Assembly (NCBI RefSeq): GCF_002238045.1
Contig: NZ_NBYO01000001.1
Location: forward strand, 1,240,001-1,304,000
Length of the DNA: 64,000 nucleotides
Direction of reading: 5' to 3'
From: Notoacmeibacter marinus
GTDB taxonomy: Bacteria > Pseudomonadota > Alphaproteobacteria > Rhizobiales > Rhizobiaceae
The position numbers and the translations under genes are program-made. Positions 1-64,000 of the stretch are shown here, one piece after another. The notes under the pieces are model-generated. The model was not told the origin of the DNA, searched no databases, and worked only from the letters and a program-made list of their open reading frames with translations. How positions within the stretch are numbered: position 1 is the stretch's first letter; every line of letters starts with the position of its first letter.

Positions 1-883
1 TACGCGCGGCCTCGGCAGCCTCATCGGCGCGTCGCTGCGCCTCCGTGCGGGCCGCTTCCTCGGCTTGCTGGCGCTCCTCTTCCAGAGACTGGATCAGTTC
101 GGCAAGGCTGGACGCCTCCTCGGCCAGTTTCGACGCGCGGTCCTGTTCGGCATCGATCTGCGCCTGGCTTTTCTGGCGGGCGGCATTCTTGGCATCGAGA
201 AGAAGCGACAGGCGATCCCGTTCGGCCGCCTGCTCCTGCTTCGCCTGAGACAGTTCGTGCCTTTGATCGGTGATCCGTGCCGTCACGTTTCGCAGATCGG
301 ACAGGTCGCGAAGCAGGGCAGTGTTCTCCTGACGCAGTTCGGGCACCACCGCGCCGAGCAGAATGGCGCTGCGGACAGCCGACAGCGCATCGTCCGGGGT
401 AACGAGCAGAGCCGGCGGCGGATTGAGCCCCATGCGCTGCAGCGAGGCCAGCACTTCGGCGAGAAGGGCGCGCCGCGTGACCAGAGACGTTCTGATACCC
501 GACTGGCGTTCGCGCAGTCCCGTCAGACGTGTTTCGATGTCGGCAATGTCTTCGGTCAGCTTGCGCTCGGCCTTGGCGGCGTCGATCAGCGCGGCGCCGA
601 TGGCACGCGCATCATTGCCGAGCGCCGCGATTTCGGCGGCGAGCGTTGCTCGGCGGGCAGTGCTTTCGGCAAGCCGGCGGGCCAGCGATTCATACTCGCT
701 GCGCTTGACGTCGCGGCGAAGTGCGATCTTCCGGGCCGTGGTGTAGTCGGGTTCGAACCCCTTTGCCTCGTTGCTGGCTGGCGCATTCTTTTCTTCGGCG
801 GCCATGGGCGCGGTGATGCAGACCGCCGCCAGAATGGAGCCAGCCGACAGAACACGCAGAAAGAACGAGCGGCGCGCAATCAT
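1..883 (-). CDS. murein hydrolase activator, EnvC-like (C-terminus off the window)
   Basis: An open minus-strand frame runs from the ATG at 883 to the left edge, about 294 codons without a stop. It starts with a typical signal peptide (about residues 1-29, MIARRSFFLRVL then a hydrophobic stretch ending near APMAAEE). A long charged coiled coil follows, rich in E, A, R, Q and L heptads. This is the N-terminal layout of EnvC-type periplasmic activators of cell-wall amidases, whose degenerate M23/LytM domain would lie beyond the window. It sits downstream of rlmH, where rhizobia usually carry such a gene. The family call rests on architecture and context, because the diagnostic C-terminal domain is not visible. 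Confidence 0.75.
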   Translation of the reverse strand, partial: MIARRSFFLRVLSAGSILAAVCITAPMAAEEKNAPASNEAKGFEPDYTTARKIALRRDVKRSEYESLARRLAESTARRATLAAEIAALGNDARAIGAALIDAAKAERKLTEDIADIETRLTGLRERQSGIRTSLVTRRALLAEVLASLQRMGLNPPPALLVTPDDALSAVRSAILLGAVVPELRQENTALLRDLSDLRNVTARITDQRHELSQAKQEQAAERDRLSLLLDAKNAARQKSQAQIDAEQDRASKLAEEASSLAELIQSLEEERQQAEEAARTEAQRRADEAAEAAR

Positions 884-1029
884 GCCGCTACCCTATCGCT
901 ACGGTCGTTAAGTTTCGCTTAACCATATCGGCGTCCCCTCCGATGAGCCGACCCTCTAGGCAATAACCGTGGAGACAATATGACGCTGGCATTGCGGCAG
1001 GCTTACCTGCCGCGCGCAGCAGAAACCGG

Positions 1030-1512
1030 TCAGGCCCGGTGATAGGGATGTCCGCTGAGAATGGTCGTCGCCCGATAGAGCTGTTCGGCCAGGAGAATGC
1101 GCACGATCTGGTGCGGAAACGTCGCTGTGCCGAACGACATGACGAGATCGGCATGCGCCCGGAGAGACCGGTCATGACCGTCCGGCCCACCAATCGCAAG
1201 GACCAGTAAGCCGTCGCCTTGGTCGCGGTGGCGCGCCAGCGCATCCGCAAATGTCGTGGAAGAAAGACTGCGACCGTCTTCGTCGAGCAGGATCAGTCGT
1301 GCGCCGCCGTCCAGGTAGGAAAGCAGCCTGTCCGCCTCCTCGCGCTTCCTTTGCGCGGGCGACGAGGCGCGGCTTTCGGCAGGTTCGATAATGCCACCGA
1401 ATTGCAGACCGAGCTGGCTGCCGGCGCGCCGGAAGCGATCGATGTAACGATCGCACAGATCGGCTTCGGGACCGGCCTTCATCCGGCCCACGGCATGGAT
1501 CACGATTCGCAT
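1030..1512 (-). CDS. rlmH: 23S rRNA (pseudouridine1915-N3)-methyltransferase RlmH
   Basis: The 160-residue product matches the RlmH (YbeA) family in length and motifs. This SPOUT methyltransferase uses S-adenosylmethionine to methylate pseudouridine 1915 in helix 69 of 23S rRNA. The N-terminus is MRIVIHAVGRMKAGPE. The SAM-binding loop reads LAIGGPDGH and the C-terminal knot segment reads LLAEQLYRATTILSGHPYHR, which is the family signature. The ATG lies 31 bases downstream of the rsfS stop, on the same strand, so the two are probably cotranscribed. RlmH and RsfS neighbour each other in many bacteria. Confidence 0.95.
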   Translation of the reverse strand: MRIVIHAVGRMKAGPEADLCDRYIDRFRRAGSQLGLQFGGIIEPAESRASSPAQRKREEADRLLSYLDGGARLILLDEDGRSLSSTTFADALARHRDQGDGLLVLAIGGPDGHDRSLRAHADLVMSFGTATFPHQIVRILLAEQLYRATTILSGHPYHRA

Positions 1513-1543
1513 ACGCCCGCCTTACAGGGCCGGCGCCGTCCGT

Positions 1544-1975
1544 TCAATGAACGGTGCCGTCCTCCAGGTCGGGCAACTGCCACATCTTCTCCAGATTGTA
1601 GAATTCCCGGACTTCCGGGCGGAAGATATGGATGATGATGTCACCCTGATCGATGAGGATCCAGTCAGCCGAACCATCGCCTTCGACGCGGGCAACGCCC
1701 AGACCATTATCCTTGAGCGCCTGTTTGAGGTGCTCGGCAATGGCAGCGACGTGACGGTGCGAACGCCCGGAAGCGATCACCATGAAGTCGCCAAGGCTGG
1801 ATTTGCCCTGAATGTCGATGGAGAGAATGTCCTCTGCCTTGGAATCGTCCAGGGATGTGAGGACCGTGTTCAGCGTCCGTTCGGCGTTGCTATGGGCCGG
1901 GTCGTTCGTGCGTCTCGGCTCCGCCTTGCGATCGGTCGATGTATTGGCCGCGAGGGCCTGTGCGTGCTGTGCCAG
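1544..1975 (-). CDS. rsfS: ribosomal silencing factor RsfS (start uncertain, possibly CTG)
   Basis: RsfS (RsfA/YbeB family) binds ribosomal protein L14 and blocks subunit joining in starvation. The C-terminal part contains FMVIASGRSHRHVAAIAEHL, DWILIDQGD and REFYNLEKMW, which are classic RsfS segments. The first in-frame ATG, at 1783, falls inside the conserved domain and would delete the essential strand DILSIDIQGKSSLGDF, so translation must start upstream. The frame stays open upstream but offers no ATG, GTG or TTG. A CTG at 1975-1973 is preceded by AAAGGA at a spacing of six and gives about 143 residues. I therefore place the start there provisionally. Confidence 0.8.
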   Translation of the reverse strand: MAQHAQALAANTSTDRKAEPRRTNDPAHSNAERTLNTVLTSLDDSKAEDILSIDIQGKSSLGDFMVIASGRSHRHVAAIAEHLKQALKDNGLGVARVEGDGSADWILIDQGDIIIHIFRPEVREFYNLEKMWQLPDLEDGTVH

Positions 1976-2147
1976 CGTCGTTCCTTTCTGTTGCTGCCGT
2001 CGCCTTCGGGAGGCGGCACGAATCTGAAGTTGGCAGCGCCGGATGACAATTTCAAGGCGTTGAAATGTTAAAGCCGGTCTGTGCTCTGTTGCGGTTACAT
2101 ATTCACAACAGTAGAAACCGTAGTGTTTTGCGGACGGGAGATCATCT

Positions 2148-2624
2148 GTGCCGAAGGATGCAAAAGTCGCATTTGTTCATGCCAAAGCGCAGCCAACCCG
2201 TGTGAAGCCATCGAACTATCCGCCGCCTTTCGCCAAGCGTGTCGAAGGCCGGATCAAGCGGCCGCTCGGCGACCTGTTCGGGCTGACGAATTTCGGCGTC
2301 AATCTCACAACGTTGAAGCCGGGGACCGAATCGGCGCTGCTGCATCGCCATTCGAAGCAGGACGAGTTCGTCTACATTCTGGAGGGCCACCCGACCTTGC
2401 GGACCGATGAAGGCGAATGGGCGCTGTCGCCGGGCGACTGCGCCGGCTTCGCGGCCAATGGCGCTGCCCACCATCTGATCAACCGCACGGATGCGCCCGT
2501 TACCTATTTGGAGATCGGCGACCGGATGGCGGGCGACGAAGGCAGCTATCCCGAAGACGATCTGAAAGCGGCGATGACGCCCGATGGCTGGGCCTTCACC
2601 CAAAAGGACGGCACGCCCTACTGA
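2148..2624 (+). CDS. cupin domain-containing protein
   Basis: The 158-residue protein has a single cupin beta-barrel. Motif 1 reads LLHRHSKQDEFVYILEGHP, with histidines and a glutamate able to bind a metal, followed by LSPGDCAGFAANGAAHHLIN (motif 2). Such proteins often annotate as sugar-phosphate isomerase-like or of unknown function, and no substrate can be inferred. The start is GTG with GGGAG seven bases upstream. The gene lies on the plus strand, inside a block otherwise on the minus strand, between rsfS and nadD. Its stop overlaps the 3' end of nadD by a few bases. Confidence 0.85.
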   Translation: MPKDAKVAFVHAKAQPTRVKPSNYPPPFAKRVEGRIKRPLGDLFGLTNFGVNLTTLKPGTESALLHRHSKQDEFVYILEGHPTLRTDEGEWALSPGDCAGFAANGAAHHLINRTDAPVTYLEIGDRMAGDEGSYPEDDLKAAMTPDGWAFTQKDGTPY

Positions 2625-3286
2625 TCCGCTGTCGACCGCGATTCCCGGATCTCCGTCGACGACAGCGCCGAGCGGGGGCCGTGGATGAAGGTCCAGGCCG
2701 GCGGATCGAGCCGGGGGAGGAGTGCGGCGTCGTCCTCGTCGATCCGCGCATGATCGAAGGTCTTGGCCATGCGGGACGACAGGAAGGCGAGGGTGGAGCC
2801 CGGCCGGTCGATAATGGCGATGGGATAGGTCTCGGCGATTTCGCGCCAGCGTTGCCAGCGATGAAAGCCGGCAAGGCTGTCGGCCCCCATGATCCAGACG
2901 AAGTGTACGGTCGGGTTGCGGCGCCGGATATGCGCGAGCGTATCGGCCGTGAAGCCCGCACCGGTCACCGCTTCGAAGGCGGTGACATCGATGCGGGGAT
3001 TGGCGGCCGTTTCCTCGGACTGTGCGATTCGCTCGGCCAGCGGGGCCAACTCGTTGCGCTGCTTCAGCGGATTGCCGGGCGTCACCATCCACCAGAGCCG
3101 GTCCAGTTTCAGCCGCCGCATGGCCGTGTCGGCTGCCAGGGCATGGCCCCCATGCGGCGGATTGAACGAGCCGCCGAACAGGCCGATGGCCAGACCGGAC
3201 GGCGCTTTGGGCATCTTAAGATAGTTTGGATGCACGCCAGTCAGATCGACCGGCGGGCGGTCGCGGGCCGTTCCGATCAGGCGCAT
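2618..3286 (-). CDS. nadD: nicotinate-nucleotide adenylyltransferase
   Basis: NadD adenylates nicotinate mononucleotide to deamido-NAD in NAD synthesis. The nucleotidyltransferase signature GLFGGSFNPPHGGH is present, then WWMVTPGNPLK, VWIMGADSL and, near the C-terminus, ALSSTEIR, the family's SSTxIR motif. I chose the ATG at 3286 (MRLIGTARDRPPVDLTG), giving 222 residues. A second ATG at 3214 lies just before the catalytic loop and is also possible. The gene is 31 bases downstream of proA, as in other rhizobia. nadE, which completes the pathway, lies about 8 kb away in this window. Confidence 0.93.
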   Translation of the reverse strand: MRLIGTARDRPPVDLTGVHPNYLKMPKAPSGLAIGLFGGSFNPPHGGHALAADTAMRRLKLDRLWWMVTPGNPLKQRNELAPLAERIAQSEETAANPRIDVTAFEAVTGAGFTADTLAHIRRRNPTVHFVWIMGADSLAGFHRWQRWREIAETYPIAIIDRPGSTLAFLSSRMAKTFDHARIDEDDAALLPRLDPPAWTFIHGPRSALSSTEIRESRSTADQ

Positions 3287-3317
3287 GACGGGCTGTTCCG
3301 GTTCACGGGCGTTCGCG

Positions 3318-4604
3318 TCAGGGCCGGGTCTGGCCGGTGCCGCGAACGCGGTATTTGAACGAGCAAAGCTGTTCGAGCCCAACGGGACCGCGCGCATGCA
3401 TCTTGCCGGTCGCGATGCCGATTTCCGCGCCCATGCCAAACTCGCCGCCATCGGCGAATTGCGTCGAGGCGTTATGCAGCAGAATGGCGCTGTCGATCTC
3501 GGCAAAGAACCGGCCTACCGCATCGTCGTCCTCGGCGACGATCGCTTCGGTATGGCGGGACGACCAGCGATTGATATGCTGAATCGCGCCGGAAATGCCG
3601 TCGACCACGGCGACCGAAACAATCGCGTCGAGATATTCGGTCGCCCAGTCCGCGTCTTCCGCCACCTTCGCCTGTGGCCATGCCGCGCAAACGGCTTCGT
3701 CCCCACGGATTTCGCAGCCGCGTTCGGCAAGGCGGTTGAGAATGGGGATCAGATGGGTATCGAGCGCCGTGCGGTCGATGAGGAGCGTTTCAAGCGCGCC
3801 GCAAATGCCGGTGCGGCGCATCTTGGCATTGGCGACGATCTCGACCGCCATATCGAGCTCGGCCGATTTGTCGACATAGATGTGGCAGAGCCCTTCCAGA
3901 TGGGCGAAGACCGGCACGCGCGCATCGGCCTCGACCCGTGCGACGAGGCTCTTGCCGCCGCGCGGCACGATCACGTCCACCGCTCCGCTGAGACCGGTGA
4001 GCAATTCGCCCACGGCGGCGCGGTCGGTCGTCGGAACCAGCTGGATCGCATCGTCCGGCAGGCCCGCTTCGCGCAGCCCCTCGACGAGCGCGGCGTGGAT
4101 CGCGCGGGAGGAATGGACGCTGTCCGAGCCGCCGCGCAGGATCACGGCATTGCCGCTTTTCAGGCACAGCGCGCCGGCATCGGCGGTCACGTTGGGCCGG
4201 CTTTCATAGATGACGCCGACAACGCCAAGCGGTGTGCGAACCCGCTCGATATGAAGGCCGTTCGGGCGATCCCATTCGGTCATCACCTCGCCGACCGGAT
4301 CGGGCAGGCCGGCAATGGCGCGAATGCTGTCCGCAATCGCCGCGATCCGGCCCTCGTCCAGCGTCAGCCTGTCGAGAACCGCGGCGGTGAAGCTGCGCGC
4401 GCGGCCCGCTTCCATGTCCTTGGCATTGGCCAGAAGAATGGCTTCGCGCGCCGTCTCGACCTGCGATGCCATGGCGTTCAGGGCAGCGTTCTTCGCCTGT
4501 GTCGTCGCGATGGACAGCGGCGCTGAGGCAGCGCGTGCACGAAGGCCGATGCCGGCCATCAGCGTACGGATTTCGGAGCCATTATCGTCCACGCGGTCGA
4601 GCAT
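3318..4604 (-). CDS. proA: glutamate-5-semialdehyde dehydrogenase (gamma-glutamyl phosphate reductase)
   Basis: ProA reduces gamma-glutamyl phosphate to glutamate semialdehyde with NADPH, the second step of proline synthesis. The sequence shows [37 protein letters not shown] and the catalytic cysteine in [13 protein letters not shown]. The ATG at 4604 gives 428 residues, the usual family length, with an AAGGA eight bases upstream. A start at 4703 would add a 33-residue tail not expected in the family. It lies between proB and nadD on the same strand and is probably cotranscribed with them. Confidence 0.95.
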
Positions 4605-4729
4605 GATACCGTCCTTGCCCTGTCCCATTGCCTCGCCGAAACGGCCAATCGCCGCCATTCGGCATGAAGACAGGGTTTTAGAGACCATGGGCGGGGCGGG
4701 CAACCCGATTATCGACCATGCGGCCTGTG

Positions 4730-5851
4730 CTACAACAGCACCAGATCGTCGCGGTGGACCATCGCGCTTCTGGGCGGCTGGTTGAGAATGGCTTCGATCT
4801 CGGCATTGCGGCGTCCAGCGATCAGCGCCGCATCGCCGCTATCGTAGGCGGCGAGGCCGCGTGCGATCGGCACGCCGCCCTCATTGCGATGAATGGAGAC
4901 GGGATCGCCGCGTCGGAACGCACCCTCCACACGGCGGATGCCCGCCGGAAGGAGGCTCTTGCCGGAATGCAAAGCCTTCTCGGCGCCTTCATCGATATAG
5001 AGTTGGCCGGTGCAGTCGATCGATCCGGCAATCCACCCTTTCCGGGCTTTTGCGGAACCGGTGGTCTCGAACAAAGTAAGCCGTGTGCCGTTCGCAATGG
5101 CGGCAATCGGCGACAGTTCCTTGCCGGAGGCGATGATCATGGCGCAGCCCGCGCCGGTCGCGATCTTGCCCGCCTCGATCTTGGTGCGCATGCCGCCGCG
5201 CGACAGTTCCGAGCCGGCATCGCCCGCCATGGCTTCGATCTGCGGCGTGATGCGCGGTACGCTGGCAATGAGTTCGGCATTCGGATCGGTGGCCGGCGGC
5301 GCGGTATAAAGACCGTCAATATCGGACAGCAGGATCAGAAGATCGGAGCCGACCATGGTGGCGACGCGCGCGGCGAGTCGGTCATTGTCGCCATAGCGGA
5401 TTTCTTCCGTCGCCACCGTGTCGTTCTCATTGATGACCGGCACGGCGCCATGTTTGAGGAGGGTGCCGATGGTGGCGCGGGCGTTCAGATAACGGCGGCG
5501 GGCTTCGGTATCGGACAGGGTGATGAGGATCTGCCCGGCGCGGATGTCATGGGCGGCGAGCGCATTCGACCAGGCCGAGGAAAGGGCGATCTGGCCCATT
5601 GCGGCGGAAGCCTGATTTTCCTCCAGCTTCAGCGATCCGTTCGGCAGGCCGAGAAGTGTCCGACCAAGAGCGATCGCGCCGGAAGAAACGACCAGAATTT
5701 CGGTTCCGCCCTGACGAAGATCGGCAATGTCGTTGCAAAGAGCCGCCAGCCACTCGCCGCGCAGTCCGCTCTGCCGGTCGACCAGCAACGCCGAACCGAC
5801 CTTGATCGTGATCCGCCGCCAGCGGGAAAGATCGATGCCACGCTCCGACAT
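4730..5851 (-). CDS. proB: glutamate 5-kinase
   Basis: ProB phosphorylates glutamate, the first and feedback-inhibited step of proline synthesis. The 373-residue protein has an amino-acid kinase domain ([43 protein letters not shown]) and a C-terminal PUA domain from about residue 275 ([20 protein letters not shown] to [13 protein letters not shown]-like). Length and domain order match the standard bacterial enzyme. Five bases separate it from obgE upstream, and proA follows 125 bases downstream. Confidence 0.96.
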
Positions 5852-5856
5852 CGTGG

Positions 5857-6972
<1,116 letters not shown>

Positions 6973-7006
6973 CTAGCCGAAAAGGGGCGAGGTGGCGAGT
7001 GCCGGT

Positions 7007-7582
7007 TCAGCGCCCGGCGGGGAAGAATGTCACCATCGAGCGGGCGAGCGGCAGCAGCCATTTGGCGAGGGTCACATCGTTGCGAACCGTGCCGTCCGGC
7101 TGCGCCGTCATGCGATGGGTGAAGGCGAAGACGGTGTCGCCGCCGCCCGGCGCATAGCCATCATAGGCGAGCAGCGCGCCGTCGGGCCATAACTGGCCGC
7201 TGACCGGCACGGGACCGGAAAGGACGCCATTGTCGTCTTCGGTCCGGACGGTGCCGGCGATCGAAGCACCATCGCGGTTCAACTCCCAGATCTGGTCGAA
7301 CTCGCCATGGGTAAAGGTGAATGTCTCGACCAGGCGAAGCCGTCCGTTTTCGACACGGCCCTCGAAACGGGCGGTAAACATGTCGCGACTTCCGACCAGC
7401 GGATCGACGGTTCCTTCCGACCGAGCTTCTCCGTCGAAGAAGGCGAAAAGATCGAAGGACCGGTCCGCCGAGAGACCATGCGTCGGCACGCCGCCATTCA
7501 GAGCGATCGCCAGCAGAAGAACGCCAAGCGATTTTGCTACCGGCCTTGCCGCATCCCGCCTTTCTGTTCCTTCAATTGGCAT
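7007..7582 (-). CDS. DUF3833-like exported protein
   Basis: The 191-residue product resembles the DUF3833 family. Its body contains DLFAFFDGEARSEG, FEGRVENGRLRLVETFTF, WELNRDGASIAGTV and VTLAKWLLPLARSMVTFF, a calycin-like single domain seen in small envelope proteins. A hydrophobic segment near residues 18-35 looks like a signal peptide preceded by a charged stretch. I place the start at the ATG at 7582; a GTG directly before it is possible and no strong ribosome-binding site is visible. It lies alone between obgE and a divergently transcribed gene. Function unknown. Confidence 0.6.
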   Translation of the reverse strand: MPIEGTERRDAARPVAKSLGVLLLAIALNGGVPTHGLSADRSFDLFAFFDGEARSEGTVDPLVGSRDMFTARFEGRVENGRLRLVETFTFTHGEFDQIWELNRDGASIAGTVRTEDDNGVLSGPVPVSGQLWPDGALLAYDGYAPGGGDTVFAFTHRMTAQPDGTVRNDVTLAKWLLPLARSMVTFFPAGR

Positions 7583-7686
7583 CACGATTGCACCGGTATG
7601 GTTTGACCCTTTGTGAACGGCCCGCGACTGGTTCGTGTGAACCTATTCCTATAATTCTCTTGTTCCCAACCAAGGAGGATGACGCC

Positions 7687-8385
7687 GTGCTCGAAAAAGA
7701 AGATTTCGACTTCCAAGACGCCATGATGACACGTTTGACCGCCCCGGTCTCCCGGCCCGACGAGGATGCGATCGAGCGGGTTCTAGACGCAATCGACCCC
7801 TATTTCGAACCCATGCTGGAAGGAACCGCGCCACGGGCGAGCCATGCGCCCGTCGGCGCCATGGTGAATGGACTGCACGAGATCGACGACTCACTGTCCG
7901 GCCTGAAGATCGATCCGCTCGAGGGCGTCAACCGGACCCATACGGCGATCACGGCTTTTCTGCTTATGCAAGCCATCCAGACGCTGGACGATTACGAAAT
8001 CGCCGACGAATTCGCCAGCTTCATGGATCTTCGCGCCAATCCGGAAGGCATTATCGCCAATGCCGGCGAAATGGTGGACCTGGCCGCGGCCATCGATCAC
8101 GACGCTCTTGCCAAACATATTGCGCGAGAGGCGGATCGCGACGAAGCGTTTGTCGAGGCGCTGCGCCATATGCGCGATCTCATCGACCGCAACAGCGAGC
8201 GCATCCGCGAATTTTCGCTGAGGGGGGACGGCAGGGAAGGCAGTTGGTCGATCTGGCTGATCGTCACCTGTTCACTGTCGAATGTGGTGTGCGCCGTCGT
8301 GGCCGGCGTCGTGCTGGTCATCGTGGCCGGCGTCATTATCTACCGTATCGCCACCCGCCGCCGCCGCCGTCGCAGGCGGGGCTAA
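7687..8385 (+). CDS. unrecognised tail-anchored protein with an oligo-arginine C-terminus
   Basis: I do not recognise this 232-residue protein. The GTG start is fixed by a strong AAGGAGG eight bases upstream. About the first 185 residues are acidic, helical and soluble (DFDFQDAMMTRLTAP, ALRHMRDLIDRNSER). A single hydrophobic segment of about 25 residues follows (SLSNVVCAVVAGVVLVIVAG). The protein ends in eight consecutive arginines and a glycine. With no signal peptide, it should be inserted with the body and the basic tail on opposite sides. It is followed by a convergent terminator hairpin before rpmA. Confidence 0.6.
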   Translation: MLEKEDFDFQDAMMTRLTAPVSRPDEDAIERVLDAIDPYFEPMLEGTAPRASHAPVGAMVNGLHEIDDSLSGLKIDPLEGVNRTHTAITAFLLMQAIQTLDDYEIADEFASFMDLRANPEGIIANAGEMVDLAAAIDHDALAKHIAREADRDEAFVEALRHMRDLIDRNSERIREFSLRGDGREGSWSIWLIVTCSLSNVVCAVVAGVVLVIVAGVIIYRIATRRRRRRRRG

Positions 8386-8406
8386 GTACGCCGACCGCAA
8401 AGAAAA

Positions 8407-8435
8407 GACCCGGCTGCCGGAAGGACAGCCGGGTC
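8407..8435. terminator. bidirectional terminator hairpin between the tail-anchored gene and rpmA
   Basis: A perfect 10-base-pair stem (GACCCGGCTG / CAGCCGGGTC) with a nine-base loop lies between two convergent genes. A-rich sequence lies on the left and CATCATAAAT on the right, so neither side has a long T run. Its position and symmetry suit termination in both directions. Confidence 0.7.
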
Positions 8436-8458
8436 TCATCATAAATGTCCGATCCTAC

Positions 8459-8728
8459 TTACTCGGCGGCCTGCTGCAGTGCGTCCACCGAGACATACAC
8501 CTTGCCACCGGCGCGGGTACGGAAGGAGACATTGCCTTCGACCAGCGCGAAGATCGTGTGATCCTTGCCGAGGCCGACATTGTCGCCGGGGTGCCACTTG
8601 GTGCCGCGCTGACGGATGATGATGTTGCCCGGAATGACCTTTTCGCCACCGAATTTCTTGACGCCGAGACGGCGACCGGCGGAATCGCGACCGTTACGGG
8701 ATGAGCCGCCTGCTTTCTTATGTGCCAT
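8459..8728 (-). CDS. rpmA: 50S ribosomal protein L27
   Basis: L27 reaches toward the peptidyl-transferase centre of the large subunit. The 89-residue sequence begins [16 protein letters not shown], the invariant L27 N-terminus, and continues [28 protein letters not shown], split here by the family's glycine-rich turns. It follows rplU on the same strand with a spacer of about 78 bases, the usual L21-L27 pair. Confidence 0.98.
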
Positions 8729-8806
8729 CGTTGTTCTCCTGATGCGCCCATGGCGCGAATAATGCGATCCAATATGGAGGCGAAACCGCCTCCGTTCAAA
8801 CCGGTC

Positions 8807-9433
8807 TTAGCCGGCGAGGGCGGCAGCCTGTTCGCGCCAGTCCTTCAACTGGGCGGCCGAGAACGGCATGTTGGCGTCCAACTCCTCGATCCGCTCGTCG
8901 CTCAGCGCGGCCAGATCGGCGTATGTGGCGATGCCTGCATCGTTAAGCTGTTCGGCGGCCTTCGGGCCAATCCCCTTGAGCTTCTTCAGATCGTCGGCGC
9001 TATCCGACGGGGCGGCCGCCTTTGCCGGCTTGGCAGCGGCGCTCTTCTCTTCGACGGGTTTCGCAGGCGCTTCGGCCTTCTTCGGAGCAGCCTTCTTGGC
9101 CGGCTTCTTGGCGCCGTCATTGTCGCCCGCGATCTCGGTGATGCGGACGGTCGACAGAAGCTGGCGATGGCCGCGCTTGCGGCGCGAATTCTGGCGGCGA
9201 CGCTTCTTGAAGCTGATCACCTTCTTGCCGCGATGCTGATCGACGATCTCGCCGGAGACCGTCAGACCTTCCAGAAGCGGCGCGCCGATCTTGATATCGT
9301 CGCCATCGCCGATCATCAGAACATGATCGAAGGTGATGGAATCGCCAACATCGCCCGCCAGGCGCTCAATGGTGATCTGGTCGTCGGCGGCGACGCGATA
9401 CTGCTTCCCGCCCGTCTTGATAACTGCGAACAT
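8807..9433 (-). CDS. rplU: 50S ribosomal protein L21 with C-terminal helix-hairpin-helix extension
   Basis: Residues 1-105 are a standard L21 (MFAVIKTGGKQYRV, GAPLLEG, KKVISFKKRRRQNSRRKRGH). After that comes a low-complexity K/A/P linker and then a compact domain, DDLKKLKGIGPKAAEQLNDAGI to AAQLKDWREQA, which is a helix-hairpin-helix of the kind that binds nucleic acid. L21 alone is about 103 residues, so the 208-residue product is twice the usual size. Such fusions are known in alphaproteobacteria. The ATG at 9433 is preferred: AAGGA lies nine bases upstream, whereas the ATG at 9442 directly abuts that AAGGA. Confidence 0.95.
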   Translation of the reverse strand: MFAVIKTGGKQYRVAADDQITIERLAGDVGDSITFDHVLMIGDGDDIKIGAPLLEGLTVSGEIVDQHRGKKVISFKKRRRQNSRRKRGHRQLLSTVRITEIAGDNDGAKKPAKKAAPKKAEAPAKPVEEKSAAAKPAKAAAPSDSADDLKKLKGIGPKAAEQLNDAGIATYADLAALSDERIEELDANMPFSAAQLKDWREQAAALAG

Positions 9434-9738
9434 TCTCTTCATTCCTTGCGTGTCCGGGTCTGGCAGCCTGATCCTGGAGACCTCGCACCGCCCGTCTTTT
9501 TGTCAGTCTTGGCCGCGCGAAGCGGCGTTTGGTTCCGCCGCGACCATAGCGAACGGAAAAACCCGCCGGAGTATGACACTCCCGCAGGCTGGCGTTGCAC
9601 TAGTGAATTGTCGGCGCGAGGTCAAGCTTTAGCCCGCAGGATGGAGGAGAATTTGCATCATTTGGGCTTGTGAAGCCGGCGTGGCGTGATTATGCAGTGC
9701 GCGTTCGATCGCCGGTTCGCACGGGAGCCGGTCGCTGC

Positions 9739-9831
<93 letters not shown>

Positions 9832-9939
9832 CTACCTGCCGGACGTAACGGGATGTTCGGGTTTGTCACATAGGCTGTGAGACATTAATCCCATCGCGGC
9901 CGCCGGTTTCCGGCGCCGGATCATCGACCGACGACATTC

Positions 9940-11112
9940 ATGCTCCGACGATCCACCATCGATCAAAACTCCCGCTTCGGCCAATATGGCGTACGCCTGG
10001 CCGTCGTCATCTATGTTCTCGTCCTTGCTGCCGTCTCGTGGTTCTACCCCCGCGCTCAATGGGACATGGTGGCCTATACGGCGGTCGCCATCGAGGGCGA
10101 GGCCTCATCTGCCAGCCAATTGCACGCGGCGAGCTGGGCGGCGGTCCAGGCCCGCGTCAGTGAGGGTGAGTTCATCGAACTGACGGCCGACCGGCCCTAT
10201 CGTGTCGCCCAATATGCGGATGCGGATGCGTTTGCGTCGGTTCTGCCGTTCTACCGAATCAAGCTGCTTTACGTCGAACTGGCGTCGCTTCTGTCGGATT
10301 TCATGCAGCCGGTCGACGCGCTGCGGCTGATCAGCACGGTGTCCGTTCTAGCGGTCGGGCTGGTCTGTCTTCTATGGGTCTGGCCGTCGGCGCGCGGGGC
10401 GGACGGTTTCATCATCGTGCCTCTGCTGGCTCTGTGCGATCTCGGTTATCTCGGGCAGTATGTGACGCCGGATCTCTTCTCGGCGGCGTTTCTGCTTGGC
10501 GGGGCTCTTCTTTGGATGCGCGGTGCAGGCTGGATCGCGGTTGTGCCGCTCCTTCTCGCTATTCTGGCGCGGCCCGACCATTTGGTCTTCGCCGGGCTGC
10601 TGATGCTGGCGGCTGCCGGGCTGCGCACGGCATGGAGGCCACTGGTGGCTCTGCTCGGCCTTGCTGTCCCTTCCTATTTCGCCATTTCTCATTTTGCCGA
10701 TCATCCCGGCTGGTGGGTCCATTTCTGGTTTTCCAATGTGGAGATGGTGGCAAGCGTCGAAGGGTTCGAGCCGGCCTTTTCACCGGCGATCTATATGGGA
10801 GCCCTTATCAAGGGAGCGGTCCGCAGCCTGGTGACGGAGAGCTGGTGGGCGGTGCTGAGCCTGCAATTGCTGGCGCTCGCTTTCATCGCGCCGAGCTGTC
10901 GAACGATGGATCGGCGCGTTCTGACACTCATCGTCGCAGCGATCGGGGCGATACCGGCAAAATTCCTCATCGCACCGATGTATGAGACGCGGTTCTATAC
11001 GCCCTATCTGCTCATTGCCGGTCTCTGCCTTATCGAGCCGACGCGCAAGGCGTTCCGTGCGCGCCGGTCGGGCGGTGCGTCCGACGGGTTGCCAGAGAAT
11101 GTTCGGTTATAA
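9940..11112 (+). CDS. polytopic membrane protein, possible GT-C type glycosyltransferase
   Basis: The 390-residue protein has about nine hydrophobic helices spread over its length and a short basic C-terminal tail. The first helix (about residues 20-36) is followed by WFYPRAQWDMVAYTA, and a second conserved-looking acidic site occurs in QYVTPDLFSAAFLL. An aromatic segment with Asp after helix 1 is a feature of GT-C lipid-linked sugar transferases, but I see no signature that settles it. The ATG at 9940 lacks a clear ribosome-binding site. Its neighbours are a tRNA gene and, convergently, nadE. Confidence 0.55.
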   Translation: MLRRSTIDQNSRFGQYGVRLAVVIYVLVLAAVSWFYPRAQWDMVAYTAVAIEGEASSASQLHAASWAAVQARVSEGEFIELTADRPYRVAQYADADAFASVLPFYRIKLLYVELASLLSDFMQPVDALRLISTVSVLAVGLVCLLWVWPSARGADGFIIVPLLALCDLGYLGQYVTPDLFSAAFLLGGALLWMRGAGWIAVVPLLLAILARPDHLVFAGLLMLAAAGLRTAWRPLVALLGLAVPSYFAISHFADHPGWWVHFWFSNVEMVASVEGFEPAFSPAIYMGALIKGAVRSLVTESWWAVLSLQLLALAFIAPSCRTMDRRVLTLIVAAIGAIPAKFLIAPMYETRFYTPYLLIAGLCLIEPTRKAFRARRSGGASDGLPENVRL

Positions 11113-11353
11113 ATGGCAGGCTGGCGTCAGGCCTGAAGCTGCTGCGACAGCCGTCTGCGGCATGCCGGACCTGGGCCGCGCATGTAATGCTGCTCGGGAT
11201 GGTACGAGATCGAACGGGAAACAGTCCAGCGACGCAGGCCGACGGCAAGGCGATTTAGACTGGTTCTGAGCGTGGACATCGTGAATGACCCATTGAGAGC
11301 GGATCGATTTAAAATACCGGAAAATTCTAAATAACTTGTATAGGGGCGGCTTG

Positions 11354-13432
11354 TCAGTTTGGCACATCATCGCCCTGCGGCACATTGGCGCGCAGTTCCT
11401 CGAGCCAGACATCGGCGACGGCGTCGGATGGCGCGCGCCAGTCGCCGCGCGGGCTGAGCGCACCGCCGGACGAGACCTTCGGCCCGTTCGGCATGGCCGA
11501 GCGCTTGAACTGGCTGAACTGGAAGAAACGCCGCAGAAAATTCTCCAGCCATTTGCGGATGGTCTGCAGATCGTAGGCGTTCTTCTGCGCTTCGGGAAAC
11601 CCCGCCGGCCAGACGCCATGATCGAGATCACGCCAGGCGTGCCAGGCGAGGAACGCCACCTTGGACGGGCGCTGGCCGAAGCGCATGATGTGGTGCAGGA
11701 AGAAATCGTTCAGTTCGTATGGCCCGATGATCTCTTCGGTGCTTTGAATCGCGCCATCTTCGCCCGCCGGCACCAGTTCGGGCGAGATCTCGGTGGCAAG
11801 GATCGCTTCCAGCACGGCGTCGGTCTGCCGGTCGAACTGGTCGGTGCGGGTCGCCCAACGGATCAGATACTGGATCAGCGTCTTCGGCACACCGGCATTG
11901 ACGGAGTAATGGCTCATCTGGTCGCCGACGCCATAGGTACACCAGCCGAGCGCCAGTTCCGACAGATCGCCCGTGCCGACAACGAAGCCGCCATGATGGC
12001 CGGCGAGCCGGAACAGGTAATCGGTGCGCAAGCCCGCCTGTACGTTCTCGAAGGTCACGTCATAGGTCGGCTCGCCATCGGCGAAGGGATGGCCGATATC
12101 GTCCAGCATCAGGCGGGCGGCCGGCTTGATGTCGATCTCTTCGGCGGTGATGCCGAGCGCATCCATCAGCTTCCAGGCATTGGATTTCGTATGGTCGCTC
12201 GTGCCGAAGCCCGGCAGGGTGTATCCGCGAATGGTGATGCGCGGCAGGCCGAGCCGGTCGCAGGCCTTCGCCGCGACAATCAGCGCATGAGTGGAATCAA
12301 GCCCGCCGGAGATGCCGATGATGAGCGATTTGGCGCCGGTTGCCTGAATGCGCCGCATCAGCGCATCGACCTGGATGTTGAAGGCTTCGAAACAATCCTC
12401 ATCCAGCCTGTGCTGGCGGTTCGGGACGAAGGGAAAGCGCCGGATCGGGCGGATCAGCCCGAGATCGCCTGCCGCCATCTCGTGGTGGAAGGCAATCGTG
12501 CGGAACCGGTCTTCCGGCCGGCCGGCGGCTTCCGCCGCATCGTTGAAGGTCTGCAGGCGAATGCGGTCGCCAACGATCCGCTCGCAATCGATATCGGCGA
12601 TGCAGAGATCCGGCTCCAGGGTGAAACGTTCCGACTCGGCCAGAAGATCGCCGAGTTCGTAGATCATGCCCTGGCCGTCCCAGGCGACATCGGTCGTACT
12701 CTCTCCATGGCCGGCGGCGGAGTAGATATAGGCGGAGGCCGTGCGCGACGATTGCGAGCGCGCCAGCATGTGGCGTTCGTCGGACTTGCCGATGGTGATG
12801 TTGGAGGCCGACAGGTTGGCGATGACGGTGGCGCCGGCCAACGCGCCCTCGGATGAAGGCGGAATCGCGGCCCAGTAATCCTCGCAGATTTCGACGAAAA
12901 GCTTGAAGTTCGGGAGGTTCTCGGCGGCGAAAATGAGATCGACACCGAATGGCGCCTGCATGCCTGCCACGTCGATGGTGAGGCCGCGAATATTGCGACC
13001 GTGAGCGAACCAGCGCTTTTCATAGAATTCGCGATAGTTCGGCAGATAGCTTTTCGGCACGACGCCAAGGAGGCGGCCATGGGCGATGACGAGGGCGCAA
13101 TTATAGAGGCGGCTATTGTGCCGCAGCGGTGCGCCGATAGTGAGAATCGGCGTCAATCCGGCGCTTGCTTCCACGATATCGGCCACCGCGCTTTCGACCG
13201 CGTCGAGCAGGGCAGCCTGCATGTGCAGATCGTCCAGCGCGTAGGAAGAGAGGCACAGTTCCGGATAGACCAACAGGTCGAGCGCAGCCTCATGGGCGCG
13301 GCGCGCCTCTGCGAGGATCGCATCGCGGTTGAAGGCGATATCGGCCGTCCGCACTCTTGGCGTGCTGGCGCCGGCCCGCACAAAACCATGCCGGTGCAGC
13401 GAAAGGAAATCGTCGGTCGCGGCGTCGGCCAT
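11354..13432 (-). CDS. nadE: glutamine-dependent NAD+ synthetase
   Basis: The 692-residue enzyme joins a nitrilase-type glutaminase domain (about 1-310) to an ATP pyrophosphatase NAD synthetase domain. The glutaminase triad is visible as Glu in YPELCLSSY, Lys in VVPKSYLPNY and Cys in EICEDYW. The P-loop reads GISGGLDST. Together they amidate deamido-NAD using ammonia channelled from glutamine. The 240 bases between this gene and the convergent membrane-protein gene hold nothing I recognise. The 200 bases upstream are a divergent promoter region shared with a chemoreceptor. Confidence 0.95.
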   Translation of the reverse strand: MADAATDDFLSLHRHGFVRAGASTPRVRTADIAFNRDAILAEARRAHEAALDLLVYPELCLSSYALDDLHMQAALLDAVESAVADIVEASAGLTPILTIGAPLRHNSRLYNCALVIAHGRLLGVVPKSYLPNYREFYEKRWFAHGRNIRGLTIDVAGMQAPFGVDLIFAAENLPNFKLFVEICEDYWAAIPPSSEGALAGATVIANLSASNITIGKSDERHMLARSQSSRTASAYIYSAAGHGESTTDVAWDGQGMIYELGDLLAESERFTLEPDLCIADIDCERIVGDRIRLQTFNDAAEAAGRPEDRFRTIAFHHEMAAGDLGLIRPIRRFPFVPNRQHRLDEDCFEAFNIQVDALMRRIQATGAKSLIIGISGGLDSTHALIVAAKACDRLGLPRITIRGYTLPGFGTSDHTKSNAWKLMDALGITAEEIDIKPAARLMLDDIGHPFADGEPTYDVTFENVQAGLRTDYLFRLAGHHGGFVVGTGDLSELALGWCTYGVGDQMSHYSVNAGVPKTLIQYLIRWATRTDQFDRQTDAVLEAILATEISPELVPAGEDGAIQSTEEIIGPYELNDFFLHHIMRFGQRPSKVAFLAWHAWRDLDHGVWPAGFPEAQKNAYDLQTIRKWLENFLRRFFQFSQFKRSAMPNGPKVSSGGALSPRGDWRAPSDAVADVWLEELRANVPQGDDVPN

Positions 13433-13581
13433 GCACGGTTCTCCATAATTTGGCTTCGCTCAATAAAGGCGGGCGGACCGCCTGTCCAATCCACCGAACC
13501 CGTCCTCAGGCGACCTGATCGATCCCGCCTTCTGCGATGGAGGCGAACTGAATGAGACCGCCGTTAGGAATTAGTTCGCTG

Positions 13582-13599
13582 TTAAGCATGTCGGCTTAA
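13582..13599. promoter_or_regulatory. inverted repeat upstream of the soluble PAS chemoreceptor
   Basis: TTAAGC and GCTTAA flank six bases, 34-51 bases before the receptor start codon. The perfect six-base arms and promoter-proximal position suggest an operator or leader hairpin. No binding factor can be named. Confidence 0.35.
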
Positions 13600-13632
13600 A
13601 GTTGCGGCAGTTTTCTCAAGGGGTCTTGTCCG

Positions 13633-15063
13633 ATGGCCAAACGTTTCTTCCGATCACGCGAAAATGAAAGCGGATCGAAACCGGATCATCTTGCGCTTGC
13701 CGCGCTCCAACGGATGGCCGTGCCGACTTTCGTTCTCGATGCGGACGGTCGGGTGGTGCTCTGGAATCAGGCCTGCGAGAAACTGACCGGAATCGCGGCG
13801 GGCGACGTGGTCGGTACGACGGAGCACTGGAAGGGCTTCTACAAGGAAGAACGGCCCTGCCTTGCCGATCTCGCCTTCGGCAGAAACCCCGAACTCGTCG
13901 CCAATCTCTACGCGGCGCAGTCGCGGCAGATGAGCGGTCCGGACCTGCGCGCCGAAAACTGGTGCGATCTGCCCACGGGCGGGCGGCATTACCTTCTGAT
14001 CGAAGCCTGTCCGATCATGGATGAAAGCGGGGCCATCGTCGCGGTGGTGGAAACCCTTCAGGACGGGACCGAACAGGAAAACAAGCGCCTCGAACAGGAC
14101 GAAGCACGGCAGGCCCAGACAGCTATCGTCACCGAGATCGGCGAAGCCCTGCGCGGCCTTGCGGATGGCGATCTGGCTGCTGAACTGACGACGCCGTTCC
14201 CATCGCAATACGAACCGTTGCGCGAAAACTTCAATTACGCGGTTTCGCATCTTCGTCAGACGATCAGTTCCGTCATCGAAAACACCACTCAGATCGATGA
14301 AAGCTGCACCGACCTGCTTTCCGCCTCCGCCAATCTGTCAGAGCGGACGGGGCAGCAAGCGGCCAATCTGCAGCAGACCGTCGCTTCGCTAACGCAGATC
14401 GGTGAGGGTTTGCAGGCAACGTCGGAAGGCGCGGCCAAGGCCAATCACGCCATAGACGAAACGATGGCCCAGGCGCGTAATTCAGCGGAGATCGTGCAGG
14501 ACACCATAGCGGCGATGAAGGCGATCGACGATTTCTCCTCGCAGATCAATCAGGTCGTCGCTGTCATCGAAGAGCTTGCGTTTCAGACCAATCTCCTGGC
14601 GCTGAATGCCGGCGTCGAAGCGGCGCGGGCAGGGGATGCCGGACGCGGTTTTGCGGTGGTGGCGCAGGAGGTGCGCGAACTGGCACAACGCTCCGCCAAG
14701 GAATCCAACGGTATCAAGACGCTGCTGGAGACGTCCAAATCTCAGGTTCGCAAAGGTGTCGAGCTGGTCGACCGGACCGGCGAATCCCTTCAGGCCATCG
14801 TCGAGAAGGCCGGCGTCGTCGATCAGATCGTCGCTTCGCTTGCCAGCGCGACCGTGGAGCATTCGCGCACGGTGACCGACATTCAGACGTCCGCGAAGGA
14901 TCTGGATCAGCTGACGATGCAGAACGCGCAGATGGCCGAGGAAGGCAAGGACGCCAACCAGAAGCTCGTCGATCAGGCGCGCAGGCTGGCCGCGATGCTT
15001 CACCGGTTCGAGGTCGAGACCGTCAGCGGTTCCACCGCCACCGGCGTGGCACGGGCGGCGTAG
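13633..15063 (+). CDS. soluble methyl-accepting chemotaxis protein with N-terminal PAS domain
   Basis: The 476-residue receptor has no membrane segment. A PAS domain covers about residues 22-145 ([24 protein letters not shown] begins it). It is followed by a HAMP-like helical stretch ([19 protein letters not shown]) and an MCP signalling domain whose hairpin tip reads [20 protein letters not shown]. It should sense a cytoplasmic cue and couple to CheW/CheA encoded 40 kb away. The C-terminus ends ATGVARAA, with no CheR-binding pentapeptide. Its stop converges with fliQ. Confidence 0.92.
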
Positions 15064-15084
15064 CCTACTCTTTTGCGGGAGGCA

Positions 15085-15104
15085 GGCATCTTTTGCCAGA
15101 TGCC
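15085..15104. terminator. hairpin between convergent chemoreceptor and fliQ
   Basis: The stem GGCATCT / AGATGCC with a six-base loop sits in the 63-base gap between two convergent stops. No T run lies next to it, so termination is only probable. Confidence 0.45.
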
Positions 15105-15126
15105 CGACGGGCTTGTGGCCTATTGC

Positions 15127-15396
15127 TCAGAGGAAGCCGTTCTCGACCTTGTCGTAAACCTGTTCGGAAAAGGTGACGAGGCTGGCGCCGATAAAGCCTG
15201 AAAACAGGACGAGCGAAAAGAGCGCCACGAGAATTTTCGGAACGAAGGTCAGGGTGACTTCCTGAATCTGGGTCAACGCCTGGAAGAGAGCGATGGCGAG
15301 CCCAGCGAACATGGCCGGCACGACGGCGGGGGCCGACAGGCTGATAACCGTCCACAGCGCCAGTTGCGACAGATCGAGCGCGTCGGTCGCGTTCAT
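15127..15396 (-). CDS. fliQ: flagellar export gate protein FliQ
   Basis: The 89-residue protein has two transmembrane helices and matches FliQ length. The sequence contains ALWTVISLSAPAVVPAMFAG, FQALTQIQEVTLTFVPKILV and a short C-terminus. FliQ forms the FliP5Q4R1 core of the flagellar type III export gate. Its start overlaps the flgD stop. In sinorhizobia flhA and fliR follow fliQ; here the operon ends and meets a convergent receptor gene. Confidence 0.92.
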   Translation of the reverse strand: MNATDALDLSQLALWTVISLSAPAVVPAMFAGLAIALFQALTQIQEVTLTFVPKILVALFSLVLFSGFIGASLVTFSEQVYDKVENGFL

Positions 15397-15791
15397 CAGG
15401 AAATGACCGTTCCGGTGCTGACGGCAATCTCCTTGCCATCCGCCAGAATGGCCACCGGGCCGGACGCATCGATCCGAACCTGGGAGACGGTACCGCCCAC
15501 CCCTTCGCTATTGGTTATCGTGCGGCCGATCAGCGAGCCGGCCTCGGAGAGCGACGACATGGCCAGCATCTGATCGAGCTTCGCATTCATCTGCACGCCC
15601 TGCTCGACATTGGAGAAATTGGCGAGCTGAGCCACATAATCCATGGAATCGGCCGGATTGGTCGGGTCCTGGTTTTTCATCTGGGTGACGAGGAGCTTCA
15701 GGAACATGTCGTAATCGACGGTGTTCTGCGCTGCGGCGGTCTTCTTCGGCGCGCTCGTGGTGCTGCCTTGCGTGGCGGAAACCGGGTCCAT
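15396..15791 (-). CDS. flgD: flagellar hook assembly scaffold FlgD (short form)
   Basis: The 131-residue protein carries the conserved FlgD N-terminal half: DMFLKLLVTQMKNQDPTNPADSMDYVAQLANFSNVEQ. A short C-terminal part ends VSTGTVIS. FlgD caps the growing hook and is then discarded. Enterobacterial FlgD is about 230 residues; the short form without the tudor/Fn3-like hook domains is usual in rhizobia. It starts two bases after the flbT stop. Confidence 0.93.
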   Translation of the reverse strand: MDPVSATQGSTTSAPKKTAAAQNTVDYDMFLKLLVTQMKNQDPTNPADSMDYVAQLANFSNVEQGVQMNAKLDQMLAMSSLSEAGSLIGRTITNSEGVGGTVSQVRIDASGPVAILADGKEIAVSTGTVIS

Positions 15792-15793
15792 GA

Positions 15794-16246
15794 TCAGCCC
15801 ACCGCCCGCTGCAGGGGAGGAACCGGATCTTTCGTAAGCTCGGCCTTGATGCGTGACATCGGATCGAGGATCGCCGTTTCGATCGGAAAGAGCTGGCGGA
15901 TGCCCCGCATCGCTTCGAAGTAGCGTTTCTCATGAACCTGCTGATCGATGACCTTCAGGTCGGAAACAACCTTCTCGTTCTCGAATGCAGAAAGGAGGGA
16001 GGGCAGCAATTGCCGGTACACCGTCATCGACGCATCGATATCGCTCGGCGTCATCAGCATGAGCTGGACCACGAAATAGAGTTGTTTGAGCGGTGTGGTC
16101 GCATCCTCCGCCTGGAGAATGTGGTTCTCTAGAAGGAAGTCGACATCGTTCAGAATTTCCATCGACGTTTTACGGTCGAAGCGGATGATCGCGCCGTTGA
16201 TGTAGATCTTTTCGTTCGCCTTGAGCGAAATCTTGAATCCATTCAT
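15794..16246 (-). CDS. flbT: flagellin post-transcriptional regulator FlbT
   Basis: The 150-residue protein matches FlbT, opening with FKISLKANEKIYINGAVIR-like sequence (here GAIIRFDRKTSMEILND) and containing LLENHILQAEDATTPLKQLYF. In Caulobacter FlbT binds the 5' leader of flagellin mRNA and promotes its decay; in Brucella and other rhizobia it acts positively. Its ATG overlaps the flaF stop as ATGA. A conserved leader upstream of the flagellin genes in this window is a candidate target. Confidence 0.95.
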   Translation of the reverse strand: MNGFKISLKANEKIYINGAIIRFDRKTSMEILNDVDFLLENHILQAEDATTPLKQLYFVVQLMLMTPSDIDASMTVYRQLLPSLLSAFENEKVVSDLKVIDQQVHEKRYFEAMRGIRQLFPIETAILDPMSRIKAELTKDPVPPLQRAVG

Positions 16247-16590
16247 TTCAGACCATCCCGAATTATTCCCGTGATTTCGATCACGCCGGTGAAATTGTCG
16301 CTTCGGCCCTGGCGGATCGCATCGAGCGTTTTCAATACCCAGATGCCGATCGAGATCAGGTTGGCGCGCAGCTGCTCCGGCAACACATTCTCGTTGTCGG
16401 CAAGATCCTCCATCAGCGTCATCCAGAGGCGACTGCTGAAATGGATGGCGCGAATGGCCTCGATGGAGTTCGCGCCTTTTTCCTTGGCCTGGGCGAGAAG
16501 GTCGATGGACTGCGTCATCAGTTCCCGCTCGCGACCCCGTGCGTCGCTGAGGGATTCTTCCTGCTGGTCGATGTAGTTCGCCATATACAT
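16243..16590 (-). CDS. flaF: flagellar biosynthesis regulator FlaF
   Basis: The 115-residue helical protein matches FlaF (LDAIRQGRSDNFTGVIEITGIIRDGL at the C-terminus, in family positions, and LWMTLMEDLADNENVLP before it). In Caulobacter FlaF acts opposite to FlbT and links flagellin synthesis to secretion. The ATG at 16590 is preceded by GAGGGA at ten bases. It is paired with flbT through an ATGA overlap and follows flgL. Confidence 0.94.
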   Translation of the reverse strand: MYMANYIDQQEESLSDARGRERELMTQSIDLLAQAKEKGANSIEAIRAIHFSSRLWMTLMEDLADNENVLPEQLRANLISIGIWVLKTLDAIRQGRSDNFTGVIEITGIIRDGLK

Positions 16591-16627
16591 TGGCTTAGTT
16601 TCCCTCTGTCGTGGACGGCCCCATTGC

Positions 16628-17653
16628 TCAGATGTATTTGAGCAGCGACAGGTTCTGCACCCGCCCCGTCAGCGTGTAAGACGTCTCCAATTGCTGGATC
16701 AGATTTTTCAGCCTGGTCGCCGCTTCGTATGGGTCGACGGCGACCATCTCATCGGCGAATTCCTTCATCAGCGACGATTGCTGCGACAGCCGGTCCTGCG
16801 CATTCTTCAGGCGTTCTTCCATCCGCCCGATCTCGCCCTGAAGGAGCGTGGTCTCAGCGGTGGCGTTGGCCGCGGTCCGGTGAACGAAGCCGCGGATCGC
16901 ATCGCCCACGCCCTCGTCAACGTTCAAGTTCAGGAAGGTGGCGCCGAGCCCTGCTGCCGCAAAGGCGAGGCGGAAAGCGTTTTCGTTCGTCCCGACGCTC
17001 GTCGGGGTGATCTCGGTCGGTAGAATGCGCGACTGGATGCCTTCATTCGTCGCTCGCGACAGACCGCTCCAGCCAGCACCGGTGAAAAGCGGCAATGCAT
17101 CGTTCTGAAGAAAGTTCGTCATGTCGGCCGCGCTGACCGTCGAGACGGACGGATCGGTGGTTCCGAAGCCGAACCTGGCGGTGAAGGCGGCTTCGACATC
17201 GGCAGCCAACTGGCTCGTTTCGTAGTCCGGAATGGGCGTGACATCGGTGTTGATGCCGGCGAAGACATGAACGCCTTGCTGGGACGTGTTGGCCAGCGAG
17301 GTAAGCTGGGTCAGATAGTCCTTCATATTGCCGGAACTTACGGCGCCTATTCCCTCGATATGGGCTGCGGCGGACAGAGCCTGCGTGGTGCTGGCGAAAC
17401 TGCCGAGCGCCGCCTGGGACGCGCTGAGCCGGCCAACGGTCAGCGAATTGGCCGTGGAGATGCTGTCCAGCCGCTCCGACTGCCGCATCAGATAGCGATA
17501 ACGGTGCACGGTCGCGCCGAGCTTCTCGGCGGCGTCGGCGGCCTTGCCGGTAACGGCCTCAACATTCGCCTTTTCGATCTTCGCCTGCGTATTGATCAGC
17601 GTGGTTCGAAGCGAATTGGCCAGGGAGTATGTCGATGCGCCGGAGACTCTCAT
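16628..17653 (-). CDS. flgL: hook-filament junction protein FlgL
   Basis: The 341-residue protein has flagellin-like coiled-coil ends. The N-terminus MRVSGASTYSLANSL and the C-terminus EAATRLKNLIQQLETSYTLT pack together as in HAP3. It forms the second junction ring between hook and filament. It begins three bases after flgK, and the two probably share a transcript. Confidence 0.92.
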   Translation of the reverse strand: MRVSGASTYSLANSLRTTLINTQAKIEKANVEAVTGKAADAAEKLGATVHRYRYLMRQSERLDSISTANSLTVGRLSASQAALGSFASTTQALSAAAHIEGIGAVSSGNMKDYLTQLTSLANTSQQGVHVFAGINTDVTPIPDYETSQLAADVEAAFTARFGFGTTDPSVSTVSAADMTNFLQNDALPLFTGAGWSGLSRATNEGIQSRILPTEITPTSVGTNENAFRLAFAAAGLGATFLNLNVDEGVGDAIRGFVHRTAANATAETTLLQGEIGRMEERLKNAQDRLSQQSSLMKEFADEMVAVDPYEAATRLKNLIQQLETSYTLTGRVQNLSLLKYI

Positions 17654-17656
17654 CGC

Positions 17657-19102
17657 TTATCCCGTCGCCTGAAAGAGCTGGGCCAGCATCTCGTCGACCA
17701 CCGAGACGATGCGCGAGGAGGCTTCATAAGAGTTCTGCAAATCGACAAGAAGAGCGATTTCCTCGTCGAGATTCACATTGACCGTATTGGAAAACCGTTC
17801 GGTCAGGCTCGTGGTCAATGCGCTGGCGCGAAGGGCGGTGTCGGCAGCCGCAACGCGGGCGGTCTCCATGTTCGACTCGGTGGAAAGGGCGAAGTCCATC
17901 AGGCTTCGTGTCGGACCGCCGGCGGCAGCGGCGTCGAAGGCGAAGGGCGTATCGAAGGCGGACACTACGGCTTCCAGCCGATCCGAGTAGGAGGCGTAAC
18001 CATTGGTGTTGGCCAAATAGCTTGCGCCGTTGGCGCCGCCATCGCGCAGCGCTGCCGCCGAGCCACCCTGGCTGGACAGAAAAGCAGGATTGACTGAGAG
18101 CGACAACGCCATGGACGGCACATGCGATGCGATGGCCGAAATGTCGGGGCCGCCGTTCCATGTGAAGAGCCCGGCCATATCCGGCAGTGCGGCGGATGGG
18201 TCGCTTTCACCGAATGTCACGATCAGGCCGCGCGCCATCTCGTCCAGTTCGCGCAGCGCGGTGGGAATGGTCTGCTGGCTCATATTGAGCAGAGCCGAAA
18301 GACGTCCATTCGCTGCCGCGCTCTCACCATCGGCGGGAACGCGCATCGCAATTCCATCGATATAAACGGCATTGCGGGAGGAATCGGCCGAATCGATCAC
18401 GGCGGTGACATCGCGCGGGACCTTGTCGAAAAGGGTCACGCCATTGCCGGTCAGCAGCATCATGTCGCCGTTTTCGCGGTCGATCTGCGAAACCGGTACG
18501 ATGGCGGACATTTCGTTGAGGATGCGGCTGCGCTGGTCCAGCGCGTCGGACACGTCCTGTCCAATGGTCTGTCCGCTGACGATCGTCTTGTTGACGTTGG
18601 CGAAATCGGAGAGCAATTGCTGCAGCTTCGCTGCTTCGTCGCCAATCTCCGAGCCAACTACATGGGCGAAGCCGTGCAGCGATTTCGCATTGCTGCGGAT
18701 TGTCGTGGAGAGCTGCTCGGCCTTGCCGACGACCGATTCGGCCAGAGCGGTATCCGCCGGCGAGGCGGCATAGAGCTCCATGCTCGATTGCAACCCCTTC
18801 ATAAGACCCGATGTCGTGCCTTCGGCATTGCCGAGCAGGCGCGACAGCTGCTCCATCTTTTCGGCTGTCAGTTCGGCGCCGGACGAACTGGTCATCGATT
18901 CGCGACGCATCAGCTCCATCTGCGGCGCGGCTGCGCGCTGCGTGGCGTAGGCATTGTTGGAGTTGGCGACGTTGTTGACCGCGATGCGCCGCACATAGTT
19001 CGGATCGTCAGCATGGGTGATGTTCGATGCGACGGTACTCACGCGCCGTGACACATCGAAGATCGAAGCATGTGCGTTCATCAATGCGGCGGTGAGAGAC
19101 AT
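17657..19102 (-). CDS. flgK: hook-associated protein FlgK
   Basis: The 481-residue HAP1 shows the conserved N-terminal rod/hook motif (LMNAHASIFDVSRRVSTVASNI followed by HADDPNYVRR). The C-terminus reads NVNLDEEIALLVDLQNSYEAS, then a helix ending LAQLFQATG. It forms the first junction ring on the hook. The order flgE, flgK, flgL, flaF, flbT, flgD, fliQ matches other rhizobial flagellar islands. Confidence 0.95.
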   Translation of the reverse strand: MSLTAALMNAHASIFDVSRRVSTVASNITHADDPNYVRRIAVNNVANSNNAYATQRAAAPQMELMRRESMTSSSGAELTAEKMEQLSRLLGNAEGTTSGLMKGLQSSMELYAASPADTALAESVVGKAEQLSTTIRSNAKSLHGFAHVVGSEIGDEAAKLQQLLSDFANVNKTIVSGQTIGQDVSDALDQRSRILNEMSAIVPVSQIDRENGDMMLLTGNGVTLFDKVPRDVTAVIDSADSSRNAVYIDGIAMRVPADGESAAANGRLSALLNMSQQTIPTALRELDEMARGLIVTFGESDPSAALPDMAGLFTWNGGPDISAIASHVPSMALSLSVNPAFLSSQGGSAAALRDGGANGASYLANTNGYASYSDRLEAVVSAFDTPFAFDAAAAGGPTRSLMDFALSTESNMETARVAAADTALRASALTTSLTERFSNTVNVNLDEEIALLVDLQNSYEASSRIVSVVDEMLAQLFQATG

Positions 19103-19150
19103 TCTACGCTCCGGTCAGCACCGGGAGGCCCGTCATGGGCTCCTTCGATG

Positions 19151-20416
19151 TCAGCGTTTCAAATTGACGACCACGTCCATGATTTCCGATCCCGTTTGGA
19201 AGACCTTGGAATTGGCGGTGTAGCTACGTTGCGCCTGGATCATTTCCGTCAGCTCCTCGGCAATATCGACATTGGACTGTTCCAGGGACGAGGATATGAT
19301 CTTGCCGAAGCCGTCCGAGCCGGCGTAGCCCACATTGATGTCGCCGGAATCGGCGCTCTGGGTGAACATGGTGCCGGTGACGGGCGTCAGATTGGTCGGG
19401 CTCGGAACGTCGGCCAGCGCGACCATGAAGAGGTCCCTGTAGGACCCATCTTCATAGGCGACGCGGACAACGCCCTCATCGCTGATCTCCGTGCCGATGG
19501 CGCTGGAAGACGGATTGCCGTTCACCCCAGCATTCTGAACCGTGAACTGTCCGCCGAGCTTCATTCCGGAGAGGTCGACCTGGAGGCTGGAGCCATTGGG
19601 CACGGGAACGGTCAGGCTGGTCGGCGAGCCGGCTGTCAGGTCGCCCGTCGCGGTGTTGAACTGAAGGCTCGTTGTTCCAAGAGCGGCATTGCCATATGGA
19701 AAGGCCTCGAGTGCGGAATTTGCGTCTGCCTGGTTGTAAACGGTCACTTCCCATGTGTCCGACGCGGTGCGGGTGACGTATACGTCCAGCCGCACCTCAT
19801 TGCCGAGGCTTTCATAGGCCACCATTGACGTCTTGCCGGTAAATTTGGCGCTGGCGACGTTATCGGACGGCAAGGTGTTGGCCGCGACCGCAGCCGTTTC
19901 GATATTGGCCTGGGAATCCAGGGTCGCCTTGAACGTGCCGACCGTCGATGCTACCGGCGGCAGCGGCTCCGTGCTGATCTGAATATCCACCAGGCCGGAC
20001 AGGCCGTTCGGCACCGGTGTGACGCCGCCCGCCATGCTGTAACCCTGCAGACGAAAGCCGTTCGGGTTGGTGAGGTAGCCTTCGTCATCCTTCTCGAATG
20101 CACCCGCACGGGTCATGAAGCCGTTATTCGTGCCATCACTGACCAGAAAGAAGCCATCGCCAAGAATGGCGAGGTTCGACGATGAGGATGTCTTCGTCGG
20201 AACTCCCTGCGCCTCGATTTCGATGGTGCTGCTGGTAATGACGCCGCCTGACGTGTTGCCGGCGCCCGTTACCAGCGTGGCGAAGTTGACGCCCTGCCGC
20301 TTATAACCGGGCGTATCGGAATTGGAGATATTATCGGCCACGCTGGACAGCCTGGTCGACTGCGCGTTCATGCCAGAGATACTGGTCTGCATCGTGCCGA
20401 AAATGCTCATCGTCAA
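19151..20416 (-). CDS. flgE: flagellar hook protein FlgE
   Basis: The 421-residue protein has the rod/hook N-terminal signature (SGMNAQSTRLSSVADNISNS, then DTPGYKRQGVNF). The C-terminal signature reads QSNVDIAEELTEMIQAQRSYTANSKVFQT. The central part is the variable hook domain. It heads the flgE-to-fliQ transcription unit, 82 bases downstream of the ftcR stop. Confidence 0.96.
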   Translation of the reverse strand: MTMSIFGTMQTSISGMNAQSTRLSSVADNISNSDTPGYKRQGVNFATLVTGAGNTSGGVITSSTIEIEAQGVPTKTSSSSNLAILGDGFFLVSDGTNNGFMTRAGAFEKDDEGYLTNPNGFRLQGYSMAGGVTPVPNGLSGLVDIQISTEPLPPVASTVGTFKATLDSQANIETAAVAANTLPSDNVASAKFTGKTSMVAYESLGNEVRLDVYVTRTASDTWEVTVYNQADANSALEAFPYGNAALGTTSLQFNTATGDLTAGSPTSLTVPVPNGSSLQVDLSGMKLGGQFTVQNAGVNGNPSSSAIGTEISDEGVVRVAYEDGSYRDLFMVALADVPSPTNLTPVTGTMFTQSADSGDINVGYAGSDGFGKIISSSLEQSNVDIAEELTEMIQAQRSYTANSKVFQTGSEIMDVVVNLKR

Positions 20417-20498
20417 TCCCCTCGGATAGCTGCTCTGAGAGAGTAGGAAGCCAAGCTTGCGCGAGGCTGCCTAGTGCCGGAATGCCAGGCGCGAGGCC

Positions 20499-21257
20499 TC
20501 AGGCTTCCAGCGTTTCCCGCGAGAATTTAGCGCTGGCTGGCGTTTCGACCGCCACCGCTTCGTCCGCGTCCACCGGCTCATTCTCCTGTTGAAGAACCAG
20601 CCGATAGCCTAGATAGCGCTTGCTATCGACGGGATCGTAGCCCAACTTGACGCGGAGTTTCTTGCGCAGCTTGGAGATATGACTTTCGACAACCGTCTCT
20701 TCGACGCCTTCTTCGAGAATACCGTAGGTGGCGGTGAAGATCTGTGCGCGGCTGACGCGGCGCCCGTTGACGGATGCCAAATATTCCAGAATGCGTTGCT
20801 CGCGACGGGGAAGCTTTAGCGGTATCCCGTCGATTTCCGGATCCCGTCCGTCGAGATGAATTCTCAACCCGGGTTGGATGTTGTTGTTGTCGGCGATATA
20901 GCCCCGGTGCCGCACCGCACTGATCCGGGCCAATATTTCGCGAACATGCACCGGTTTTTTCACGACATCATCGAAACCACGGCTGAAGAGCCGCAACGTT
21001 GTTTCCAGATTGCCATTGTCCGCCAGTGCCAGGCGCGGAGATTTACCGATCTTCTTGGCCAGTTCGGCGTCTATACAATCAGAATTGTTCTCCGCAACAA
21101 GAACGGCTTCGACGCCTGAGAGTTCTTCATCCGTGGCCCCGCTTGCCCAGATGCTGAATTCTTCGGCTTTGAACCCCACGCAACAAAAACCTTCACGACG
21201 GAAGAGGCCTTTATACCCTTCCGTAACCATTTCTCTGTCATCTATAACGACAATCAT
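20499..21257 (-). CDS. ftcR: flagellar transcriptional regulator FtcR/Rem (orphan response regulator)
   Basis: The 252-residue protein combines a degenerate receiver (about 1-115) with an OmpR-type winged helix (about 135-225, PRREQRILEYLASVNGRRVSR and VESHISKLRKKL). Brucella FtcR and Sinorhizobium Rem share this plan and activate flagellar genes. In the receiver, the segment where the phospho-accepting aspartate should fall reads AVLVAEN, so phosphorylation control is doubtful, as reported for Rem. The N-terminus MIVVIDDREMVTEGYKGLF and KPVHVREILARI are close to Brucella FtcR as I recall it. It lies alone between the lytic transglycosylase and flgE. Confidence 0.9.
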   Translation of the reverse strand: MIVVIDDREMVTEGYKGLFRREGFCCVGFKAEEFSIWASGATDEELSGVEAVLVAENNSDCIDAELAKKIGKSPRLALADNGNLETTLRLFSRGFDDVVKKPVHVREILARISAVRHRGYIADNNNIQPGLRIHLDGRDPEIDGIPLKLPRREQRILEYLASVNGRRVSRAQIFTATYGILEEGVEETVVESHISKLRKKLRVKLGYDPVDSKRYLGYRLVLQQENEPVDADEAVAVETPASAKFSRETLEA

Positions 21258-21305
21258 CCTGTTTCCCCTCGAATCAAACAGTTAATGATTACCTCTTCAT
21301 GGTTG

Positions 21306-21350
21306 ACAGTTGGCCGAATCGCAGACAACTGCGAAATCTAACAGTTGACT
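21306..21350. promoter_or_regulatory. repeated ACAGTTG/CAACTG boxes upstream of ftcR
   Basis: Three related boxes lie 49-93 bases upstream of the ftcR start: ACAGTTGG at 21306-21313, GACAACTG at 21324-21331 (inverted) and ACAGTTGACT at 21341-21350. The centres are 15-18 bases apart, so they are not all on the same helix face. They could form an operator for ftcR itself or for its activator. Confidence 0.4.
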
Positions 21351-21410
21351 GATCTTACCAAAAACGAATCACCCTAAGTGATTGATTCCGATTCTCTTTG
21401 CCTTTCTTGC

Positions 21411-22079
21411 CTATCGGCAGAAAGCGGCCGCGCGTGGGGTCATCTCACCAAATCCGGTCCGGATCATCCGGCGAATGACCGAACAGACATACCGTTTTTG
21501 GGCCGCATCGTTGTTTGCGCCGGCGTGATATCGGGCCACAGCCATCGACCATGTGCCGTGCTGACGGTGCAGCCGCTTGAGAAATCCGGCGGCGTAGGCG
21601 ACGTTTTTCGCTGGATCGAACATGTCTCTGAGGCTGGCGAATGCCTGCCTGTGATAATGCAGGTTGATCTGCATACAGCCGACATCGATGAGCCGGACAC
21701 CCTGCCGGCGCTCACGCTGGACCGTCGCCATAGCCGCATCGAGACTCGAGGGCCGAACCGTCCGTCCTGCGACATTCAAAGCGTAAGGTTGCATGCCCGA
21801 TTTCGCGCCGCTCTCCGTCAGGCCCACCGCGTAAAGGACGCCAAGAGGCACGCCCGAGCGGGCCGACGCGGCGATCATTTCCTTTTCGCAGAGATTGGGT
21901 GTGGTCCGGGACACGATCTGACGCCGGTCGAACTCAGATGCGAAGGCCGGCTGGGGCGCGGCCACCGGCAGAACCGCCATCACTACGATCGTCAGAGCCA
22001 GCTTCGCCAGCCTCTGCGAAACCGGAAGACGGTTGTCGCGATCGGTTGTCATCGGCCTGGCCGCTCGATCGATGCCCAT
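21411..22079 (-). CDS. exported lytic transglycosylase of the flagellar cluster
   Basis: The 222-residue protein has a signal peptide (hydrophobic LALTIVVMAVLPVAA ending PAFAS) and an SLT-type lytic transglycosylase domain. The catalytic glutamate is in VGLTESGAKSG, and the motif DVGCMQINLHYH is intact. It probably opens peptidoglycan for the rod or stator. The start at 22079 has GGGGAG seven bases upstream, so the gene begins inside fliK and overlaps its last 146 bases in another frame. An upstream TTG at 22190 lacks this support. Confidence 0.85.
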   Translation of the reverse strand: MGIDRAARPMTTDRDNRLPVSQRLAKLALTIVVMAVLPVAAPQPAFASEFDRRQIVSRTTPNLCEKEMIAASARSGVPLGVLYAVGLTESGAKSGMQPYALNVAGRTVRPSSLDAAMATVQRERRQGVRLIDVGCMQINLHYHRQAFASLRDMFDPAKNVAYAAGFLKRLHRQHGTWSMAVARYHAGANNDAAQKRYVCSVIRRMIRTGFGEMTPRAAAFCR

Positions 22080-23334
22080 CGAAACGCTCCCCTGCACCCT
22101 GTTGGGCCTGATTGATCGACGAATCGGCTTGCGCGAGGCTGGCGATCGATGCGCGCCGGTCCTTCGGCGCTTCGATCGATAGCGCTTCAACTGTCAGATT
22201 GGCTTCGTCGAGAGCGGTCCGCAGCGAGGCTTTCTCGCGTGTCAGAGTGCTCTGGGCATCCAGCGAACCGGTCTGGATCTGAACGCTGAGGCGACCCTTA
22301 TTGTCCGTCAGGACGATCTCGATCTTGCCCAGATGGGCCGGTTGAAGCTGCAGCTTCAGAACTTTCGTCGCCCCGCCGTTGAATTCCTGGATCTGCGAAA
22401 CCGTCAATTGCTGACTGATGGCGTGGCTCAAGCTGTTAGCGGCCTGATCGAGACCGGCGGCCGCCATGCTCGGCGAAATGGCTGCGGTACCCGCGGCAGC
22501 GATTGGCGCGGCCTGTGCGGCGTTTGCGGCAGGCGGCGCGTTTTTCGGCTGGGCTGCCGTTTCCGCCTCGCTGCCACGCTCGCTCCTCGTCTTTTCGGTT
22601 CGCTGTAGACCGATGGCTTCGCTGCGGGGCGTCCGGGCTTTCTCAAGGCTGGCAATGGCCGGATCGCTCTGGGGTGACGGTGCTTGCACCGCGCTTCGAT
22701 CCTGCAATCCCTCGGCTTCGGTTCGGACCGGCAGCTCCGGTGCCACAACGCCGTTCGCCAGTTTGGTCTGACCGGTATTCGCGCCGTCTCCTCGTGCCGG
22801 ACCAGTCGGCATATTGGCGGTGTCGAGCACGCGGTTTCGATGCGGTTCCTTCGGCGTTATTTCAGTGCCGGCGCGGCGAGGCTCCGGGTTAGCCAAGCCG
22901 GTCTCCAGCCCCAACTCATCGTTCGGATGTACCGAAACGGCTGCCGTTTGCGGCAGTGATTGCTGGCCCGTCCCCGCAATAGCGAGATTGTCCGCCTGTT
23001 CGTTTGCTTCGGCGGTATCGGACAGAGATTTGTCGCTCCCGCCCTTTATACGCGTCTCGCCATGCCGGCCGGGTATGCCGCGATCGTCCGAGGTCAACGT
23101 CTGCTGAAGCCGGCCAGCCAAAAGAGGCGATGAGATTTGCGGATCGACTTCGTCACTTGCGCCGTGTCCGGTAGCCGGCCCCTCGTCTTTCCGTCGATGG
23201 TCTTCATTCAAAAGGCGCCCGAAGGCCTCGCCCTCAGCCTGTCGACCCGTGGCGCGGCTAGGGCCGCTTGGCGTATTGCCAGCCTGTTGCGTAAGCGGGC
23301 CGCCGAGTGGGGCAAGGGGGGAAACCGTGATCAT
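21934..23334 (-). CDS. fliK: flagellar hook-length control protein FliK (MotD)
   Basis: The 466-residue protein has a long low-complexity, charged and alanine-rich N-terminal region, as expected for a molecular ruler. A C-terminal Flg_hook domain follows (VLKLQLQPAHLGKIEIVL, LSVQIQTGSLDAQSTL, LRTALDEANLTVEAL). In rhizobia this gene was first called motD and later shown to be FliK. The start overlaps motC as ATGA. The last 146 bases also encode the signal-peptide region of the downstream transglycosylase. Confidence 0.9.
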   Translation of the reverse strand: MITVSPLAPLGGPLTQQAGNTPSGPSRATGRQAEGEAFGRLLNEDHRRKDEGPATGHGASDEVDPQISSPLLAGRLQQTLTSDDRGIPGRHGETRIKGGSDKSLSDTAEANEQADNLAIAGTGQQSLPQTAAVSVHPNDELGLETGLANPEPRRAGTEITPKEPHRNRVLDTANMPTGPARGDGANTGQTKLANGVVAPELPVRTEAEGLQDRSAVQAPSPQSDPAIASLEKARTPRSEAIGLQRTEKTRSERGSEAETAAQPKNAPPAANAAQAAPIAAAGTAAISPSMAAAGLDQAANSLSHAISQQLTVSQIQEFNGGATKVLKLQLQPAHLGKIEIVLTDNKGRLSVQIQTGSLDAQSTLTREKASLRTALDEANLTVEALSIEAPKDRRASIASLAQADSSINQAQQGAGERFDGHRSSGQADDNRSRQPSSGFAEAGEAGSDDRSDGGSAGGRAPAGLRI

Positions 23335-24875
23335 TGTTCGCTCAATTTCTCAATAGCGTCCAGCGTCGCACTCAAGCGGCTGCGCAACGCAACCAGTTCC
23401 GGATCGAGAACCGGTTCGGATTCCATAGCGGTCGAAACAGGATTTACCTGTGCAGTGGCAAGGCTGCTTAATTTCATGCGGTGATCGGGCTGCAATTGGG
23501 CTTTCAGAACCGGTCCGGCAGCTTGATCTCGTCCGGTTACAGGAGCAATCTGCGCCAGTGGCGGCTCCACGCCTTCAATGTGCGCGAGCGCGCGGCGCAT
23601 GCTCGACAAAAGCAGGCGGTCGCGGCTGGCGAGCGCATCCATCGATATGGCTTCGTCGATCTGTTGCGCCTGCTCGACATTTCGAGCCGCCAATTGCGCC
23701 ATAGCCTCGTAAAGCTGATCGTCGGCCTGGCCGGGGCCGAACTGTCGCAACCAGCCAACCGCCATCAGGGCCAGTTCGTGATTGCCCCTGATTGCCGCGC
23801 CACGCGCGATTTCGCGGGCGACGACACTTGATTGCTGCGGGCTCAACCGCTCCAGTATGGCCGCAAGGCCCCGTGGCGGCACCCAGTCGTTCTGCGTCAG
23901 CGTGACCGACAGACGTCGGGCGAACTCGTTCAGAAAGATCGATTTGGGAAAGCGCAGGCCATAGCTCTCGGCAGCCGCGAAGAAGGCTTCGCCGTCCTGC
24001 GCCTCTGCATGAATGTCCAGGAGGCGACGCAGCGCGACTTCTTCGACCAGCGTGCCGGTCCCCAGTATCGCAGCCATCTCGAGCGAGCGGCGGGCCACAT
24101 CACTATCGACGCGCGCATTGGCGGTGCCGGTGGAGAGGGCCAGCAGGGCGCCAAGCGGAAAGGCGTGTTCCGTCGGGTCGTGCCGGAACAGGTCCGGCGC
24201 AGAATTTGGATTGCCCTTGAGGTAGCCGATGACCGAACGGCTCAGATCATGCAGTGGATGCTCGGGCGGCACGCGTTCAAGCAGATCGACCGAGACGCGC
24301 GCATCACCGCCGGAAAGAGCGAAAATCATCAGCGGCTCGACCGGCGCGTCTTCGTTCTGAAAAAGCTTGCGTTCGCTCAGCAGATTGATCTGCAGGCGGT
24401 GAAGGACCTTGCCCTGAAGGGCGAGCGCACTGGTGTCGCCGGCGATGATGGCGTCCTGAAACTCGAACAAGCCGATGATGAAAGCGTCGAACTGCATGTT
24501 CGCCGTCGATACCGTCTCCTTGGGCGCATCGCCTTCCGGTTCGGGTGTTGCCTCTTCCGCCTTACGGATCCACGGCTCCGACGGAGCCGGGGAGGGGATG
24601 ATCGGCGGTAGAGCTTCACCGATCTTCGGCGGCAAAGGCTGATCGGGTACGATCACGGTTTTCGCTTCGCTGGCAAGGCGGATGGGCGTGTCGAATCGGG
24701 TTTCCTGAAACACGGTCAGGCGGCCCTTCTTTCGAGCGACGCGAAGGCTGTCTTCGGCGGGCGTCGACATCTCGTGACCGATGGAACTGTCCTGCACGGC
24801 GGACGCCGGGGCGCCGACACACAGGCCTGCCGCCAGTAAGGAAAATCCTGTTTTGCGAAGCCCTTTGCGGATCAT
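23331..24875 (-). CDS. motC: periplasmic motor protein MotC
   Basis: The 514-residue protein has an N-terminal signal peptide (LLAAGLCVGAPASA). Its body is a helical repeat with the rhizobial MotC pattern (FDAFIIGLFEFQDAIIAGD, IFALSGGDARV, FPLGALLALSTGTANARVD). MotC is a periplasmic stator partner that binds MotB in sinorhizobia and needs MotE for folding; motE lies at 37.4-38.0 kb. It overlaps both motB and fliK by ATGA. Confidence 0.92.
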   Translation of the reverse strand: MIRKGLRKTGFSLLAAGLCVGAPASAVQDSSIGHEMSTPAEDSLRVARKKGRLTVFQETRFDTPIRLASEAKTVIVPDQPLPPKIGEALPPIIPSPAPSEPWIRKAEEATPEPEGDAPKETVSTANMQFDAFIIGLFEFQDAIIAGDTSALALQGKVLHRLQINLLSERKLFQNEDAPVEPLMIFALSGGDARVSVDLLERVPPEHPLHDLSRSVIGYLKGNPNSAPDLFRHDPTEHAFPLGALLALSTGTANARVDSDVARRSLEMAAILGTGTLVEEVALRRLLDIHAEAQDGEAFFAAAESYGLRFPKSIFLNEFARRLSVTLTQNDWVPPRGLAAILERLSPQQSSVVAREIARGAAIRGNHELALMAVGWLRQFGPGQADDQLYEAMAQLAARNVEQAQQIDEAISMDALASRDRLLLSSMRRALAHIEGVEPPLAQIAPVTGRDQAAGPVLKAQLQPDHRMKLSSLATAQVNPVSTAMESEPVLDPELVALRSRLSATLDAIEKLSEQ

Positions 24876-26101
24876 GGCGCTTCCAGCAGGATTTCGATGC
24901 GCCGGTTGCGCGGATCGAGCCCATCTTCCGGCACCATGGGCTTGCGGTCCGCAAAGCCCGCGATCTGGGTGACGCGACTATCGTCCAGACCGCCGCGCAG
25001 CAGCATGAAGTAGACGCTACGGGCCCGGTCGGTGGACAGGCGCCAATTGTCGTCGCCCTTCCTGCGCATCGGCCGCGAGTCGGTGTGGCCGTTGATGAGG
25101 ATGTTGCCCGGCCGGTTCTGCAATTCGCGGCCAACTGCTTCGAGCGCCAGCACAACGGGTCCGGACGGCACAGCCGAGCCGACCTGGAACATCTGGTCGG
25201 GGAGATTGTCGGTCAGAGAGATTCTGAGTCCTTCCGGCACTTTGGTAACCGACAGTGCGTCGGCGATCTTGCCGGATGGGTCGGCTTCTTCGGCGACCGC
25301 CTCCCGCAGCACGGTTTCCAGACGCTCGGCAGGGCTCTGGGTCGTCTCGGCATCGGCAATATCCGCCCTTTCGTCATCGCCCTGCATGCGAGCCGTTTCG
25401 ACCATCATTTCCGAACGTTCGTTGTCGCCGGTCTCGGCGGGTTCCGCTCCCTCCACGTCACTCCGAGGTGTTTCGTCAGTGGCTGACGCGTCGGCTTCGG
25501 AACCTTCGCTTACGCCCATTTCACCGTCCCGAGCGCCCTTTTCCACGACGCGCGCCTCCGGGTCTCCATCAGACGCGACCACCCGAAGCGGCTGCCAGAA
25601 ATTTGGCGCGAATGGATCGGCAAATTCCGCCGTCTTTTCCACGCCGGGATCGGCGATCATTTCCCCGCGCGCCGTCAACAAGGCGCGTTCTTCGGCGGCA
25701 AGGCTCTCCAGCAATTGCGTCGGATTGGCGAAGTAGGAGGTGTCCTGGGTCTCGTTTTTGGCAGGCTGACTGTGGTCGTATTGCTCGGACTGGGTCTTGT
25801 CCGAGTTCGATTCCTTCTTCCCGGATTCCTCGGCGTCTTCGCTCGGTTCGGCGCTCTCGCTCTTGCTCATACCCTTCACGGTGCGTCGGTCATCGACCAG
25901 CTTGACCGGGTTGAAGTAGCTGGCGACCGACTGCTTGGTCTCCTCGTTGGCCGCATTGATGAGCCATAGCACCAGAAAAAGCGCCATCATGGCGGTCATG
26001 AAATCGGCGAACGCGATCTTCCAGGCGCCGCCATGATGGTCGTCATGGTCTTCGCTCGGACGCCTGACGATGATGATGTCCCCATTGCCGCTGGCGGTCA
26101 T
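24872..26101 (-). CDS. motB: flagellar stator protein MotB
   Basis: The single transmembrane helix holds the proton-binding aspartate in KIAFADFMTAMMALFLVLWL. After a long acidic periplasmic linker comes an OmpA/MotB peptidoglycan-binding domain (ILINGHTDSRPMRRKGDDNW, LSTDRARSVYFML). The ATG at 26101 overlaps the stop of the upstream gene as ATGA; an earlier TTG would add four residues. With 409 residues it is longer than enterobacterial MotB (308), because of the linker. The partner motA is on the other strand at 45.2 kb. Confidence 0.95.
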   Translation of the reverse strand: MTASGNGDIIIVRRPSEDHDDHHGGAWKIAFADFMTAMMALFLVLWLINAANEETKQSVASYFNPVKLVDDRRTVKGMSKSESAEPSEDAEESGKKESNSDKTQSEQYDHSQPAKNETQDTSYFANPTQLLESLAAEERALLTARGEMIADPGVEKTAEFADPFAPNFWQPLRVVASDGDPEARVVEKGARDGEMGVSEGSEADASATDETPRSDVEGAEPAETGDNERSEMMVETARMQGDDERADIADAETTQSPAERLETVLREAVAEEADPSGKIADALSVTKVPEGLRISLTDNLPDQMFQVGSAVPSGPVVLALEAVGRELQNRPGNILINGHTDSRPMRRKGDDNWRLSTDRARSVYFMLLRGGLDDSRVTQIAGFADRKPMVPEDGLDPRNRRIEILLEAP

Positions 26102-27438
26102 AGGGCCTCGCAATGGTCTTTGAGACGCGGCAGGTCGATGGCGCGGCTCGTGTTCTCAAGATGCAGCAGAAGTGCGGCATGCCGTCCAGCTTTCACTTCG
26201 ACTGGCAGGCCCTGTTCTTCTATCATGTTCCGAACGGGTTCCAGAAGGTTCTGGGGCACTTCGGCGTGGAAGACCGTGTCCGTGGATTCTCCGGAAAGGC
26301 TTTCGGCGATGTCCTGACCGAACGCTTCGATCGCGCGATCAATTGCCATGCGCGAGACGAGCGGTTCCAGAATGGCGGCCACGCTATCGCCGATGTCCGC
26401 CATGAGCCGTTCGCCCAACGCATCCAGCGATTGCTTCATCTCGTCGACAAGCGACTGGGCGATTGCCGCCGTCTGCCCGGCCTCGTCGACAGCCAGGCCG
26501 GTAGAGGCCGTTTCGGCCAGTGGCGCTACGTCGACTGCGCCCATTTGGGTTTCGGCGGTTAATTCATCGCCGATCGCTTCGGCAGCGCTTTCCGCTGCAT
26601 GGCGCAGATTGTCGAGATCGCCGGGTGCGCCGAGCGATGCGGCTTCTCCGCCAAGGGGGTCGGATGAAAGGTCGGACAGCGCCTGGGCCGCATCGCCGAG
26701 GCTGTCGCCCGCAATGGGGTGTGCGGGAGGCTGTTCCTCCTGCAGAGCCGTTTCGAAGGCGGTCACGTCTTCGTCCGTCTGCGACGGCGCGAAGGGATCG
26801 TCGGGCGATGCTACGGCAAGGGGATCATCCAGAGACGGCAGTTCGGTGCTCGTAGCGGTCTCGCCAAACGGGTCCGAAAAGGCTGTGTCGCCAACAGATG
26901 CGAACGGATCGGCGTCCGTTGCGCTGTCGTCCAACGACGGCAGGTCCGGCAGTTCTGCGCCCGGCTCTTCGCCGAACGGATCGGCTCTTGTCTCGCCTTC
27001 GCCGCCATCGACCGGATCAAGCGATTGCAGTTCGTCGCCCAGCGATGGCAAACCCTCCAGGTCTGGCAGCCCGCCCGATCCGAATGGGTCGTCGCCACCA
27101 TCATCCGCAAGCGTGGGCAATTCGCTCAAACCTGCATGGACGGTTTCGCCGAAGGGATCCTCGATGGCCGTGTCGCCGGGCAATGTCGGCAGGTCGGCCA
27201 GATCGCCGCCCCCTTGCGCGCTTTCACGAACGGCGTCAGCAACCGCTTCGGGTTCCTGGTCGACCTTCTCGGAAAGCGGATCGGTCGCAAGTGCCGCCGG
27301 TTTTGCCAGAGCGACAAGCGTATCGTCCGCGCCAAGTGGTTCGAAATCGGCGGACGGTAAAGCCTGGCCGAACGGTTCGAAGTCATCGGCATTGGCCAAT
27401 GCGACCTTGGAGCCGGACGGTGATCGAAAACGGGTCAT
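26098..27438 (-). CDS. putative FliH-like flagellar protein with acidic DPFG repeats
   Basis: The 446-residue protein sits between fliF and motB with ATGA overlaps on both sides. Residues about 40-225 are an acidic, P/D/S-rich array repeating the units LPxL and DPFGE. The C-terminal 150 residues are helical (SLVDEMKQSLDALGERLM, PLVSRMAIDRAIEAFGQDI) and end in a compact segment, VEVKAGRHAALLLHLENTS to LKDHCEAL. That tail resembles the FliH/SctL C-terminal domain that docks to the FliI ATPase, and no other fliH candidate is in the window. The assignment is an inference. Confidence 0.5.
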   Translation of the reverse strand: MTRFRSPSGSKVALANADDFEPFGQALPSADFEPLGADDTLVALAKPAALATDPLSEKVDQEPEAVADAVRESAQGGGDLADLPTLPGDTAIEDPFGETVHAGLSELPTLADDGGDDPFGSGGLPDLEGLPSLGDELQSLDPVDGGEGETRADPFGEEPGAELPDLPSLDDSATDADPFASVGDTAFSDPFGETATSTELPSLDDPLAVASPDDPFAPSQTDEDVTAFETALQEEQPPAHPIAGDSLGDAAQALSDLSSDPLGGEAASLGAPGDLDNLRHAAESAAEAIGDELTAETQMGAVDVAPLAETASTGLAVDEAGQTAAIAQSLVDEMKQSLDALGERLMADIGDSVAAILEPLVSRMAIDRAIEAFGQDIAESLSGESTDTVFHAEVPQNLLEPVRNMIEEQGLPVEVKAGRHAALLLHLENTSRAIDLPRLKDHCEAL

Positions 27439-29231
27439 GCCGCCTTACTCTTTTCATGCGCTTTCATGTCGTCGCGAACCCAGCGCCGCAGGAGCTGCAA
27501 TGTCCGGTCCCTGTCGATCTCCAGCATGGCCAGAACCCGCGCGCGGGGATCGTCGCCAACGTCCGCCATGCGCTGGCGCAGCTCGATCTCGGCGAGCATT
27601 TCCGGCGTGTCCGCCATCTGGAAGCCCGCCGCGGGTGAAAAATCATTGTCGAGCGCGAAGTCGCCGTCGGAACCGGAGAAGTCGTTGGTGTTGGAAAAGT
27701 CGCTCGGCCCATCCAGTTGCGCAAAGGCGTCGTTATCGTCGTCCTGTGCATTGAGGTCGGGCAGGAGGGACAATTCGCCCGCTTCGCCCCCCTTCAGAGC
27801 CGGCTTTTCCTTGCCCGCAGCTTTGTTTGGCAACAGTTCGAGCGAGTTGAGGAGCGGACGAACGCCAAGCAGCAGCACCATGATCGAGACGATGACGAAG
27901 ACGAGGGCGCGGATCGCCGTAGAAAGATGCGGCGAGACCACTTCCATCCAGCCGCCGCCGAGCGGTGCAAGTGATTCATCGGCGGGGAGGAATTCGATAG
28001 CCGTCACGTCGATCCGGTCACCGCGCTCGTTTTCGATTCCGGCAGCCGTCGATATCAGTGTGCGAATGGCGTCCAGACGTTCTTCGACAGTGACGTTGGC
28101 CGACGCGGCCGCGCGTTCCAGGATTTCGCGGTTGAGCAGGACCGCCACGTTCAGCCGGCGAATGCGATAGCCATTCGTCAGCGTGGCGATCCGCTTCGAA
28201 CTGATCTCGAAATTGGTTGTTTCCTCGCGGCGCTCGCGCTCTTCGGAGCTTTTCGCGCCCGTCTCGCTCGCGGTATCGCCGCCCTCGGTCGGGATATTCT
28301 GCTCCACACTGGTCGCGTTGCTGCTCTTGGCCTCATTGGCGCGGTCTTCCGAGCGAGAGATCTGAACGCTGCGTTCCACCTTGCTTTCGGGGTCGAAGAT
28401 CGTTTCCTCGATCTGGCGGCGGTCGGTATCGAGATCGGCCTGGACCGCCACCCGATAGTTCAACTCACCGATATAGGGCCGAAGCGCGTTGCCGATGGTG
28501 CGCGACAGATCCGTTTCGATGCGGTTCTTCAGATCGAAGGCCGCGCCGACGGTTTCGGTGCCGCCCGTATCGCCCGATGCGAGAAGACGGCCGGATGCGT
28601 CGAGCACGGTCACGTCGGCTTCGTTGAGGGAGGGAATGGCTGCTGCCACCAATTTGCGGATCCCTTCCGCCTTGGCCGCCAGGTTGGAGCCGTTGGACGC
28701 CAGCAAGACAGACGCTGTCGGACGGCGATTGCGGTCGCGGAAGCCGGTCTGGTCGGGCATGACGATATGGACGCGCGCCGCCTTGACCCCGTCGATCGAC
28801 TGGACCGAGCGGGCGATCTCGCCTTCCAGGGCGCGAACCCGGGTGACTTCCTGCATGAAGGAGGTGAGGCCGAGCGAGCCGAGATTGTCGAACAGTTCGT
28901 AGCCGGAACTGTTGCTGCCGGGCAGGCCTTTCTCCGCCAGAATCATTCGGGCGCGGGCCGTCTGACCGGCCTCAACCAGAACGGTGCTGCCGCTGGAATC
29001 CATATCGTAGGCGATGCCGGCTTCCGACAGGACGATGCCGATCCGGTTCACATCGTCGCGGTCGAGTCCGACATAGAGCGTTTCATAGGTCGGCTGGGCC
29101 AGGAAGATGACGCCGCCCATGATAAGCGCCGTCGTCAGAACCGCGACGGTCGCGAAAGTTGCAAGCCGGGCCTTGCCGATGGCGGTTAGGCTTTCAAGGA
29201 GAGCCTGAAGGCGTTCTGGCACGGTTCGCAC
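27435..29231 (-). CDS. fliF: flagellar MS-ring protein FliF
   Basis: The 598-residue protein has two transmembrane helices, near residues 22-45 and about 440-460, enclosing the periplasmic ring-building motifs. Seen are AQPTYETLYVGLDRDDVNRI, GSNSSGYELFDNLGSLGLTS and ARVHIVMPDQTGF. The C-terminal tail after helix 2 (MLAEIELRQRMADVGDDPRA, VRDDMKAHEKS) is the FliG-binding region. It heads the fliF to transglycosylase operon; a flagellin terminator lies just upstream. Confidence 0.97.
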   Translation of the reverse strand: MRTVPERLQALLESLTAIGKARLATFATVAVLTTALIMGGVIFLAQPTYETLYVGLDRDDVNRIGIVLSEAGIAYDMDSSGSTVLVEAGQTARARMILAEKGLPGSNSSGYELFDNLGSLGLTSFMQEVTRVRALEGEIARSVQSIDGVKAARVHIVMPDQTGFRDRNRRPTASVLLASNGSNLAAKAEGIRKLVAAAIPSLNEADVTVLDASGRLLASGDTGGTETVGAAFDLKNRIETDLSRTIGNALRPYIGELNYRVAVQADLDTDRRQIEETIFDPESKVERSVQISRSEDRANEAKSSNATSVEQNIPTEGGDTASETGAKSSEERERREETTNFEISSKRIATLTNGYRIRRLNVAVLLNREILERAAASANVTVEERLDAIRTLISTAAGIENERGDRIDVTAIEFLPADESLAPLGGGWMEVVSPHLSTAIRALVFVIVSIMVLLLGVRPLLNSLELLPNKAAGKEKPALKGGEAGELSLLPDLNAQDDDNDAFAQLDGPSDFSNTNDFSGSDGDFALDNDFSPAAGFQMADTPEMLAEIELRQRMADVGDDPRARVLAMLEIDRDRTLQLLRRWVRDDMKAHEKSKAA

Positions 29232-29292
29232 ATCCTGTTCTGATCGAACGGCAGACTAGGCGACGAAACTTGCGTGGACTTGGACAAAAAGA

Positions 29293-29316
29293 GAGAGGGC
29301 CCCGAAAGGCCCCCTC
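29293..29316 (-). terminator. terminator of flagellin gene 1
   Basis: On the minus strand a nine-base-pair GC-rich stem (GAGGGGGCC / GGCCCTCTC, one G-U) with a six-base loop is followed by TCTTTTTG. It lies 25 bases after the flagellin stop. Confidence 0.8.
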
Positions 29317-29340
29317 AAAACCGTGCTGCGATGGTTACGC

Positions 29341-30216
29341 TTAGCGGAACAGCGCCAGCAGCGACTGCGAGCCGGAATTGGCCATGGACAGAGCCTGGAT
29401 GCCGAGCTGCTGCTGCGTCTGCAGAGCCTGCAGCTTGGTCGATTCCTCGGTCATATCCGCATCGACCAGCTTGCCGACGCCGCGAGCGATCGAATCCTGC
29501 AACGCACCGACGAAGTCGGACTGGATCGAGACGCGGTTCTTGGCCGAACCGATATCGGCGGCGGCTGTCGTCATGCTTTCCAGAGCCGTGTCGATGTCGG
29601 TCAGCAGGTTATCGAGATTGCCGCTCGTGACATTCATGGCAAGTACCGAGGTGCTGCTGGCCGCACCGTTGGCGCCGAGAATACCAGCCGTTGGCGTGGC
29701 CGTGCTGTCGACGAGCTGAACACCGCTCAGATCGATATCGATCGAGGTGACAGAGACCGCGCCGGTCGAATCGCGCGTGAAGGACGCAACAAGGCTCTTC
29801 GTGCCGCTATCCTTCAGCCAGTTCTCGCCCGAGAAGGATGCGCTGTCTGCGATCGACAGCAATTGCTGCTGCAATGCGCCGATTTCACTCTGAACTTTTG
29901 ATTTATCGACCCCCGGCTCCTGCGCCGCAACGATTTTGCTCTTCATTTCCTGCACCACGTCGATCGCGGAATTCATGCCCGTATAGGCGACGTCGAGCTT
30001 GGCCGCTCCAAGGCCGAGCGCATCTGTGACGGTGCCCAGCGCCTTGCTGTCGGAACGCATGGTGGTGGCGATGGACCAGTAGGCCGCGTTATCGGACGCA
30101 TCGGAGACGCGGAACCCGGTCGAGATGTTCTTCTGAGTGGCTTCGAGCGCGCTGTTGGTCGCCTGAAGGGACTTCAACGCGGTCATCGCACTCGTGTTTG
30201 TCATGAGGCTTGTCAT
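29341..30216 (-). CDS. flagellin 1
   Basis: The 291-residue flagellin has the D0/D1 ends MTSLMTNTSAMTALKSLQAT and LGIQALSMANSGSQSLLALF. A reduced centre lies between them, so the surface D2/D3 domains are essentially absent, as in rhizobial complex flagella. The start at 30216 aligns with the other flagellins; a TTG seven codons earlier does not. It is the most divergent of the five tandem copies, with unique central sequence (DSTATPTAGILGANGAASST). Its leader carries the shared motif pair. Confidence 0.96.
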   Translation of the reverse strand: MTSLMTNTSAMTALKSLQATNSALEATQKNISTGFRVSDASDNAAYWSIATTMRSDSKALGTVTDALGLGAAKLDVAYTGMNSAIDVVQEMKSKIVAAQEPGVDKSKVQSEIGALQQQLLSIADSASFSGENWLKDSGTKSLVASFTRDSTGAVSVTSIDIDLSGVQLVDSTATPTAGILGANGAASSTSVLAMNVTSGNLDNLLTDIDTALESMTTAAADIGSAKNRVSIQSDFVGALQDSIARGVGKLVDADMTEESTKLQALQTQQQLGIQALSMANSGSQSLLALFR

Positions 30217-30292
30217 ATGAATAATGCCCGTACTCAATACAATCGGGACATGCCTCGATCAAAAGGCAAGACAGACGCTCCGGCATCATGCC
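30217..30292 (-). promoter_or_regulatory. flagellin leader element, copy 1
   Basis: Read on the minus strand, GGCATGATGCC (30292-30282) is followed after 27 bases by GGCATGTCCC (30254-30245), 28 bases before the start codon. The CCCG of the second block can pair with CGGG at 30230-30227. The other copies use CCCT/AGGG here, so both partners changed together. Confidence 0.6.
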
Positions 30293-30417
30293 GGACTTCG
30301 AAAAGAAGCGCATAGCGTTCCGTCATAATGATACTCGCACGGACTTGTTTCCCTGCCGTTGAGGGAGTTGGTGAACAAAAGGAAAAAGCAGTCGCCAAAA
30401 CCTTAACGTTCCAGACG

Positions 30418-30530
30418 AAAACGGGCCGCCTCCGAAGAGGCGACCCGTGGTCGTAGGGCTATGTGCTGTGCTGCGACTTCGGATTTACCGGAAGAGCGAC
30501 AGCAGCGACTGCGAGCCGGAATTGGCCATG
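30418..30530. repeat. direct repeat: flagellin 3' end plus terminator, copy A
   Basis: About 110 bases covering the flagellin 2 terminator, 3' untranslated region and last codons recur almost unchanged at 31632-31744. Only a few single-base differences are visible. The identity extends into non-coding sequence, so it is not explained by protein constraint alone. Confidence 0.8.
30421..30448 (-). terminator. terminator of flagellin gene 2
   Basis: The minus strand reads ACGGGTCGCCTC, loop TTCG, GAGGCGGCCCGT, then TTTTCGTTT. The 12-base-pair stem contains one G-U pair, which means it is complete only in this orientation. Confidence 0.88.
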
Positions 30531-31423
30531 GATAGAGCCTGGATGCCGAGCTGCTGCTGCGTCTGCAGAGCCTGAAGCTTGGTGGACTCTTCGGTCATGT
30601 CCGCATCGACCAGCTTGCCGATGCCGCTGGAGATGGAGTCCATCAGATTGCCGATGAACTTGGTCTGCATGTCGATACGGCTCTTGCTGGAGCCGAGATC
30701 GGCCGCCGCCGTCGTCATGTCCGCCAGCGTGGTCTCCACGTTGGACAGCATACCGTCGATCACCGTGTCGTCCACATTCGTGGCCGTGATGTCGAGCGTG
30801 GCGATGGTGTAGGTGACGTTTACGGGCGTCGCAGCGCCATTGGCCGTGGTGTAGTCCTTGTTCAGCATGCCGTTATTGACCGGCGTGCCGGCGCCGTCAT
30901 TGCCGAAGAGCTTCACGTCGGAAATGTCGATCGAGATCGTGCCAATCGACACGGCGCCACTGGCGTTACGATTGAAGGACGCGACAACATCCTTCGTGGT
31001 GCCGGCGGTGTCGGTGAAGTTCAGCCAGTTCTCGCCGGAGAAGGAAGCGCTTTCGGCAATCGAAGTGAGCTGACCCTGCAGCGCCTTGATCTCGCTCTGA
31101 ACCTTGTCCTTGTCGACGCCCGGTTCCTTGGCGGCAACCAGCTTGGCCTTGATTTCATCGACGACGTCGATGGATGCGTTCATCGCCGTATAGGCCACAT
31201 CGACCTTGGCGGCTCCGAGACCGAGAGCATCTTCAACGGTGCTCAGCGCCTTGTTGTCGGAACGCATGGTGGTGGCGATGGACCAGTAAGCCGCATTGTC
31301 GGAAGCATCCGAAACACGGTAGCCGGTAGAGATGTTCTTCTGGGTCGATTCCAGCGCCGAATTGGTCATCTGGAGCGACTTCAGCGCCGTCATCGCGGCG
31401 GTATTGGTATGAATACTGGACAT
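30485..31423 (-). CDS. flagellin 2
   Basis: This is a 312-residue flagellin (MSSIHTNTAAMTALKSLQMT at the N-terminus, ALSMANSGSQSLLSLFR at the C-terminus). The central block with LFGNDGAGTPVNNGMLNKDY is shared with flagellin 5, whereas the last 75 residues (MDSISSGIGKL, SGSQ) match flagellin 3. It has its own terminator and a full leader with upstream boxes, so it can be transcribed alone. Confidence 0.97.
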   Translation of the reverse strand: MSSIHTNTAAMTALKSLQMTNSALESTQKNISTGYRVSDASDNAAYWSIATTMRSDNKALSTVEDALGLGAAKVDVAYTAMNASIDVVDEIKAKLVAAKEPGVDKDKVQSEIKALQGQLTSIAESASFSGENWLNFTDTAGTTKDVVASFNRNASGAVSIGTISIDISDVKLFGNDGAGTPVNNGMLNKDYTTANGAATPVNVTYTIATLDITATNVDDTVIDGMLSNVETTLADMTTAAADLGSSKSRIDMQTKFIGNLMDSISSGIGKLVDADMTEESTKLQALQTQQQLGIQALSMANSGSQSLLSLFR

Positions 31424-31503
31424 AAAGGGAAGTCCCTAAAATACGCGGATACAGGGACATGCCGAAAGCTCGCTTCGGCCTCGACGATCAGAGGCATCAT
31501 GCC
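31424..31503 (-). promoter_or_regulatory. flagellin leader element, copy 2
   Basis: In mRNA order: GGCATGATGCC (31503-31493), a 29-base spacer, GGCAT then GTCCCT (31463-31453), a 15-base loop, and AGGGAC (31437-31432) just before the start codon. GTCCCT and AGGGAC form a six-base-pair stem over the ribosome-binding region. Confidence 0.65.
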
Positions 31504-31525
31504 AATCGCCCAGGTTCGAGACCGG

Positions 31526-31576
31526 GACGACAACCGTCAGATGCGACTATGCCAACGAAACTCTAAAGAAGCGTAA
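31526..31576 (-). promoter_or_regulatory. flagellin upstream boxes, copy 2
   Basis: Two blocks are shared with flagellins 3 and 5 at nearly fixed distance. GACGACAACCGTC lies at 31526-31538 (103-115 bases before the start codon). CTAAAGAAGCGTAA lies at 31563-31576 (140-153 before). They read on the plus strand and are probably promoter or activator sites. Confidence 0.5.
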
Positions 31577-31631
31577 GTGCCTGCGTAATAAGGTATTAAC
31601 CGTGTCTAGACGGGTTCCACTCACCCAAACG

Positions 31632-31744
31632 AAAACGGGCCGCCTCCGAAGAGACGACCCGTGGTCGTAGGGCTGTGTGCTGTGCTGCGACTTCGAATTT
31701 ACCGGAAGAGCGACAGCAGCGACTGCGAGCCGGAATTGGCCATG
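31632..31744. repeat. direct repeat: flagellin 3' end plus terminator, copy B
   Basis: This is the second copy of the 110-base block described at 30418-30530, including terminator, 3' untranslated region and the reverse complement of the last flagellin codons. Confidence 0.8.
31635..31662 (-). terminator. terminator of flagellin gene 3
   Basis: The minus strand reads ACGGGTCGTCTC, loop TTCG, GAGGCGGCCCGT, then TTTTCGTTT. Two G-U pairs complete the 12-pair stem. It is near-identical to the terminator of flagellin 2. Confidence 0.88.
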
Positions 31745-32661
31745 GACAGAGCCTGGATGCCGAGCTGCTGCTGCGTCTGCAGGGCCTGAAGCTTGGTGGA
31801 CTCTTCGGTCATGTCCGCATCGACCAGCTTGCCGATGCCGCTGGAGATGGAGTCCATCAGATTGCCGATGAACTTGGTCTGCATGTCGATGCGGCTCTTG
31901 CTGGAGCCGAGATCGGCCGCCGCCGTCGTCATGCTATTCAGCGCGCTTTCAACACCGACGATCATGCCGTCGAGCTGGTCGTCTGTGACGGAGGTGATAT
32001 CGAGATTGTAGATCGAGACCGTGTAGGTCAACGCTGCGGTGGTCGCGCCGCCATCGCCGTCATGGTCGTAGTCGGCGAGGGTGGAGTCGAGAATGCCGCG
32101 GCCCGTTGCCGAGGCGGTGGTCCGGTCGATCGTGGCGCTGTCGAACAGTTTCGAGGAATGGACATCGACGGAAACGGTGCCGATGGATACCGCGCCCGAA
32201 CTGTCGCGGGTAAAGGAGGCAACAATTTCTTTCGTCGCGCCACTCGTCGCGTTGCTGGCCAGCCAGTTTTCGCCGGAGAAGGAAGCACTGTCGGCAATCG
32301 CCTTCAACTGCTCCTGAAGGGCTTTGACTTCGCTCTGGATCTTGCTTTTGTCGACGCCCGGTTCCTTGGCCGCGACCAGCTTCGATTTAATCTCGTCGAC
32401 CACGTCAATCGCCGATTTCGTCGCCGTATAGGCGACATCCACCTTGGCGGCGCCGAGGCCGAGCGCATCGTTGACGGTGCTCAGCGCCTTGTTGTCGGAG
32501 CGCATGGTGGTCGCGATGGACCAGTAGGCGGCGTTATCGGAGGCATCCGAAACACGGTAGCCGGTGGAGATGTTCTTCTGCGTCGATTCCAGCGCCGAAT
32601 TGGTCATCTGGAGCGCTTTCAGCGCCGTCATCGCAGCAGTATTGGTGTGAATGCTGGACAT
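31699..32661 (-). CDS. flagellin 3
   Basis: This is a 320-residue flagellin. Its centre (RTTASATGRGILDSTLADYD, then HDGDGGATTAALTYTVSIYN) is nearly identical to flagellin 4, but its C-terminal part (MDSISSGIGKL, SGSQSLLSLFR) is that of flagellin 2. It also carries ALKALQMTNS in place of ALKSLQMTNS and ATKSAIDVV where the others have AMN. It has its own leader, upstream boxes and terminator. Confidence 0.97.
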   Translation of the reverse strand: MSSIHTNTAAMTALKALQMTNSALESTQKNISTGYRVSDASDNAAYWSIATTMRSDNKALSTVNDALGLGAAKVDVAYTATKSAIDVVDEIKSKLVAAKEPGVDKSKIQSEVKALQEQLKAIADSASFSGENWLASNATSGATKEIVASFTRDSSGAVSIGTVSVDVHSSKLFDSATIDRTTASATGRGILDSTLADYDHDGDGGATTAALTYTVSIYNLDITSVTDDQLDGMIVGVESALNSMTTAAADLGSSKSRIDMQTKFIGNLMDSISSGIGKLVDADMTEESTKLQALQTQQQLGIQALSMANSGSQSLLSLFR

Positions 32662-32741
32662 AAAGAAAGGTCCCTACGAAACGCGAATACAGGGACATGC
32701 CGAACGCTGCGGTTGGGCGCGACGATCGAAGGCATCATGCC
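32662..32741 (-). promoter_or_regulatory. flagellin leader element, copy 3
   Basis: In mRNA order: GGCATGATGCC (32741-32731), 29 bases, GGCAT then GTCCCT (32701-32691), a 15-base loop, and AGGGAC (32675-32670). Spacing to the start codon is identical to copy 2. Confidence 0.65.
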
Positions 32742-32763
32742 AATCGCCAGGCCATAGGGCCAA

Positions 32764-32814
32764 GACGACAATCGTCACCGCATACTCTGATCGAAAACCT
32801 CTAAGGAAGCGTAA
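32764..32814 (-). promoter_or_regulatory. flagellin upstream boxes, copy 3
   Basis: GACGACAATCGTC at 32764-32776 and CTAAGGAAGCGTAA at 32801-32814 lie at exactly the same distances from the start codon as in copy 2, although the sequence between them is not conserved. Confidence 0.5.
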
Positions 32815-32873
32815 GTGGAGCGATAACAGCGCGTTAACCATAAAAAGGCAGTGCAATCATGCCGAAAAACGAA

Positions 32874-32899
32874 ACGGGCCGCCCTGATGGGCGGCCCGT
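32874..32899 (-). terminator. terminator of flagellin gene 4
   Basis: A perfect 11-base-pair stem (ACGGGCCGCCC / GGGCGGCCCGT) with a four-base loop is followed on the minus strand by TTCGTTTTTCGG. It lies 45 bases after the stop. Confidence 0.88.
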
Positions 32900-32943
32900 T
32901 TCCGTTGCGTGGCTGTGCGGCTGGCTCGTCCGCTCTCGCGATC

Positions 32944-33906
32944 TTACTGGAAGAGCGAGAGGAGCGACTGAGCGCCGGAATTGGCCATGGACAGAGCCTG
33001 GATGCCGAGCTGCTGCTGCGTCTGCAGCGCCTGGAGGCGTGTCGATTCTTCGGTCATATCCGCATCGACCAGCTTGCCGATGCCGCTCTTGATCGAATCC
33101 ATCAGGTTGCCGACAAATTTGGTCTGCATGTCGATCCGACTCTTGGTCGAACCGAGGCCAGCGGCTGCCGTCGTGATGCCTTCGAGCGCGCTCTCAACAC
33201 CAACGATCATGCCGTCGAGCTGGTCGTCGGTGACGGAGGTGATGTCGAGATTGTAGATCGAGACCGTGTAGGTCAGCGCCGCCGTGGTTGCGCCGCCATC
33301 GCCGTCATGGTCGTAGTCGGCGAGGGTGGAGTCGAGAATGCCGCGGCCCGTTGCCGAGGCGGTGGTCCGGTCGACCGTGGCGGTGTCGAACAGCTTGGTG
33401 GAATGGATATCCACCGCGACCGTGCCGATGGAAACAGCGCCGGAACTGTCGCGGGTAAAGGACGACACGATTTCCTTGGTGTCGCCCGAAGACGCATTGC
33501 TGGTGAGCCAGTTCTCGCTGGAGAAGGAAGCGCTACCGGCAATGGCTTTCAGCTGCTCTTGGAGCGCTTCGACCTCGCTTTGAATCTTGGTCTTGTCGAC
33601 GCCCGGTTCCTTGGCGGCGACCAGCTTCGACTTGATGTCGTCGACCACGTCGATGGCCGAGTTCATCGCCGTATAGGCCACATCGACCTTGGCGGCGCCG
33701 AGGCCGAGAGCGTCGTTGACCGTGCTGAGCGCCTTGTTGTCGGAGCGCATGGTGGTGGCGATGGACCAGTAAGCCGCATTGTCGGAAGCGTCGGAGACGC
33801 GGTAGCCGGTGGAGATGTTCTTCTGGGTCGATTCCAGTGCCGAATTGGTCATCTGGAGCGACTTCAGCGCCGTCATCGCGGCGGTATTGGTATGAATACT
33901 GGACAT
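32944..33906 (-). CDS. flagellin 4
   Basis: This is a 320-residue flagellin sharing its central block with flagellin 3 (GRGILDSTLADYDHDGDGG). Its 3' part (GLGSTKSRIDMQTKFVGNL, MDSIKSGIGKL, SGAQSLLSLFQ) matches flagellin 5. The ends are the usual D0/D1 coiled coils. It has its own leader and terminator. The upstream boxes seen at copies 2, 3 and 5 are not clear here. Confidence 0.97.
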   Translation of the reverse strand: MSSIHTNTAAMTALKSLQMTNSALESTQKNISTGYRVSDASDNAAYWSIATTMRSDNKALSTVNDALGLGAAKVDVAYTAMNSAIDVVDDIKSKLVAAKEPGVDKTKIQSEVEALQEQLKAIAGSASFSSENWLTSNASSGDTKEIVSSFTRDSSGAVSIGTVAVDIHSTKLFDTATVDRTTASATGRGILDSTLADYDHDGDGGATTAALTYTVSIYNLDITSVTDDQLDGMIVGVESALEGITTAAAGLGSTKSRIDMQTKFVGNLMDSIKSGIGKLVDADMTEESTRLQALQTQQQLGIQALSMANSGAQSLLSLFQ

Positions 33907-33979
33907 AGAAAGGTCCCTGGGGTTCGGCCATAAAGGGACATGCCAATCGGAAGAGGCGGGGCAACCCTGGCATCATGCC
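33907..33979 (-). promoter_or_regulatory. flagellin leader element, copy 4
   Basis: In mRNA order: GGCATGATGCC (33979-33969), 24 bases, GGCAT then GTCCCT (33944-33934), a 15-base loop, and AGGGAC (33918-33913). The loop sequence differs from copies 2 and 3 while the stem is unchanged. Confidence 0.65.
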
Positions 33980-34043
33980 GGTCACATCTGTTTGACGTGA
34001 TAGTCGCCGTCTTGCGCACTCCTCGTCGCCGAGGTTTGCATCG

Positions 34044-34070
34044 GATGGTCGCCGCCTAACGGCGACCATC
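34044..34070 (-). terminator. hairpin downstream of flagellin gene 5
   Basis: A perfect 11-base-pair stem (GATGGTCGCCG / CGGCGACCATC) with a five-base loop lies 28 bases after the flagellin 5 stop. No T run follows, so it may stabilise the 3' end rather than terminate strongly. Confidence 0.6.
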
Positions 34071-34097
34071 GCTTATTTCCGTTCGTTCAACCCGGCC

Positions 34098-35036
34098 TTA
34101 CTGGAAGAGCGAGAGAAGCGACTGGGCGCCGGAATTGGCCATGGACAGAGCCTGGATGCCGAGCTGCTGCTGCGTCTGCAGGGCCTGAAGCTTCGTCGAC
34201 TCTTCGGTCATGTCCGCATCGACCAGCTTGCCGATGCCGCTCTTGATCGAATCCATCAGATTGCCGACGAATTTGGTCTGCATGTCGATGCGGCTCTTGC
34301 TGGAGCCGAGGCCCGCAGCTGCCGTCGTCATGTCCTCCAGCGTGGTCTCCACGTTGGAGAGCATGCCGTCGATCACCGTGTCGTCCACATTCGTGGCCGT
34401 GATGTCCAGCGTGGCGATGGTGTAGGTCACGTTGACGGGCGTACCCGCACCGTTAGCCGTTGTGTAGTCCTTGTTCAGCATGCCGTTATTGACCGGCGTG
34501 CCGGCGCCGTCATTGCCGAAGAGTTTCATGTCGGAAATATCGATGGCGATGGTGCCGATGGAAACGGCGCCCGCACCGGTGCGGGTGAACGAGGCCACGA
34601 CTTCCTTCGTCGTGCCGCTTGTGTCGGTGAATGTGAGCCAGTTCTCTCCGGAAAAGGAGGCACTCTCCGCAATGGCCGTCAACTGGCCCTGCAGCGCGGT
34701 GATCTCGCTCTGGATCTTTTCCTTGTCGACGCCAGGCTCTCTGGCCGCAACCAGCTTGGTCTTGATGTCGTCGACGACTTCGATGGCCGAGTTCATGGCG
34801 GTGTAGGCCACGTCAACCTTTGCGGCGCCGAGGCCGAGCGCATCGTTGACCGTGCTGAGCGCCTTGTTGTCCGAGCGCATGGTGGTGGCGATGGACCAGT
34901 AAGCCGCATTGTCGGAGGCATCGGAAACGCGGTAGCCGGTGGAGATGTTCTTCTGCGTCGATTCCAGCGCCGAATTGGTCATCTGGAGCGACTTGAGCGC
35001 CGTCATCGCGGCGGTATTGGTATGAATACTGGACAT
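34098..35036 (-). CDS. flagellin 5
   Basis: This is a 312-residue flagellin. The centre (LFGNDGAGTPVNNGMLNKDY, ATNVDDTVIDGMLSNVETTL) is that of flagellin 2, and the C-terminus (MDSIKSGIGKL, SGAQSLLSLFQ) is that of flagellin 4. It is the first copy of the tandem array in transcription direction, about 200 bases downstream of the fliP stop, with leader and upstream boxes. Confidence 0.97.
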   Translation of the reverse strand: MSSIHTNTAAMTALKSLQMTNSALESTQKNISTGYRVSDASDNAAYWSIATTMRSDNKALSTVNDALGLGAAKVDVAYTAMNSAIEVVDDIKTKLVAAREPGVDKEKIQSEITALQGQLTAIAESASFSGENWLTFTDTSGTTKEVVASFTRTGAGAVSIGTIAIDISDMKLFGNDGAGTPVNNGMLNKDYTTANGAGTPVNVTYTIATLDITATNVDDTVIDGMLSNVETTLEDMTTAAAGLGSSKSRIDMQTKFVGNLMDSIKSGIGKLVDADMTEESTKLQALQTQQQLGIQALSMANSGAQSLLSLFQ

Positions 35037-35112
35037 TGAAAGAGGTCCCTAGGGTAAGCCGTACAGGGACATGCCGAATTGTAGTAGGCCGGACGATCAA
35101 GGGCATCATGCC
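35037..35112 (-). promoter_or_regulatory. flagellin leader element, copy 5
   Basis: In mRNA order: GGCATGATGCC (35112-35102), 26 bases, GGCAT then GTCCCT (35075-35065), a 14-base loop, and AGGGAC (35050-35045). Confidence 0.65.
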
Positions 35113-35135
35113 GATCGCCAAGCCGGGTCTGGCCG

Positions 35136-35186
35136 GGCGATAATCGTCAGGACCGACAATCGTCGAAAATGGCTAATGAAGCGTAA
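35136..35186 (-). promoter_or_regulatory. flagellin upstream boxes, copy 5
   Basis: GGGCGATAATCGTC around 35135-35148 and CTAATGAAGCGTAA at 35173-35186 occupy the positions of the boxes at copies 2 and 3, shifted by three bases. An extra GACAATCGTC lies at 35155-35164. Confidence 0.5.
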
Positions 35187-35242
35187 CCGAAACGCTAACA
35201 AACGGTAAATGCTGGCGTTTCCCGGGCGCTGATTACAGCGTG

Positions 35243-36142
35243 CTAAGCGAAGGACCGCACCATCGAGCCGACCAGAAGGTTCCAGCCATCGATCAGCACG
35301 AAGAACAACACCTTCAGCGGCAGGGATAGCACGGTCGGCGGAAGCATCATCATCCCCATGGCCATCGTAATCGTCGAGACCACCAGATCGATCACCAGAA
35401 ACGGCAGCACCACGAGAAACCCGATCTCGAAGGCGCGTCGCAGTTCGGAAATCATGAAGGCGGGGATTAGGATACTGTAGGCGACCGTCTCCTCCTGCGC
35501 AGACGCTGCGGAAGCATCGTCGGCGATCGGCTGAACGCCGGCTCCGACGCCGATCAAGGAATCATCCCCTTCGGTCTGCGGGCTGCCGGGTGCAGGCGAC
35601 GGCGTATTCGGCTGCGCGGGCACTTCGGCCTCATCGTCCCCTGCCGCCGGCGCCGGCGAAAGATCGGCGAAGAGCCGCAGATCGGTATCGCGCACATTGG
35701 CCAGCATGAACTGGCGGAAGGGTTCGGCCGTCTTCCGGAAGCCTTCCTCCTGGCCGACCTCGTTGCGCATCATCGGCCCGAGACCCTCATTCCACGCCTT
35801 GTCGATCACGGGATCCATCACATACCAGGTCATGAACAGCGCCAGACTGACAAGGATGAGGTTTGCCGGCGTCGTTTGTAGGCCCAAACCCGATCGCATG
35901 ATCGAGAACACCACAATGAAGCGCGTGAAGCTGGTAACGGAGATGAGAATGCCGGGCGCCAGAGACAGGACGGTGAGCAGTCCGAAAAGCTGGACGATAT
36001 AGCCGGCGGTCTGCCCATCCGCCGCCTCTCCCGGTTGCAGAAGGGCCGGCAGTTGCAGCCCCTGCGCCATGGCCGGTTCGGCTGCTGCGAACAGCAGCGT
36101 CGCCGCACCGACCAGGCCAGTCATTGCAGCAGCGCGTATCAT
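35243..36142 (-). CDS. fliP: flagellar export gate protein FliP with an internal insertion
   Basis: FliP forms the export-gate core. Seen are a signal sequence ending AEPAMAQG, PGILISVTSFTRFIVVFSIM, LALFMTWYVMDPVIDKAWNE and the C-terminal ISELRRAFEIGFLVVLPFLV, IDLVVSTITMAMGMMMLPPT and DGWNLLVGSM. The protein has 299 residues against about 245 in Escherichia coli. The excess is a P/A/D/E-rich segment of about 50 residues (163-218), just before YSILIPAFMISELRRAF. The start overlaps the fliL stop. Confidence 0.95.
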   Translation of the reverse strand: MIRAAAMTGLVGAATLLFAAAEPAMAQGLQLPALLQPGEAADGQTAGYIVQLFGLLTVLSLAPGILISVTSFTRFIVVFSIMRSGLGLQTTPANLILVSLALFMTWYVMDPVIDKAWNEGLGPMMRNEVGQEEGFRKTAEPFRQFMLANVRDTDLRLFADLSPAPAAGDDEAEVPAQPNTPSPAPGSPQTEGDDSLIGVGAGVQPIADDASAASAQEETVAYSILIPAFMISELRRAFEIGFLVVLPFLVIDLVVSTITMAMGMMMLPPTVLSLPLKVLFFVLIDGWNLLVGSMVRSFA

Positions 36143-36672
36143 TCGAACACCAGCGTCCGGATATAGAGTTTGGAGACGCCGCCCTCGCTGCGCACCTTCG
36201 CACGGCGCAGCAGATCGTCGCGGATCCGCAGATAGCCGTTCGGACTGCGTAGCTGATCCAGCCGAAGCTGGCGGACATAGGCGAGAATATCCTGATGGAC
36301 GTCGTTCAGCGTGCCCTCACTCACGATGGAACTGGTTTCCACCGCGATTTGAAGCCGCATCAGAACGTCTGCCGGCACGGCGAGGTTCACCGTAATCGGT
36401 TCCAGATCGACGATGTCCTGCGCCAGGCCGTCCAGCGCGCCTTTCTGATCGGCGGTCGCATAGTTCTCCGTGTCCGCACCGTTCGCTTCGGCCGTGGTGT
36501 CGGCATCGGAGGCGGCCTGTTCTTGCGCAGCTTCCATTCGTGGCGCAAGAACGAACGAACCGACGCCGAAACCGACGCCTCCGCCCACCGCCAGCATGAT
36601 AACAACCGGCAGGATCATCGTTTTGACAATGCCCGGCTTGGTGTTCTTCTTCGTCTTGTCTTTGGCGGCCAT
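36139..36672 (-). CDS. fliL: flagellar basal body-associated protein FliL
   Basis: The 177-residue protein has a single N-terminal transmembrane helix (TMILPVVIMLAVGGGVGFGV) after a lysine-rich start. A periplasmic domain follows with DLEPITVNLAVPADVLMRLQ and a C-terminal VSKLYIRTLVFE. FliL surrounds the stator and supports torque. It lies between flgH and fliP. Confidence 0.9.
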   Translation of the reverse strand: MAAKDKTKKNTKPGIVKTMILPVVIMLAVGGGVGFGVGSFVLAPRMEAAQEQAASDADTTAEANGADTENYATADQKGALDGLAQDIVDLEPITVNLAVPADVLMRLQIAVETSSIVSEGTLNDVHQDILAYVRQLRLDQLRSPNGYLRIRDDLLRRAKVRSEGGVSKLYIRTLVFE

Positions 36673-36687
36673 GGTTCTTCTCCTGCC

Positions 36688-37434
36688 CTAGAGCGGGGTG
36701 ATCAGGTCGATGACCTGCTGGCCCCAGGGCGGCTGCTGGACTTCGCTGATGCGGCCCCTGCCGCCATAGGATATGCGTGCCTCGGCAATGCGCTCATAGG
36801 CGATGGTGTTGTTCGGGCCGATGTCGCCGGGCCGCACGATACCCGCGACCTGAAGGATGCGCAGTTCGGCATTGACGCGCACTTCCTGCGTGCCGCGAAT
36901 GACGAGATTGTCGTTCGGCAGCACTTCGGTCACGACCGCCCCCATGGACAGGCGGATGACCTCGGAACGATTTGTCGAGCCACCGCCGGCGAAGTCGGAT
37001 GAGGAGGTCGTGCCGAGCGAGCCCTTGCCCGTTGCGTTGCCGGCTTTGGTTTCATCCTTGACGATTTCGTAATCGTAGTTGCCGTTGAGCCCCAGCGACC
37101 GGCCCGCCGTCCGTGACCGGTCCGATTTATTGGATATGGAAGCCTTGTCGTTTATCTGGATAAGGACGGTAAGCAGGTCGCCCGGCTCGAGCGCACGCTG
37201 CGAGACGTAAAGACCGCTGCCCTTTCTGTTCCAGAGCGAGTAGCCGCGCTGCGGAGGATTCTGGTAGGCGGGATAGGCGTTCCACGCGACGGGCTGTGTC
37301 GAAGCGATGCCCGCGCCAACCGGCGACATGTCGGGCGGGCGGTTGATCTCCTTGAAGGATTGCGAGCAGCCGGCCAGAAGAAGGCCGGCGGTCGCTGCAG
37401 CGACGATGCTGCGAACGATCCGGTTCGCGGTCAT
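36688..37434 (-). CDS. flgH: flagellar L-ring lipoprotein FlgH
   Basis: The 248-residue protein has a lipoprotein signal with the lipobox LLAGCSQSF. Family segments are NRKGSGLYVSQRALEPGDLL, TVLIQINDKASISNKSDRSR, and GTQEVRVNAELRILQVAGIV followed by RPGDIGPNN. It forms the outer-membrane ring bushing. The start overlaps the motE stop by four bases. Confidence 0.95.
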   Translation of the reverse strand: MTANRIVRSIVAAATAGLLLAGCSQSFKEINRPPDMSPVGAGIASTQPVAWNAYPAYQNPPQRGYSLWNRKGSGLYVSQRALEPGDLLTVLIQINDKASISNKSDRSRTAGRSLGLNGNYDYEIVKDETKAGNATGKGSLGTTSSSDFAGGGSTNRSEVIRLSMGAVVTEVLPNDNLVIRGTQEVRVNAELRILQVAGIVRPGDIGPNNTIAYERIAEARISYGGRGRISEVQQPPWGQQVIDLITPL

Positions 37435-37967
37435 CCGTTCCCCCGATCGGCACTGGCCGCCATGATCGCCGTAATGCCGGCCGCCTTCTTGGCTTCCATC
37501 TCGTTGAGAATGGTGCCGGATTTGGCGGGCGGCATTTTCAACAGGATGGAGGAAGCCAGCATCGGGTCGACAATCATCAGCCGTTCAGCTGCGGCATCGG
37601 GCCGCATGCGTTCGTAAATCGCGATCAATGCTTCGGAAGCGCGGGTGGCGAACTCTTCACGGCGCTGTACCCATTTCTCGAACTCGGTCTTCTTGCGCTC
37701 CATCAGTTCCAGACCACGCTCCAGTTCGCTCTGCATCGTCTGAAGCTCTTCCTCGCGGGCGGAATAGCGCATTTCGCGAGCCTGATCGACGATGGCGTCG
37801 CAATAGGCCGCCTCATCGGACACGATGGCTTCTTCCTTGCTGAGCTGGAGGTGCTGCGGCAGTCGGCCTGTGGTCTTTGCGCTCTCAGCATCGCCATCGG
37901 CTGCGTAAGCCGGAACGGTGGCGATGCCGATTGCCAGAGAGAGAAGAAGCGGAAAACGCAGGCTCAT
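37431..37967 (-). CDS. motE: motility protein MotE (MotC chaperone)
   Basis: The 178-residue protein has a signal peptide (LLLSLAIGIATVPAYA), a coiled coil (ELQTMQSELERGLELMERKK) and a C-terminal MgtE-N-like segment (MRPDAAAERLMIVDPMLASS). In sinorhizobia MotE is a periplasmic chaperone for MotC. It lies between flgI and flgH with overlaps on both sides. Confidence 0.9.
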   Translation of the reverse strand: MSLRFPLLLSLAIGIATVPAYAADGDAESAKTTGRLPQHLQLSKEEAIVSDEAAYCDAIVDQAREMRYSAREEELQTMQSELERGLELMERKKTEFEKWVQRREEFATRASEALIAIYERMRPDAAAERLMIVDPMLASSILLKMPPAKSGTILNEMEAKKAAGITAIMAASADRGNG

Positions 37968-39097
37968 TGCAATACCAGCTCCGCCTGCAGGGCCCCGGCC
38001 GATTTGATCGCCTGGAGGATCGCGATAGTGTCTGTCGGTTTGACGCCGAGGCGGTTCAACCCGGCGGCGATTTCGCTGAGGCTGACGCCGTTAATGATGG
38101 AGATCGGACCGTCGGTCTGCTCGACATCGACGATGCTACGCGGTTCGACCGCCGTGACGCCATCGGAGAAGGGGGCCGGCTGTACGACCTGAGGCAGTTC
38201 CGTCACGGCGACGGCGAGGGTGCCCTGGCTGATGGCAACCGGCGAAATACGGACGTCGGCGCCGATGACGATGGTGCCCGTGCGCTCGTCGATCACCACC
38301 CGCGCCGGCTGATCGACCGTTACGGGAATATTCTCGATGGCGGCGACGAATCGAGCCGGGCTGATACCCCTTGGCACCGATAGCGAGATGGTGCGCGCAT
38401 CCACTTCTCTGGCAACCGCGTTGGACCAGGTCCGCCTGGCAAAACCGTTGATCGAATCGGTCAGCCGTACCGCTGTCGTGAAATCCGGATTACGAAGCTG
38501 GACTGTCAGGTCGTTATCGCCTTCGAACGAAGCCGCCACGGCCCGCTCGACGATGGCGCCGTTTGGAATGCGGGCTGCTGTCGGCACGCCGCGGCTGACT
38601 TCCTCCGCCTCGCCCTCAATTGCATAGCCGCTGGTCACGACCTGGCCCTGCGCAGCGGCATAGATTTCCGCGTCGGCTCCCTTGAGCGGCGTCAGAACGA
38701 GCGTGCCGCCCAGCAGCGAACTGGCGTCGCCAAGGGAGGAGACCGTTACGTCGATGCGTGTGCCGGGCCGTACGAATGGCGGCAAATTCGCTGTGACGAC
38801 GACCGCGGCGACGTTGCGTGAGCGCATCTGGCCAAGCTCGGTCGCGATGCCCAAATTGTCGAGCATGGAGCGCATGGACTGCTCGGTGAAGGGCGAGTTG
38901 CGCAGGCTGTCGCCCGTGCCCTTCAGGCCGACCACAAGGCCATAGCCGTAAAGCTGGTTGTCGCGAGAGCCCGTGATCGACGCGACGTCCTTCAGACGGG
39001 AATAGCCGCCCTTGCCGCTATCGGCGCCGGCAGAGGCACCAAGAGGCGCTGCGAGGACCAGCGCCAGAGCTAGCAGAATGGCGAGCGCCCTGTTCAT
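37964..39097 (-). CDS. flgI: flagellar P-ring protein FlgI
   Basis: FlgI builds the periplasmic ring around the rod. From the ATG at 39097 the product has 377 residues with a signal peptide (LAILLALALVLAAPLGASA). It then shows RLKDVASITGSRDNQLYGYG, LVVGLKGTGDSLRNSPFTEQ, NVAAVVVTANLPPF and a C-terminal LNRLGVKPTDTIAILQAIKS. The ATG overlaps the flgA stop (ATGA), and signal peptide and family length agree. A frame extension to 39565 is overlap with flgA. Confidence 0.95.
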   Translation of the reverse strand: MNRALAILLALALVLAAPLGASAGADSGKGGYSRLKDVASITGSRDNQLYGYGLVVGLKGTGDSLRNSPFTEQSMRSMLDNLGIATELGQMRSRNVAAVVVTANLPPFVRPGTRIDVTVSSLGDASSLLGGTLVLTPLKGADAEIYAAAQGQVVTSGYAIEGEAEEVSRGVPTAARIPNGAIVERAVAASFEGDNDLTVQLRNPDFTTAVRLTDSINGFARRTWSNAVAREVDARTISLSVPRGISPARFVAAIENIPVTVDQPARVVIDERTGTIVIGADVRISPVAISQGTLAVAVTELPQVVQPAPFSDGVTAVEPRSIVDVEQTDGPISIINGVSLSEIAAGLNRLGVKPTDTIAILQAIKSAGALQAELVLQ

Positions 39098-39588
39098 GGC
39101 AAAAGAACCGCCGTGCCATCGGCCTGCGCCAATGCTTCGATCTGGCGGCCGGTATCGCGATTGCGCAGCGTGACGGCTTGGCCTGGAGCGGCGCTCGTCA
39201 GCGCCACGGCATCCATGCGGATCGTCAGTGCACCGCTCTTGTAGGTGACAGGAACGAGTGCGCCGGCGTCGATGGCCGATCTCTTGCGCAACGATGACAG
39301 GAGAATGAGACGTTGCGGAAGGATCGTGCGGTCGGCGACCTTGCCGTTCGTTTGCGCGATAGCGCTGACGAAGGGGGCGTCGGACAGGACACGGCTCTTG
39401 GTGTGAATGGTCGTCAGGACGCTGGCGTCGAGCGGTTCGCCCGGATGGATGACGCGCGTTGCGACGACGACCGGTTCGGCCGCTGCGGGCAACGCGACCG
39501 GCGCGGCGAAACCGAGCGCGAACAGAACGGCGAAAACTCCCCGGATCGGGGAGCGCGCCGGCCATCTGGATGCATTTTTCGCCATCAC
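39094..39588 (-). CDS. flgA: P-ring assembly chaperone FlgA
   Basis: The 164-residue protein has a signal sequence (FAVLFALGFAAPVALPAAA) followed by an SAF-type domain: VVATRVIHPGEPLDASVL, QRLILLSSLRKRSAIDAG and a C-terminal GQAVTLRNRDTGRQIEALAQ. FlgA guides FlgI polymerisation in the periplasm. It starts one base after the flgG stop and overlaps flgI. Confidence 0.92.
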   Translation of the reverse strand: MMAKNASRWPARSPIRGVFAVLFALGFAAPVALPAAAEPVVVATRVIHPGEPLDASVLTTIHTKSRVLSDAPFVSAIAQTNGKVADRTILPQRLILLSSLRKRSAIDAGALVPVTYKSGALTIRMDAVALTSAAPGQAVTLRNRDTGRQIEALAQADGTAVLLP

Positions 39589-39589
39589 G

Positions 39590-40378
39590 CTATCTCAGAT
39601 TTTTCGCGACGGTGGCAGCCATGTCATCGGCAGCCTGAATCACCTTGGAGTTCATCTCATAGCCGCGCTGAGCGGCGATCAGTGCGGTGATTTCCTTGAC
39701 CGGGTCCACATTGGAACTTTCCAGATAACCCTGCCGGACCGTGCCGAAACCGGGATCGCCCGGAACACCGGTCACCGGCTCGCCGGAAGCTTCGGACTGG
39801 CGGAAGAGATTGTCGCCGAGCGGGATGAGACCGGCCTCGTTGGCGAAGCTGGCAAGGCTGATCTGGCCGACTTCCTGCAATTCGGTCTGGCCGTCGATCT
39901 GGGCGAAGACCTGCCCGCCTTCGCCGATCGAGATGGCGACGGCTTCGGGCGGCAGAGTAATAGTGTCGGCCAGCGGCATGCCATTCGGCATGACGATCTG
40001 TCCTTCCGCATTGGTGTTGAAGGCGCCGGCGCGGGTGTAGAGCGTTTCGTCGTTGGCGCCGGTGATGACGAACCAGCCCTTGCCGTTCAACGCAACGTCG
40101 AGCGCATTGCCGGTGTTTTCCAGCGTGCCCTGTTCGTGCACGTTGCGGATGGCGGCGCTTCTGACGCCGAGACCCAGATGCGCGCCTTCCGGAATGACGC
40201 CGGTATCGGCGCGCGCCGACGACCCTTTCAGCCGCTCCGTCTGGTAGAGAAGGTCGGTGAACTCGGCCCGCGCCCGCTTGAAGCCCGTCGTGTTGATGTT
40301 GGCGACATTGTTGGCGATGACTTCCAGATTGGTCTGCTGGGCGGTCATGCCGGTCGCCGCGATGGAAAGCGCGCGCAT
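39590..40378 (-). CDS. flgG: flagellar distal rod protein FlgG
   Basis: The 262-residue protein is the standard length. Signatures are [20 protein letters not shown] followed by [10 protein letters not shown], the [20 protein letters not shown] core, and the C-terminal [20 protein letters not shown] then YEMNSKVIQ. It forms the outer rod. It lies twelve bases downstream of fliE. Confidence 0.97.
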
Positions 40379-40390
40379 CGTTCAGTCTCC

Positions 40391-40696
40391 TCAGATCTGC
40401 ATTCGACTGATGTCGAGAAACGCGTTGACGAGCTTGTCGCGAACCGCGATCGCCGTCTGCAAGGACTGTTCCGCCGTCATCACCGCTTCGGCGACTTCGC
40501 GCGGGCCGGTCTGGCCGGAGAGTGCCGACATGGCGGCCCGGTCGGCCTCCGACACCTGATCGGCGACGTTGCCGGCGCCCTGCGCCAGCGCGCTGGCGAA
40601 ATCGCTGGCCACGGCGGCGGAGGATGCGGCGGGGCCGCCAGCTCCGGCGGCGGGCGCGATCCGTGTGGCGGCGATGGCGGAGAGTTTTTCGATCAT
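40391..40696 (-). CDS. fliE: flagellar hook-basal body complex protein FliE
   Basis: The 101-residue protein matches FliE, with an A/G-rich N-terminus and a conserved C-terminal helix pair ([35 protein letters not shown]). FliE links the MS ring and export gate to the rod. It overlaps the flgC stop by four bases. Confidence 0.92.
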
Positions 40697-41109
40697 CGGG
40701 CGTTCATCATATCAATGGTGAGTGAGACCAGTTCGCGAACCTGGCGCATGACCTGAAGATTGGCTTCATAGGACTGGTTGGCTTCGCGCATGTCGGCCAT
40801 TTCGATCAGGACGTTCACATTGGGCAGGCGGACGAAACCGTTCTCGTCGGCAGCCGGATTGCCGGGATCGAATTCCAGTGGAAATTCGCTGTTGTCGCGA
40901 CCGATTTCGCTCACATTGACCGACACGGCGCCGGTCGCCTTGTCGAGGGTGGATTCGAAACTGACCGTCTTGCGGCGGAACGGGTCCTCGTCCGGCACCG
41001 AGGCGGTCGAATTGGAATTGGCGATGTTCTCCGAGACGACCTTCAGGCGCTGGCTCTGAACTTCCAGACCGGATGAGGAGACGCGGAGGGAGGAAAGAAG
41101 GGGGTCCAT
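40693..41109 (-). CDS. flgC: flagellar proximal rod protein FlgC
   Basis: The 138-residue protein shows [29 protein letters not shown] and the C-terminal [20 protein letters not shown]. These are rod-protein ends in the standard FlgC length. It lies two bases after flgB. Confidence 0.95.
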
Positions 41110-41111
41110 GA

Positions 41112-41477
41112 TCAGGGCTTCGCGACTGAGAGAATCATGCGGTGAAACGCCTTGGCGATCGAGGTGTTCAGCTCATAGCTCTGTCGAAGTTCGGTCTGTT
41201 CGACGATTTCCCGCTCCATCGAAACGGGCTTTTCGGTCTGGATCACCTCGGCGGTCCCGTTGACGCCGCCAACATTGCCGGCGCTCGTCAAATGCAGCGG
41301 GCTGGTACGGCGCAGGGTGCTAGGCGTCTCTTCCAGAACGGCCTGAAAGGGCGAGACTTCGGCCGCCTTGTAGTCCGGCGTCTGAGCGTTCGCGATGTTG
41401 TTGGCCACCGTCTGCTGGCGGACCGTCAACCATTCGGCTTGCTTCGAGGCCAGGGAGAAGATCGGCAGGGAGGACAT
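41112..41477 (-). CDS. flgB: flagellar proximal rod protein FlgB
   Basis: The 121-residue protein carries [20 protein letters not shown] near the N-terminus and [20 protein letters not shown] at the C-terminus, matching FlgB. It starts the flgB-flgC-fliE-flgG run, 34 bases after the unknown gene that follows fliI. Confidence 0.94.
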
Positions 41478-41511
41478 GGCGCTTTCCTTTCGAAAAGCAC
41501 CCTAGGCCGGC

Positions 41512-42144
41512 TTACTTGCGCGTAGCTTGCGCTGTCCCTGCCATGGGATCGGGCGCGATCGGCAGTCGTTCGAGGCTGCCATCCTCGAACACCAGAATGA
41601 CTTCCCGGCGCTTGCTCCGGACCGAACTGACATGTTTGCCATCGGCCAGGATCGAGCCTTTTCGGATCATCCTGACGGTGCCGCCGTCGACGATTGCGGC
41701 GCGACCATTGTGCACGGCAAGCGCCCGGCGACCGGAAATCACGCGGTCGCGCTGCCAGTCGCCGAAAGCGTTGGATGTGCGGAATGCCGAAAATGGCGCG
41801 CTCTTTCCTTCGTTGGCAGCAACGAACTGCCTGGCGGTATCGGAGGGGATGACCGTGCCCACGGATACGTCATCATAGGGCGTTGCGATAATGGCGCGCT
41901 GTTTCAGATCACTGCTCGAACTCTCCTTGATCGGGCCGACATCGGCAAGATCGATAACCACGCCGTCAAACTGCAGTTCCGGCGGTCCGAAACGCTCTGG
42001 ATGTGCGGCGACGAAGAACGGCAGCGCAGCGGCGGCGGCGGCCACGCCGGTTCCGCTGAGCGCAAGAAGCCCGTCACCCAGCCAGGAGAGCAGAGGTCGC
42101 CCCGAACGCCGAGGCGCTTTGGCCTTTCGCTGTCGAGAAAGCAT
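41512..42144 (-). CDS. unrecognised membrane-anchored protein of the flagellar operon
   Basis: I do not recognise this 210-residue protein. A basic N-terminus is followed by one hydrophobic segment (GTGVAAAAAALPFFVAAH), then a mostly beta periplasmic-looking domain (FDGVVIDLADVGPI, DGGTVRMIRKGSILADGKHV, REVILVFEDGSLERLPI). The start overlaps the last 71 bases of fliI in another frame, supported by AGAGGA eight bases upstream of the ATG. The VRMIRKGSIL to FEDGSLERL part has the feel of a secretin-pilot or PDZ-like fold, but this is a guess. Its position between fliI and flgB suggests a role in basal-body assembly. Confidence 0.6.
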   Translation of the reverse strand: MLSRQRKAKAPRRSGRPLLSWLGDGLLALSGTGVAAAAAALPFFVAAHPERFGPPELQFDGVVIDLADVGPIKESSSSDLKQRAIIATPYDDVSVGTVIPSDTARQFVAANEGKSAPFSAFRTSNAFGDWQRDRVISGRRALAVHNGRAAIVDGGTVRMIRKGSILADGKHVSSVRSKRREVILVFEDGSLERLPIAPDPMAGTAQATRK

Positions 42145-43507
42145 GCTGAGTGTCCTCTGTGGGGGGCGTGGAAACGGCCTTCAGGCGGCGTGCTATAAGA
42201 TCGAACGGATCGAGCGGTCCGGTATCGCCCGGACTCTGGCGAATGGCGTCGTAAATCACCGGGACCATCTGCACCGCCTTGTCCAGGAAAGGATCGGCGC
42301 CGGGGCGCCACCCGCCAAGCAGGCGCAGATCCTGCGTCTCCTCGTATCGGGCGATCAGCGCGCGCAATTCCGAAACGAAGAGACGGTGCTCGTTCGTCCA
42401 TGCGCGAAGGGCCAAGCGCGACAACGACTGCGTGACATCGACGGGCGGGTAACGCCCTTCGGCCGCAATGGCGCGCGACAGAACGACATGGCCGTCGAGA
42501 ATGCCGCGCAGCGTATCGCCGATGGGTTCATTGTGCTCGTCGCCATCGACCAGAACGGTCGCGATCATGGTGATGGAGCCGCCATTGCCGTCGAGCGCCG
42601 GTCCGCCGCGCTCCATCAGCTTGGGCAGAGCGGCAAAAACGCTGGGCGGATAGCCGCGCGCGATGGGTGCTTCGCCAAGCGCGATACCGACCTCACGCAA
42701 GGCATGCGCATAGCGGGTTACCGAATCGAAGAGAACCAGAACCCGCTGGCCCTGGCCGCGATACCATTCCGCCGTCGTCATCGTCAGTTCCGCGGCACGG
42801 GCGCGCATCAGCGCCGTTTCGTCACTGGTCGCGACGATGGTAATCGCCTTCTGGCGCGCCTCTTCCTGCAAGGTCTCGTGCATGAATTCGCGCGCTTCAC
42901 GCGTTCGCTCGCCGATCAGGCCGATCACCACGACATCGAATGCGCCGGAATTGGCAAGCATCGACAGAAGCGTCGACTTGCCGACGCCAGAGCCGGCGAA
43001 GATGCCAAGGCGCTGACCGTAGCAAAGCGGCGTGAAGACATCGATGGCCGTCACGCCGGTTCGGAATGCTTCGTCGACACGGCAGGCGGACAGGATACGC
43101 TGATGCCTGGCGGATGGCGCTTGCGGTTCCGTCACGGCATTATCGGGGATGAGAGAACCACCGTCGATGGCTGTGCCGAGGCCGTCGAGCACACGGCCTT
43201 TCCAGCTTTCCGCCGGATGGCCCGTCTGCGGGGGGATGCGCAGGACCAGATCGTCGCGCCTGATCCGATAACCATCATGAAACGGGGCTGCACGGATGTC
43301 GGCATTATCGATGCGGACCACCTGGAGCGGGACCGGCCCGTCCTGGGTCTGGCAGACAAGGCATTCGCCAAGGCTCACGCTCTTGCCAAGGCCGCGCAGC
43401 CGCAATTGGCCAGCTGCGATCGCCACGACGCGGCCCGCCTCGCGAGCCACAGGCTTGGCGTCGGCGGCGAAAGCGGCCAGCGCCTGAAGGCGGGACGGAC
43501 CGCTCAT
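42074..43507 (-). CDS. fliI: flagellum-specific ATP synthase FliI
   Basis: The 477-residue export ATPase has Walker A GIFAGSGVGKSTLL, Walker B RVLVLFDSVTRYAHALREVG, and the family segment PSVFAALPKLMERGG. It is related to the F1 beta subunit and powers type III export with FliH and FliJ. Its ATG overlaps the flgF stop (ATGA), and its 3' end overlaps the next gene by 71 bases. Confidence 0.96.
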   Translation of the reverse strand: MSGPSRLQALAAFAADAKPVAREAGRVVAIAAGQLRLRGLGKSVSLGECLVCQTQDGPVPLQVVRIDNADIRAAPFHDGYRIRRDDLVLRIPPQTGHPAESWKGRVLDGLGTAIDGGSLIPDNAVTEPQAPSARHQRILSACRVDEAFRTGVTAIDVFTPLCYGQRLGIFAGSGVGKSTLLSMLANSGAFDVVVIGLIGERTREAREFMHETLQEEARQKAITIVATSDETALMRARAAELTMTTAEWYRGQGQRVLVLFDSVTRYAHALREVGIALGEAPIARGYPPSVFAALPKLMERGGPALDGNGGSITMIATVLVDGDEHNEPIGDTLRGILDGHVVLSRAIAAEGRYPPVDVTQSLSRLALRAWTNEHRLFVSELRALIARYEETQDLRLLGGWRPGADPFLDKAVQMVPVIYDAIRQSPGDTGPLDPFDLIARRLKAVSTPPTEDTQHAFSTAKGQSASAFGATSALLAG

Positions 43508-44226
43508 CGGCCACCCAGGAATTTGATGGCGTCACCTTTTTTCTCGCTCGTGCGCGACATCAGGCTGTTGACCGATTCGAAGCGGCGCTGGAGCGCGATG
43601 AGCTGCGTCATCTCGCGAATGGGATCGACATTCGATTCCTCGATGAAGCCTTGCGCGACACCTGCATCGTTTCTGTCAACGATGGGCTGCGGCGCGCTGG
43701 ACGGAACGATAGCCGATCCCTCGGCACGGCCGATCTCGCCTTGCGGATTATAGGCGAACAGACCCAGCGACCCTGCAATCTTGCCGTTCTGGTAGAGAAC
43801 GCCGTCCTGGCCGGCTTCGATCGGGCCGGCCGCGCCATCGATCTGAATGGGCGCTCCCCCGGCATCGACCACGGGCTGGCCCTTCAATGTCTGCAATTGG
43901 CCCTCATTGCTGATCGTAAAACGTCCGTCGCGGGTCAGGACCAGACCCTGGCCGGATTGAACGCCGAACCACCCATCGCCGCGGATAGCGAAGTCGAGCG
44001 CATTGCCGGTCTCGGTCAGGGCCCCGTTTCGCGTATCGATGAAGGTGCCACCTTCCCGCACAAAGGAATTCTCACCGGTCTCGGTCTTCTTCAGCGCTTC
44101 CTCGAAGCGCATGCGCGTGGCGCGGAACCCGACCGTATTCACATTGGCGACGTTGTCGGCCAGCGTGGCCATACGCTTTTCGATAGCGATCTGGGCCGAA
44201 AGCCCGATGTTCATGCCTTCCTTCAT
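43504..44226 (-). CDS. flgF: flagellar proximal rod protein FlgF
   Basis: The product has about 240 residues, with RMATLADNVANVNTVGFRAT near the N-terminus, the GDGWFGVQSGQGLVLTRDG core and a C-terminal EESNVDPIREMTQLIALQRR. The start is either the ATG at 44226 or the ATG at 44214. The second has AAGGA directly upstream. Earlier starts would overlap the DUF1217 gene. Confidence 0.93.
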   Translation of the reverse strand: MKEGMNIGLSAQIAIEKRMATLADNVANVNTVGFRATRMRFEEALKKTETGENSFVREGGTFIDTRNGALTETGNALDFAIRGDGWFGVQSGQGLVLTRDGRFTISNEGQLQTLKGQPVVDAGGAPIQIDGAAGPIEAGQDGVLYQNGKIAGSLGLFAYNPQGEIGRAEGSAIVPSSAPQPIVDRNDAGVAQGFIEESNVDPIREMTQLIALQRRFESVNSLMSRTSEKKGDAIKFLGGR

Positions 44227-44243
44227 GACGTGACCGGCCGCCC

Positions 44244-45131
44244 CTATCTTGCCAGAAGAGACATGAGCAGATCGGCCGATAGCGTCGGGCTGGAGCCGCT
44301 GAAAAGAAGACCGACCTGCGATTGGGCCGCCGAACTCCCTTTGTTCATGTCCCACATGGCCGAGAAGCGCTCGATCATCTTGGCCAGCTTGTCAGGGTCC
44401 TGGAAGTCCTTGATGTCTATCCGGCCTTTCAGCATCTCGATCTGCTTATCGATGTTCAGCATGGCCGTGCTGTCCGGTAGGCCGAGAACCGTCCGGACCA
44501 CGCTGGAGAGCGCCGAATCGGCCAGAATGCCGGTAACGCTTTTCAGATCGGGGGCCTTGCGTTCGAAATACATGGCAAGGCGCACCGCTTCGTTCTTGGA
44601 ACCCTCGTTCTCTTCCAAGGTTTGACGCATATAAAGGTCGACCGTGCCCTGCTGAGCCTTGGTGAAGGTCATGGCAGTCTTGCCATGGCGACTGAAATTG
44701 AAGGTGTCCGCAAAATCGACATATCGTTTGTCGGCGAGGCGGTTGGCGAAGGCGGTGTTCTCGTCCGTACCTTCCTTCAGCACTTTCAGCATGAACGCCT
44801 TGGCGTAGGTCATGTCGTCCAGGCCAAACGCCTTCATGGCATATCCGAAGATACGCGAATCATTGACGAACTCTTCAGGGGTTTTGATCTTGCCGACATT
44901 TTCTTTGTAATAGGCCGTTTCGCGTTCGACCATGGGATCGCTTTTGACGATGGTCAGCGAGCGGTCGAGGTTCTGCGTCGTCAGCTGGTAGGCGGCGTAG
45001 GTGCTGAGCATGGTTCCATAATCCTCAAGCCGAACGCCGTCATCGGGCGCTTTTGCCGGGACTATCGATGCGCCGCCTTGCGCGAGCCTGACGCTGGCTG
45101 CTGTCGGAACCGCCGCATTGCCGACACTCAC
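44244..45131 (-). CDS. DUF1217 flagellar protein
   Basis: The 295-residue helical protein matches the DUF1217 family, which in rhizobia precedes flgF. Characteristic stretches are YGTMLSTYAAYQLTTQNLDR, EEFVNDSRIFGYAMKAFGLD and ADKRYVDFADTFNF. It has no signal peptide or membrane helix. The start is GTG at 45131 with weak ribosome-binding sequence. It is the first gene of the flgF-to-fliP operon, divergent from motA. Function unknown. Confidence 0.85.
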   Translation of the reverse strand: MSVGNAAVPTAASVRLAQGGASIVPAKAPDDGVRLEDYGTMLSTYAAYQLTTQNLDRSLTIVKSDPMVERETAYYKENVGKIKTPEEFVNDSRIFGYAMKAFGLDDMTYAKAFMLKVLKEGTDENTAFANRLADKRYVDFADTFNFSRHGKTAMTFTKAQQGTVDLYMRQTLEENEGSKNEAVRLAMYFERKAPDLKSVTGILADSALSSVVRTVLGLPDSTAMLNIDKQIEMLKGRIDIKDFQDPDKLAKMIERFSAMWDMNKGSSAAQSQVGLLFSGSSPTLSADLLMSLLAR

Positions 45132-45230
45132 GAGAACCCGACGTCAGGATCATCGCTCCGTCCAGCCCGGCGCAAGGAATGCAATCTAGCTTGCCGATGA
45201 ACGGTTCTGCGCCGTCAATGGAGAAAAACC

Positions 45231-46094
45231 TTGGGTGTCTTACTTGGTATCGTCATCACGTTCGGATGCGTCATCGGCGGTTATATGGCCATGGGCGGTC
45301 ATGTGGAGGTGCTGGTTCAGCCTTGGGAATACGTCATTATCGGCGGTGCTGCGCTCGGCACGTTTCTGATGGCCAACTCCATGCCTGTCGTAAAGGACAC
45401 CGGCAAAAGCCTGATGGAGGCCATGAAGGGTAAGGCGTCGACAGAGCAGGATTATCTCAACATGCTCAGCCTGCTCTATACATTGCTCCGCCAGCTCAAG
45501 GACCGGCCCAAGAGCGAATTCGAAAACCACATCGACAATCCGGACAGCAGTCCGATCTTCGAAGCCTACCCGACCATTCAGAAGAACGCGGAATTCCGCA
45601 ATTTCATCTGCGATTACCTGCGGCTCATCATGGTCGGCAATGCGCGGCCACACGAGGTCGAAGCGCTGATGGAAGAGGAAATCCAAACCCTGCGTCGCGA
45701 TGCGCTGAAAGGTTATCACGCCTTGCAGGCGGTCGCCGACGGTCTGCCGGCGCTCGGTATCGTCGCCGCCGTTCTGGGTGTCGTCAAAGCGATGGGCAAG
45801 ATCAATTCGACGCCTGAAGTGCTGGGCGGACTGATCGGGGCGGCGCTCGTCGGCACGTTTTTCGGCATTTTTGCCTCCTACGCCATCGTCGGGCCGCTCG
45901 CGGCCAAGGTGAAGCTGATCCGCGAAAAGAACATGCGCAAATATTTCGTCGCCAAGCAGACGCTGATCGCACACATGAACGGTTCGGTGCCGCAAGTCGC
46001 GCTCGAGTTCGGCCGCAAGGCGATCTCCGCGCATGATCGTCCTTCCATCAACGCGGTCGAAGAAGCGACCGTTACCGCAGGAGTCGTCGCATGA
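45231..46094 (+). CDS. motA: flagellar stator protein MotA
   Basis: The 287-residue protein has four transmembrane helices and the MotA signature (GVLLGIVITFGCVIGGYMAM, AVADGLPALGIVAAVLGVVK, LGGLIGAALVGTFFGIFASY). The TTG start at 45231 has GGAG seven bases upstream and gives the expected N-terminus. It opens the motA-fliM-fliN-fliG-flhB operon. Its partner motB is on the other strand, 19 kb away. Confidence 0.96.
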   Translation: MGVLLGIVITFGCVIGGYMAMGGHVEVLVQPWEYVIIGGAALGTFLMANSMPVVKDTGKSLMEAMKGKASTEQDYLNMLSLLYTLLRQLKDRPKSEFENHIDNPDSSPIFEAYPTIQKNAEFRNFICDYLRLIMVGNARPHEVEALMEEEIQTLRRDALKGYHALQAVADGLPALGIVAAVLGVVKAMGKINSTPEVLGGLIGAALVGTFFGIFASYAIVGPLAAKVKLIREKNMRKYFVAKQTLIAHMNGSVPQVALEFGRKAISAHDRPSINAVEEATVTAGVVA

Positions 46095-46999
46095 GCGTCA
46101 ATACGCTGAGCAAACCGGAAAGCCTGTCCCGCTTCGTGGAGGCGTTGCAGGCGCGAACCACGGTGGCGCGGGACACGTCGGATCAGGACGAACGCCTGGG
46201 CCGCAGCCTCGCGCAGAAGATGAGCAGCGATCTGGGACCGGACATTGCCGGTCTTGCCCAGTTCCATCTGGAAAGCGCGACACGCACCGAACTGGGCGCT
46301 TGGCACGCCGAGCAGCCGGCGCAGGGCCTCATGGTCCGTTGCATGACCGGGACCGAGGAAGAGGTGATCCCGGCGCTCTTGGCGACGATGGAAATGCAGT
46401 CGGTTCGTGACGTCGCCACCCTGCTTCTCGGCGGAACACTGTCGGCGAATACCGACAAGGGCGAAAAGCCGCTGACCCGGATCGAGCAGTCGATCTGCGA
46501 CATGTTATGGCGCGATCTGATCGTGGCCGTCGGAAAGGAAACCCGGCACGAGATCGGCCTGCCCGACCTTTGCCGGCCCGGCGAGATCGATCTGGCCGAG
46601 GTCAAGGACAAGCGGGTGCTCGTCCTGCAGTTCACGATCAAAGTCGGCGAGCGCGACGGCATGATGCAACTGGCTATTCCGGCCGACCGCCTTCCCGTCG
46701 CCATGCCATCGGCGCCGCCCGTTGCCGCAGCCGGGCATGCAGCTACCGGGACTGGCCATGCCGACCAAGGCAGTCCCCGCTTCGGCAGCCTCAAGGTCGA
46801 AGCGACCATAAGGCTCTCCGGCGGCATGCTGACCTATCGACAGATCGAAGAAATGGAAGTGGGCAGCGTTCTGCCTCTGGCCGACGCCGCCTTTTCCAAC
46901 TGCATCATGCAGGTCGGCCAGGAAGTTCTGGCCACTGCTCGCGTCGGCAAGAGCGGCGATCACTATTGCATAAGGATCAATGACGAGTCGGCCAGCTGA
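46091..46999 (+). CDS. fliM: flagellar motor switch protein FliM (divergent)
   Basis: The 302-residue protein has a FliM middle domain (RTELGAWHAEQPAQGLMVRC, PLTRIEQSICDMLWRDLIVA) and a C-terminal SPOA domain (FGSLKVEATIRLSGGMLTYR). Position after motA (ATGA overlap) and before fliN fixes the call. The N-terminal CheY-binding motif found in enterobacterial FliM (LSQAEIDALL) is not visible; the N-terminus reads LSKPESLSRFVEAL instead. An A/G/H-rich linker separates the two domains. Confidence 0.88.
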   Translation: MSVNTLSKPESLSRFVEALQARTTVARDTSDQDERLGRSLAQKMSSDLGPDIAGLAQFHLESATRTELGAWHAEQPAQGLMVRCMTGTEEEVIPALLATMEMQSVRDVATLLLGGTLSANTDKGEKPLTRIEQSICDMLWRDLIVAVGKETRHEIGLPDLCRPGEIDLAEVKDKRVLVLQFTIKVGERDGMMQLAIPADRLPVAMPSAPPVAAAGHAATGTGHADQGSPRFGSLKVEATIRLSGGMLTYRQIEEMEVGSVLPLADAAFSNCIMQVGQEVLATARVGKSGDHYCIRINDESAS

Positions 47000-47033
47000 A
47001 CCGCTCACACGCCAACCGCCATAGAAGAAACGG

Positions 47034-47414
47034 ATGAAAACCATGGGACTGGAAAGTCTTCAGGACGAACTGAGCGAACATATGAGCCAAATGGGCGCAT
47101 TGTCGGAAACCGGCGAGGAAGCGGCAGCCGGCGGACCCGTATCGGCAACTGCGCCCAAATCCCGTTCGCCCATCGCGATCCAGAACATACCGCTGGAACT
47201 GGAAGTCATATTGGGCCGGATCGGAATGACCGTCGCCGAACTCGGGCAGGTCGGTCCCGGCCAGGTACTGTCCCTCAACAAGATGATCGGCGAGCCCATC
47301 GACCTGGTCGTCAACGAAACGAAGATCGGCACGGCGGAGCTGATCGCGCTGGAGGGCGAGCCCACGGCTTACGGCCTCAAGATTCTTTCCATCGAAGGTA
47401 GCGAAGGCGCCTGA
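47034..47414 (+). CDS. fliN: flagellar motor switch protein FliN
   Basis: The 126-residue protein has a short acidic N-terminus and a SPOA domain (NIPLELEVILGRIGMTVAEL, GQVLSLNKMIGEPIDLVVNE, GTAELIALEGE). FliN forms the base of the C ring. It lies 34 bases after fliM and 17 before fliG. Confidence 0.95.
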   Translation: MKTMGLESLQDELSEHMSQMGALSETGEEAAAGGPVSATAPKSRSPIAIQNIPLELEVILGRIGMTVAELGQVGPGQVLSLNKMIGEPIDLVVNETKIGTAELIALEGEPTAYGLKILSIEGSEGA

Positions 47415-47431
47415 GGGCCCCAGCGGACAAT

Positions 47432-48412
47432 ATGATCCAGATGATCGACACTCACCGGGCGATCGCCGTCATCATGGCGATGGGCAAGGAACGCGGCAAG
47501 GAGTTCATCCGCAACTTCCAGCCCGATGAGTTGCGTCATATGGCCGGTTGCGCGCGCACCATGTCGCGCCTGACCGAAGACGATCTGTCGCAGGTCGTCA
47601 ATGATTTCGAAAACGCGTTCGTCTCGGGCGCCGGTCTGGACGAACTCGATGCCAAGGTAGCCGAAATGCTGGCCGACTCCTTCGGCGAGGACGGGCTGGA
47701 CGATCTTCTGAATGGCGGAGCGGACAACGACAACAGTTCGATCTGGTCGCATCTGTCGAAAGTCGATCCGGAAGCTCTTTCAGAATTTCTCGGCGAGGAA
47801 AGCGAACTCGTCACGGCCTATGTTCTGTCACGACTACCGGACCAGCTAGTCGCGCGGCTGCTTCTGACGCTGGAACGCCAGAAGCGTAGCGAGGTCATCG
47901 GTTTCATGATCGCTGCGAAGCCGCCAAACGATGCGGTGGTCGCGTTGATCGAAGCCAGGCTGGAAGAAACGTTCGGTGGCGATGAAAGCGAAGATGGCGA
48001 CCGCGCCGGTGCAGTAGCGGCCGCGCTCAACGAGTTCGATCGCGAAGAGCTCGACGAACTGCTCGACGACCTGAAAGCCATCGTCGCGCCCAAGCGGCTG
48101 GCTGCCGTGCGCTCCAAGCTGTTCCGCTTCGACGATGTCGCGCGGCTTGATGAAACAGCTCTCGCCACCATTTTCGACAGCATGGATCAGGAGCTTCTGA
48201 CCCTGGCGCTGAAGGGCGCGGGAGACGAGGTGAAGGAGTGCGTCCTTACCGCCGTCGGCCAGCGCAACCGCCGCATGATCGAAGCGGAGCTCGCTTCGCC
48301 CCGGCCGATCCGCGATGCGGATATCGGCGCGGCCCGCCGCAAGATCGTCGCCGAAATCCTGCGCCGCGCCCATGATGGGGAGTTCTCGCTTCCCGCCGAT
48401 CAAACCGCCTAA
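47432..48412 (+). CDS. fliG: flagellar motor switch protein FliG (divergent)
   Basis: The 326-residue protein follows the three-domain FliG plan. The middle domain begins LSEFLGEESELVTAYVLSRL, in which the usual EHPQ surface patch is replaced by EESE. The C-terminal domain reads FDDVARLDETALATIF, ELLTLALKGAGDEVKECVL and a final IRDADIGAARRKIVAEI. It contacts FliF, FliM and MotA. An acidic loop (GGDESEDGDRA) lies between the domains. It sits between fliN and flhB. Confidence 0.92.
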   Translation: MIQMIDTHRAIAVIMAMGKERGKEFIRNFQPDELRHMAGCARTMSRLTEDDLSQVVNDFENAFVSGAGLDELDAKVAEMLADSFGEDGLDDLLNGGADNDNSSIWSHLSKVDPEALSEFLGEESELVTAYVLSRLPDQLVARLLLTLERQKRSEVIGFMIAAKPPNDAVVALIEARLEETFGGDESEDGDRAGAVAAALNEFDREELDELLDDLKAIVAPKRLAAVRSKLFRFDDVARLDETALATIFDSMDQELLTLALKGAGDEVKECVLTAVGQRNRRMIEAELASPRPIRDADIGAARRKIVAEILRRAHDGEFSLPADQTA

Positions 48413-48433
48413 GCGCTTCGGATCGGATCGGGC

Positions 48434-49510
48434 ATGAGCGAGCAGGACAAAGACAGCAAAACAGAGGATCCGACCGAGAAACGGATCCGCGATGCGCTGG
48501 AGAAGGGGCAGACCGCAACGTCCCGCGAAGCAACGCTGGCCGTTTCGCTCGGCGTCATGCTGATCTGGCTCTTGCTCTTTGCCGAAGGGTCGATCGGGCG
48601 GTTCGCTTCCGACCTTGCCTATGTCGTCGACAACGCCGCGGGCGTTCCGATCGGCTCGGCGGAGGATCTGCGCCGGCTGGTCTGGCATGTGATGCCATTG
48701 ATCGCGGCCCTGTTGCTGCCGCTCTTCCTGCTGCTCATGTCGGCGGGGATCATCGCATCGGCTGTCCAGAACGCGCCACGCATGGTCATGCAGCGCATCA
48801 AGCCGAAGTGGAGCTCCATCTCGCCCGTCAAGGGATGGGCCAAGATCTTCGGCAAACGCGGTCTGATCGAGTTTCTCAAATCGCTCGCTAAATTCCTCTT
48901 TGCGGCGTTGCTGTTGAGCGTCCTATTGCGCTCACGGCTGATCGAACTGCCCTCCTACCTCAATCTCGACGTTATGCGGGCGTTGTCGGGGACGGGCCAA
49001 ACGGCCCAGATGCTCGTCGCCTATCTCTTCATCTTCATGTTGATCGTCGGCGTCGTCGATTTCGCCGTGTCGAAGACGATGTGGAAAGCCGATCTGCGCA
49101 TGACCAAGCAGGAGGTGAAGGAAGAGCACAAGCAGGCCGAAGGCGATCCGCTGGTCAAATCCCGCATCCGGGCCGTCGCCCGCGCCCGCGCGCGAAGCCG
49201 CATGATGGCGGTGGTGCCGGACGCCACGTTGGTTGTCGCGAACCCGACGCATTTCGCCGTCGCATTGCGATACGACACCGAAAAAGACGCCGCACCGCGC
49301 GTCGTCGCAAAGGGCACCGACGAGGTGGCGCTGCGCATCCGCCGGGTGGCTGAGGAAGCGGGCGTTCCGGTCTTCGAAGATGTGCCGCTCGCCCGCTCGC
49401 TCTATCGCGTCGCGCCGCTGGACGGTCTGATACCCGCCGAGTTCTACCGGGCCGTCGCCGCCCTCATACGCAGCATCCAGAATACGGGATCGACCCATGT
49501 TGCCAACTGA
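48434..49510 (+). CDS. flhB: flagellar export protein FlhB
   Basis: The 358-residue protein opens SEQDKDSKTEDPTEKRIRDA, has four membrane helices, and carries the autocleavage motif NPTH in VVANPTHFAVALRYD. The remainder (GTDEVALRIRRVAEEAGVPV, LARSLYR) is the cytoplasmic switch domain. FlhB changes export from hook to filament substrates together with FliK. Confidence 0.97.
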   Translation: MSEQDKDSKTEDPTEKRIRDALEKGQTATSREATLAVSLGVMLIWLLLFAEGSIGRFASDLAYVVDNAAGVPIGSAEDLRRLVWHVMPLIAALLLPLFLLLMSAGIIASAVQNAPRMVMQRIKPKWSSISPVKGWAKIFGKRGLIEFLKSLAKFLFAALLLSVLLRSRLIELPSYLNLDVMRALSGTGQTAQMLVAYLFIFMLIVGVVDFAVSKTMWKADLRMTKQEVKEEHKQAEGDPLVKSRIRAVARARARSRMMAVVPDATLVVANPTHFAVALRYDTEKDAAPRVVAKGTDEVALRIRRVAEEAGVPVFEDVPLARSLYRVAPLDGLIPAEFYRAVAALIRSIQNTGSTHVAN

Positions 49511-49916
49511 CCAGAAGCTCGCTCGGGAGGCCATCCTGTCCGAAGGCATCGCGTCCTTCGCGGAGGAGCTTCTTCTGGCCGAGCCGGTTCATTTCGCTGC
49601 GTTTATTGCGCTCGATCTGCACGCGTCGCTGGCCGAGATCGTCAATGAGGCGGCCAATTTTCATTTCACGCCGGGGTTCCTCACTCTTGGCAACAGTTCG
49701 AGCATCGTGCTCGGCTGGAACAAGCTTCCGGAAATTTGCCTCGATCTGTGTCTCAATCGCGAGGAATTGCAGGCCTATTTCCGCCTGTTCCTGTCTGCGG
49801 ACGGTGCTCGGGTCCAGCTGGACTACATCGCCTTCGCCAAGAGCGACGGCGACCCCGACGTCAATACGCGCTTTCTGGCCGAAACCCTTCAAGCGCAGCA
49901 ATTCATGCTGACGTAA
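49497..49916 (+). CDS. unrecognised small protein following flhB
   Basis: I do not recognise this 139-residue protein. It begins within the last 14 bases of flhB and ends 64 bases before a strong terminator, so it closes the motA-to-flhB operon. It has no signal peptide or membrane helix. The body is mixed alpha/beta (HFAAFIALDLHASLAEIVNE, LTLGNSSSIVLGWNKLPEIC, YFRLFLSADGARVQLDYIAF). The coupling to flhB suggests an export or assembly role. Confidence 0.6.
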   Translation: MLPTDQKLAREAILSEGIASFAEELLLAEPVHFAAFIALDLHASLAEIVNEAANFHFTPGFLTLGNSSSIVLGWNKLPEICLDLCLNREELQAYFRLFLSADGARVQLDYIAFAKSDGDPDVNTRFLAETLQAQQFMLT

Positions 49917-49980
49917 GCGGCTCTTTGCCTGCGCGAACGGATAAATTCCACCGGATCGTAGGAAGCACGCCCCTAAAGAA

Positions 49981-50012
49981 AAAGCCCGGACCGATGATCG
50001 GTCCGGGCTTTT
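49981..50012. terminator. bidirectional terminator between the motA operon and flagellin 6
   Basis: AAAGCCCGGACC and GGTCCGGGCTTT form a 12-base-pair stem around GATGATC, with A and T runs at both ends. It serves the plus-strand operon and the convergent flagellin. Confidence 0.92.
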
Positions 50013-50048
50013 GGGTTTCTCAGATGGCCGGCATCAAGGCCATGTGAC

Positions 50049-50981
50049 TTAGCCCTGGAAGAGGGCCAGAATGTTCTGGGCCGAGGCGTTGGCAATCGAC
50101 AGGGACTGCACGCCGAGCTGCTGCTGCGTCTGCAGAGCCTGAAGGCGGGTGGATTCTTCGCTCATATCCGCGTCGATCAAAGCGGAGATGCCGCGCGTCA
50201 TCGCATCGATCAGGGTGGCCACGAAGTCGGTCTGCATGGAGAGGCGGCTTTTCATCGCGCCAAGATCTGACGCGCCATTCGTCAGATCGGTAAAGGCGCT
50301 GTGAACGAAATCGATCATGTCATCGATCGTCGCATCCGTGACGTTCGCCGCCGTGATGTCCAGTGTGAGAATCGAGAAGGTTACCGCGGTCGCACCTGTG
50401 CCGGAAGTCGTGGTCTTCTCCAGAAGGCCATCTGCACCCACCGCCGGATTGCCGTCCATCAGGGCGAGCGTGCTGATATCGATATCGATCGTGTCGACCG
50501 TGACGGCACTGCCCGTGCGGTTAAAGGATGAGACGATCTCTTCTGTCGACGAATAACCGGCGTTAGCCGAATTCACGTTAAGCCAGTTTTCGCCGGAAAA
50601 GCTTGCCGATTCGGCAATGCCGACCAGCTGCTCCTGCAACTGTTTGATCTCGTCCTGGATTTTTTCCTTGTCGACACCGGGTTCCCGGGCCGCAACCAGC
50701 TTCGACTTGATCGAATCGACAACATCGATGGCGGAATTGATTGCCGTATACGTGACGTCGATCTTTGCGGTGCCGAGCCCGAGCGCGTCCTGAACCGTGG
50801 AAAGTGCCGCCTTGTCCGACTTCATGACGGTCGCGATGGACCAATAGGCGGCATTGTCGGCCGCTTCGGCCACCCGATAGCCGGTCGAGATGCGTTTTTG
50901 CGTATCTTCCAGCGCCTTATTGGTCGTTTCCAGGGTGCGCAGCGCTACCATGGCTGCAGAGTTGGTTCTGATACTTGTCAT
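50049..50981 (-). CDS. flagellin 6 (separate, divergent copy)
   Basis: The 310-residue flagellin lies outside the tandem array. Its ends are MTSIRTNSAAMVALRTLETT and LGVQSLSIANASAQNILALF. The centre is distinct (LALMDGNPAVGADGLLEKTT). It differs from flagellins 1-5 throughout, suggesting an old paralogue rather than a recent duplicate. The ATG at 50981 aligns with the other flagellins; an upstream start would add seven residues. Confidence 0.96.
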   Translation of the reverse strand: MTSIRTNSAAMVALRTLETTNKALEDTQKRISTGYRVAEAADNAAYWSIATVMKSDKAALSTVQDALGLGTAKIDVTYTAINSAIDVVDSIKSKLVAAREPGVDKEKIQDEIKQLQEQLVGIAESASFSGENWLNVNSANAGYSSTEEIVSSFNRTGSAVTVDTIDIDISTLALMDGNPAVGADGLLEKTTTSGTGATAVTFSILTLDITAANVTDATIDDMIDFVHSAFTDLTNGASDLGAMKSRLSMQTDFVATLIDAMTRGISALIDADMSEESTRLQALQTQQQLGVQSLSIANASAQNILALFQG

Positions 50982-51066
50982 TGTAGCAGTTCTCTTTGGC
51001 ACCGCTTCGGCGCGTTTCGTTCAGGACATGCTGGTCCATCCAGCTTCCACCGGGTGGCATCATGCC
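50982..51066 (-). promoter_or_regulatory. flagellin leader element, copy 6 (diverged)
   Basis: GGCATGATGCC is perfect at 51066-51056, and a diverged second block, AGCATGTCCT (51032-51023), follows after 23 bases. The GTCCCT/AGGGAC pairing of the tandem copies is lost here; a GCGCC/GGTGC hairpin is possible instead. Confidence 0.45.
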
Positions 51067-51138
51067 GGCGTCTGATTCGGCAACGGCACATGCCGTTCGT
51101 ATCAAGCTATTGGAGCAACCTTGCGCGAAGCGTGCGGT

Positions 51139-51564
51139 CTATTTGTGCGTCCGCGCGATAAAGCCGATTTCGGTAACTTCGATGGAATGGATGATTTCGC
51201 CCTGGCCCATCGTATCGAGCGCAGCCGTAAGCCGCTCCGCCAGACGGCCCCGGTGGGCCACAACATCGGGATCGAGATCCTGAACCTGACGCGTGCTGGC
51301 CAGGAGCCCGAGCGCCGCCGTGACATAAGCGGTGGCGGCCGATGCACTCAGGCTGTCATCGTGCATTCCGTTCATATCGATGACGACATAACCATCGGTT
51401 CTCTCGCCTTCTCGACGCGGCACCGCGACATTCCGTGCCTCAAACGGGGTGCCGGTCTGTTCCACCTCGACCGTTTCATCGACCGGGGCCGGTGGCAGAG
51501 CGGCAAAGGCGGCAATTGCTCCACCGGCGAAAATCGCAACGAATCCCGGGATCAGCATTTTCAA
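51139..51564 (-). CDS. unrecognised exported protein (FliL-like in outline)
   Basis: The 141-residue protein has an N-terminal hydrophobic signal or anchor (LIPGFVAIFAGGAIAAFAAL). A small periplasmic domain follows (TDGYVVIDMNGMHDDSLSAS, LAERLTAALDTMGQGEIIHS, IEVTEIGFIARTHK). The anchor plus small beta domain ending in a strand resembles mini-FliL proteins, but I cannot assign it. The TTG at 51564 is supported by AGGAG seven bases upstream; an ATG two codons later is the alternative. It lies between flagellin 6 and the che operon promoter. Confidence 0.55.
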   Translation of the reverse strand: MKMLIPGFVAIFAGGAIAAFAALPPAPVDETVEVEQTGTPFEARNVAVPRREGERTDGYVVIDMNGMHDDSLSASAATAYVTAALGLLASTRQVQDLDPDVVAHRGRLAERLTAALDTMGQGEIIHSIEVTEIGFIARTHK

Positions 51565-51717
51565 TGTCGGTCTCCTTTGCTCTCAACGTAAAGTCGGAAG
51601 TTTGCGTCAGACTGGTCAGCCCGGGTTTTACGACTTTTACGCGAGCTGTTTACCCCTGGTTAAGCTCAATCCTTCTATCGTCAGCCTTACTGGGAGCGAG
51701 TGTCACTGAACGCTTGT

Positions 51718-51729
51718 GGCATGAATGCC
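51718..51729 (+). promoter_or_regulatory. palindrome GGCATGAATGCC upstream of the che operon
   Basis: A perfect 12-base palindrome lies 56-67 bases before the start codon of the first che-operon gene. It is one base longer than the GGCATGATGCC found at almost the same distance (63-75 bases) before each flagellin start. It could be a shared regulatory site. Confidence 0.4.
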
Positions 51730-51784
51730 AATCCCGATGCCTTTTGGCGGATGTGTCATCTTTCCAGATTTGTCGGGGATCCCC

Positions 51785-53455
51785 ATGACCGTTTCGACGG
51801 TGGCGGCTTTGCCTGCCGAGAATGACGTATGCGCAGTGTCCGCGGCTCGACCGCTCATGACGCTGATCCATGCCGGACTTGTTGCTCAAGGTTTTGCCAT
51901 CGGCCTGTTCGCGCTTTCCCTTTCCGGGATCGAAGTGCCGGGCCAAACCTTGCTGCCATTCGGTTTTCTGATCTTTCTCGGCGTCGGTCTCGTCAGCATG
52001 ATCGCACTGGCGCATCGCCTGCCCCGCCTGATTACCCGCCCGCTCGCCTTTCTGGGCGAAATTGCAAACACGGATCATAAGCCGGTCAATCAGCGTGGTT
52101 TTCTGGAAAGACAGGACATTTTCGGGGCTCTTGCACGCAACCTGACGCAGCGCGAACCCGAACCCGTCGCCGAACCCGAACCTACTGTAGTCGAAGAACC
52201 GCCCGTCGTCGGTCTGGACGAAGAGAGCCGGCAGGCGCTGTCCGCGTTGAACGACGCGCTCAAGGAACTCGCCAGGGGCAATTTTCAACACGTCGTCGAG
52301 ACACCCTTCCCCGAAGAGATCGAGACGCTGAAAAGCAGCTATCGAGCGGCTCAAGCGTTCATTGGCGACACGCTCGGCAAGGTCAGCCATAGTGTCGAGG
52401 GGCTTGGCACAGGCGTCGGCGAAATCGTCAGCGCATCGGACGATCTGTCCAAGCGGACCGAACGCCAGGCCGTCGCCCTGGAAGAAACGGTCTCGACCCT
52501 CGGAACGGTCGTCGATGAAGTCCGCACCTCTGCGGCGCGGCTCGAAGAGACCAGCAGCGTGGCCACCAGCGCGCGGCAGGACGCCGAAGCCAGCAGCCAG
52601 GTTGTCGACGAAGCGCTGACCGCCATGGAGCAAATCGAAAATTCGGCGACGAAGATCAACCAGATCATCACCGTTATCGACGAGATCGCTTTCCAGACCA
52701 ATCTGCTGGCGTTGAATGCCGGCGTCGAGGCGGCGCGTGCCGGTGACGCCGGGCAGGGCTTTGCAGTCGTCGCGTCCGAAGTTCGTGCCCTAGCGCAACG
52801 CTCGGCCAATGCGGCGCGGGAGATTTCGAGCCTCATTACCCAGTCCACGCAACAGATCGCGGATGGCTCACGCCTCGTGAACCAGACCGGCTCGGCACTG
52901 AAGCGGATCTCCGATCACGTTCTCAATATCAGCCAGAACGTTCAGACCATTACCGAGAGCGCCCAAGAGCAGACCCATGCCCTCGACACGCTGAACAGCA
53001 GCGCGGTCGAGATGGACGGCATGACGCAGCAGAACGCTGCGATGGCCGAGGAAGTCACGGCGGCCAGCCATTCGCTTCAGCGTCATACGGTCGAAATCTC
53101 AAATCTCCTGCGTGAAGCGCAGACCGGTTCGCCGGAGGCGCGTCGTGCGATCAGACGGACGGCGTCGCCGACCAATGAACGTCCGGCCCGCCGCCAATCC
53201 GCTAAGACCGGCAATGTCGGCCTCAATGCTGCGGCGGACGCCCTTCGAAGCGGACAGACGGCACGCTTTGCCGATCTGGCTTCGAGCAGGCAGAGCAGCA
53301 GCGAACCACAAGCAAACCGAAGGGCTGGCGAAAAATCGGCCGCGTCAGTCTCCCGCACCGCGCCGCCACGGACGTCGGAAAACGGTTCCAAACCTATCGC
53401 GCCAAATCTGACGCTGGGAAATACGGCCATCGATGAGGATTGGGAAGAATTCTGA
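51785..53455 (+). CDS. methyl-accepting chemotaxis protein heading the che operon
   Basis: From the ATG at 51785 the receptor has 556 residues. Two adjacent membrane helices lie near residues 20-80 with almost no periplasmic loop between them, so ligand sensing outside the cell is unlikely. A HAMP-like stretch ([20 protein letters not shown]) leads into the signalling domain with the tip [20 protein letters not shown]. The C-terminus ends DEDWEEF, a CheR-docking pentapeptide of the NWETF type. It corresponds in position to icpA of the sinorhizobial che operon. Its stop overlaps the next start (TGATG). Confidence 0.93.
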
Positions 53456-54174
53456 TGAAAGACGATATCCAAGCCTTCACCCCACTGACGGTCGACACGC
53501 CCGAAGAACCTGCCGAGCCCGGCGCGTTCACAGACGTTTTCCCGACCGATGGTGGCCCGCGCTTGTCGCTGGACGCCAGCGCGCCGTCGCTCGAGATGGA
53601 AGAACTGCCGGCTTTCGATTTGATGGATAGCCTGCCGCCGCTTGACAATCCCGAGGATGCACTGGGGGAGAGCGCACCGGAACAGGACGCATCACCTATC
53701 GAACCGCTACCCACCCTGGACGCAGACACTTCTGCGCTGGGCGAGGACAGCGCGGTCGATGCCGATCCGTTTGCCGATCTTGCCATGGATGCGCCGGCAG
53801 AAACGGCGGACATCGCCGATGCCGATCCATTCGCCGATCTTGCAGAACTGCCCGATGCGGCTCCCGACATTCAGGTGCAGGTCGAGGGCGGCGAGACGGC
53901 CGGTCGGCTGGCGCTGCCGGAAATTCTCGATCTCGATCAGGCTGAAAATCTAAGGGCGACGCTCCTGGAGCGGATCGGCACCAATCTGACGATCGACGCC
54001 GCGGCGGTTTCCCGTATCGACACACCCTGCCTGGAAGTCGCCATCGCCGCTGCAAAGCAGTGGTCCGACGACGGGTTTTCGCTGGATTGGGAGAGCCCTT
54101 CCGAAGCCTTTGTCGCCTCACTCGACCGCATCGGTCTGTCCATTGATTTTCTTCGTATCGAAGGAGCGCACTAA
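53455..54174 (+). CDS. STAS-domain chemotaxis protein, CheS-like, with acidic DPFADL repeats
   Basis: The C-terminal 95 residues form a STAS-like domain (GRLALPEILDLDQAENLRAT, NLTIDAAAVSRIDTPCLEVA, GLSIDFLRIEGAH). This gene occupies the place of cheS in Sinorhizobium, whose product helps CheA drain phosphate from CheY1. Here the domain follows about 135 acidic residues that include DADPFADL twice. CheS of S. meliloti is only about 97 residues as I recall, so the extension is unusual. The ATG at 53455 overlaps the receptor stop and has GGAAG upstream. Confidence 0.75.
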   Translation: MKDDIQAFTPLTVDTPEEPAEPGAFTDVFPTDGGPRLSLDASAPSLEMEELPAFDLMDSLPPLDNPEDALGESAPEQDASPIEPLPTLDADTSALGEDSAVDADPFADLAMDAPAETADIADADPFADLAELPDAAPDIQVQVEGGETAGRLALPEILDLDQAENLRATLLERIGTNLTIDAAAVSRIDTPCLEVAIAAAKQWSDDGFSLDWESPSEAFVASLDRIGLSIDFLRIEGAH

Positions 54175-54539
54175 TGTCGCATACGATTCTCGCCGTCGAT
54201 GATTCCCGAACCATCCGACAACTCGTCGAAGCCTGCCTCAAGGGCGCCGGTTTCAATGTGGTGACGGCTGAGGACGGACAGGATGGCCTGGCCAAGCTGG
54301 AAGGCTGCCAGCCGGATGTCATCATCACCGACATCAACATGCCCAATCTGGACGGGTACGGCTTTATCTCCGCCGTTCGTGGCGGCAGCAACAGCGCGGC
54401 CGCGCCTATTCTGGTGCTGACCACGGAGTCCAGCCAAGAGAAGAAAGTGCGCGCTCGCGACGCCGGTGCGACGGGCTGGATCGTCAAGCCGTTCAGCCCT
54501 GACAAACTTCTGGCCGCCATCAATCGCGTTCTGGCCTGA
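54174..54539 (+). CDS. cheY1: chemotaxis response regulator CheY1
   Basis: This is a 121-residue single receiver. The acid pocket is in ILAVDDS, the phospho-accepting aspartate is D53 (VIITDINMPNLDG), the switch threonine lies in LVLTTES and the lysine in WIVKPFSP. In sinorhizobia the cheY between cheS and cheA (CheY1) is a phosphate sink, while CheY2 drives the motor. The assignment here rests on gene order. Confidence 0.93.
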   Translation: MSHTILAVDDSRTIRQLVEACLKGAGFNVVTAEDGQDGLAKLEGCQPDVIITDINMPNLDGYGFISAVRGGSNSAAAPILVLTTESSQEKKVRARDAGATGWIVKPFSPDKLLAAINRVLA

Positions 54540-54553
54540 TCGGAGACGGATCA

Positions 54554-56728
54554 ATGGATCTGGACAGCATCAAAGTTACCTTTTTTCAAGAATGTGCCGA
54601 CCAGCTGGCTGAAGTCGAACAGGGCTTCATGACGCTGCAAAGCGATCCGGAAGAGGTGGATTGCGTCCACGCTATCTTTCGCGCGATCCATTCCATCAAG
54701 GGCGGAGCGGGCGCATTCGGCTTCACCGAACTGGTGGAATTCGCTCACAAGGTCGAAAACGGACTCGACGTTATCCGCAACGAGGCCGATCCGGGGCGAG
54801 ATCCGCGTCTCGACCTTGTCGCGTCGGCCTGCGACCTTCTGAGCGACGTCATCGCCGCGACCCGGGATGGCGGTGAAATTCCCGACACAAGCGAGTTCGT
54901 TACCAAGCTGTCGGAAGCCTTTGCCGGCGATATTTCGGACGAGCCGGAGCCCGAGATCGAGTTCGACGCGGTGCCGATCGATCTGGCGCCGCTTGCCCTG
55001 GAAGAGGCCGAGCCGGCCGGCACGACCCATATAATCACCATCAAGCCGACACTCGCCTTCTACCAGCGCGGCAACGATGTCCAGAAGCTGGCGCGCAACC
55101 TGGCCGATCTCGGCGAATTGAGCGTGGAGACCGACAGCGCCAATCTGCCCAATCTGAGCACCTTCGACAGTGCCAAAAGCTATCTGTCCTTCACGCTACG
55201 CCTCGTGACCGAATCGCCGGACGATGAGGTGACGGACATTGTCGAATGGTGCGAAGGCGATTGCGAAATCACCCATTCGACGGACGCGCCGGAGGGCAGC
55301 GCGCCGGACGATATGCCCGACCTGGACAATCTGTTAGCCGGCTTTGAGACCGCCGAAGGCGAGGATGACGAGGCAGAGTCCGCCGTCGAGGCGGCACTGG
55401 AGCTGCCGGGCGAGCCGCTCGCGGCTATCGAGCCGGCGACTGAAACGCCACCCGTGCCTGCCGCCGCCAAGGACCCTGCGCCCGCGCAGAAGGACAAGCC
55501 GGCGACGCTCAAGACGTCGCCCACCATCCGGGTTGAATCCGACCGTGTCGACCGTCTCATCAATCTGATGGGCGAGGCGGTCATCAGCCAGGCCATGCTC
55601 GCCCAGAGCCTGTCGACCGAAATGGACAATCGCGATTCGCCCTCGCAGAACATGCTCCGTGAAATCGAGCGGTTGATGCGCGAAATTCAGGAAAGTGTGA
55701 TGGCGATCCGCGCCCAGCCGGTCAAGCCGGTCTTCATGCGGATGTCCCGCATCGTGCGCGAAGCGTGCAGCGGCACCGGAAAGAAGGCGGTTCTGGCCCT
55801 TGAGGGCGAGAACACCGAGGTCGATACAACGGTGATCGAAGGGCTCAGCGATCCTCTCACCCATATGATCCGCAATGCCATCGACCATGGCATCGAGACG
55901 CCCGAAGACCGCCGGGCGAAAGGCAAGGATGAGCAGGGCACCATCAAACTCTCCGCCTGCCATCAGTCCGGCCGCATTGTGGTTTCGGTGGAAGATGACG
56001 GCGCTGGTCTCAACCGCGAGCGACTGGTTCAGAAGGCGACCGAGAAGGGCATTATCGAACCCGGCGCCGAACTGAGTGAAAGCGAGATCGATAATCTGAT
56101 CTTTGCCCCCGGCTTCTCGACGGCCGAGCAACTGACTGACCTGTCAGGCCGCGGCGTCGGTATGGATGTCGTCCGCCAGTCGATCCAGGCGCTGGGCGGC
56201 CGGGTCTCGATCAGTTCCAACCCCGGCCATGGTACGCAGATCCGGCTCAGCCTGCCGCTGACGCTCGCCATTCTGGATGGCATGGTCGTGCGGGCTGCCG
56301 ATGAGATCTTCATCGTTCCGCTCTCCTGCGTTCTGGAAACGCTGAGTGTGGCCCGGGACAGCATTCACGATATCGGTGGACAGCCGGTCGTAAAGGTTCG
56401 CGATACGCTGGTGCCTGTCATCAATATCGCCGCCCGGCTCGGTTTCCGCACGATGGACGAGATGCCCGAGAAGGCCACTTTGTTGATCGTGGAATCCCAA
56501 TCGGGCGCATCCGCCGCGCTGCTCGTCGATCAGTTCGACGGACAGCAGCAATTCGTCATCAAGTCTCTGGAAGCCAATTTCGGCCGCGTCTCCGACGTTA
56601 GCGCCGCCACGATCCTCGGCACCGGACGAATTGCGCTCATTCTCGATGTCGATGAGATCCTCGAAACGGCATTGGGACTTCGTCAAAACAACAGTTCACT
56701 CCTCGTTACAGAAAGGGCCGTGGCATGA
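54554..56728 (+). CDS. cheA: chemotaxis histidine kinase CheA
   Basis: The 724-residue kinase has an Hpt domain with the phospho-accepting H46 (FRAIHSIKGGAGAFGF) and a P2-like region (about 155-245). A dimerisation helix (ESDRVDRLINLMGEAVISQA) is followed by an ATPase domain with N box MIRNAIDHGIETP, G1 VEDDGAGLN, and RGVGMDVVRQSI. It ends with a CheW-like domain. Acidic P/A-rich linkers separate the parts. It starts 14 bases after cheY1. Confidence 0.97.
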   Translation: MDLDSIKVTFFQECADQLAEVEQGFMTLQSDPEEVDCVHAIFRAIHSIKGGAGAFGFTELVEFAHKVENGLDVIRNEADPGRDPRLDLVASACDLLSDVIAATRDGGEIPDTSEFVTKLSEAFAGDISDEPEPEIEFDAVPIDLAPLALEEAEPAGTTHIITIKPTLAFYQRGNDVQKLARNLADLGELSVETDSANLPNLSTFDSAKSYLSFTLRLVTESPDDEVTDIVEWCEGDCEITHSTDAPEGSAPDDMPDLDNLLAGFETAEGEDDEAESAVEAALELPGEPLAAIEPATETPPVPAAAKDPAPAQKDKPATLKTSPTIRVESDRVDRLINLMGEAVISQAMLAQSLSTEMDNRDSPSQNMLREIERLMREIQESVMAIRAQPVKPVFMRMSRIVREACSGTGKKAVLALEGENTEVDTTVIEGLSDPLTHMIRNAIDHGIETPEDRRAKGKDEQGTIKLSACHQSGRIVVSVEDDGAGLNRERLVQKATEKGIIEPGAELSESEIDNLIFAPGFSTAEQLTDLSGRGVGMDVVRQSIQALGGRVSISSNPGHGTQIRLSLPLTLAILDGMVVRAADEIFIVPLSCVLETLSVARDSIHDIGGQPVVKVRDTLVPVINIAARLGFRTMDEMPEKATLLIVESQSGASAALLVDQFDGQQQFVIKSLEANFGRVSDVSAATILGTGRIALILDVDEILETALGLRQNNSSLLVTERAVA

Positions 56729-57180
56729 CCGAGAATCACCACAGCACACGCGAATTCATCGCCTTCATGGTGCAGGGTCGGCAGTTCTGCATCGACATTA
56801 CCTCGATCCGCGAGATCCGCGGCTGGAACGATGCGACCAAACTGCCGCATGTCCCGGATTATGTGGTCGGCGTGGTGAATCTGCGCGGCACAATTCTGCC
56901 GATCATCGATGTGTCGGCGCGCTTCGGCCTGGGCGATTGTGAACCGAGCGCGCAGAGCGTGGTCATCGTGGCGCAGGTCGGCGACCGGATGGCAGGCATG
57001 CTTGTCGACAGCGTCTCCGACATCCTCCAGGTGGCGCCTGACGACATTCGCGACCTGCCGGACATGGATACGCCGGTCGGAGCCGAATATCTGCGGCAGG
57101 TCATTTTGCACGAAGAAGCGATCATCTGCGAAGTGCTGCTGGAAAACATCATCTCCACAACCCTGCAGGATGCCGCCTGA
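56725..57180 (+). CDS. cheW: chemotaxis coupling protein CheW
   Basis: The 151-residue protein is a standard CheW (REFIAFMVQGRQFCIDITSI, REIRGW, PHVPDYVVGVVNLRGTILPI). It couples receptors to CheA. The ATG overlaps the cheA stop as ATGA, and its own stop overlaps cheR as TGATG. Confidence 0.97.
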   Translation: MTENHHSTREFIAFMVQGRQFCIDITSIREIRGWNDATKLPHVPDYVVGVVNLRGTILPIIDVSARFGLGDCEPSAQSVVIVAQVGDRMAGMLVDSVSDILQVAPDDIRDLPDMDTPVGAEYLRQVILHEEAIICEVLLENIISTTLQDAA

Positions 57181-58037
57181 TGAGCCTGCCTGCCCCCGCG
57201 GATGTCCTGGCGACTCCCAGTCTGACTACCGATGCTTTCGACACGATCCGCAAAATCGTGTCCGAACGCGCGGGTATCGAATTGTCGGAAAGCAAGCGAG
57301 AACTGGTCTCCGGCCGGCTTGCGCGGCGGCTGCGTGCGCTCAAGTGCCATTCCTATGAAGAGTATGCGAAGCTCATTGCCTCGCAGGATGGTGCGGAAGA
57401 ATGCCATTCGATGATCTGCGCCGTGACGACCAACGTCACCGATTTCTGGCGCGAGCCTCACCATTTCGAGCATGTTCGCGACCATGTCGCGGCGGCGGCC
57501 ATCGCCGATGCGAAGGCCGGCAAGCCGGTTCGTTTCTGGTCGGCGGGCAGTTCGGACGGTCGCGAAGCGTTCTCGCTCGGCGCGACCCTTCTAGAGGCCG
57601 CCAATGGCAATCTGGGAAATGCCGATCTGCGTATCCTGGCGACCGATATCGACACCGATATTCTGCGTAAGGCGCGACTCGCCCAATATGCCGCGGCTGA
57701 AGGCGACAAGCTTCCGCCGGCTCTTCGGCAGCGCTGGTTCCGGGAAAGCGGCGGGATGGTCGAGCCGGTCGATGCGCTGCGCAAGATGGTGCAGTTCAAC
57801 CCGCTCAACCTGAAGGACAAGTGGCCGATGAAGCGGCGCTTCCGGGCGATCTTCTGCCGCAACGTCCTGATCTATTTTCCGAACGACCTGCAAGCCCAAC
57901 TCATGGAACGCTATGCGGAGATGCTGGAGCCGAACGGTTTTCTTTATCTCGGTCATTCGGAGCGCCTGCACGGTTCTGCGCTTCGCAAATTCAAGCCCTG
58001 CTGCCCATCTGGATTTCAGAAAGTGAGCCCGGTCTGA
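57180..58037 (+). CDS. cheR: chemotaxis protein methyltransferase CheR
   Basis: The 285-residue protein has the CheR N-terminal helical domain (FDTIRKIVSERAGIELSESK) and a SAM-binding domain. Seen are VTTNVTDFWREPHHFEHV, RFWSAGSSDGREAFSLG and FRAIFCRNVLIYF. The usual xxSTGEEPYSLA motif is altered to SSDGREAFSL, which is worth noting though the fold is intact. It methylates receptor glutamates and can dock on the DWEEF tail of the first-gene receptor. Confidence 0.95.
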   Translation: MSLPAPADVLATPSLTTDAFDTIRKIVSERAGIELSESKRELVSGRLARRLRALKCHSYEEYAKLIASQDGAEECHSMICAVTTNVTDFWREPHHFEHVRDHVAAAAIADAKAGKPVRFWSAGSSDGREAFSLGATLLEAANGNLGNADLRILATDIDTDILRKARLAQYAAAEGDKLPPALRQRWFRESGGMVEPVDALRKMVQFNPLNLKDKWPMKRRFRAIFCRNVLIYFPNDLQAQLMERYAEMLEPNGFLYLGHSERLHGSALRKFKPCCPSGFQKVSPV

Positions 58038-59110
58038 TGACACAGAAATACAAGGTTCTCATCGTCGACGATTCACCGATCATGCAGTCGATGATTTCGT
58101 TAATCCTGAAGGAAGATTCTTCGCTCGAAATCGTTGGAACCGCAGCCGACCCGTTCGAGGCGCGCGATCAGATCAAGGCGCTCAATCCGGACGCGATCAC
58201 ACTGGACCTGGAAATGCCCAACATGAACGGGCTGGAGTTCCTCAAACGCATCATGAAGCTACGCCCCATGCCGGTCGTCGTGATTTCCGGCCATGCGACC
58301 GAGGGCAGTTCGGTTGCCTCCGAAGCGTTTCGCCTCGGCGCCAATGCCTGCCTGCCTAAACCGAATCTGTCCGACGAACACGCCATGCAGACCATGCGCC
58401 AGGCCGTTCGCGATGCCTGCCTGATGGGGGTATCCAAGGGCGAGAACCGTCGGTTGTCCGGTGCTTCGACCAAGCCGGCGCTCGCACCTGCGCTGCCGCC
58501 TGCCGCACCGGCGAACAGCAGTGCGCCAGACATTATTGCGCTCGGCTCCTCAACCGGCGGAATCGAGGCGCTGGAAGCCATTCTCAGCAATTTCGCCGCG
58601 GACTGTCCGCCGACCGTCATCACACAGCACCTTCCAGGCCGCTTTTCGAACGGGCTGGCGGCGCGTCTCGACCGGGCCATCCCGCCGCAACTGAAGGTGG
58701 CGGAAGACGGCGAGACGCTGAGACGCGGCTGTGTCTATTTGGCGCCCGGCGAAGTCGGTCATCTGCATATTCGCGGCCGCAGCACGCTTACCTGCCAGAT
58801 TTCCGAGGGCGATCCGGTACAGGGACATCGCCCGGCAGTCGACGAAATGTTCCGTTCACTGGCGGCCCTCAGTAATTTTTCCATCAGTGCTGCTGTGCTG
58901 ACCGGAATGGGCGCCGATGGCGCTCGAGGCCTCCTGGCTCTTCGCCAGGCTGGCGCACGAACCTTTGCCCAGGATCAGGCGACAAGCCTGGTCTATGGCA
59001 TGCCTCGCGTTGCGGCAGAATGTGGAGCCGCTCAGCAGGTTCTCCCACTACAAGCCCTGGCGGACGCTCTGCAAGGTCGTCAGGCAATGAAGAAGGTCGT
59101 CAATCAATGA
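58037..59110 (+). CDS. cheB: protein-glutamate methylesterase CheB
   Basis: The 357-residue protein has a receiver with D57 (AITLDLEMPNMNGLEF) and a methylesterase domain with the catalytic serine in IALGSSTGGIEAL, histidine in VITQHLPGRF and aspartate in TGMGADGARGLL. The start at 58037 overlaps the cheR stop as TGATG and gives the family N-terminus MTQKYKVLIVDDSP. A longer frame starting inside cheR is not needed. Confidence 0.97.
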   Translation: MTQKYKVLIVDDSPIMQSMISLILKEDSSLEIVGTAADPFEARDQIKALNPDAITLDLEMPNMNGLEFLKRIMKLRPMPVVVISGHATEGSSVASEAFRLGANACLPKPNLSDEHAMQTMRQAVRDACLMGVSKGENRRLSGASTKPALAPALPPAAPANSSAPDIIALGSSTGGIEALEAILSNFAADCPPTVITQHLPGRFSNGLAARLDRAIPPQLKVAEDGETLRRGCVYLAPGEVGHLHIRGRSTLTCQISEGDPVQGHRPAVDEMFRSLAALSNFSISAAVLTGMGADGARGLLALRQAGARTFAQDQATSLVYGMPRVAAECGAAQQVLPLQALADALQGRQAMKKVVNQ

Positions 59111-59496
59111 GCATTCAAGATATGTTGCACGTCATGGTGGTCGATGACAACGTGACCAGCCGTATGCTGACGGTAGAGATGCTTCAGGGACTGGGGCTGA
59201 AGAACATCCAACTCGCGAAAGATGGGCGGGACGGTTTCACCAAGCTCAACAGCAAGCCCGTCCATATCGTCATCTCCGATCTCTACATGCCCGATGTCGA
59301 CGGCATGAAGCTGCTGCAGGCCGTGCGCGCCAGCGGCAAGCTTTCCAAGACCGGGTTCATCATGATTACCGGCCGCAAAGACGCCAAGGTGGTCGACCAG
59401 GCGCGTAAGCTGGGCGCGAACAACGTGCTGGCCAAGCCGTTTACGCCGGCGGTGCTGAAGGGCGCCCTGGAAGCCGTGGTCGGGAAGTTCGCCTGA
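59107..59496 (+). CDS. cheY2: chemotaxis response regulator CheY2
   Basis: This is a 129-residue single receiver with DD in VMVVDDNVTSRM, phospho-accepting D58 (IVISDLYMPDVDG), T in FIMITGRKD and K in VLAKPFTP. The ATG overlaps the cheB stop (ATGA). In sinorhizobia the cheY between cheB and cheD is the one that binds FliM. Confidence 0.93.
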   Translation: MSIQDMLHVMVVDDNVTSRMLTVEMLQGLGLKNIQLAKDGRDGFTKLNSKPVHIVISDLYMPDVDGMKLLQAVRASGKLSKTGFIMITGRKDAKVVDQARKLGANNVLAKPFTPAVLKGALEAVVGKFA

Positions 59497-59497
59497 C

Positions 59498-60028
59498 ATG
59501 ACGCAGATGGGTTTGCACAAGAAGATCGTCGGACAGGGCGAATACGCCGTGACGAAGGATCTGGACATGACGCTGAGCGCAGTGCTCGGGTCCTGTGTGG
59601 CCTGTTGCGCATTCGACCCGGTTCGGGGGCTCGGCGGAATGAATCACATTCTGCTGCCCGGCAAGACTGGCGCGAGCGTTGCCGAGCAGCGCGGCTACGG
59701 CGCCTGGCTCATGGAAATGATGCTGAACGAGATGTTCAAGCAGGGTGCGTCTCACGCCGATATTCGCCTGAAGCTGTTCGGCGGCGCGCGCATGTTCACC
59801 TCCAACTGCCAGCCCGGTGAGGAGAATATCGCCTTCGTTCGCGATTTCGTAAGAGCCGAACGTTATCAGGTCGTGGCCGAGGATCTGGGTGGCCAGAAGG
59901 CTCGCCGGGTCAACTTTCAGGCGGTGACGGGCCGGGCCTGGGTCAAGGCTATTGACGACACGATCATTGAGCAACCGGTTAAACCGTTGCCGAAGCCGGC
60001 GGCGACCGGCGATGTGGATTTCTTCTGA
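59498..60028 (+). CDS. cheD: chemoreceptor glutamine deamidase CheD
   Basis: The 176-residue protein has the catalytic Cys and His in LSAVLGSCVACCAFDP and GGMNHILLPG, plus a conserved KLFGGARMF segment. CheD deamidates receptor glutamines and interacts with CheC-type phosphatases where present. It starts one base after the cheY2 stop. Confidence 0.95.
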   Translation: MTQMGLHKKIVGQGEYAVTKDLDMTLSAVLGSCVACCAFDPVRGLGGMNHILLPGKTGASVAEQRGYGAWLMEMMLNEMFKQGASHADIRLKLFGGARMFTSNCQPGEENIAFVRDFVRAERYQVVAEDLGGQKARRVNFQAVTGRAWVKAIDDTIIEQPVKPLPKPAATGDVDFF

Positions 60029-60039
60029 GAGGGCGGAAC

Positions 60040-60393
60040 ATGGCTAGCGAGATGCGTTTTTTTGACGAAGGCGACGATCTCTGGAGCGAGGATGGCGAAA
60101 CCACCGCTTCTGGCGCTGAAGAACCGATCGCTGTCAGCTTTTGCAAGCTGGTCGGCGTCGTGGCGGGACAGTTGCGTGACATCGCCGCCAGGCTCGACGT
60201 CGATCAGGACTGGCCGGTCGATCAACTCGACAGCCAATCGCTCGATTTCCTGCAGAACCTCGATCTGCATTCGCAACAATTGAAGGAGATGGCCGAATTG
60301 CTCTCTCATGTCGACGCGATGCCGAAAGCGCAGGACATGGTGGAAATCGGAACCTGCCTCGAGTCCATCGCTCGATTGATGCGGGACGGCTAG
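60040..60393 (+). CDS. cheT: CheT-like CheY phosphatase candidate
   Basis: The 117-residue protein is the last gene of the operon, the position of cheT in Sinorhizobium meliloti, which has been reported as a phosphatase with a CheZ-type DxxxQ motif. Here DxxxQ appears as DLHSQ in a predicted helix (FLQNLDLHSQQLKEMAELL). The rest is helical with an acidic N-terminus (FFDEGDDLWSEDGE) and no membrane segment. A terminator follows 28 bases after the stop. Family assignment rests on position, size and motif. Confidence 0.65.
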   Translation: MASEMRFFDEGDDLWSEDGETTASGAEEPIAVSFCKLVGVVAGQLRDIAARLDVDQDWPVDQLDSQSLDFLQNLDLHSQQLKEMAELLSHVDAMPKAQDMVEIGTCLESIARLMRDG

Positions 60394-60420
60394 ATCCTTC
60401 GATCTTTCGAAGTGGCAGCC

Positions 60421-60464
60421 AAGGCAGAGGGGAAGCGGCTTTGAAAAGCCACTTCCCCTCTGCC
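60421..60464 (+). terminator. terminator of the che operon
   Basis: The 14-base-pair arms AGGCAGAGGGGAAG and CTTCCCCTCTGCCT enclose a further GGCTTTGAAAAGCC stem. It lies between cheT and the convergent LuxR-type gene and could act in both directions, though no T run follows on the plus strand. Confidence 0.8.
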
Positions 60465-60485
60465 TATAGAGAAATCAGCTTGGCG

Positions 60486-60725
60486 TCAGTTGATAAGGCC
60501 GTGGCGCAATGCGTTCGCGACAGCATGAATACGGTTGGTGCATTCGAGCTTCTTGGCCGATGAAATAAGATAGTGATTGACCGTGTGTTCACTCAGTCCG
60601 ACAATCGTTGCGATCTCGGAGCTGGTCTTTCCCATCGAACACCATAGCAGGCACTCAATCTCTCTTGCCGTGAACCGCGACCGGATCGCGGACACATCTT
60701 CATCCATCGCTGCTTGCGCGCTCAT
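60486..60725 (-). CDS. solo LuxR-type helix-turn-helix regulator
   Basis: The 79-residue protein is little more than a GerE/LuxR DNA-binding domain: FTAREIECLLWCSMGKTSSE followed by IATIVGLSEHTVNHYLISSA and KKLECTNRIHAVANALRHGL. The usual N-terminal autoinducer or receiver domain is absent. The N-terminal 18 residues are short and acidic. In rhizobia LuxR-type VisN/VisR control motility but are much larger. Its position beside the che operon hints at a motility role. Confidence 0.82.
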   Translation of the reverse strand: MSAQAAMDEDVSAIRSRFTAREIECLLWCSMGKTSSEIATIVGLSEHTVNHYLISSAKKLECTNRIHAVANALRHGLIN

Positions 60726-61443
60726 CGTCTGCCCCGAATCACTTTCAACCTGAAAGTTGGCTGACGCTACTATCGCGGAGTCGTCGGTTGCAACAGCTGC
60801 GAGAGGCTATTTGCGAGCCCCCTGAAACTGCCGTTCGACGCGTAGTTGGATATCCGATAGGCTGCTTCTTGTATAATTACGACTGTGCGGCGTAAAGAAA
60901 TTCTTGTAATACGCCTATTAATTTGTTTTATTATAAATAAATCAAATCATCTATTACAAAATAGATACTTGAGTATTTGACGATTGATGTCAGCGTGGGG
61001 CTGATATTTCTCGGTGTGAATCGTTATTTTCAATTTATATTATCTTTCGATATCAGCGTTGCCGCGTATTCTGAACGACGGCGGCGCGCCGGGCCATTAT
61101 TCCGCCGCTCGTTGCATGGCACGCGACACCCAAATGCTTTTCGCCCTCGTCCAGGATGTGTTTGCAACCCAAGGTTTGTCGACGGCAATTGTCGACCTAT
61201 CCCGTAAATGCGGGAGAACGCCTTTTGTAGACCGAATGGTCCATTCGGATCTTCCAAATTTATCGTGCGAAAAAAAGATAGAATTTGATGAATGTTAAAT
61301 CTGCATTCACTTTTAACGTGCATCGTTTCCGTTACGGCAGAGTGAAGTTTCAATAGTTCGGAGCCAGGGTCGACCCTTCTTCGGAAGGGCAGCAGATTTC
61401 CGCCCGTTCCGTCATTCGCCAATATTGCAGAGGTAGAATTTCC
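60726..61443. other. 718-base spacer, AT-rich, with clustered inverted repeats
   Basis: I find no convincing gene here; the open frames present are short and featureless. Positions 60890-61050 are strongly AT-rich against a GC-rich window. Several short structures are visible: ATGTCAGC / GCTGATAT around 60988-61008, a direct TTGTCGAC repeat at 61176-61196, a 17-base palindrome CCGAATGG-T-CCATTCGG at 61232-61248, and the CCCTTC-TTCG-GAAGGG hairpin at 61374-61389. The region probably holds promoters for both flanking genes. Confidence 0.6.
61374..61389 (+). promoter_or_regulatory. UUCG hairpin in the leader of the double-PAS chemoreceptor
   Basis: CCCTTC, loop TTCG, GAAGGG form a perfect six-base-pair hairpin with a stable tetraloop, 54 bases before the receptor start. 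No T run follows, so a leader structure is more likely than a terminator. Confidence 0.5.
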
Positions 61444-63141
61444 ATGCTGAGCAGCAAACGGTCCGACGACACCAATGTCCTTGAAGCTCTTCATCGCACA
61501 CATGCGATTATCGAGTTTTCGCTAGACGGCACAATAAAGCGCGCCAACAGTCTTTTCTGCGAAGCGATGGGCTATAGCGAACCAGAAATCGTCGGCAAAC
61601 ATCACTCCATATTCGTTGCCGACGATTACGTGAAATCCGACGATTATGTGACCTTCTGGAAAAATCTTGCGACGGGAAAGGCGGATCACCACCAGTATCA
61701 GAGAATCGCCAAGGGCGGCCGGATCGTCTGGATCGAGGCATCCTATAATCCGGTCTTCCGGAAGGGCGTGCCCTACAAGGTCGTCAAGATCGCGACCGAC
61801 ATCACGGCGGAAAAGATCAAATCTCTTCAGAATGCGGGTCTTTTGCGTGCGATCGATCTGTCCCAAGCGGTCATCAGCTTCAACCCGGACGGCACGATCG
61901 TACATGCCAATGAGAATTTCCTTTCGGCTGTGGGCTACTCGCTCGATGAGGTTCGCGGGCATCATCATTCCATGTTTTGCGACCCGTCTTACGTTAAGTC
62001 CGTCGAATACGATAAGTTCTGGCAGACCCTCCGCTCGGGACAATTCGTCGCCTCGGAGTTCGAGCGGATCGGCAAGGGCGGCAAGCGCATATTCATTCAA
62101 GCGTCCTATAATCCCACATTCGACGAGCATGGCGTCGTGACGGGAGTCGTCAAATTCGCAACCGACGTGACCGAGCGGGTGGAAAATGTGCGCAAATTGG
62201 CTGGCGCTATGCGCGCGCTTGCCGAGGGCGATCTGACGCATTCGATCGCAGAAAACTTCGTTCCCGCCCTGCAGCAATTGCGCGACGATTACAACGATAC
62301 GCTGGTTCAACTGCGAGCGCTGGTCGGCGAAACCCAGACCAATGCCAATTCGATCAGTTCGAGCGCGCATGAGGTGCGCATCGCATGTGACGACCTGGCA
62401 CAGCGATCCGAAAACGCCGCAGCTTCGATCGAACGAACCGCAGCGGCGCTCGAACAGACCAGCACAAATGTCGAGAACGCCAGCAATCAGGCACAAGAAG
62501 CAGCAGATCTTGCCATGCGGACACGTAAGAACGCCATGGAATCCGGCGAGGTCGTTACGTCGGCTATCACGGCAATGAGCCAGATCGAGGAATCGTCGTC
62601 GAAGGTTTCCGACATTATCGGTATTATTGACGAGATCGCCTTTCAGACTGGCCTACTGGCGCTCAATGCTGGCGTCGAAGCCGCACGCGCCGGCGAAGCG
62701 GGCAAGGGCTTCGCCGTTGTCGCCCAGGAAGTGCGGGAACTTGCGCAGCGCTCATCGACTGCTGCCAAGGAGATCAAGGGGCTTGTCGGCACGTCCGTCG
62801 AACAGGTCGATAGCGGTGTCGCGCTCGTCAACCGAGCCGGCGAAGCGCTTCAGCAGATCGTCACGCAGATCGAGGAGATTGACGAACGGATCTCGTCGAT
62901 CACGGAAGGCTCGAAAGAACAGGCAGTGGGTCTGAGGGAAATCTCCCGCTCGGTCAATCAGGTCGACGAAAACGCCCAGCAGAACGCTGCTATGGTCGAA
63001 GAGATGACGGCAGCAAGCCATTCGCTTGCAGGCGATGCGGAGAAGACGCAACGGCTGATCGGGCGTTTCAACCTCGGTGAGCGCGGGGCCAACTCGTCGC
63101 TGAGAGCTTCGTCGGCTTCACTGCAGGAGAGGGCGGCTTGA
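61444..63141 (+). CDS. soluble methyl-accepting chemotaxis protein with two PAS domains
   Basis: The 565-residue receptor has no membrane helix. Two PAS domains lie in tandem (about 14-130 and 136-250), each with a conserved H-rich segment ([12 protein letters not shown] and [13 protein letters not shown]). A HAMP-like stretch ([20 protein letters not shown]) leads to the signalling domain with the tip [20 protein letters not shown]; the usual QTN is QTG here. It resembles Aer-like energy or redox sensors without a membrane anchor. No CheR-binding tail is present. Confidence 0.93.
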
Positions 63142-63151
63142 CGCCTCACTG

Positions 63152-63709
63152 TTAGTGATCGGTTGAGCCGTCCGGACCGGGTTTGGCTGGTCCGCCCTTC
63201 GGTTCGATCAGGTTCTGCCGGGTTTCGGCCGCGGCAAAGATATCCGACTGCAGGGCGACCAGATCGAATTCGAGATCGATTGCAAGCCGATCACGGGCCT
63301 GGCTTTCCAGATGATCTGCCAGGCTGAACAGATCGTCGAAATGCTCGCGCCGATCGTCGTCCGACGATGTCGCAATCCACTCGTTGAAGCTGTCCTCGAT
63401 GGCGAGTTGCAGCATGCGAAGCGTGCGGGCCGCGGGGGTCTCGACCATGACAACGGACAAAGCGAGGGACTGGTAGCCGACGATCTCGCCATCGCCCGAA
63501 ATGAGCGGCGCGACCAAAACCGGAAGATCACGGCTGTCGGCGCTTTGAACGACGGTATCTTCGCCGCCTGTTTGCGCCTCGCCATCGGCGGCCGCGCCGG
63601 TGCTCGCCGTATCGTCCGGCATCGTAGAGTATGGCTGGGGTGTCGACAGGAGGAGACCAGCGACCAAAGCGCCGGTTCCGATAGCCCCGAACAACAGAGA
63701 CGGCCACAT
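63152..63709 (-). CDS. unrecognised membrane-anchored protein next to flgN-like gene
   Basis: The 185-residue protein starts with one membrane helix (LLFGAIGTGALVAGLLLS), then a disordered acidic stretch and a compact domain (DLPVLVAPLISGDGEIVGYQ, LALSVVMVETPAARTLRMLQ, LEFDLVALQSDIFAAAE). A central strand beginning YQSLALSVVM followed by helices recalls FliL-type domains, but the match is weak. It starts at the stop of the flgN-like gene, so the two are probably cotranscribed, and its stop faces the chemoreceptor stop ten bases away. Confidence 0.55.
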   Translation of the reverse strand: MWPSLLFGAIGTGALVAGLLLSTPQPYSTMPDDTASTGAAADGEAQTGGEDTVVQSADSRDLPVLVAPLISGDGEIVGYQSLALSVVMVETPAARTLRMLQLAIEDSFNEWIATSSDDDRREHFDDLFSLADHLESQARDRLAIDLEFDLVALQSDIFAAAETRQNLIEPKGGPAKPGPDGSTDH

Positions 63710-64000
63710 TAACCGTACATACCCGGCGTCATGGAATAGGTGCCGTCATCTTCCGAATCGCGGGCCATGTCCATCAGCGTATCGGTCACTTTGCGGTTGA
63801 CGTAGATGCTGATCTCGATCTGACGGCGATTGGCTGCGATCGCCTTGTTCAGATCCGACAGCTTGTTTCGGTCGATGGCCTGGATCTCGTTTTCGTGCAA
63901 TCGCGCGCCAAGCCGAACGAACTCCGTCAGCAGCTGGTTCTTGCGTGTGTTGAAGTGCGACAATTCGCCCTCTCCATTGACGCGAAGATATTCCGTTTCC
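63709..64000 (-). CDS. FlgN-like flagellar protein, partial (N-terminus off the window)
   Basis: The minus-strand frame stays open to the right edge. An in-frame TTG at 63963 with GGAG eight bases upstream could start an 84-residue protein, but the frame upstream (TEYLRVNGEGEL) reads like coding sequence. The helical pattern FNTRKNQLLTEFVRLGARL, then AANRRQIEISIYVNRKVTDT, suits the chaperone FlgN, which in rhizobia lies in flagellar clusters and binds FlgK and FlgL. The C-terminus SMTPGMYG is unremarkable. The identification is tentative. Confidence 0.45.
   Translation of the reverse strand, partial: ETEYLRVNGEGELSHFNTRKNQLLTEFVRLGARLHENEIQAIDRNKLSDLNKAIAANRRQIEISIYVNRKVTDTLMDMARDSEDDGTYSMTPGMYG

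What the first reader, a model, noticed from the sequence alone, without database searches (positions are those of the whole stretch)
30217..35112. Conserved RNA leader shared by the five tandem flagellin genes, with a stem over the ribosome-binding region
Seen: in mRNA order each leader has GGCATGATGCC, a 24-29 nt spacer, GGCAT directly followed by GTCCCT (CCCG in copy 1), a 13-15 nt loop and AGGGAC (CGGG in copy 1) just before the start codon. Loop sequences vary while the stem is kept, and copy 1 changes both sides of the closing pair together. The ATGCC end of block 1 can also pair with GGCAT of block 2. Known: FlbT binds the 5' leader of flagellin mRNA in Caulobacter, and flaF-flbT lie at 15.8-16.6 kb. 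Inference: this is a translational control element for filament synthesis, possibly the FlbT target.
Basis: partly seen in the sequence, partly recalled or inferred. Interest (0 to 1): 0.72.

Follow-up and report, generated by a model that had tools for sequence, protein, structure and literature searches.

The report
Flagellin mRNA leader hiding ribosome site
The five tandem flagellin genes share a three-hairpin RNA leader whose last hairpin covers the ribosome-binding site; the same leader precedes flagellin genes in many rhizobia-related bacteria and is probably a translation switch for building the flagellar filament.

Summary
Each of the five tandem flagellins (minus strand) has a ~75-nt leader ending 6-9 nt before its start codon: P1 (GGC-AUGAN-GCC), P2 (consensus GCCGG..CCGGC), a nearly invariant AUG, and P3 (GUCCC..GGGAC), whose 3' arm is the best Shine-Dalgarno-like sequence. 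A covariance model matched 132 of 397 genomes of the order. It is not Rfam's flg-Rhizobiales, and 29 flagellin loci outside the order gave at most 14.1 bits. FlbT, a reported post-transcriptional regulator of flagellin, splits into two clades that follow the leader; in 10 of 10 two-FlbT genomes tested the FlbT close to the leader is clade A. Papers call FlbT an activator in Brucella and Bradyrhizobium, a repressor in Caulobacter. Best reading: an OFF-by-default translational switch, probably opened by clade-A FlbT. Structure near certain; partner and direction inferred; no transcript or binding data.

The parts
35045..35118 (-). Leader of flagellin 5 (model R2 match): P1 block 35102-35112, block 2 GGCAT 35071-35075, P3 5' arm GTCCC 35066-35070, P3 3' arm AGGGAC 35045-35050; start codon 35036
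33913..33985 (-). Leader of flagellin 4: P1 33969-33979, GTCCC 33935-33939, AGGGAC 33913-33918; start codon 33906
32670..32747 (-). Leader of flagellin 3: P1 32731-32741, GTCCC 32692-32696, AGGGAC 32670-32675; start codon 32661
31432..31509 (-). Leader of flagellin 2: P1 31493-31503, P2 GCCGAA..TTCGGC, GTCCC 31454-31458, AGGGAC 31432-31437; start codon 31423
30226..30298 (-). Leader of flagellin 1: P1 30282-30292, P2 GCCUU..GAGGC, P3 as CCCG/CGGG; start codon 30216
50999..51072 (-). Leader of the sixth, distant flagellin: P1 51056-51066, P2 GCTGG..CCAGC (compensated variant), AUGUCC kept, standard P3 missing; start codon 50981
   Evidence: 33.9 bits
34098..35036 (-). flagellin 5
   Evidence: PF00669 2.9e-32, PF00700
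32944..33906 (-). flagellin 4
   Evidence: PF00669 1.3e-30
31699..32661 (-). flagellin 3
   Evidence: PF00669 4.9e-31
30485..31423 (-). flagellin 2
   Evidence: PF00669 4.1e-32
29341..30216 (-). flagellin 1
   Evidence: PF00669 1.3e-32
50049..50981 (-). flagellin 6, outside the tandem array
   Evidence: PF00669 1.9e-32
15794..16246 (-). FlbT of clade A, proposed partner of the leader
   Evidence: PF07378 2.3e-40; clade split 100/100
16243..16590 (-). FlaF, next to flbT
   Evidence: PF07309 1.6e-30

Best explanation
The element is a cis-acting translational switch in flagellin mRNAs. Hairpin P3 pairs with the Shine-Dalgarno region, mostly 5-9 nt before the start codon, and keeps flagellin translation off by default (structure shown by covariation; effect inferred). 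P1, with its nearly invariant AUGA loop, and P2 with the AUG next to it form a protein-binding platform (inferred from conserved loop letters over changing stems). The clade-A FlbT encoded in the same flagellar cluster binds the platform and opens P3 when flagellin is wanted, possibly modulated by FlaF (inferred from co-occurrence, linkage and published FlbT activator phenotypes).
For: Covariation: 75 distinct sequences, 7 of 14 pairs with double changes, 30 cells vs 4.7 shuffled; 144 distinct, 11 of 13 pairs, 92 cells vs 19.0, 96.8% of cells paired, slid controls 26-58% paired. P3 changes keep the site covered (GUCCC/GGGAC, GUUCC/GGAAC, GUCUU/AAGAC). Best anti-SD match overlaps the P3 3' arm by 3 nt or more in 126 of 134 distinct flagellin leaders. 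137 of 148 matches directly precede a flagellin; 5 of the other 11 lie at locus edges. FlbT in 79 of 80 leader-bearing genomes examined, 75 of 75 of those at least 90% complete. FlbT clades follow the leader, 11 vs 26 rows, support 100/100; in 10 of 10 two-FlbT genomes examined the FlbT 12-28 kb from the leader is clade A and the other clade B. Activator reports: passages in PMC8429497, PMC4347634, PMC9812332.
Against: No binding, probing or transcript data. FlbT clade and leader may simply be co-inherited with the whole flagellar system. FlbT is reported as a repressor in Caulobacter. Fold energies are not unusual. A4/A5 were fitted to the structure, and the search seeds were chosen by exact blocks. 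8 of 134 leaders have their best SD match elsewhere than on the P3 3' arm. The sixth window flagellin lacks a standard P3, and P2 is weak in copies 4 and 5.
Confidence: 0.66

Rival explanations
1. The leader is a real translational switch, but its trans-acting factor is something else (an sRNA, FlaF, flagellin itself, another RNA-binding protein) and FlbT tracks it only because both belong to one flagellar system.
For: The correlations are confounded by co-inheritance. FlaF lies next to flbT in the window, and both genes were hit in an Agrobacterium fabrum screen for motility genes (passages of PMC9812332).
Against: FlbT is the protein that the passages read name as acting on flagellin leaders in this class; no search for others was made. 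CsrA, the usual flagellin-leader regulator elsewhere, is absent from the 10 Hyphomicrobiales genomes sampled.
Confidence: 0.2
2. The leader mainly sets mRNA stability or is an RNase or standby site rather than a switch over the ribosome site.
For: In Caulobacter FlbT binding is said to promote mRNA decay (passage of PMC4347634). P1 and P2 persist without a standard P3 in the sixth flagellin and before two other genes.
Against: P3's 3' arm is the best SD match in 126 of 134 leaders and stem changes follow changes there; spacing to the start codon is narrow.
Confidence: 0.08
3. Blocks 1 and 2 are DNA elements (operator or promoter) conserved at the transcriptional level.
For: GGCATGATGCC is nearly palindromic as DNA and invariant within the window. 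No transcript start was mapped here.
Against: In relatives the loop is AUGAN with a free last base (T, A, C or G) while stem pairs G-C change to A-U or U-A; P2 and P3 covary; the element keeps its distance to the start codon.
Confidence: 0.03
4. P3 is an RNA thermometer or a passive SD hairpin with no protein partner.
For: Short stem over the SD.
Against: P1 and P2 are as well kept as P3 and would have no role; the P1 loop letters AUGA are nearly invariant.
Confidence: 0.03

Closest known systems
FlbT control of flagellin mRNA in Caulobacter crescentus (fljK leader; Anderson and Gober 2000, seen only as cited in PMC3930126 and PMC4347634)
   Same: Post-transcriptional control at the 5' leader of flagellin mRNA, with FlbT encoded in the flagellar cluster
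   Different: Reported as repression. The FlbT sequences sampled from systems without this leader are clade B, and 13 of the 20 clade-B-type flagellin leaders examined have an upstream stem-loop with an AG(G/A)A loop, often with a second such site at the SD. The Caulobacter leader itself was not available here.
FlbT activation of Brucella FliC and Bradyrhizobium LafA1/LafA2 (Ferooz 2011, Mongiardini 2017; seen only as cited in PMC4347634, PMC9812332, PMC8429497)
   Same: Translational activation by an FlbT; a Bradyrhizobium-like genome (G035, identity inferred) has a clade-A FlbT and this leader before two flagellins of the same gene region
   Different: No RNA element is described in the passages read; Brucella and Bradyrhizobium sequences were not examined under their names
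Rfam RF01736 flg-Rhizobiales (Weinberg 2010, table entry seen)
   Same: Cis-regulatory RNA with three hairpins before flagellar genes in Rhizobiales
   Different: Stands at a flgF-like rod gene (named by eye), has UUGGGAGA hairpins, 141 positions, and does not match these leaders
CsrA/FliW control of flagellin (Bacillus, Campylobacter; from search listings and recall)
   Same: Protein-controlled flagellin translation coupled to assembly
   Different: CsrA recognises GGA in loops (abstract of PMC4894983); the conserved loop here is AUGAN, and CsrA is absent from the 10 Hyphomicrobiales genomes sampled

Membership tests
RF01736 flg-Rhizobiales | score over the family's 55-bit gathering cut-off | tested here: not met
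   own genome best 18.4 bits and on other contigs than the leaders; 0 of 61 own-family genomes (filtered); 0 matches at E<=1 in the 8 leader loci given, while positive control L025 scored 103.5
RF01736 flg-Rhizobiales | position at a flgF-like gene | tested here: not met
   RF01736 matches L025-L027 run into rod-gene-like ORFs (by eye); leaders precede flagellins
Shine-Dalgarno-sequestering translational leader | conserved helix covering the SD | tested here: met
   P3 98.6% of cells paired, 4 of 5 pairs doubly changed; SD overlap 126 of 134
Shine-Dalgarno-sequestering translational leader | changes translation when opened | not testable with these tools
   needs reporter assays
FlbT-controlled flagellin leader | FlbT encoded in the same genome | tested here: met
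   window 15794-16246; 79 of 80 leader genomes examined, the miss 86% complete
FlbT-controlled flagellin leader | leader bound by FlbT | not testable with these tools
   no binding data
FlbT-controlled flagellin leader, Caulobacter type | same FlbT clade and leader as Caulobacter | not tested
   Caulobacter sequences were not obtained; within the order clades A and B are split 100/100
Palindromic DNA operator | symmetric half-sites conserved | tested here: not met
   columns 10 and 14 do not pair in 13 of 75 distinct sequences; loop AUGAN asymmetric
CsrA target | GGA in a conserved hairpin loop and CsrA in the genome | tested here: not met
   conserved P1 loop is AUGAN; P2 and P3 loops vary, and one (sixth window leader, AUGGA) holds GGA; no CsrA in G000 or the 9 other order genomes

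The most novel reading that the evidence does not exclude
FlbT exists as two ancient clades that read two different flagellin-leader codes: clade A reads AUGA-loop leaders whose SD is locked in a stem and switches translation ON; clade B reads paired AG(G/A)A-loop hairpins, one holding the SD, and switches it OFF. The RNA architecture, not only the protein, sets the sign of control, which would explain why FlbT is reported as an activator in Brucella and Bradyrhizobium and a repressor in Caulobacter; the A-leader also reaches some chemoreceptor genes. FlbT would then be the CsrA-like flagellin regulator of a group without CsrA.
Probability: 0.42. Interest if true: 0.8.

Novelty: new variant of a known kind. 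Interest (0 to 1): 0.66.

Why it matters
How FlbT controls flagellin is called unresolved in the review whose passages I read (PMC4347634). A defined, covarying RNA element with a conserved loop, an SD hairpin and a matching FlbT clade makes that question directly testable, offers a reason for the opposite reported signs of FlbT control, and supplies a model for annotating flagellin leaders in rhizobia, agrobacteria, Hyphomicrobium and relatives. It may also mark other late motility genes, since a few chemoreceptor genes carry it.

Tried and rejected
Block 1-block 2 long-range pairing: 91.7% of cells can pair but 0 compensated cells and no excess over shuffles. DNA operator: disfavoured by the asymmetric loop and compensated stems. 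Upstream ORFs: the frames of the P1-loop AUG and of the junction AUG relative to the start codon are spread over all three (56/38/36 and 50/39/39). Rfam: the only gathering hit in the window is a tRNA; a loose search of 30000-35400 gave 8 hits, the best at E 0.21, none at a leader. RF01736 excluded; by itself rang nowhere, hence the positive control. Leader outside the order: the class scan gave 40 of 289 genomes (own genome included) at E<=0.05; a six-frame flagellin search of the 29 loci fetched from the others found none (the downstream-ORF check could not be made on L136, which is cut short, but the six-frame search covered it; matches beyond the fetched loci were not looked at). Unfiltered R2 on 29 class flagellin loci gave at most 14.1 bits (L385, directly before a flagellin, with an AUGAA hairpin: a weak result against strict confinement to the order). 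FlbT-CsrA homology: the N-terminal motif KPGERIIIGDSV and the five-strand order look CsrA-like, but hhalign gave 12 columns at 8% for clade B, 10 columns at 0.7% for clade A, and Foldseek gave no match with E<=0.001 and no CsrA among the 50 rows shown for either model. Sequence search of solved structures gave nothing below E 0.7 for FlbT. Folding energies: not significant. Alignment A1 mixed strands and was discarded; A2 was replaced by a trimmed A3.

Sampling told. The GTDB pattern scan gave 105 stretches. Of 84 matches in the 80 listed loci, 43 precede flagellin-like ORFs (25 by script, 18 by eye), 1 is cut off, 2 precede other genes with the structure, and 38 were taken as chance. The 25 unlisted loci hold 27 more matches, 12 before flagellin-like starts by eye; they were not used in models. 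One search used 41 of the 80 loci plus window, L012 and L018. One search used 96 sources: of the 30 loci L163-L192 I left out L167, L169, L177, L180 and L191 (genera already represented, or overlapping another locus); the 60 regions were picked by hand from the rows listed, which cut its own list. One search used 80 of the 132 leader-bearing genomes; one search used 10 of the 26 that showed two FlbT matches (one more showed three). The clade-B label means FlbT present and no R2 match; for some of these genomes absence rests on the filtered scan. Of the 22 loci scanned for clade-B-type leaders, L326, L334 and L342 gave none; the controls are single-base shuffles.
Full report
Observation. The window is part of a 3.29 Mb genome (G000) and holds a flagellar cluster. 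Five flagellins lie in tandem on the minus strand and a sixth at 50.0-51.0 kb; FlaF and FlbT are at 15.8-16.6 kb (Pfam). The combined pattern occurs five times in the genome, all here, and never when read backwards. Copy 1 most likely starts at the ATG 30216.

What the structure is. Relatives show three hairpins. P1 is GGC-AUGAN-GCC: the stem varies with compensation (G-C to A-U, U-A) while AUGA is kept in all but a few sequences (AUCA in three) and the last loop base is free. P3 is GUCCC..GGGAC or GGGGC, with GUUCC/GGAAC and GUCUU/AAGAC variants. In 75 distinct sequences 7 of 14 pairs have changes on both sides; in 144 distinct sequences 11 of 13 pairs do, with 92 such cells against 19.0 in shuffles and 96.8% of cells paired. 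Both alignments were fitted to the model, which inflates the paired fraction, but P1, P2 and the P3 5' arm are anchored by the conserved AUG letters. The block 1-block 2 pairing gains no such support. Predicted energies are ordinary.

Where it sits. Of 77 first-round matches 73 are followed by a flagellin at E<1e-5; one more is a divergent flagellin (2.9e-5), one a frameshifted flagellin by eye, two are other genes. In the second round 137 of 148 are followed by a flagellin; of the remaining 11, five lie at locus edges and six do not directly precede a flagellin. The gap from P3 to the start codon is 5-9 nt in 117 of 134 distinct leaders, and the best anti-SD match overlaps the P3 3' arm in 126 of 134. 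The frames of the two conserved AUGs are not fixed, so no upstream ORF is conserved.

Distribution. Named genomes with the leader before flagellins include Agrobacterium tumefaciens, A. rubi, Neorhizobium, Rhizobium, Mesorhizobium, Hyphomicrobium, Xanthobacter, Chelatococcus, Ahrensia, Hoeflea, Nitratireductor and Notoacmeibacter; the last (L048) has the flagellins most like the window's among the loci. In the order 132 of 397 genomes and 50 of 142 genera match at E<=0.005; some weak ones must be chance (G050 shows no flagellin). In the class sample of 289 genomes, none of the 29 loci fetched from outside the order held a flagellin, and 29 class flagellin loci gave at most 14.1 bits without filters. 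In the own family 20 of 21 genomes match; in the exception, G373, two flagellin copies carry a stop, FlbT is broken, and a decayed leader of 25.7 bits remains.

FlbT. In a 57-genome sample covering 52 families of the order, 36 have FlbT. Thirty-seven FlbT sequences fall into two groups split at 100/100: 11 from systems with the leader and 26 from systems without (one of the 26 is a short, long-branched fragment, and the bootstrap had not fully settled). In ten two-FlbT genomes the copy 12-28 kb from the leader is clade A and the other clade B, 10 of 10 each (10 of 26 such genomes). FlbT is present in 79 of 80 leader-bearing genomes examined, and in 75 of 75 of the complete ones. Flagellins of the clade-B type carry other leaders: of 20 examined, 15 have an upstream AG(G/A)A site, 13 of them with a stem of at least 4 bp (17% of shuffled controls), and 18 have such a site near the SD, 9 with a stem of at least 4 bp. 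Not all flagellins without the R2 leader show this (for example L253, L254, L263). These correlations are confounded by the inheritance of whole flagellar systems.

Mechanism. Shown: three covarying helices, one covering the SD, at a near-constant distance from the start codon. Inferred: translation is off by default, P1/P2 bind a protein, the protein is clade-A FlbT, and binding opens P3. Passages read state that FlbT translationally induces LafA1 and LafA2 (PMC8429497), is proposed to activate in Brucella but promotes decay in Caulobacter with mechanism unresolved (PMC4347634), and that flbT and flaF were hit in a screen for motility genes in Agrobacterium fabrum (PMC9812332). Activation by FlbT fits a leader whose SD is locked away.

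Comparison and novelty. No Rfam 15 family reaches its gathering score at the leaders, and they differ from RF01736. In text searches of the held library for the sequence blocks and for FlbT or flagellin leaders, no title, abstract start or passage that I saw describes the element; most listed papers were not opened and subscription papers are not covered. I rate it a new variant of a known kind: a new leader class within known FlbT-type control.

Other users. The leader stands 9-10 nt before a HAMP-domain gene (L207, cut off) and a HAMP/MCP chemoreceptor gene (L247) in two genomes of one genus, and 176 nt upstream of an MCP gene in G238 (L241). L215, L216 and L242 have matches 230-386 nt upstream of ORFs without a Pfam match, so these users are unknown. 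P1 and P2 without a standard P3 precede a GGDEF-EAL gene in Brucella endophytica and a GAF/PAS gene in Microvirga lupini.

Noticed in passing
L207:250-323, L247:206-280, L241:206-265: The same leader directly precedes chemoreceptor-type (HAMP or HAMP/MCP) genes in two genomes and lies 176 nt upstream of an MCP gene in a third, suggesting a wider late-motility regulon.
   Followed up: partly
L215:221-291, L216:1300-1368, L242:202-279: Leader matches 230-386 nt upstream of ORFs with no Pfam match; L215 and L216 encode similar N-termini (MVI.Y.NSKWSM..RLALI).
   Followed up: partly
L323-L341, L320, L321: Clade-B-type flagellin leaders often carry two sites with AG(G/A)A hairpin loops about 30 nt apart, the second at the SD: a second leader class that recalls CsrA dual sites.
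   Followed up: partly
window 15794-16246; L304: FlbT N-terminal five-strand domain has a CsrA-like motif and strand order, with a helical C-terminal part; no statistical support for homology.
   Followed up: partly
L060:5857-5927, L094:3176-3247: P1+P2 without standard P3 before GGDEF-EAL (Brucella endophytica) and GAF/PAS (Microvirga lupini) genes.
   Followed up: partly
G373 (L268): A small-genome member of the own family has two flagellin copies with a stop, a broken flbT and a decayed leader: joint decay of the system.
   Followed up: no
L385:1429-1502: A flagellin outside the order has a hairpin with AUGAA loop (AUAUGGC-AUGAA-GCCGUAU) in its leader, 14.1 bits with R2; maybe a distant P1.
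   Followed up: no
window 50981-51072: The sixth flagellin keeps P1 and a compensated P2 but no standard P3, so it may escape SD locking.
   Followed up: no
window 31500-31610, 32740-32850, 35110-35190: Upstream of three leaders a shared TTACGCTTC.TTAG and GACG.TTGTCG-like region may be the promoter or a CtrA-like site (by eye).
   Followed up: no
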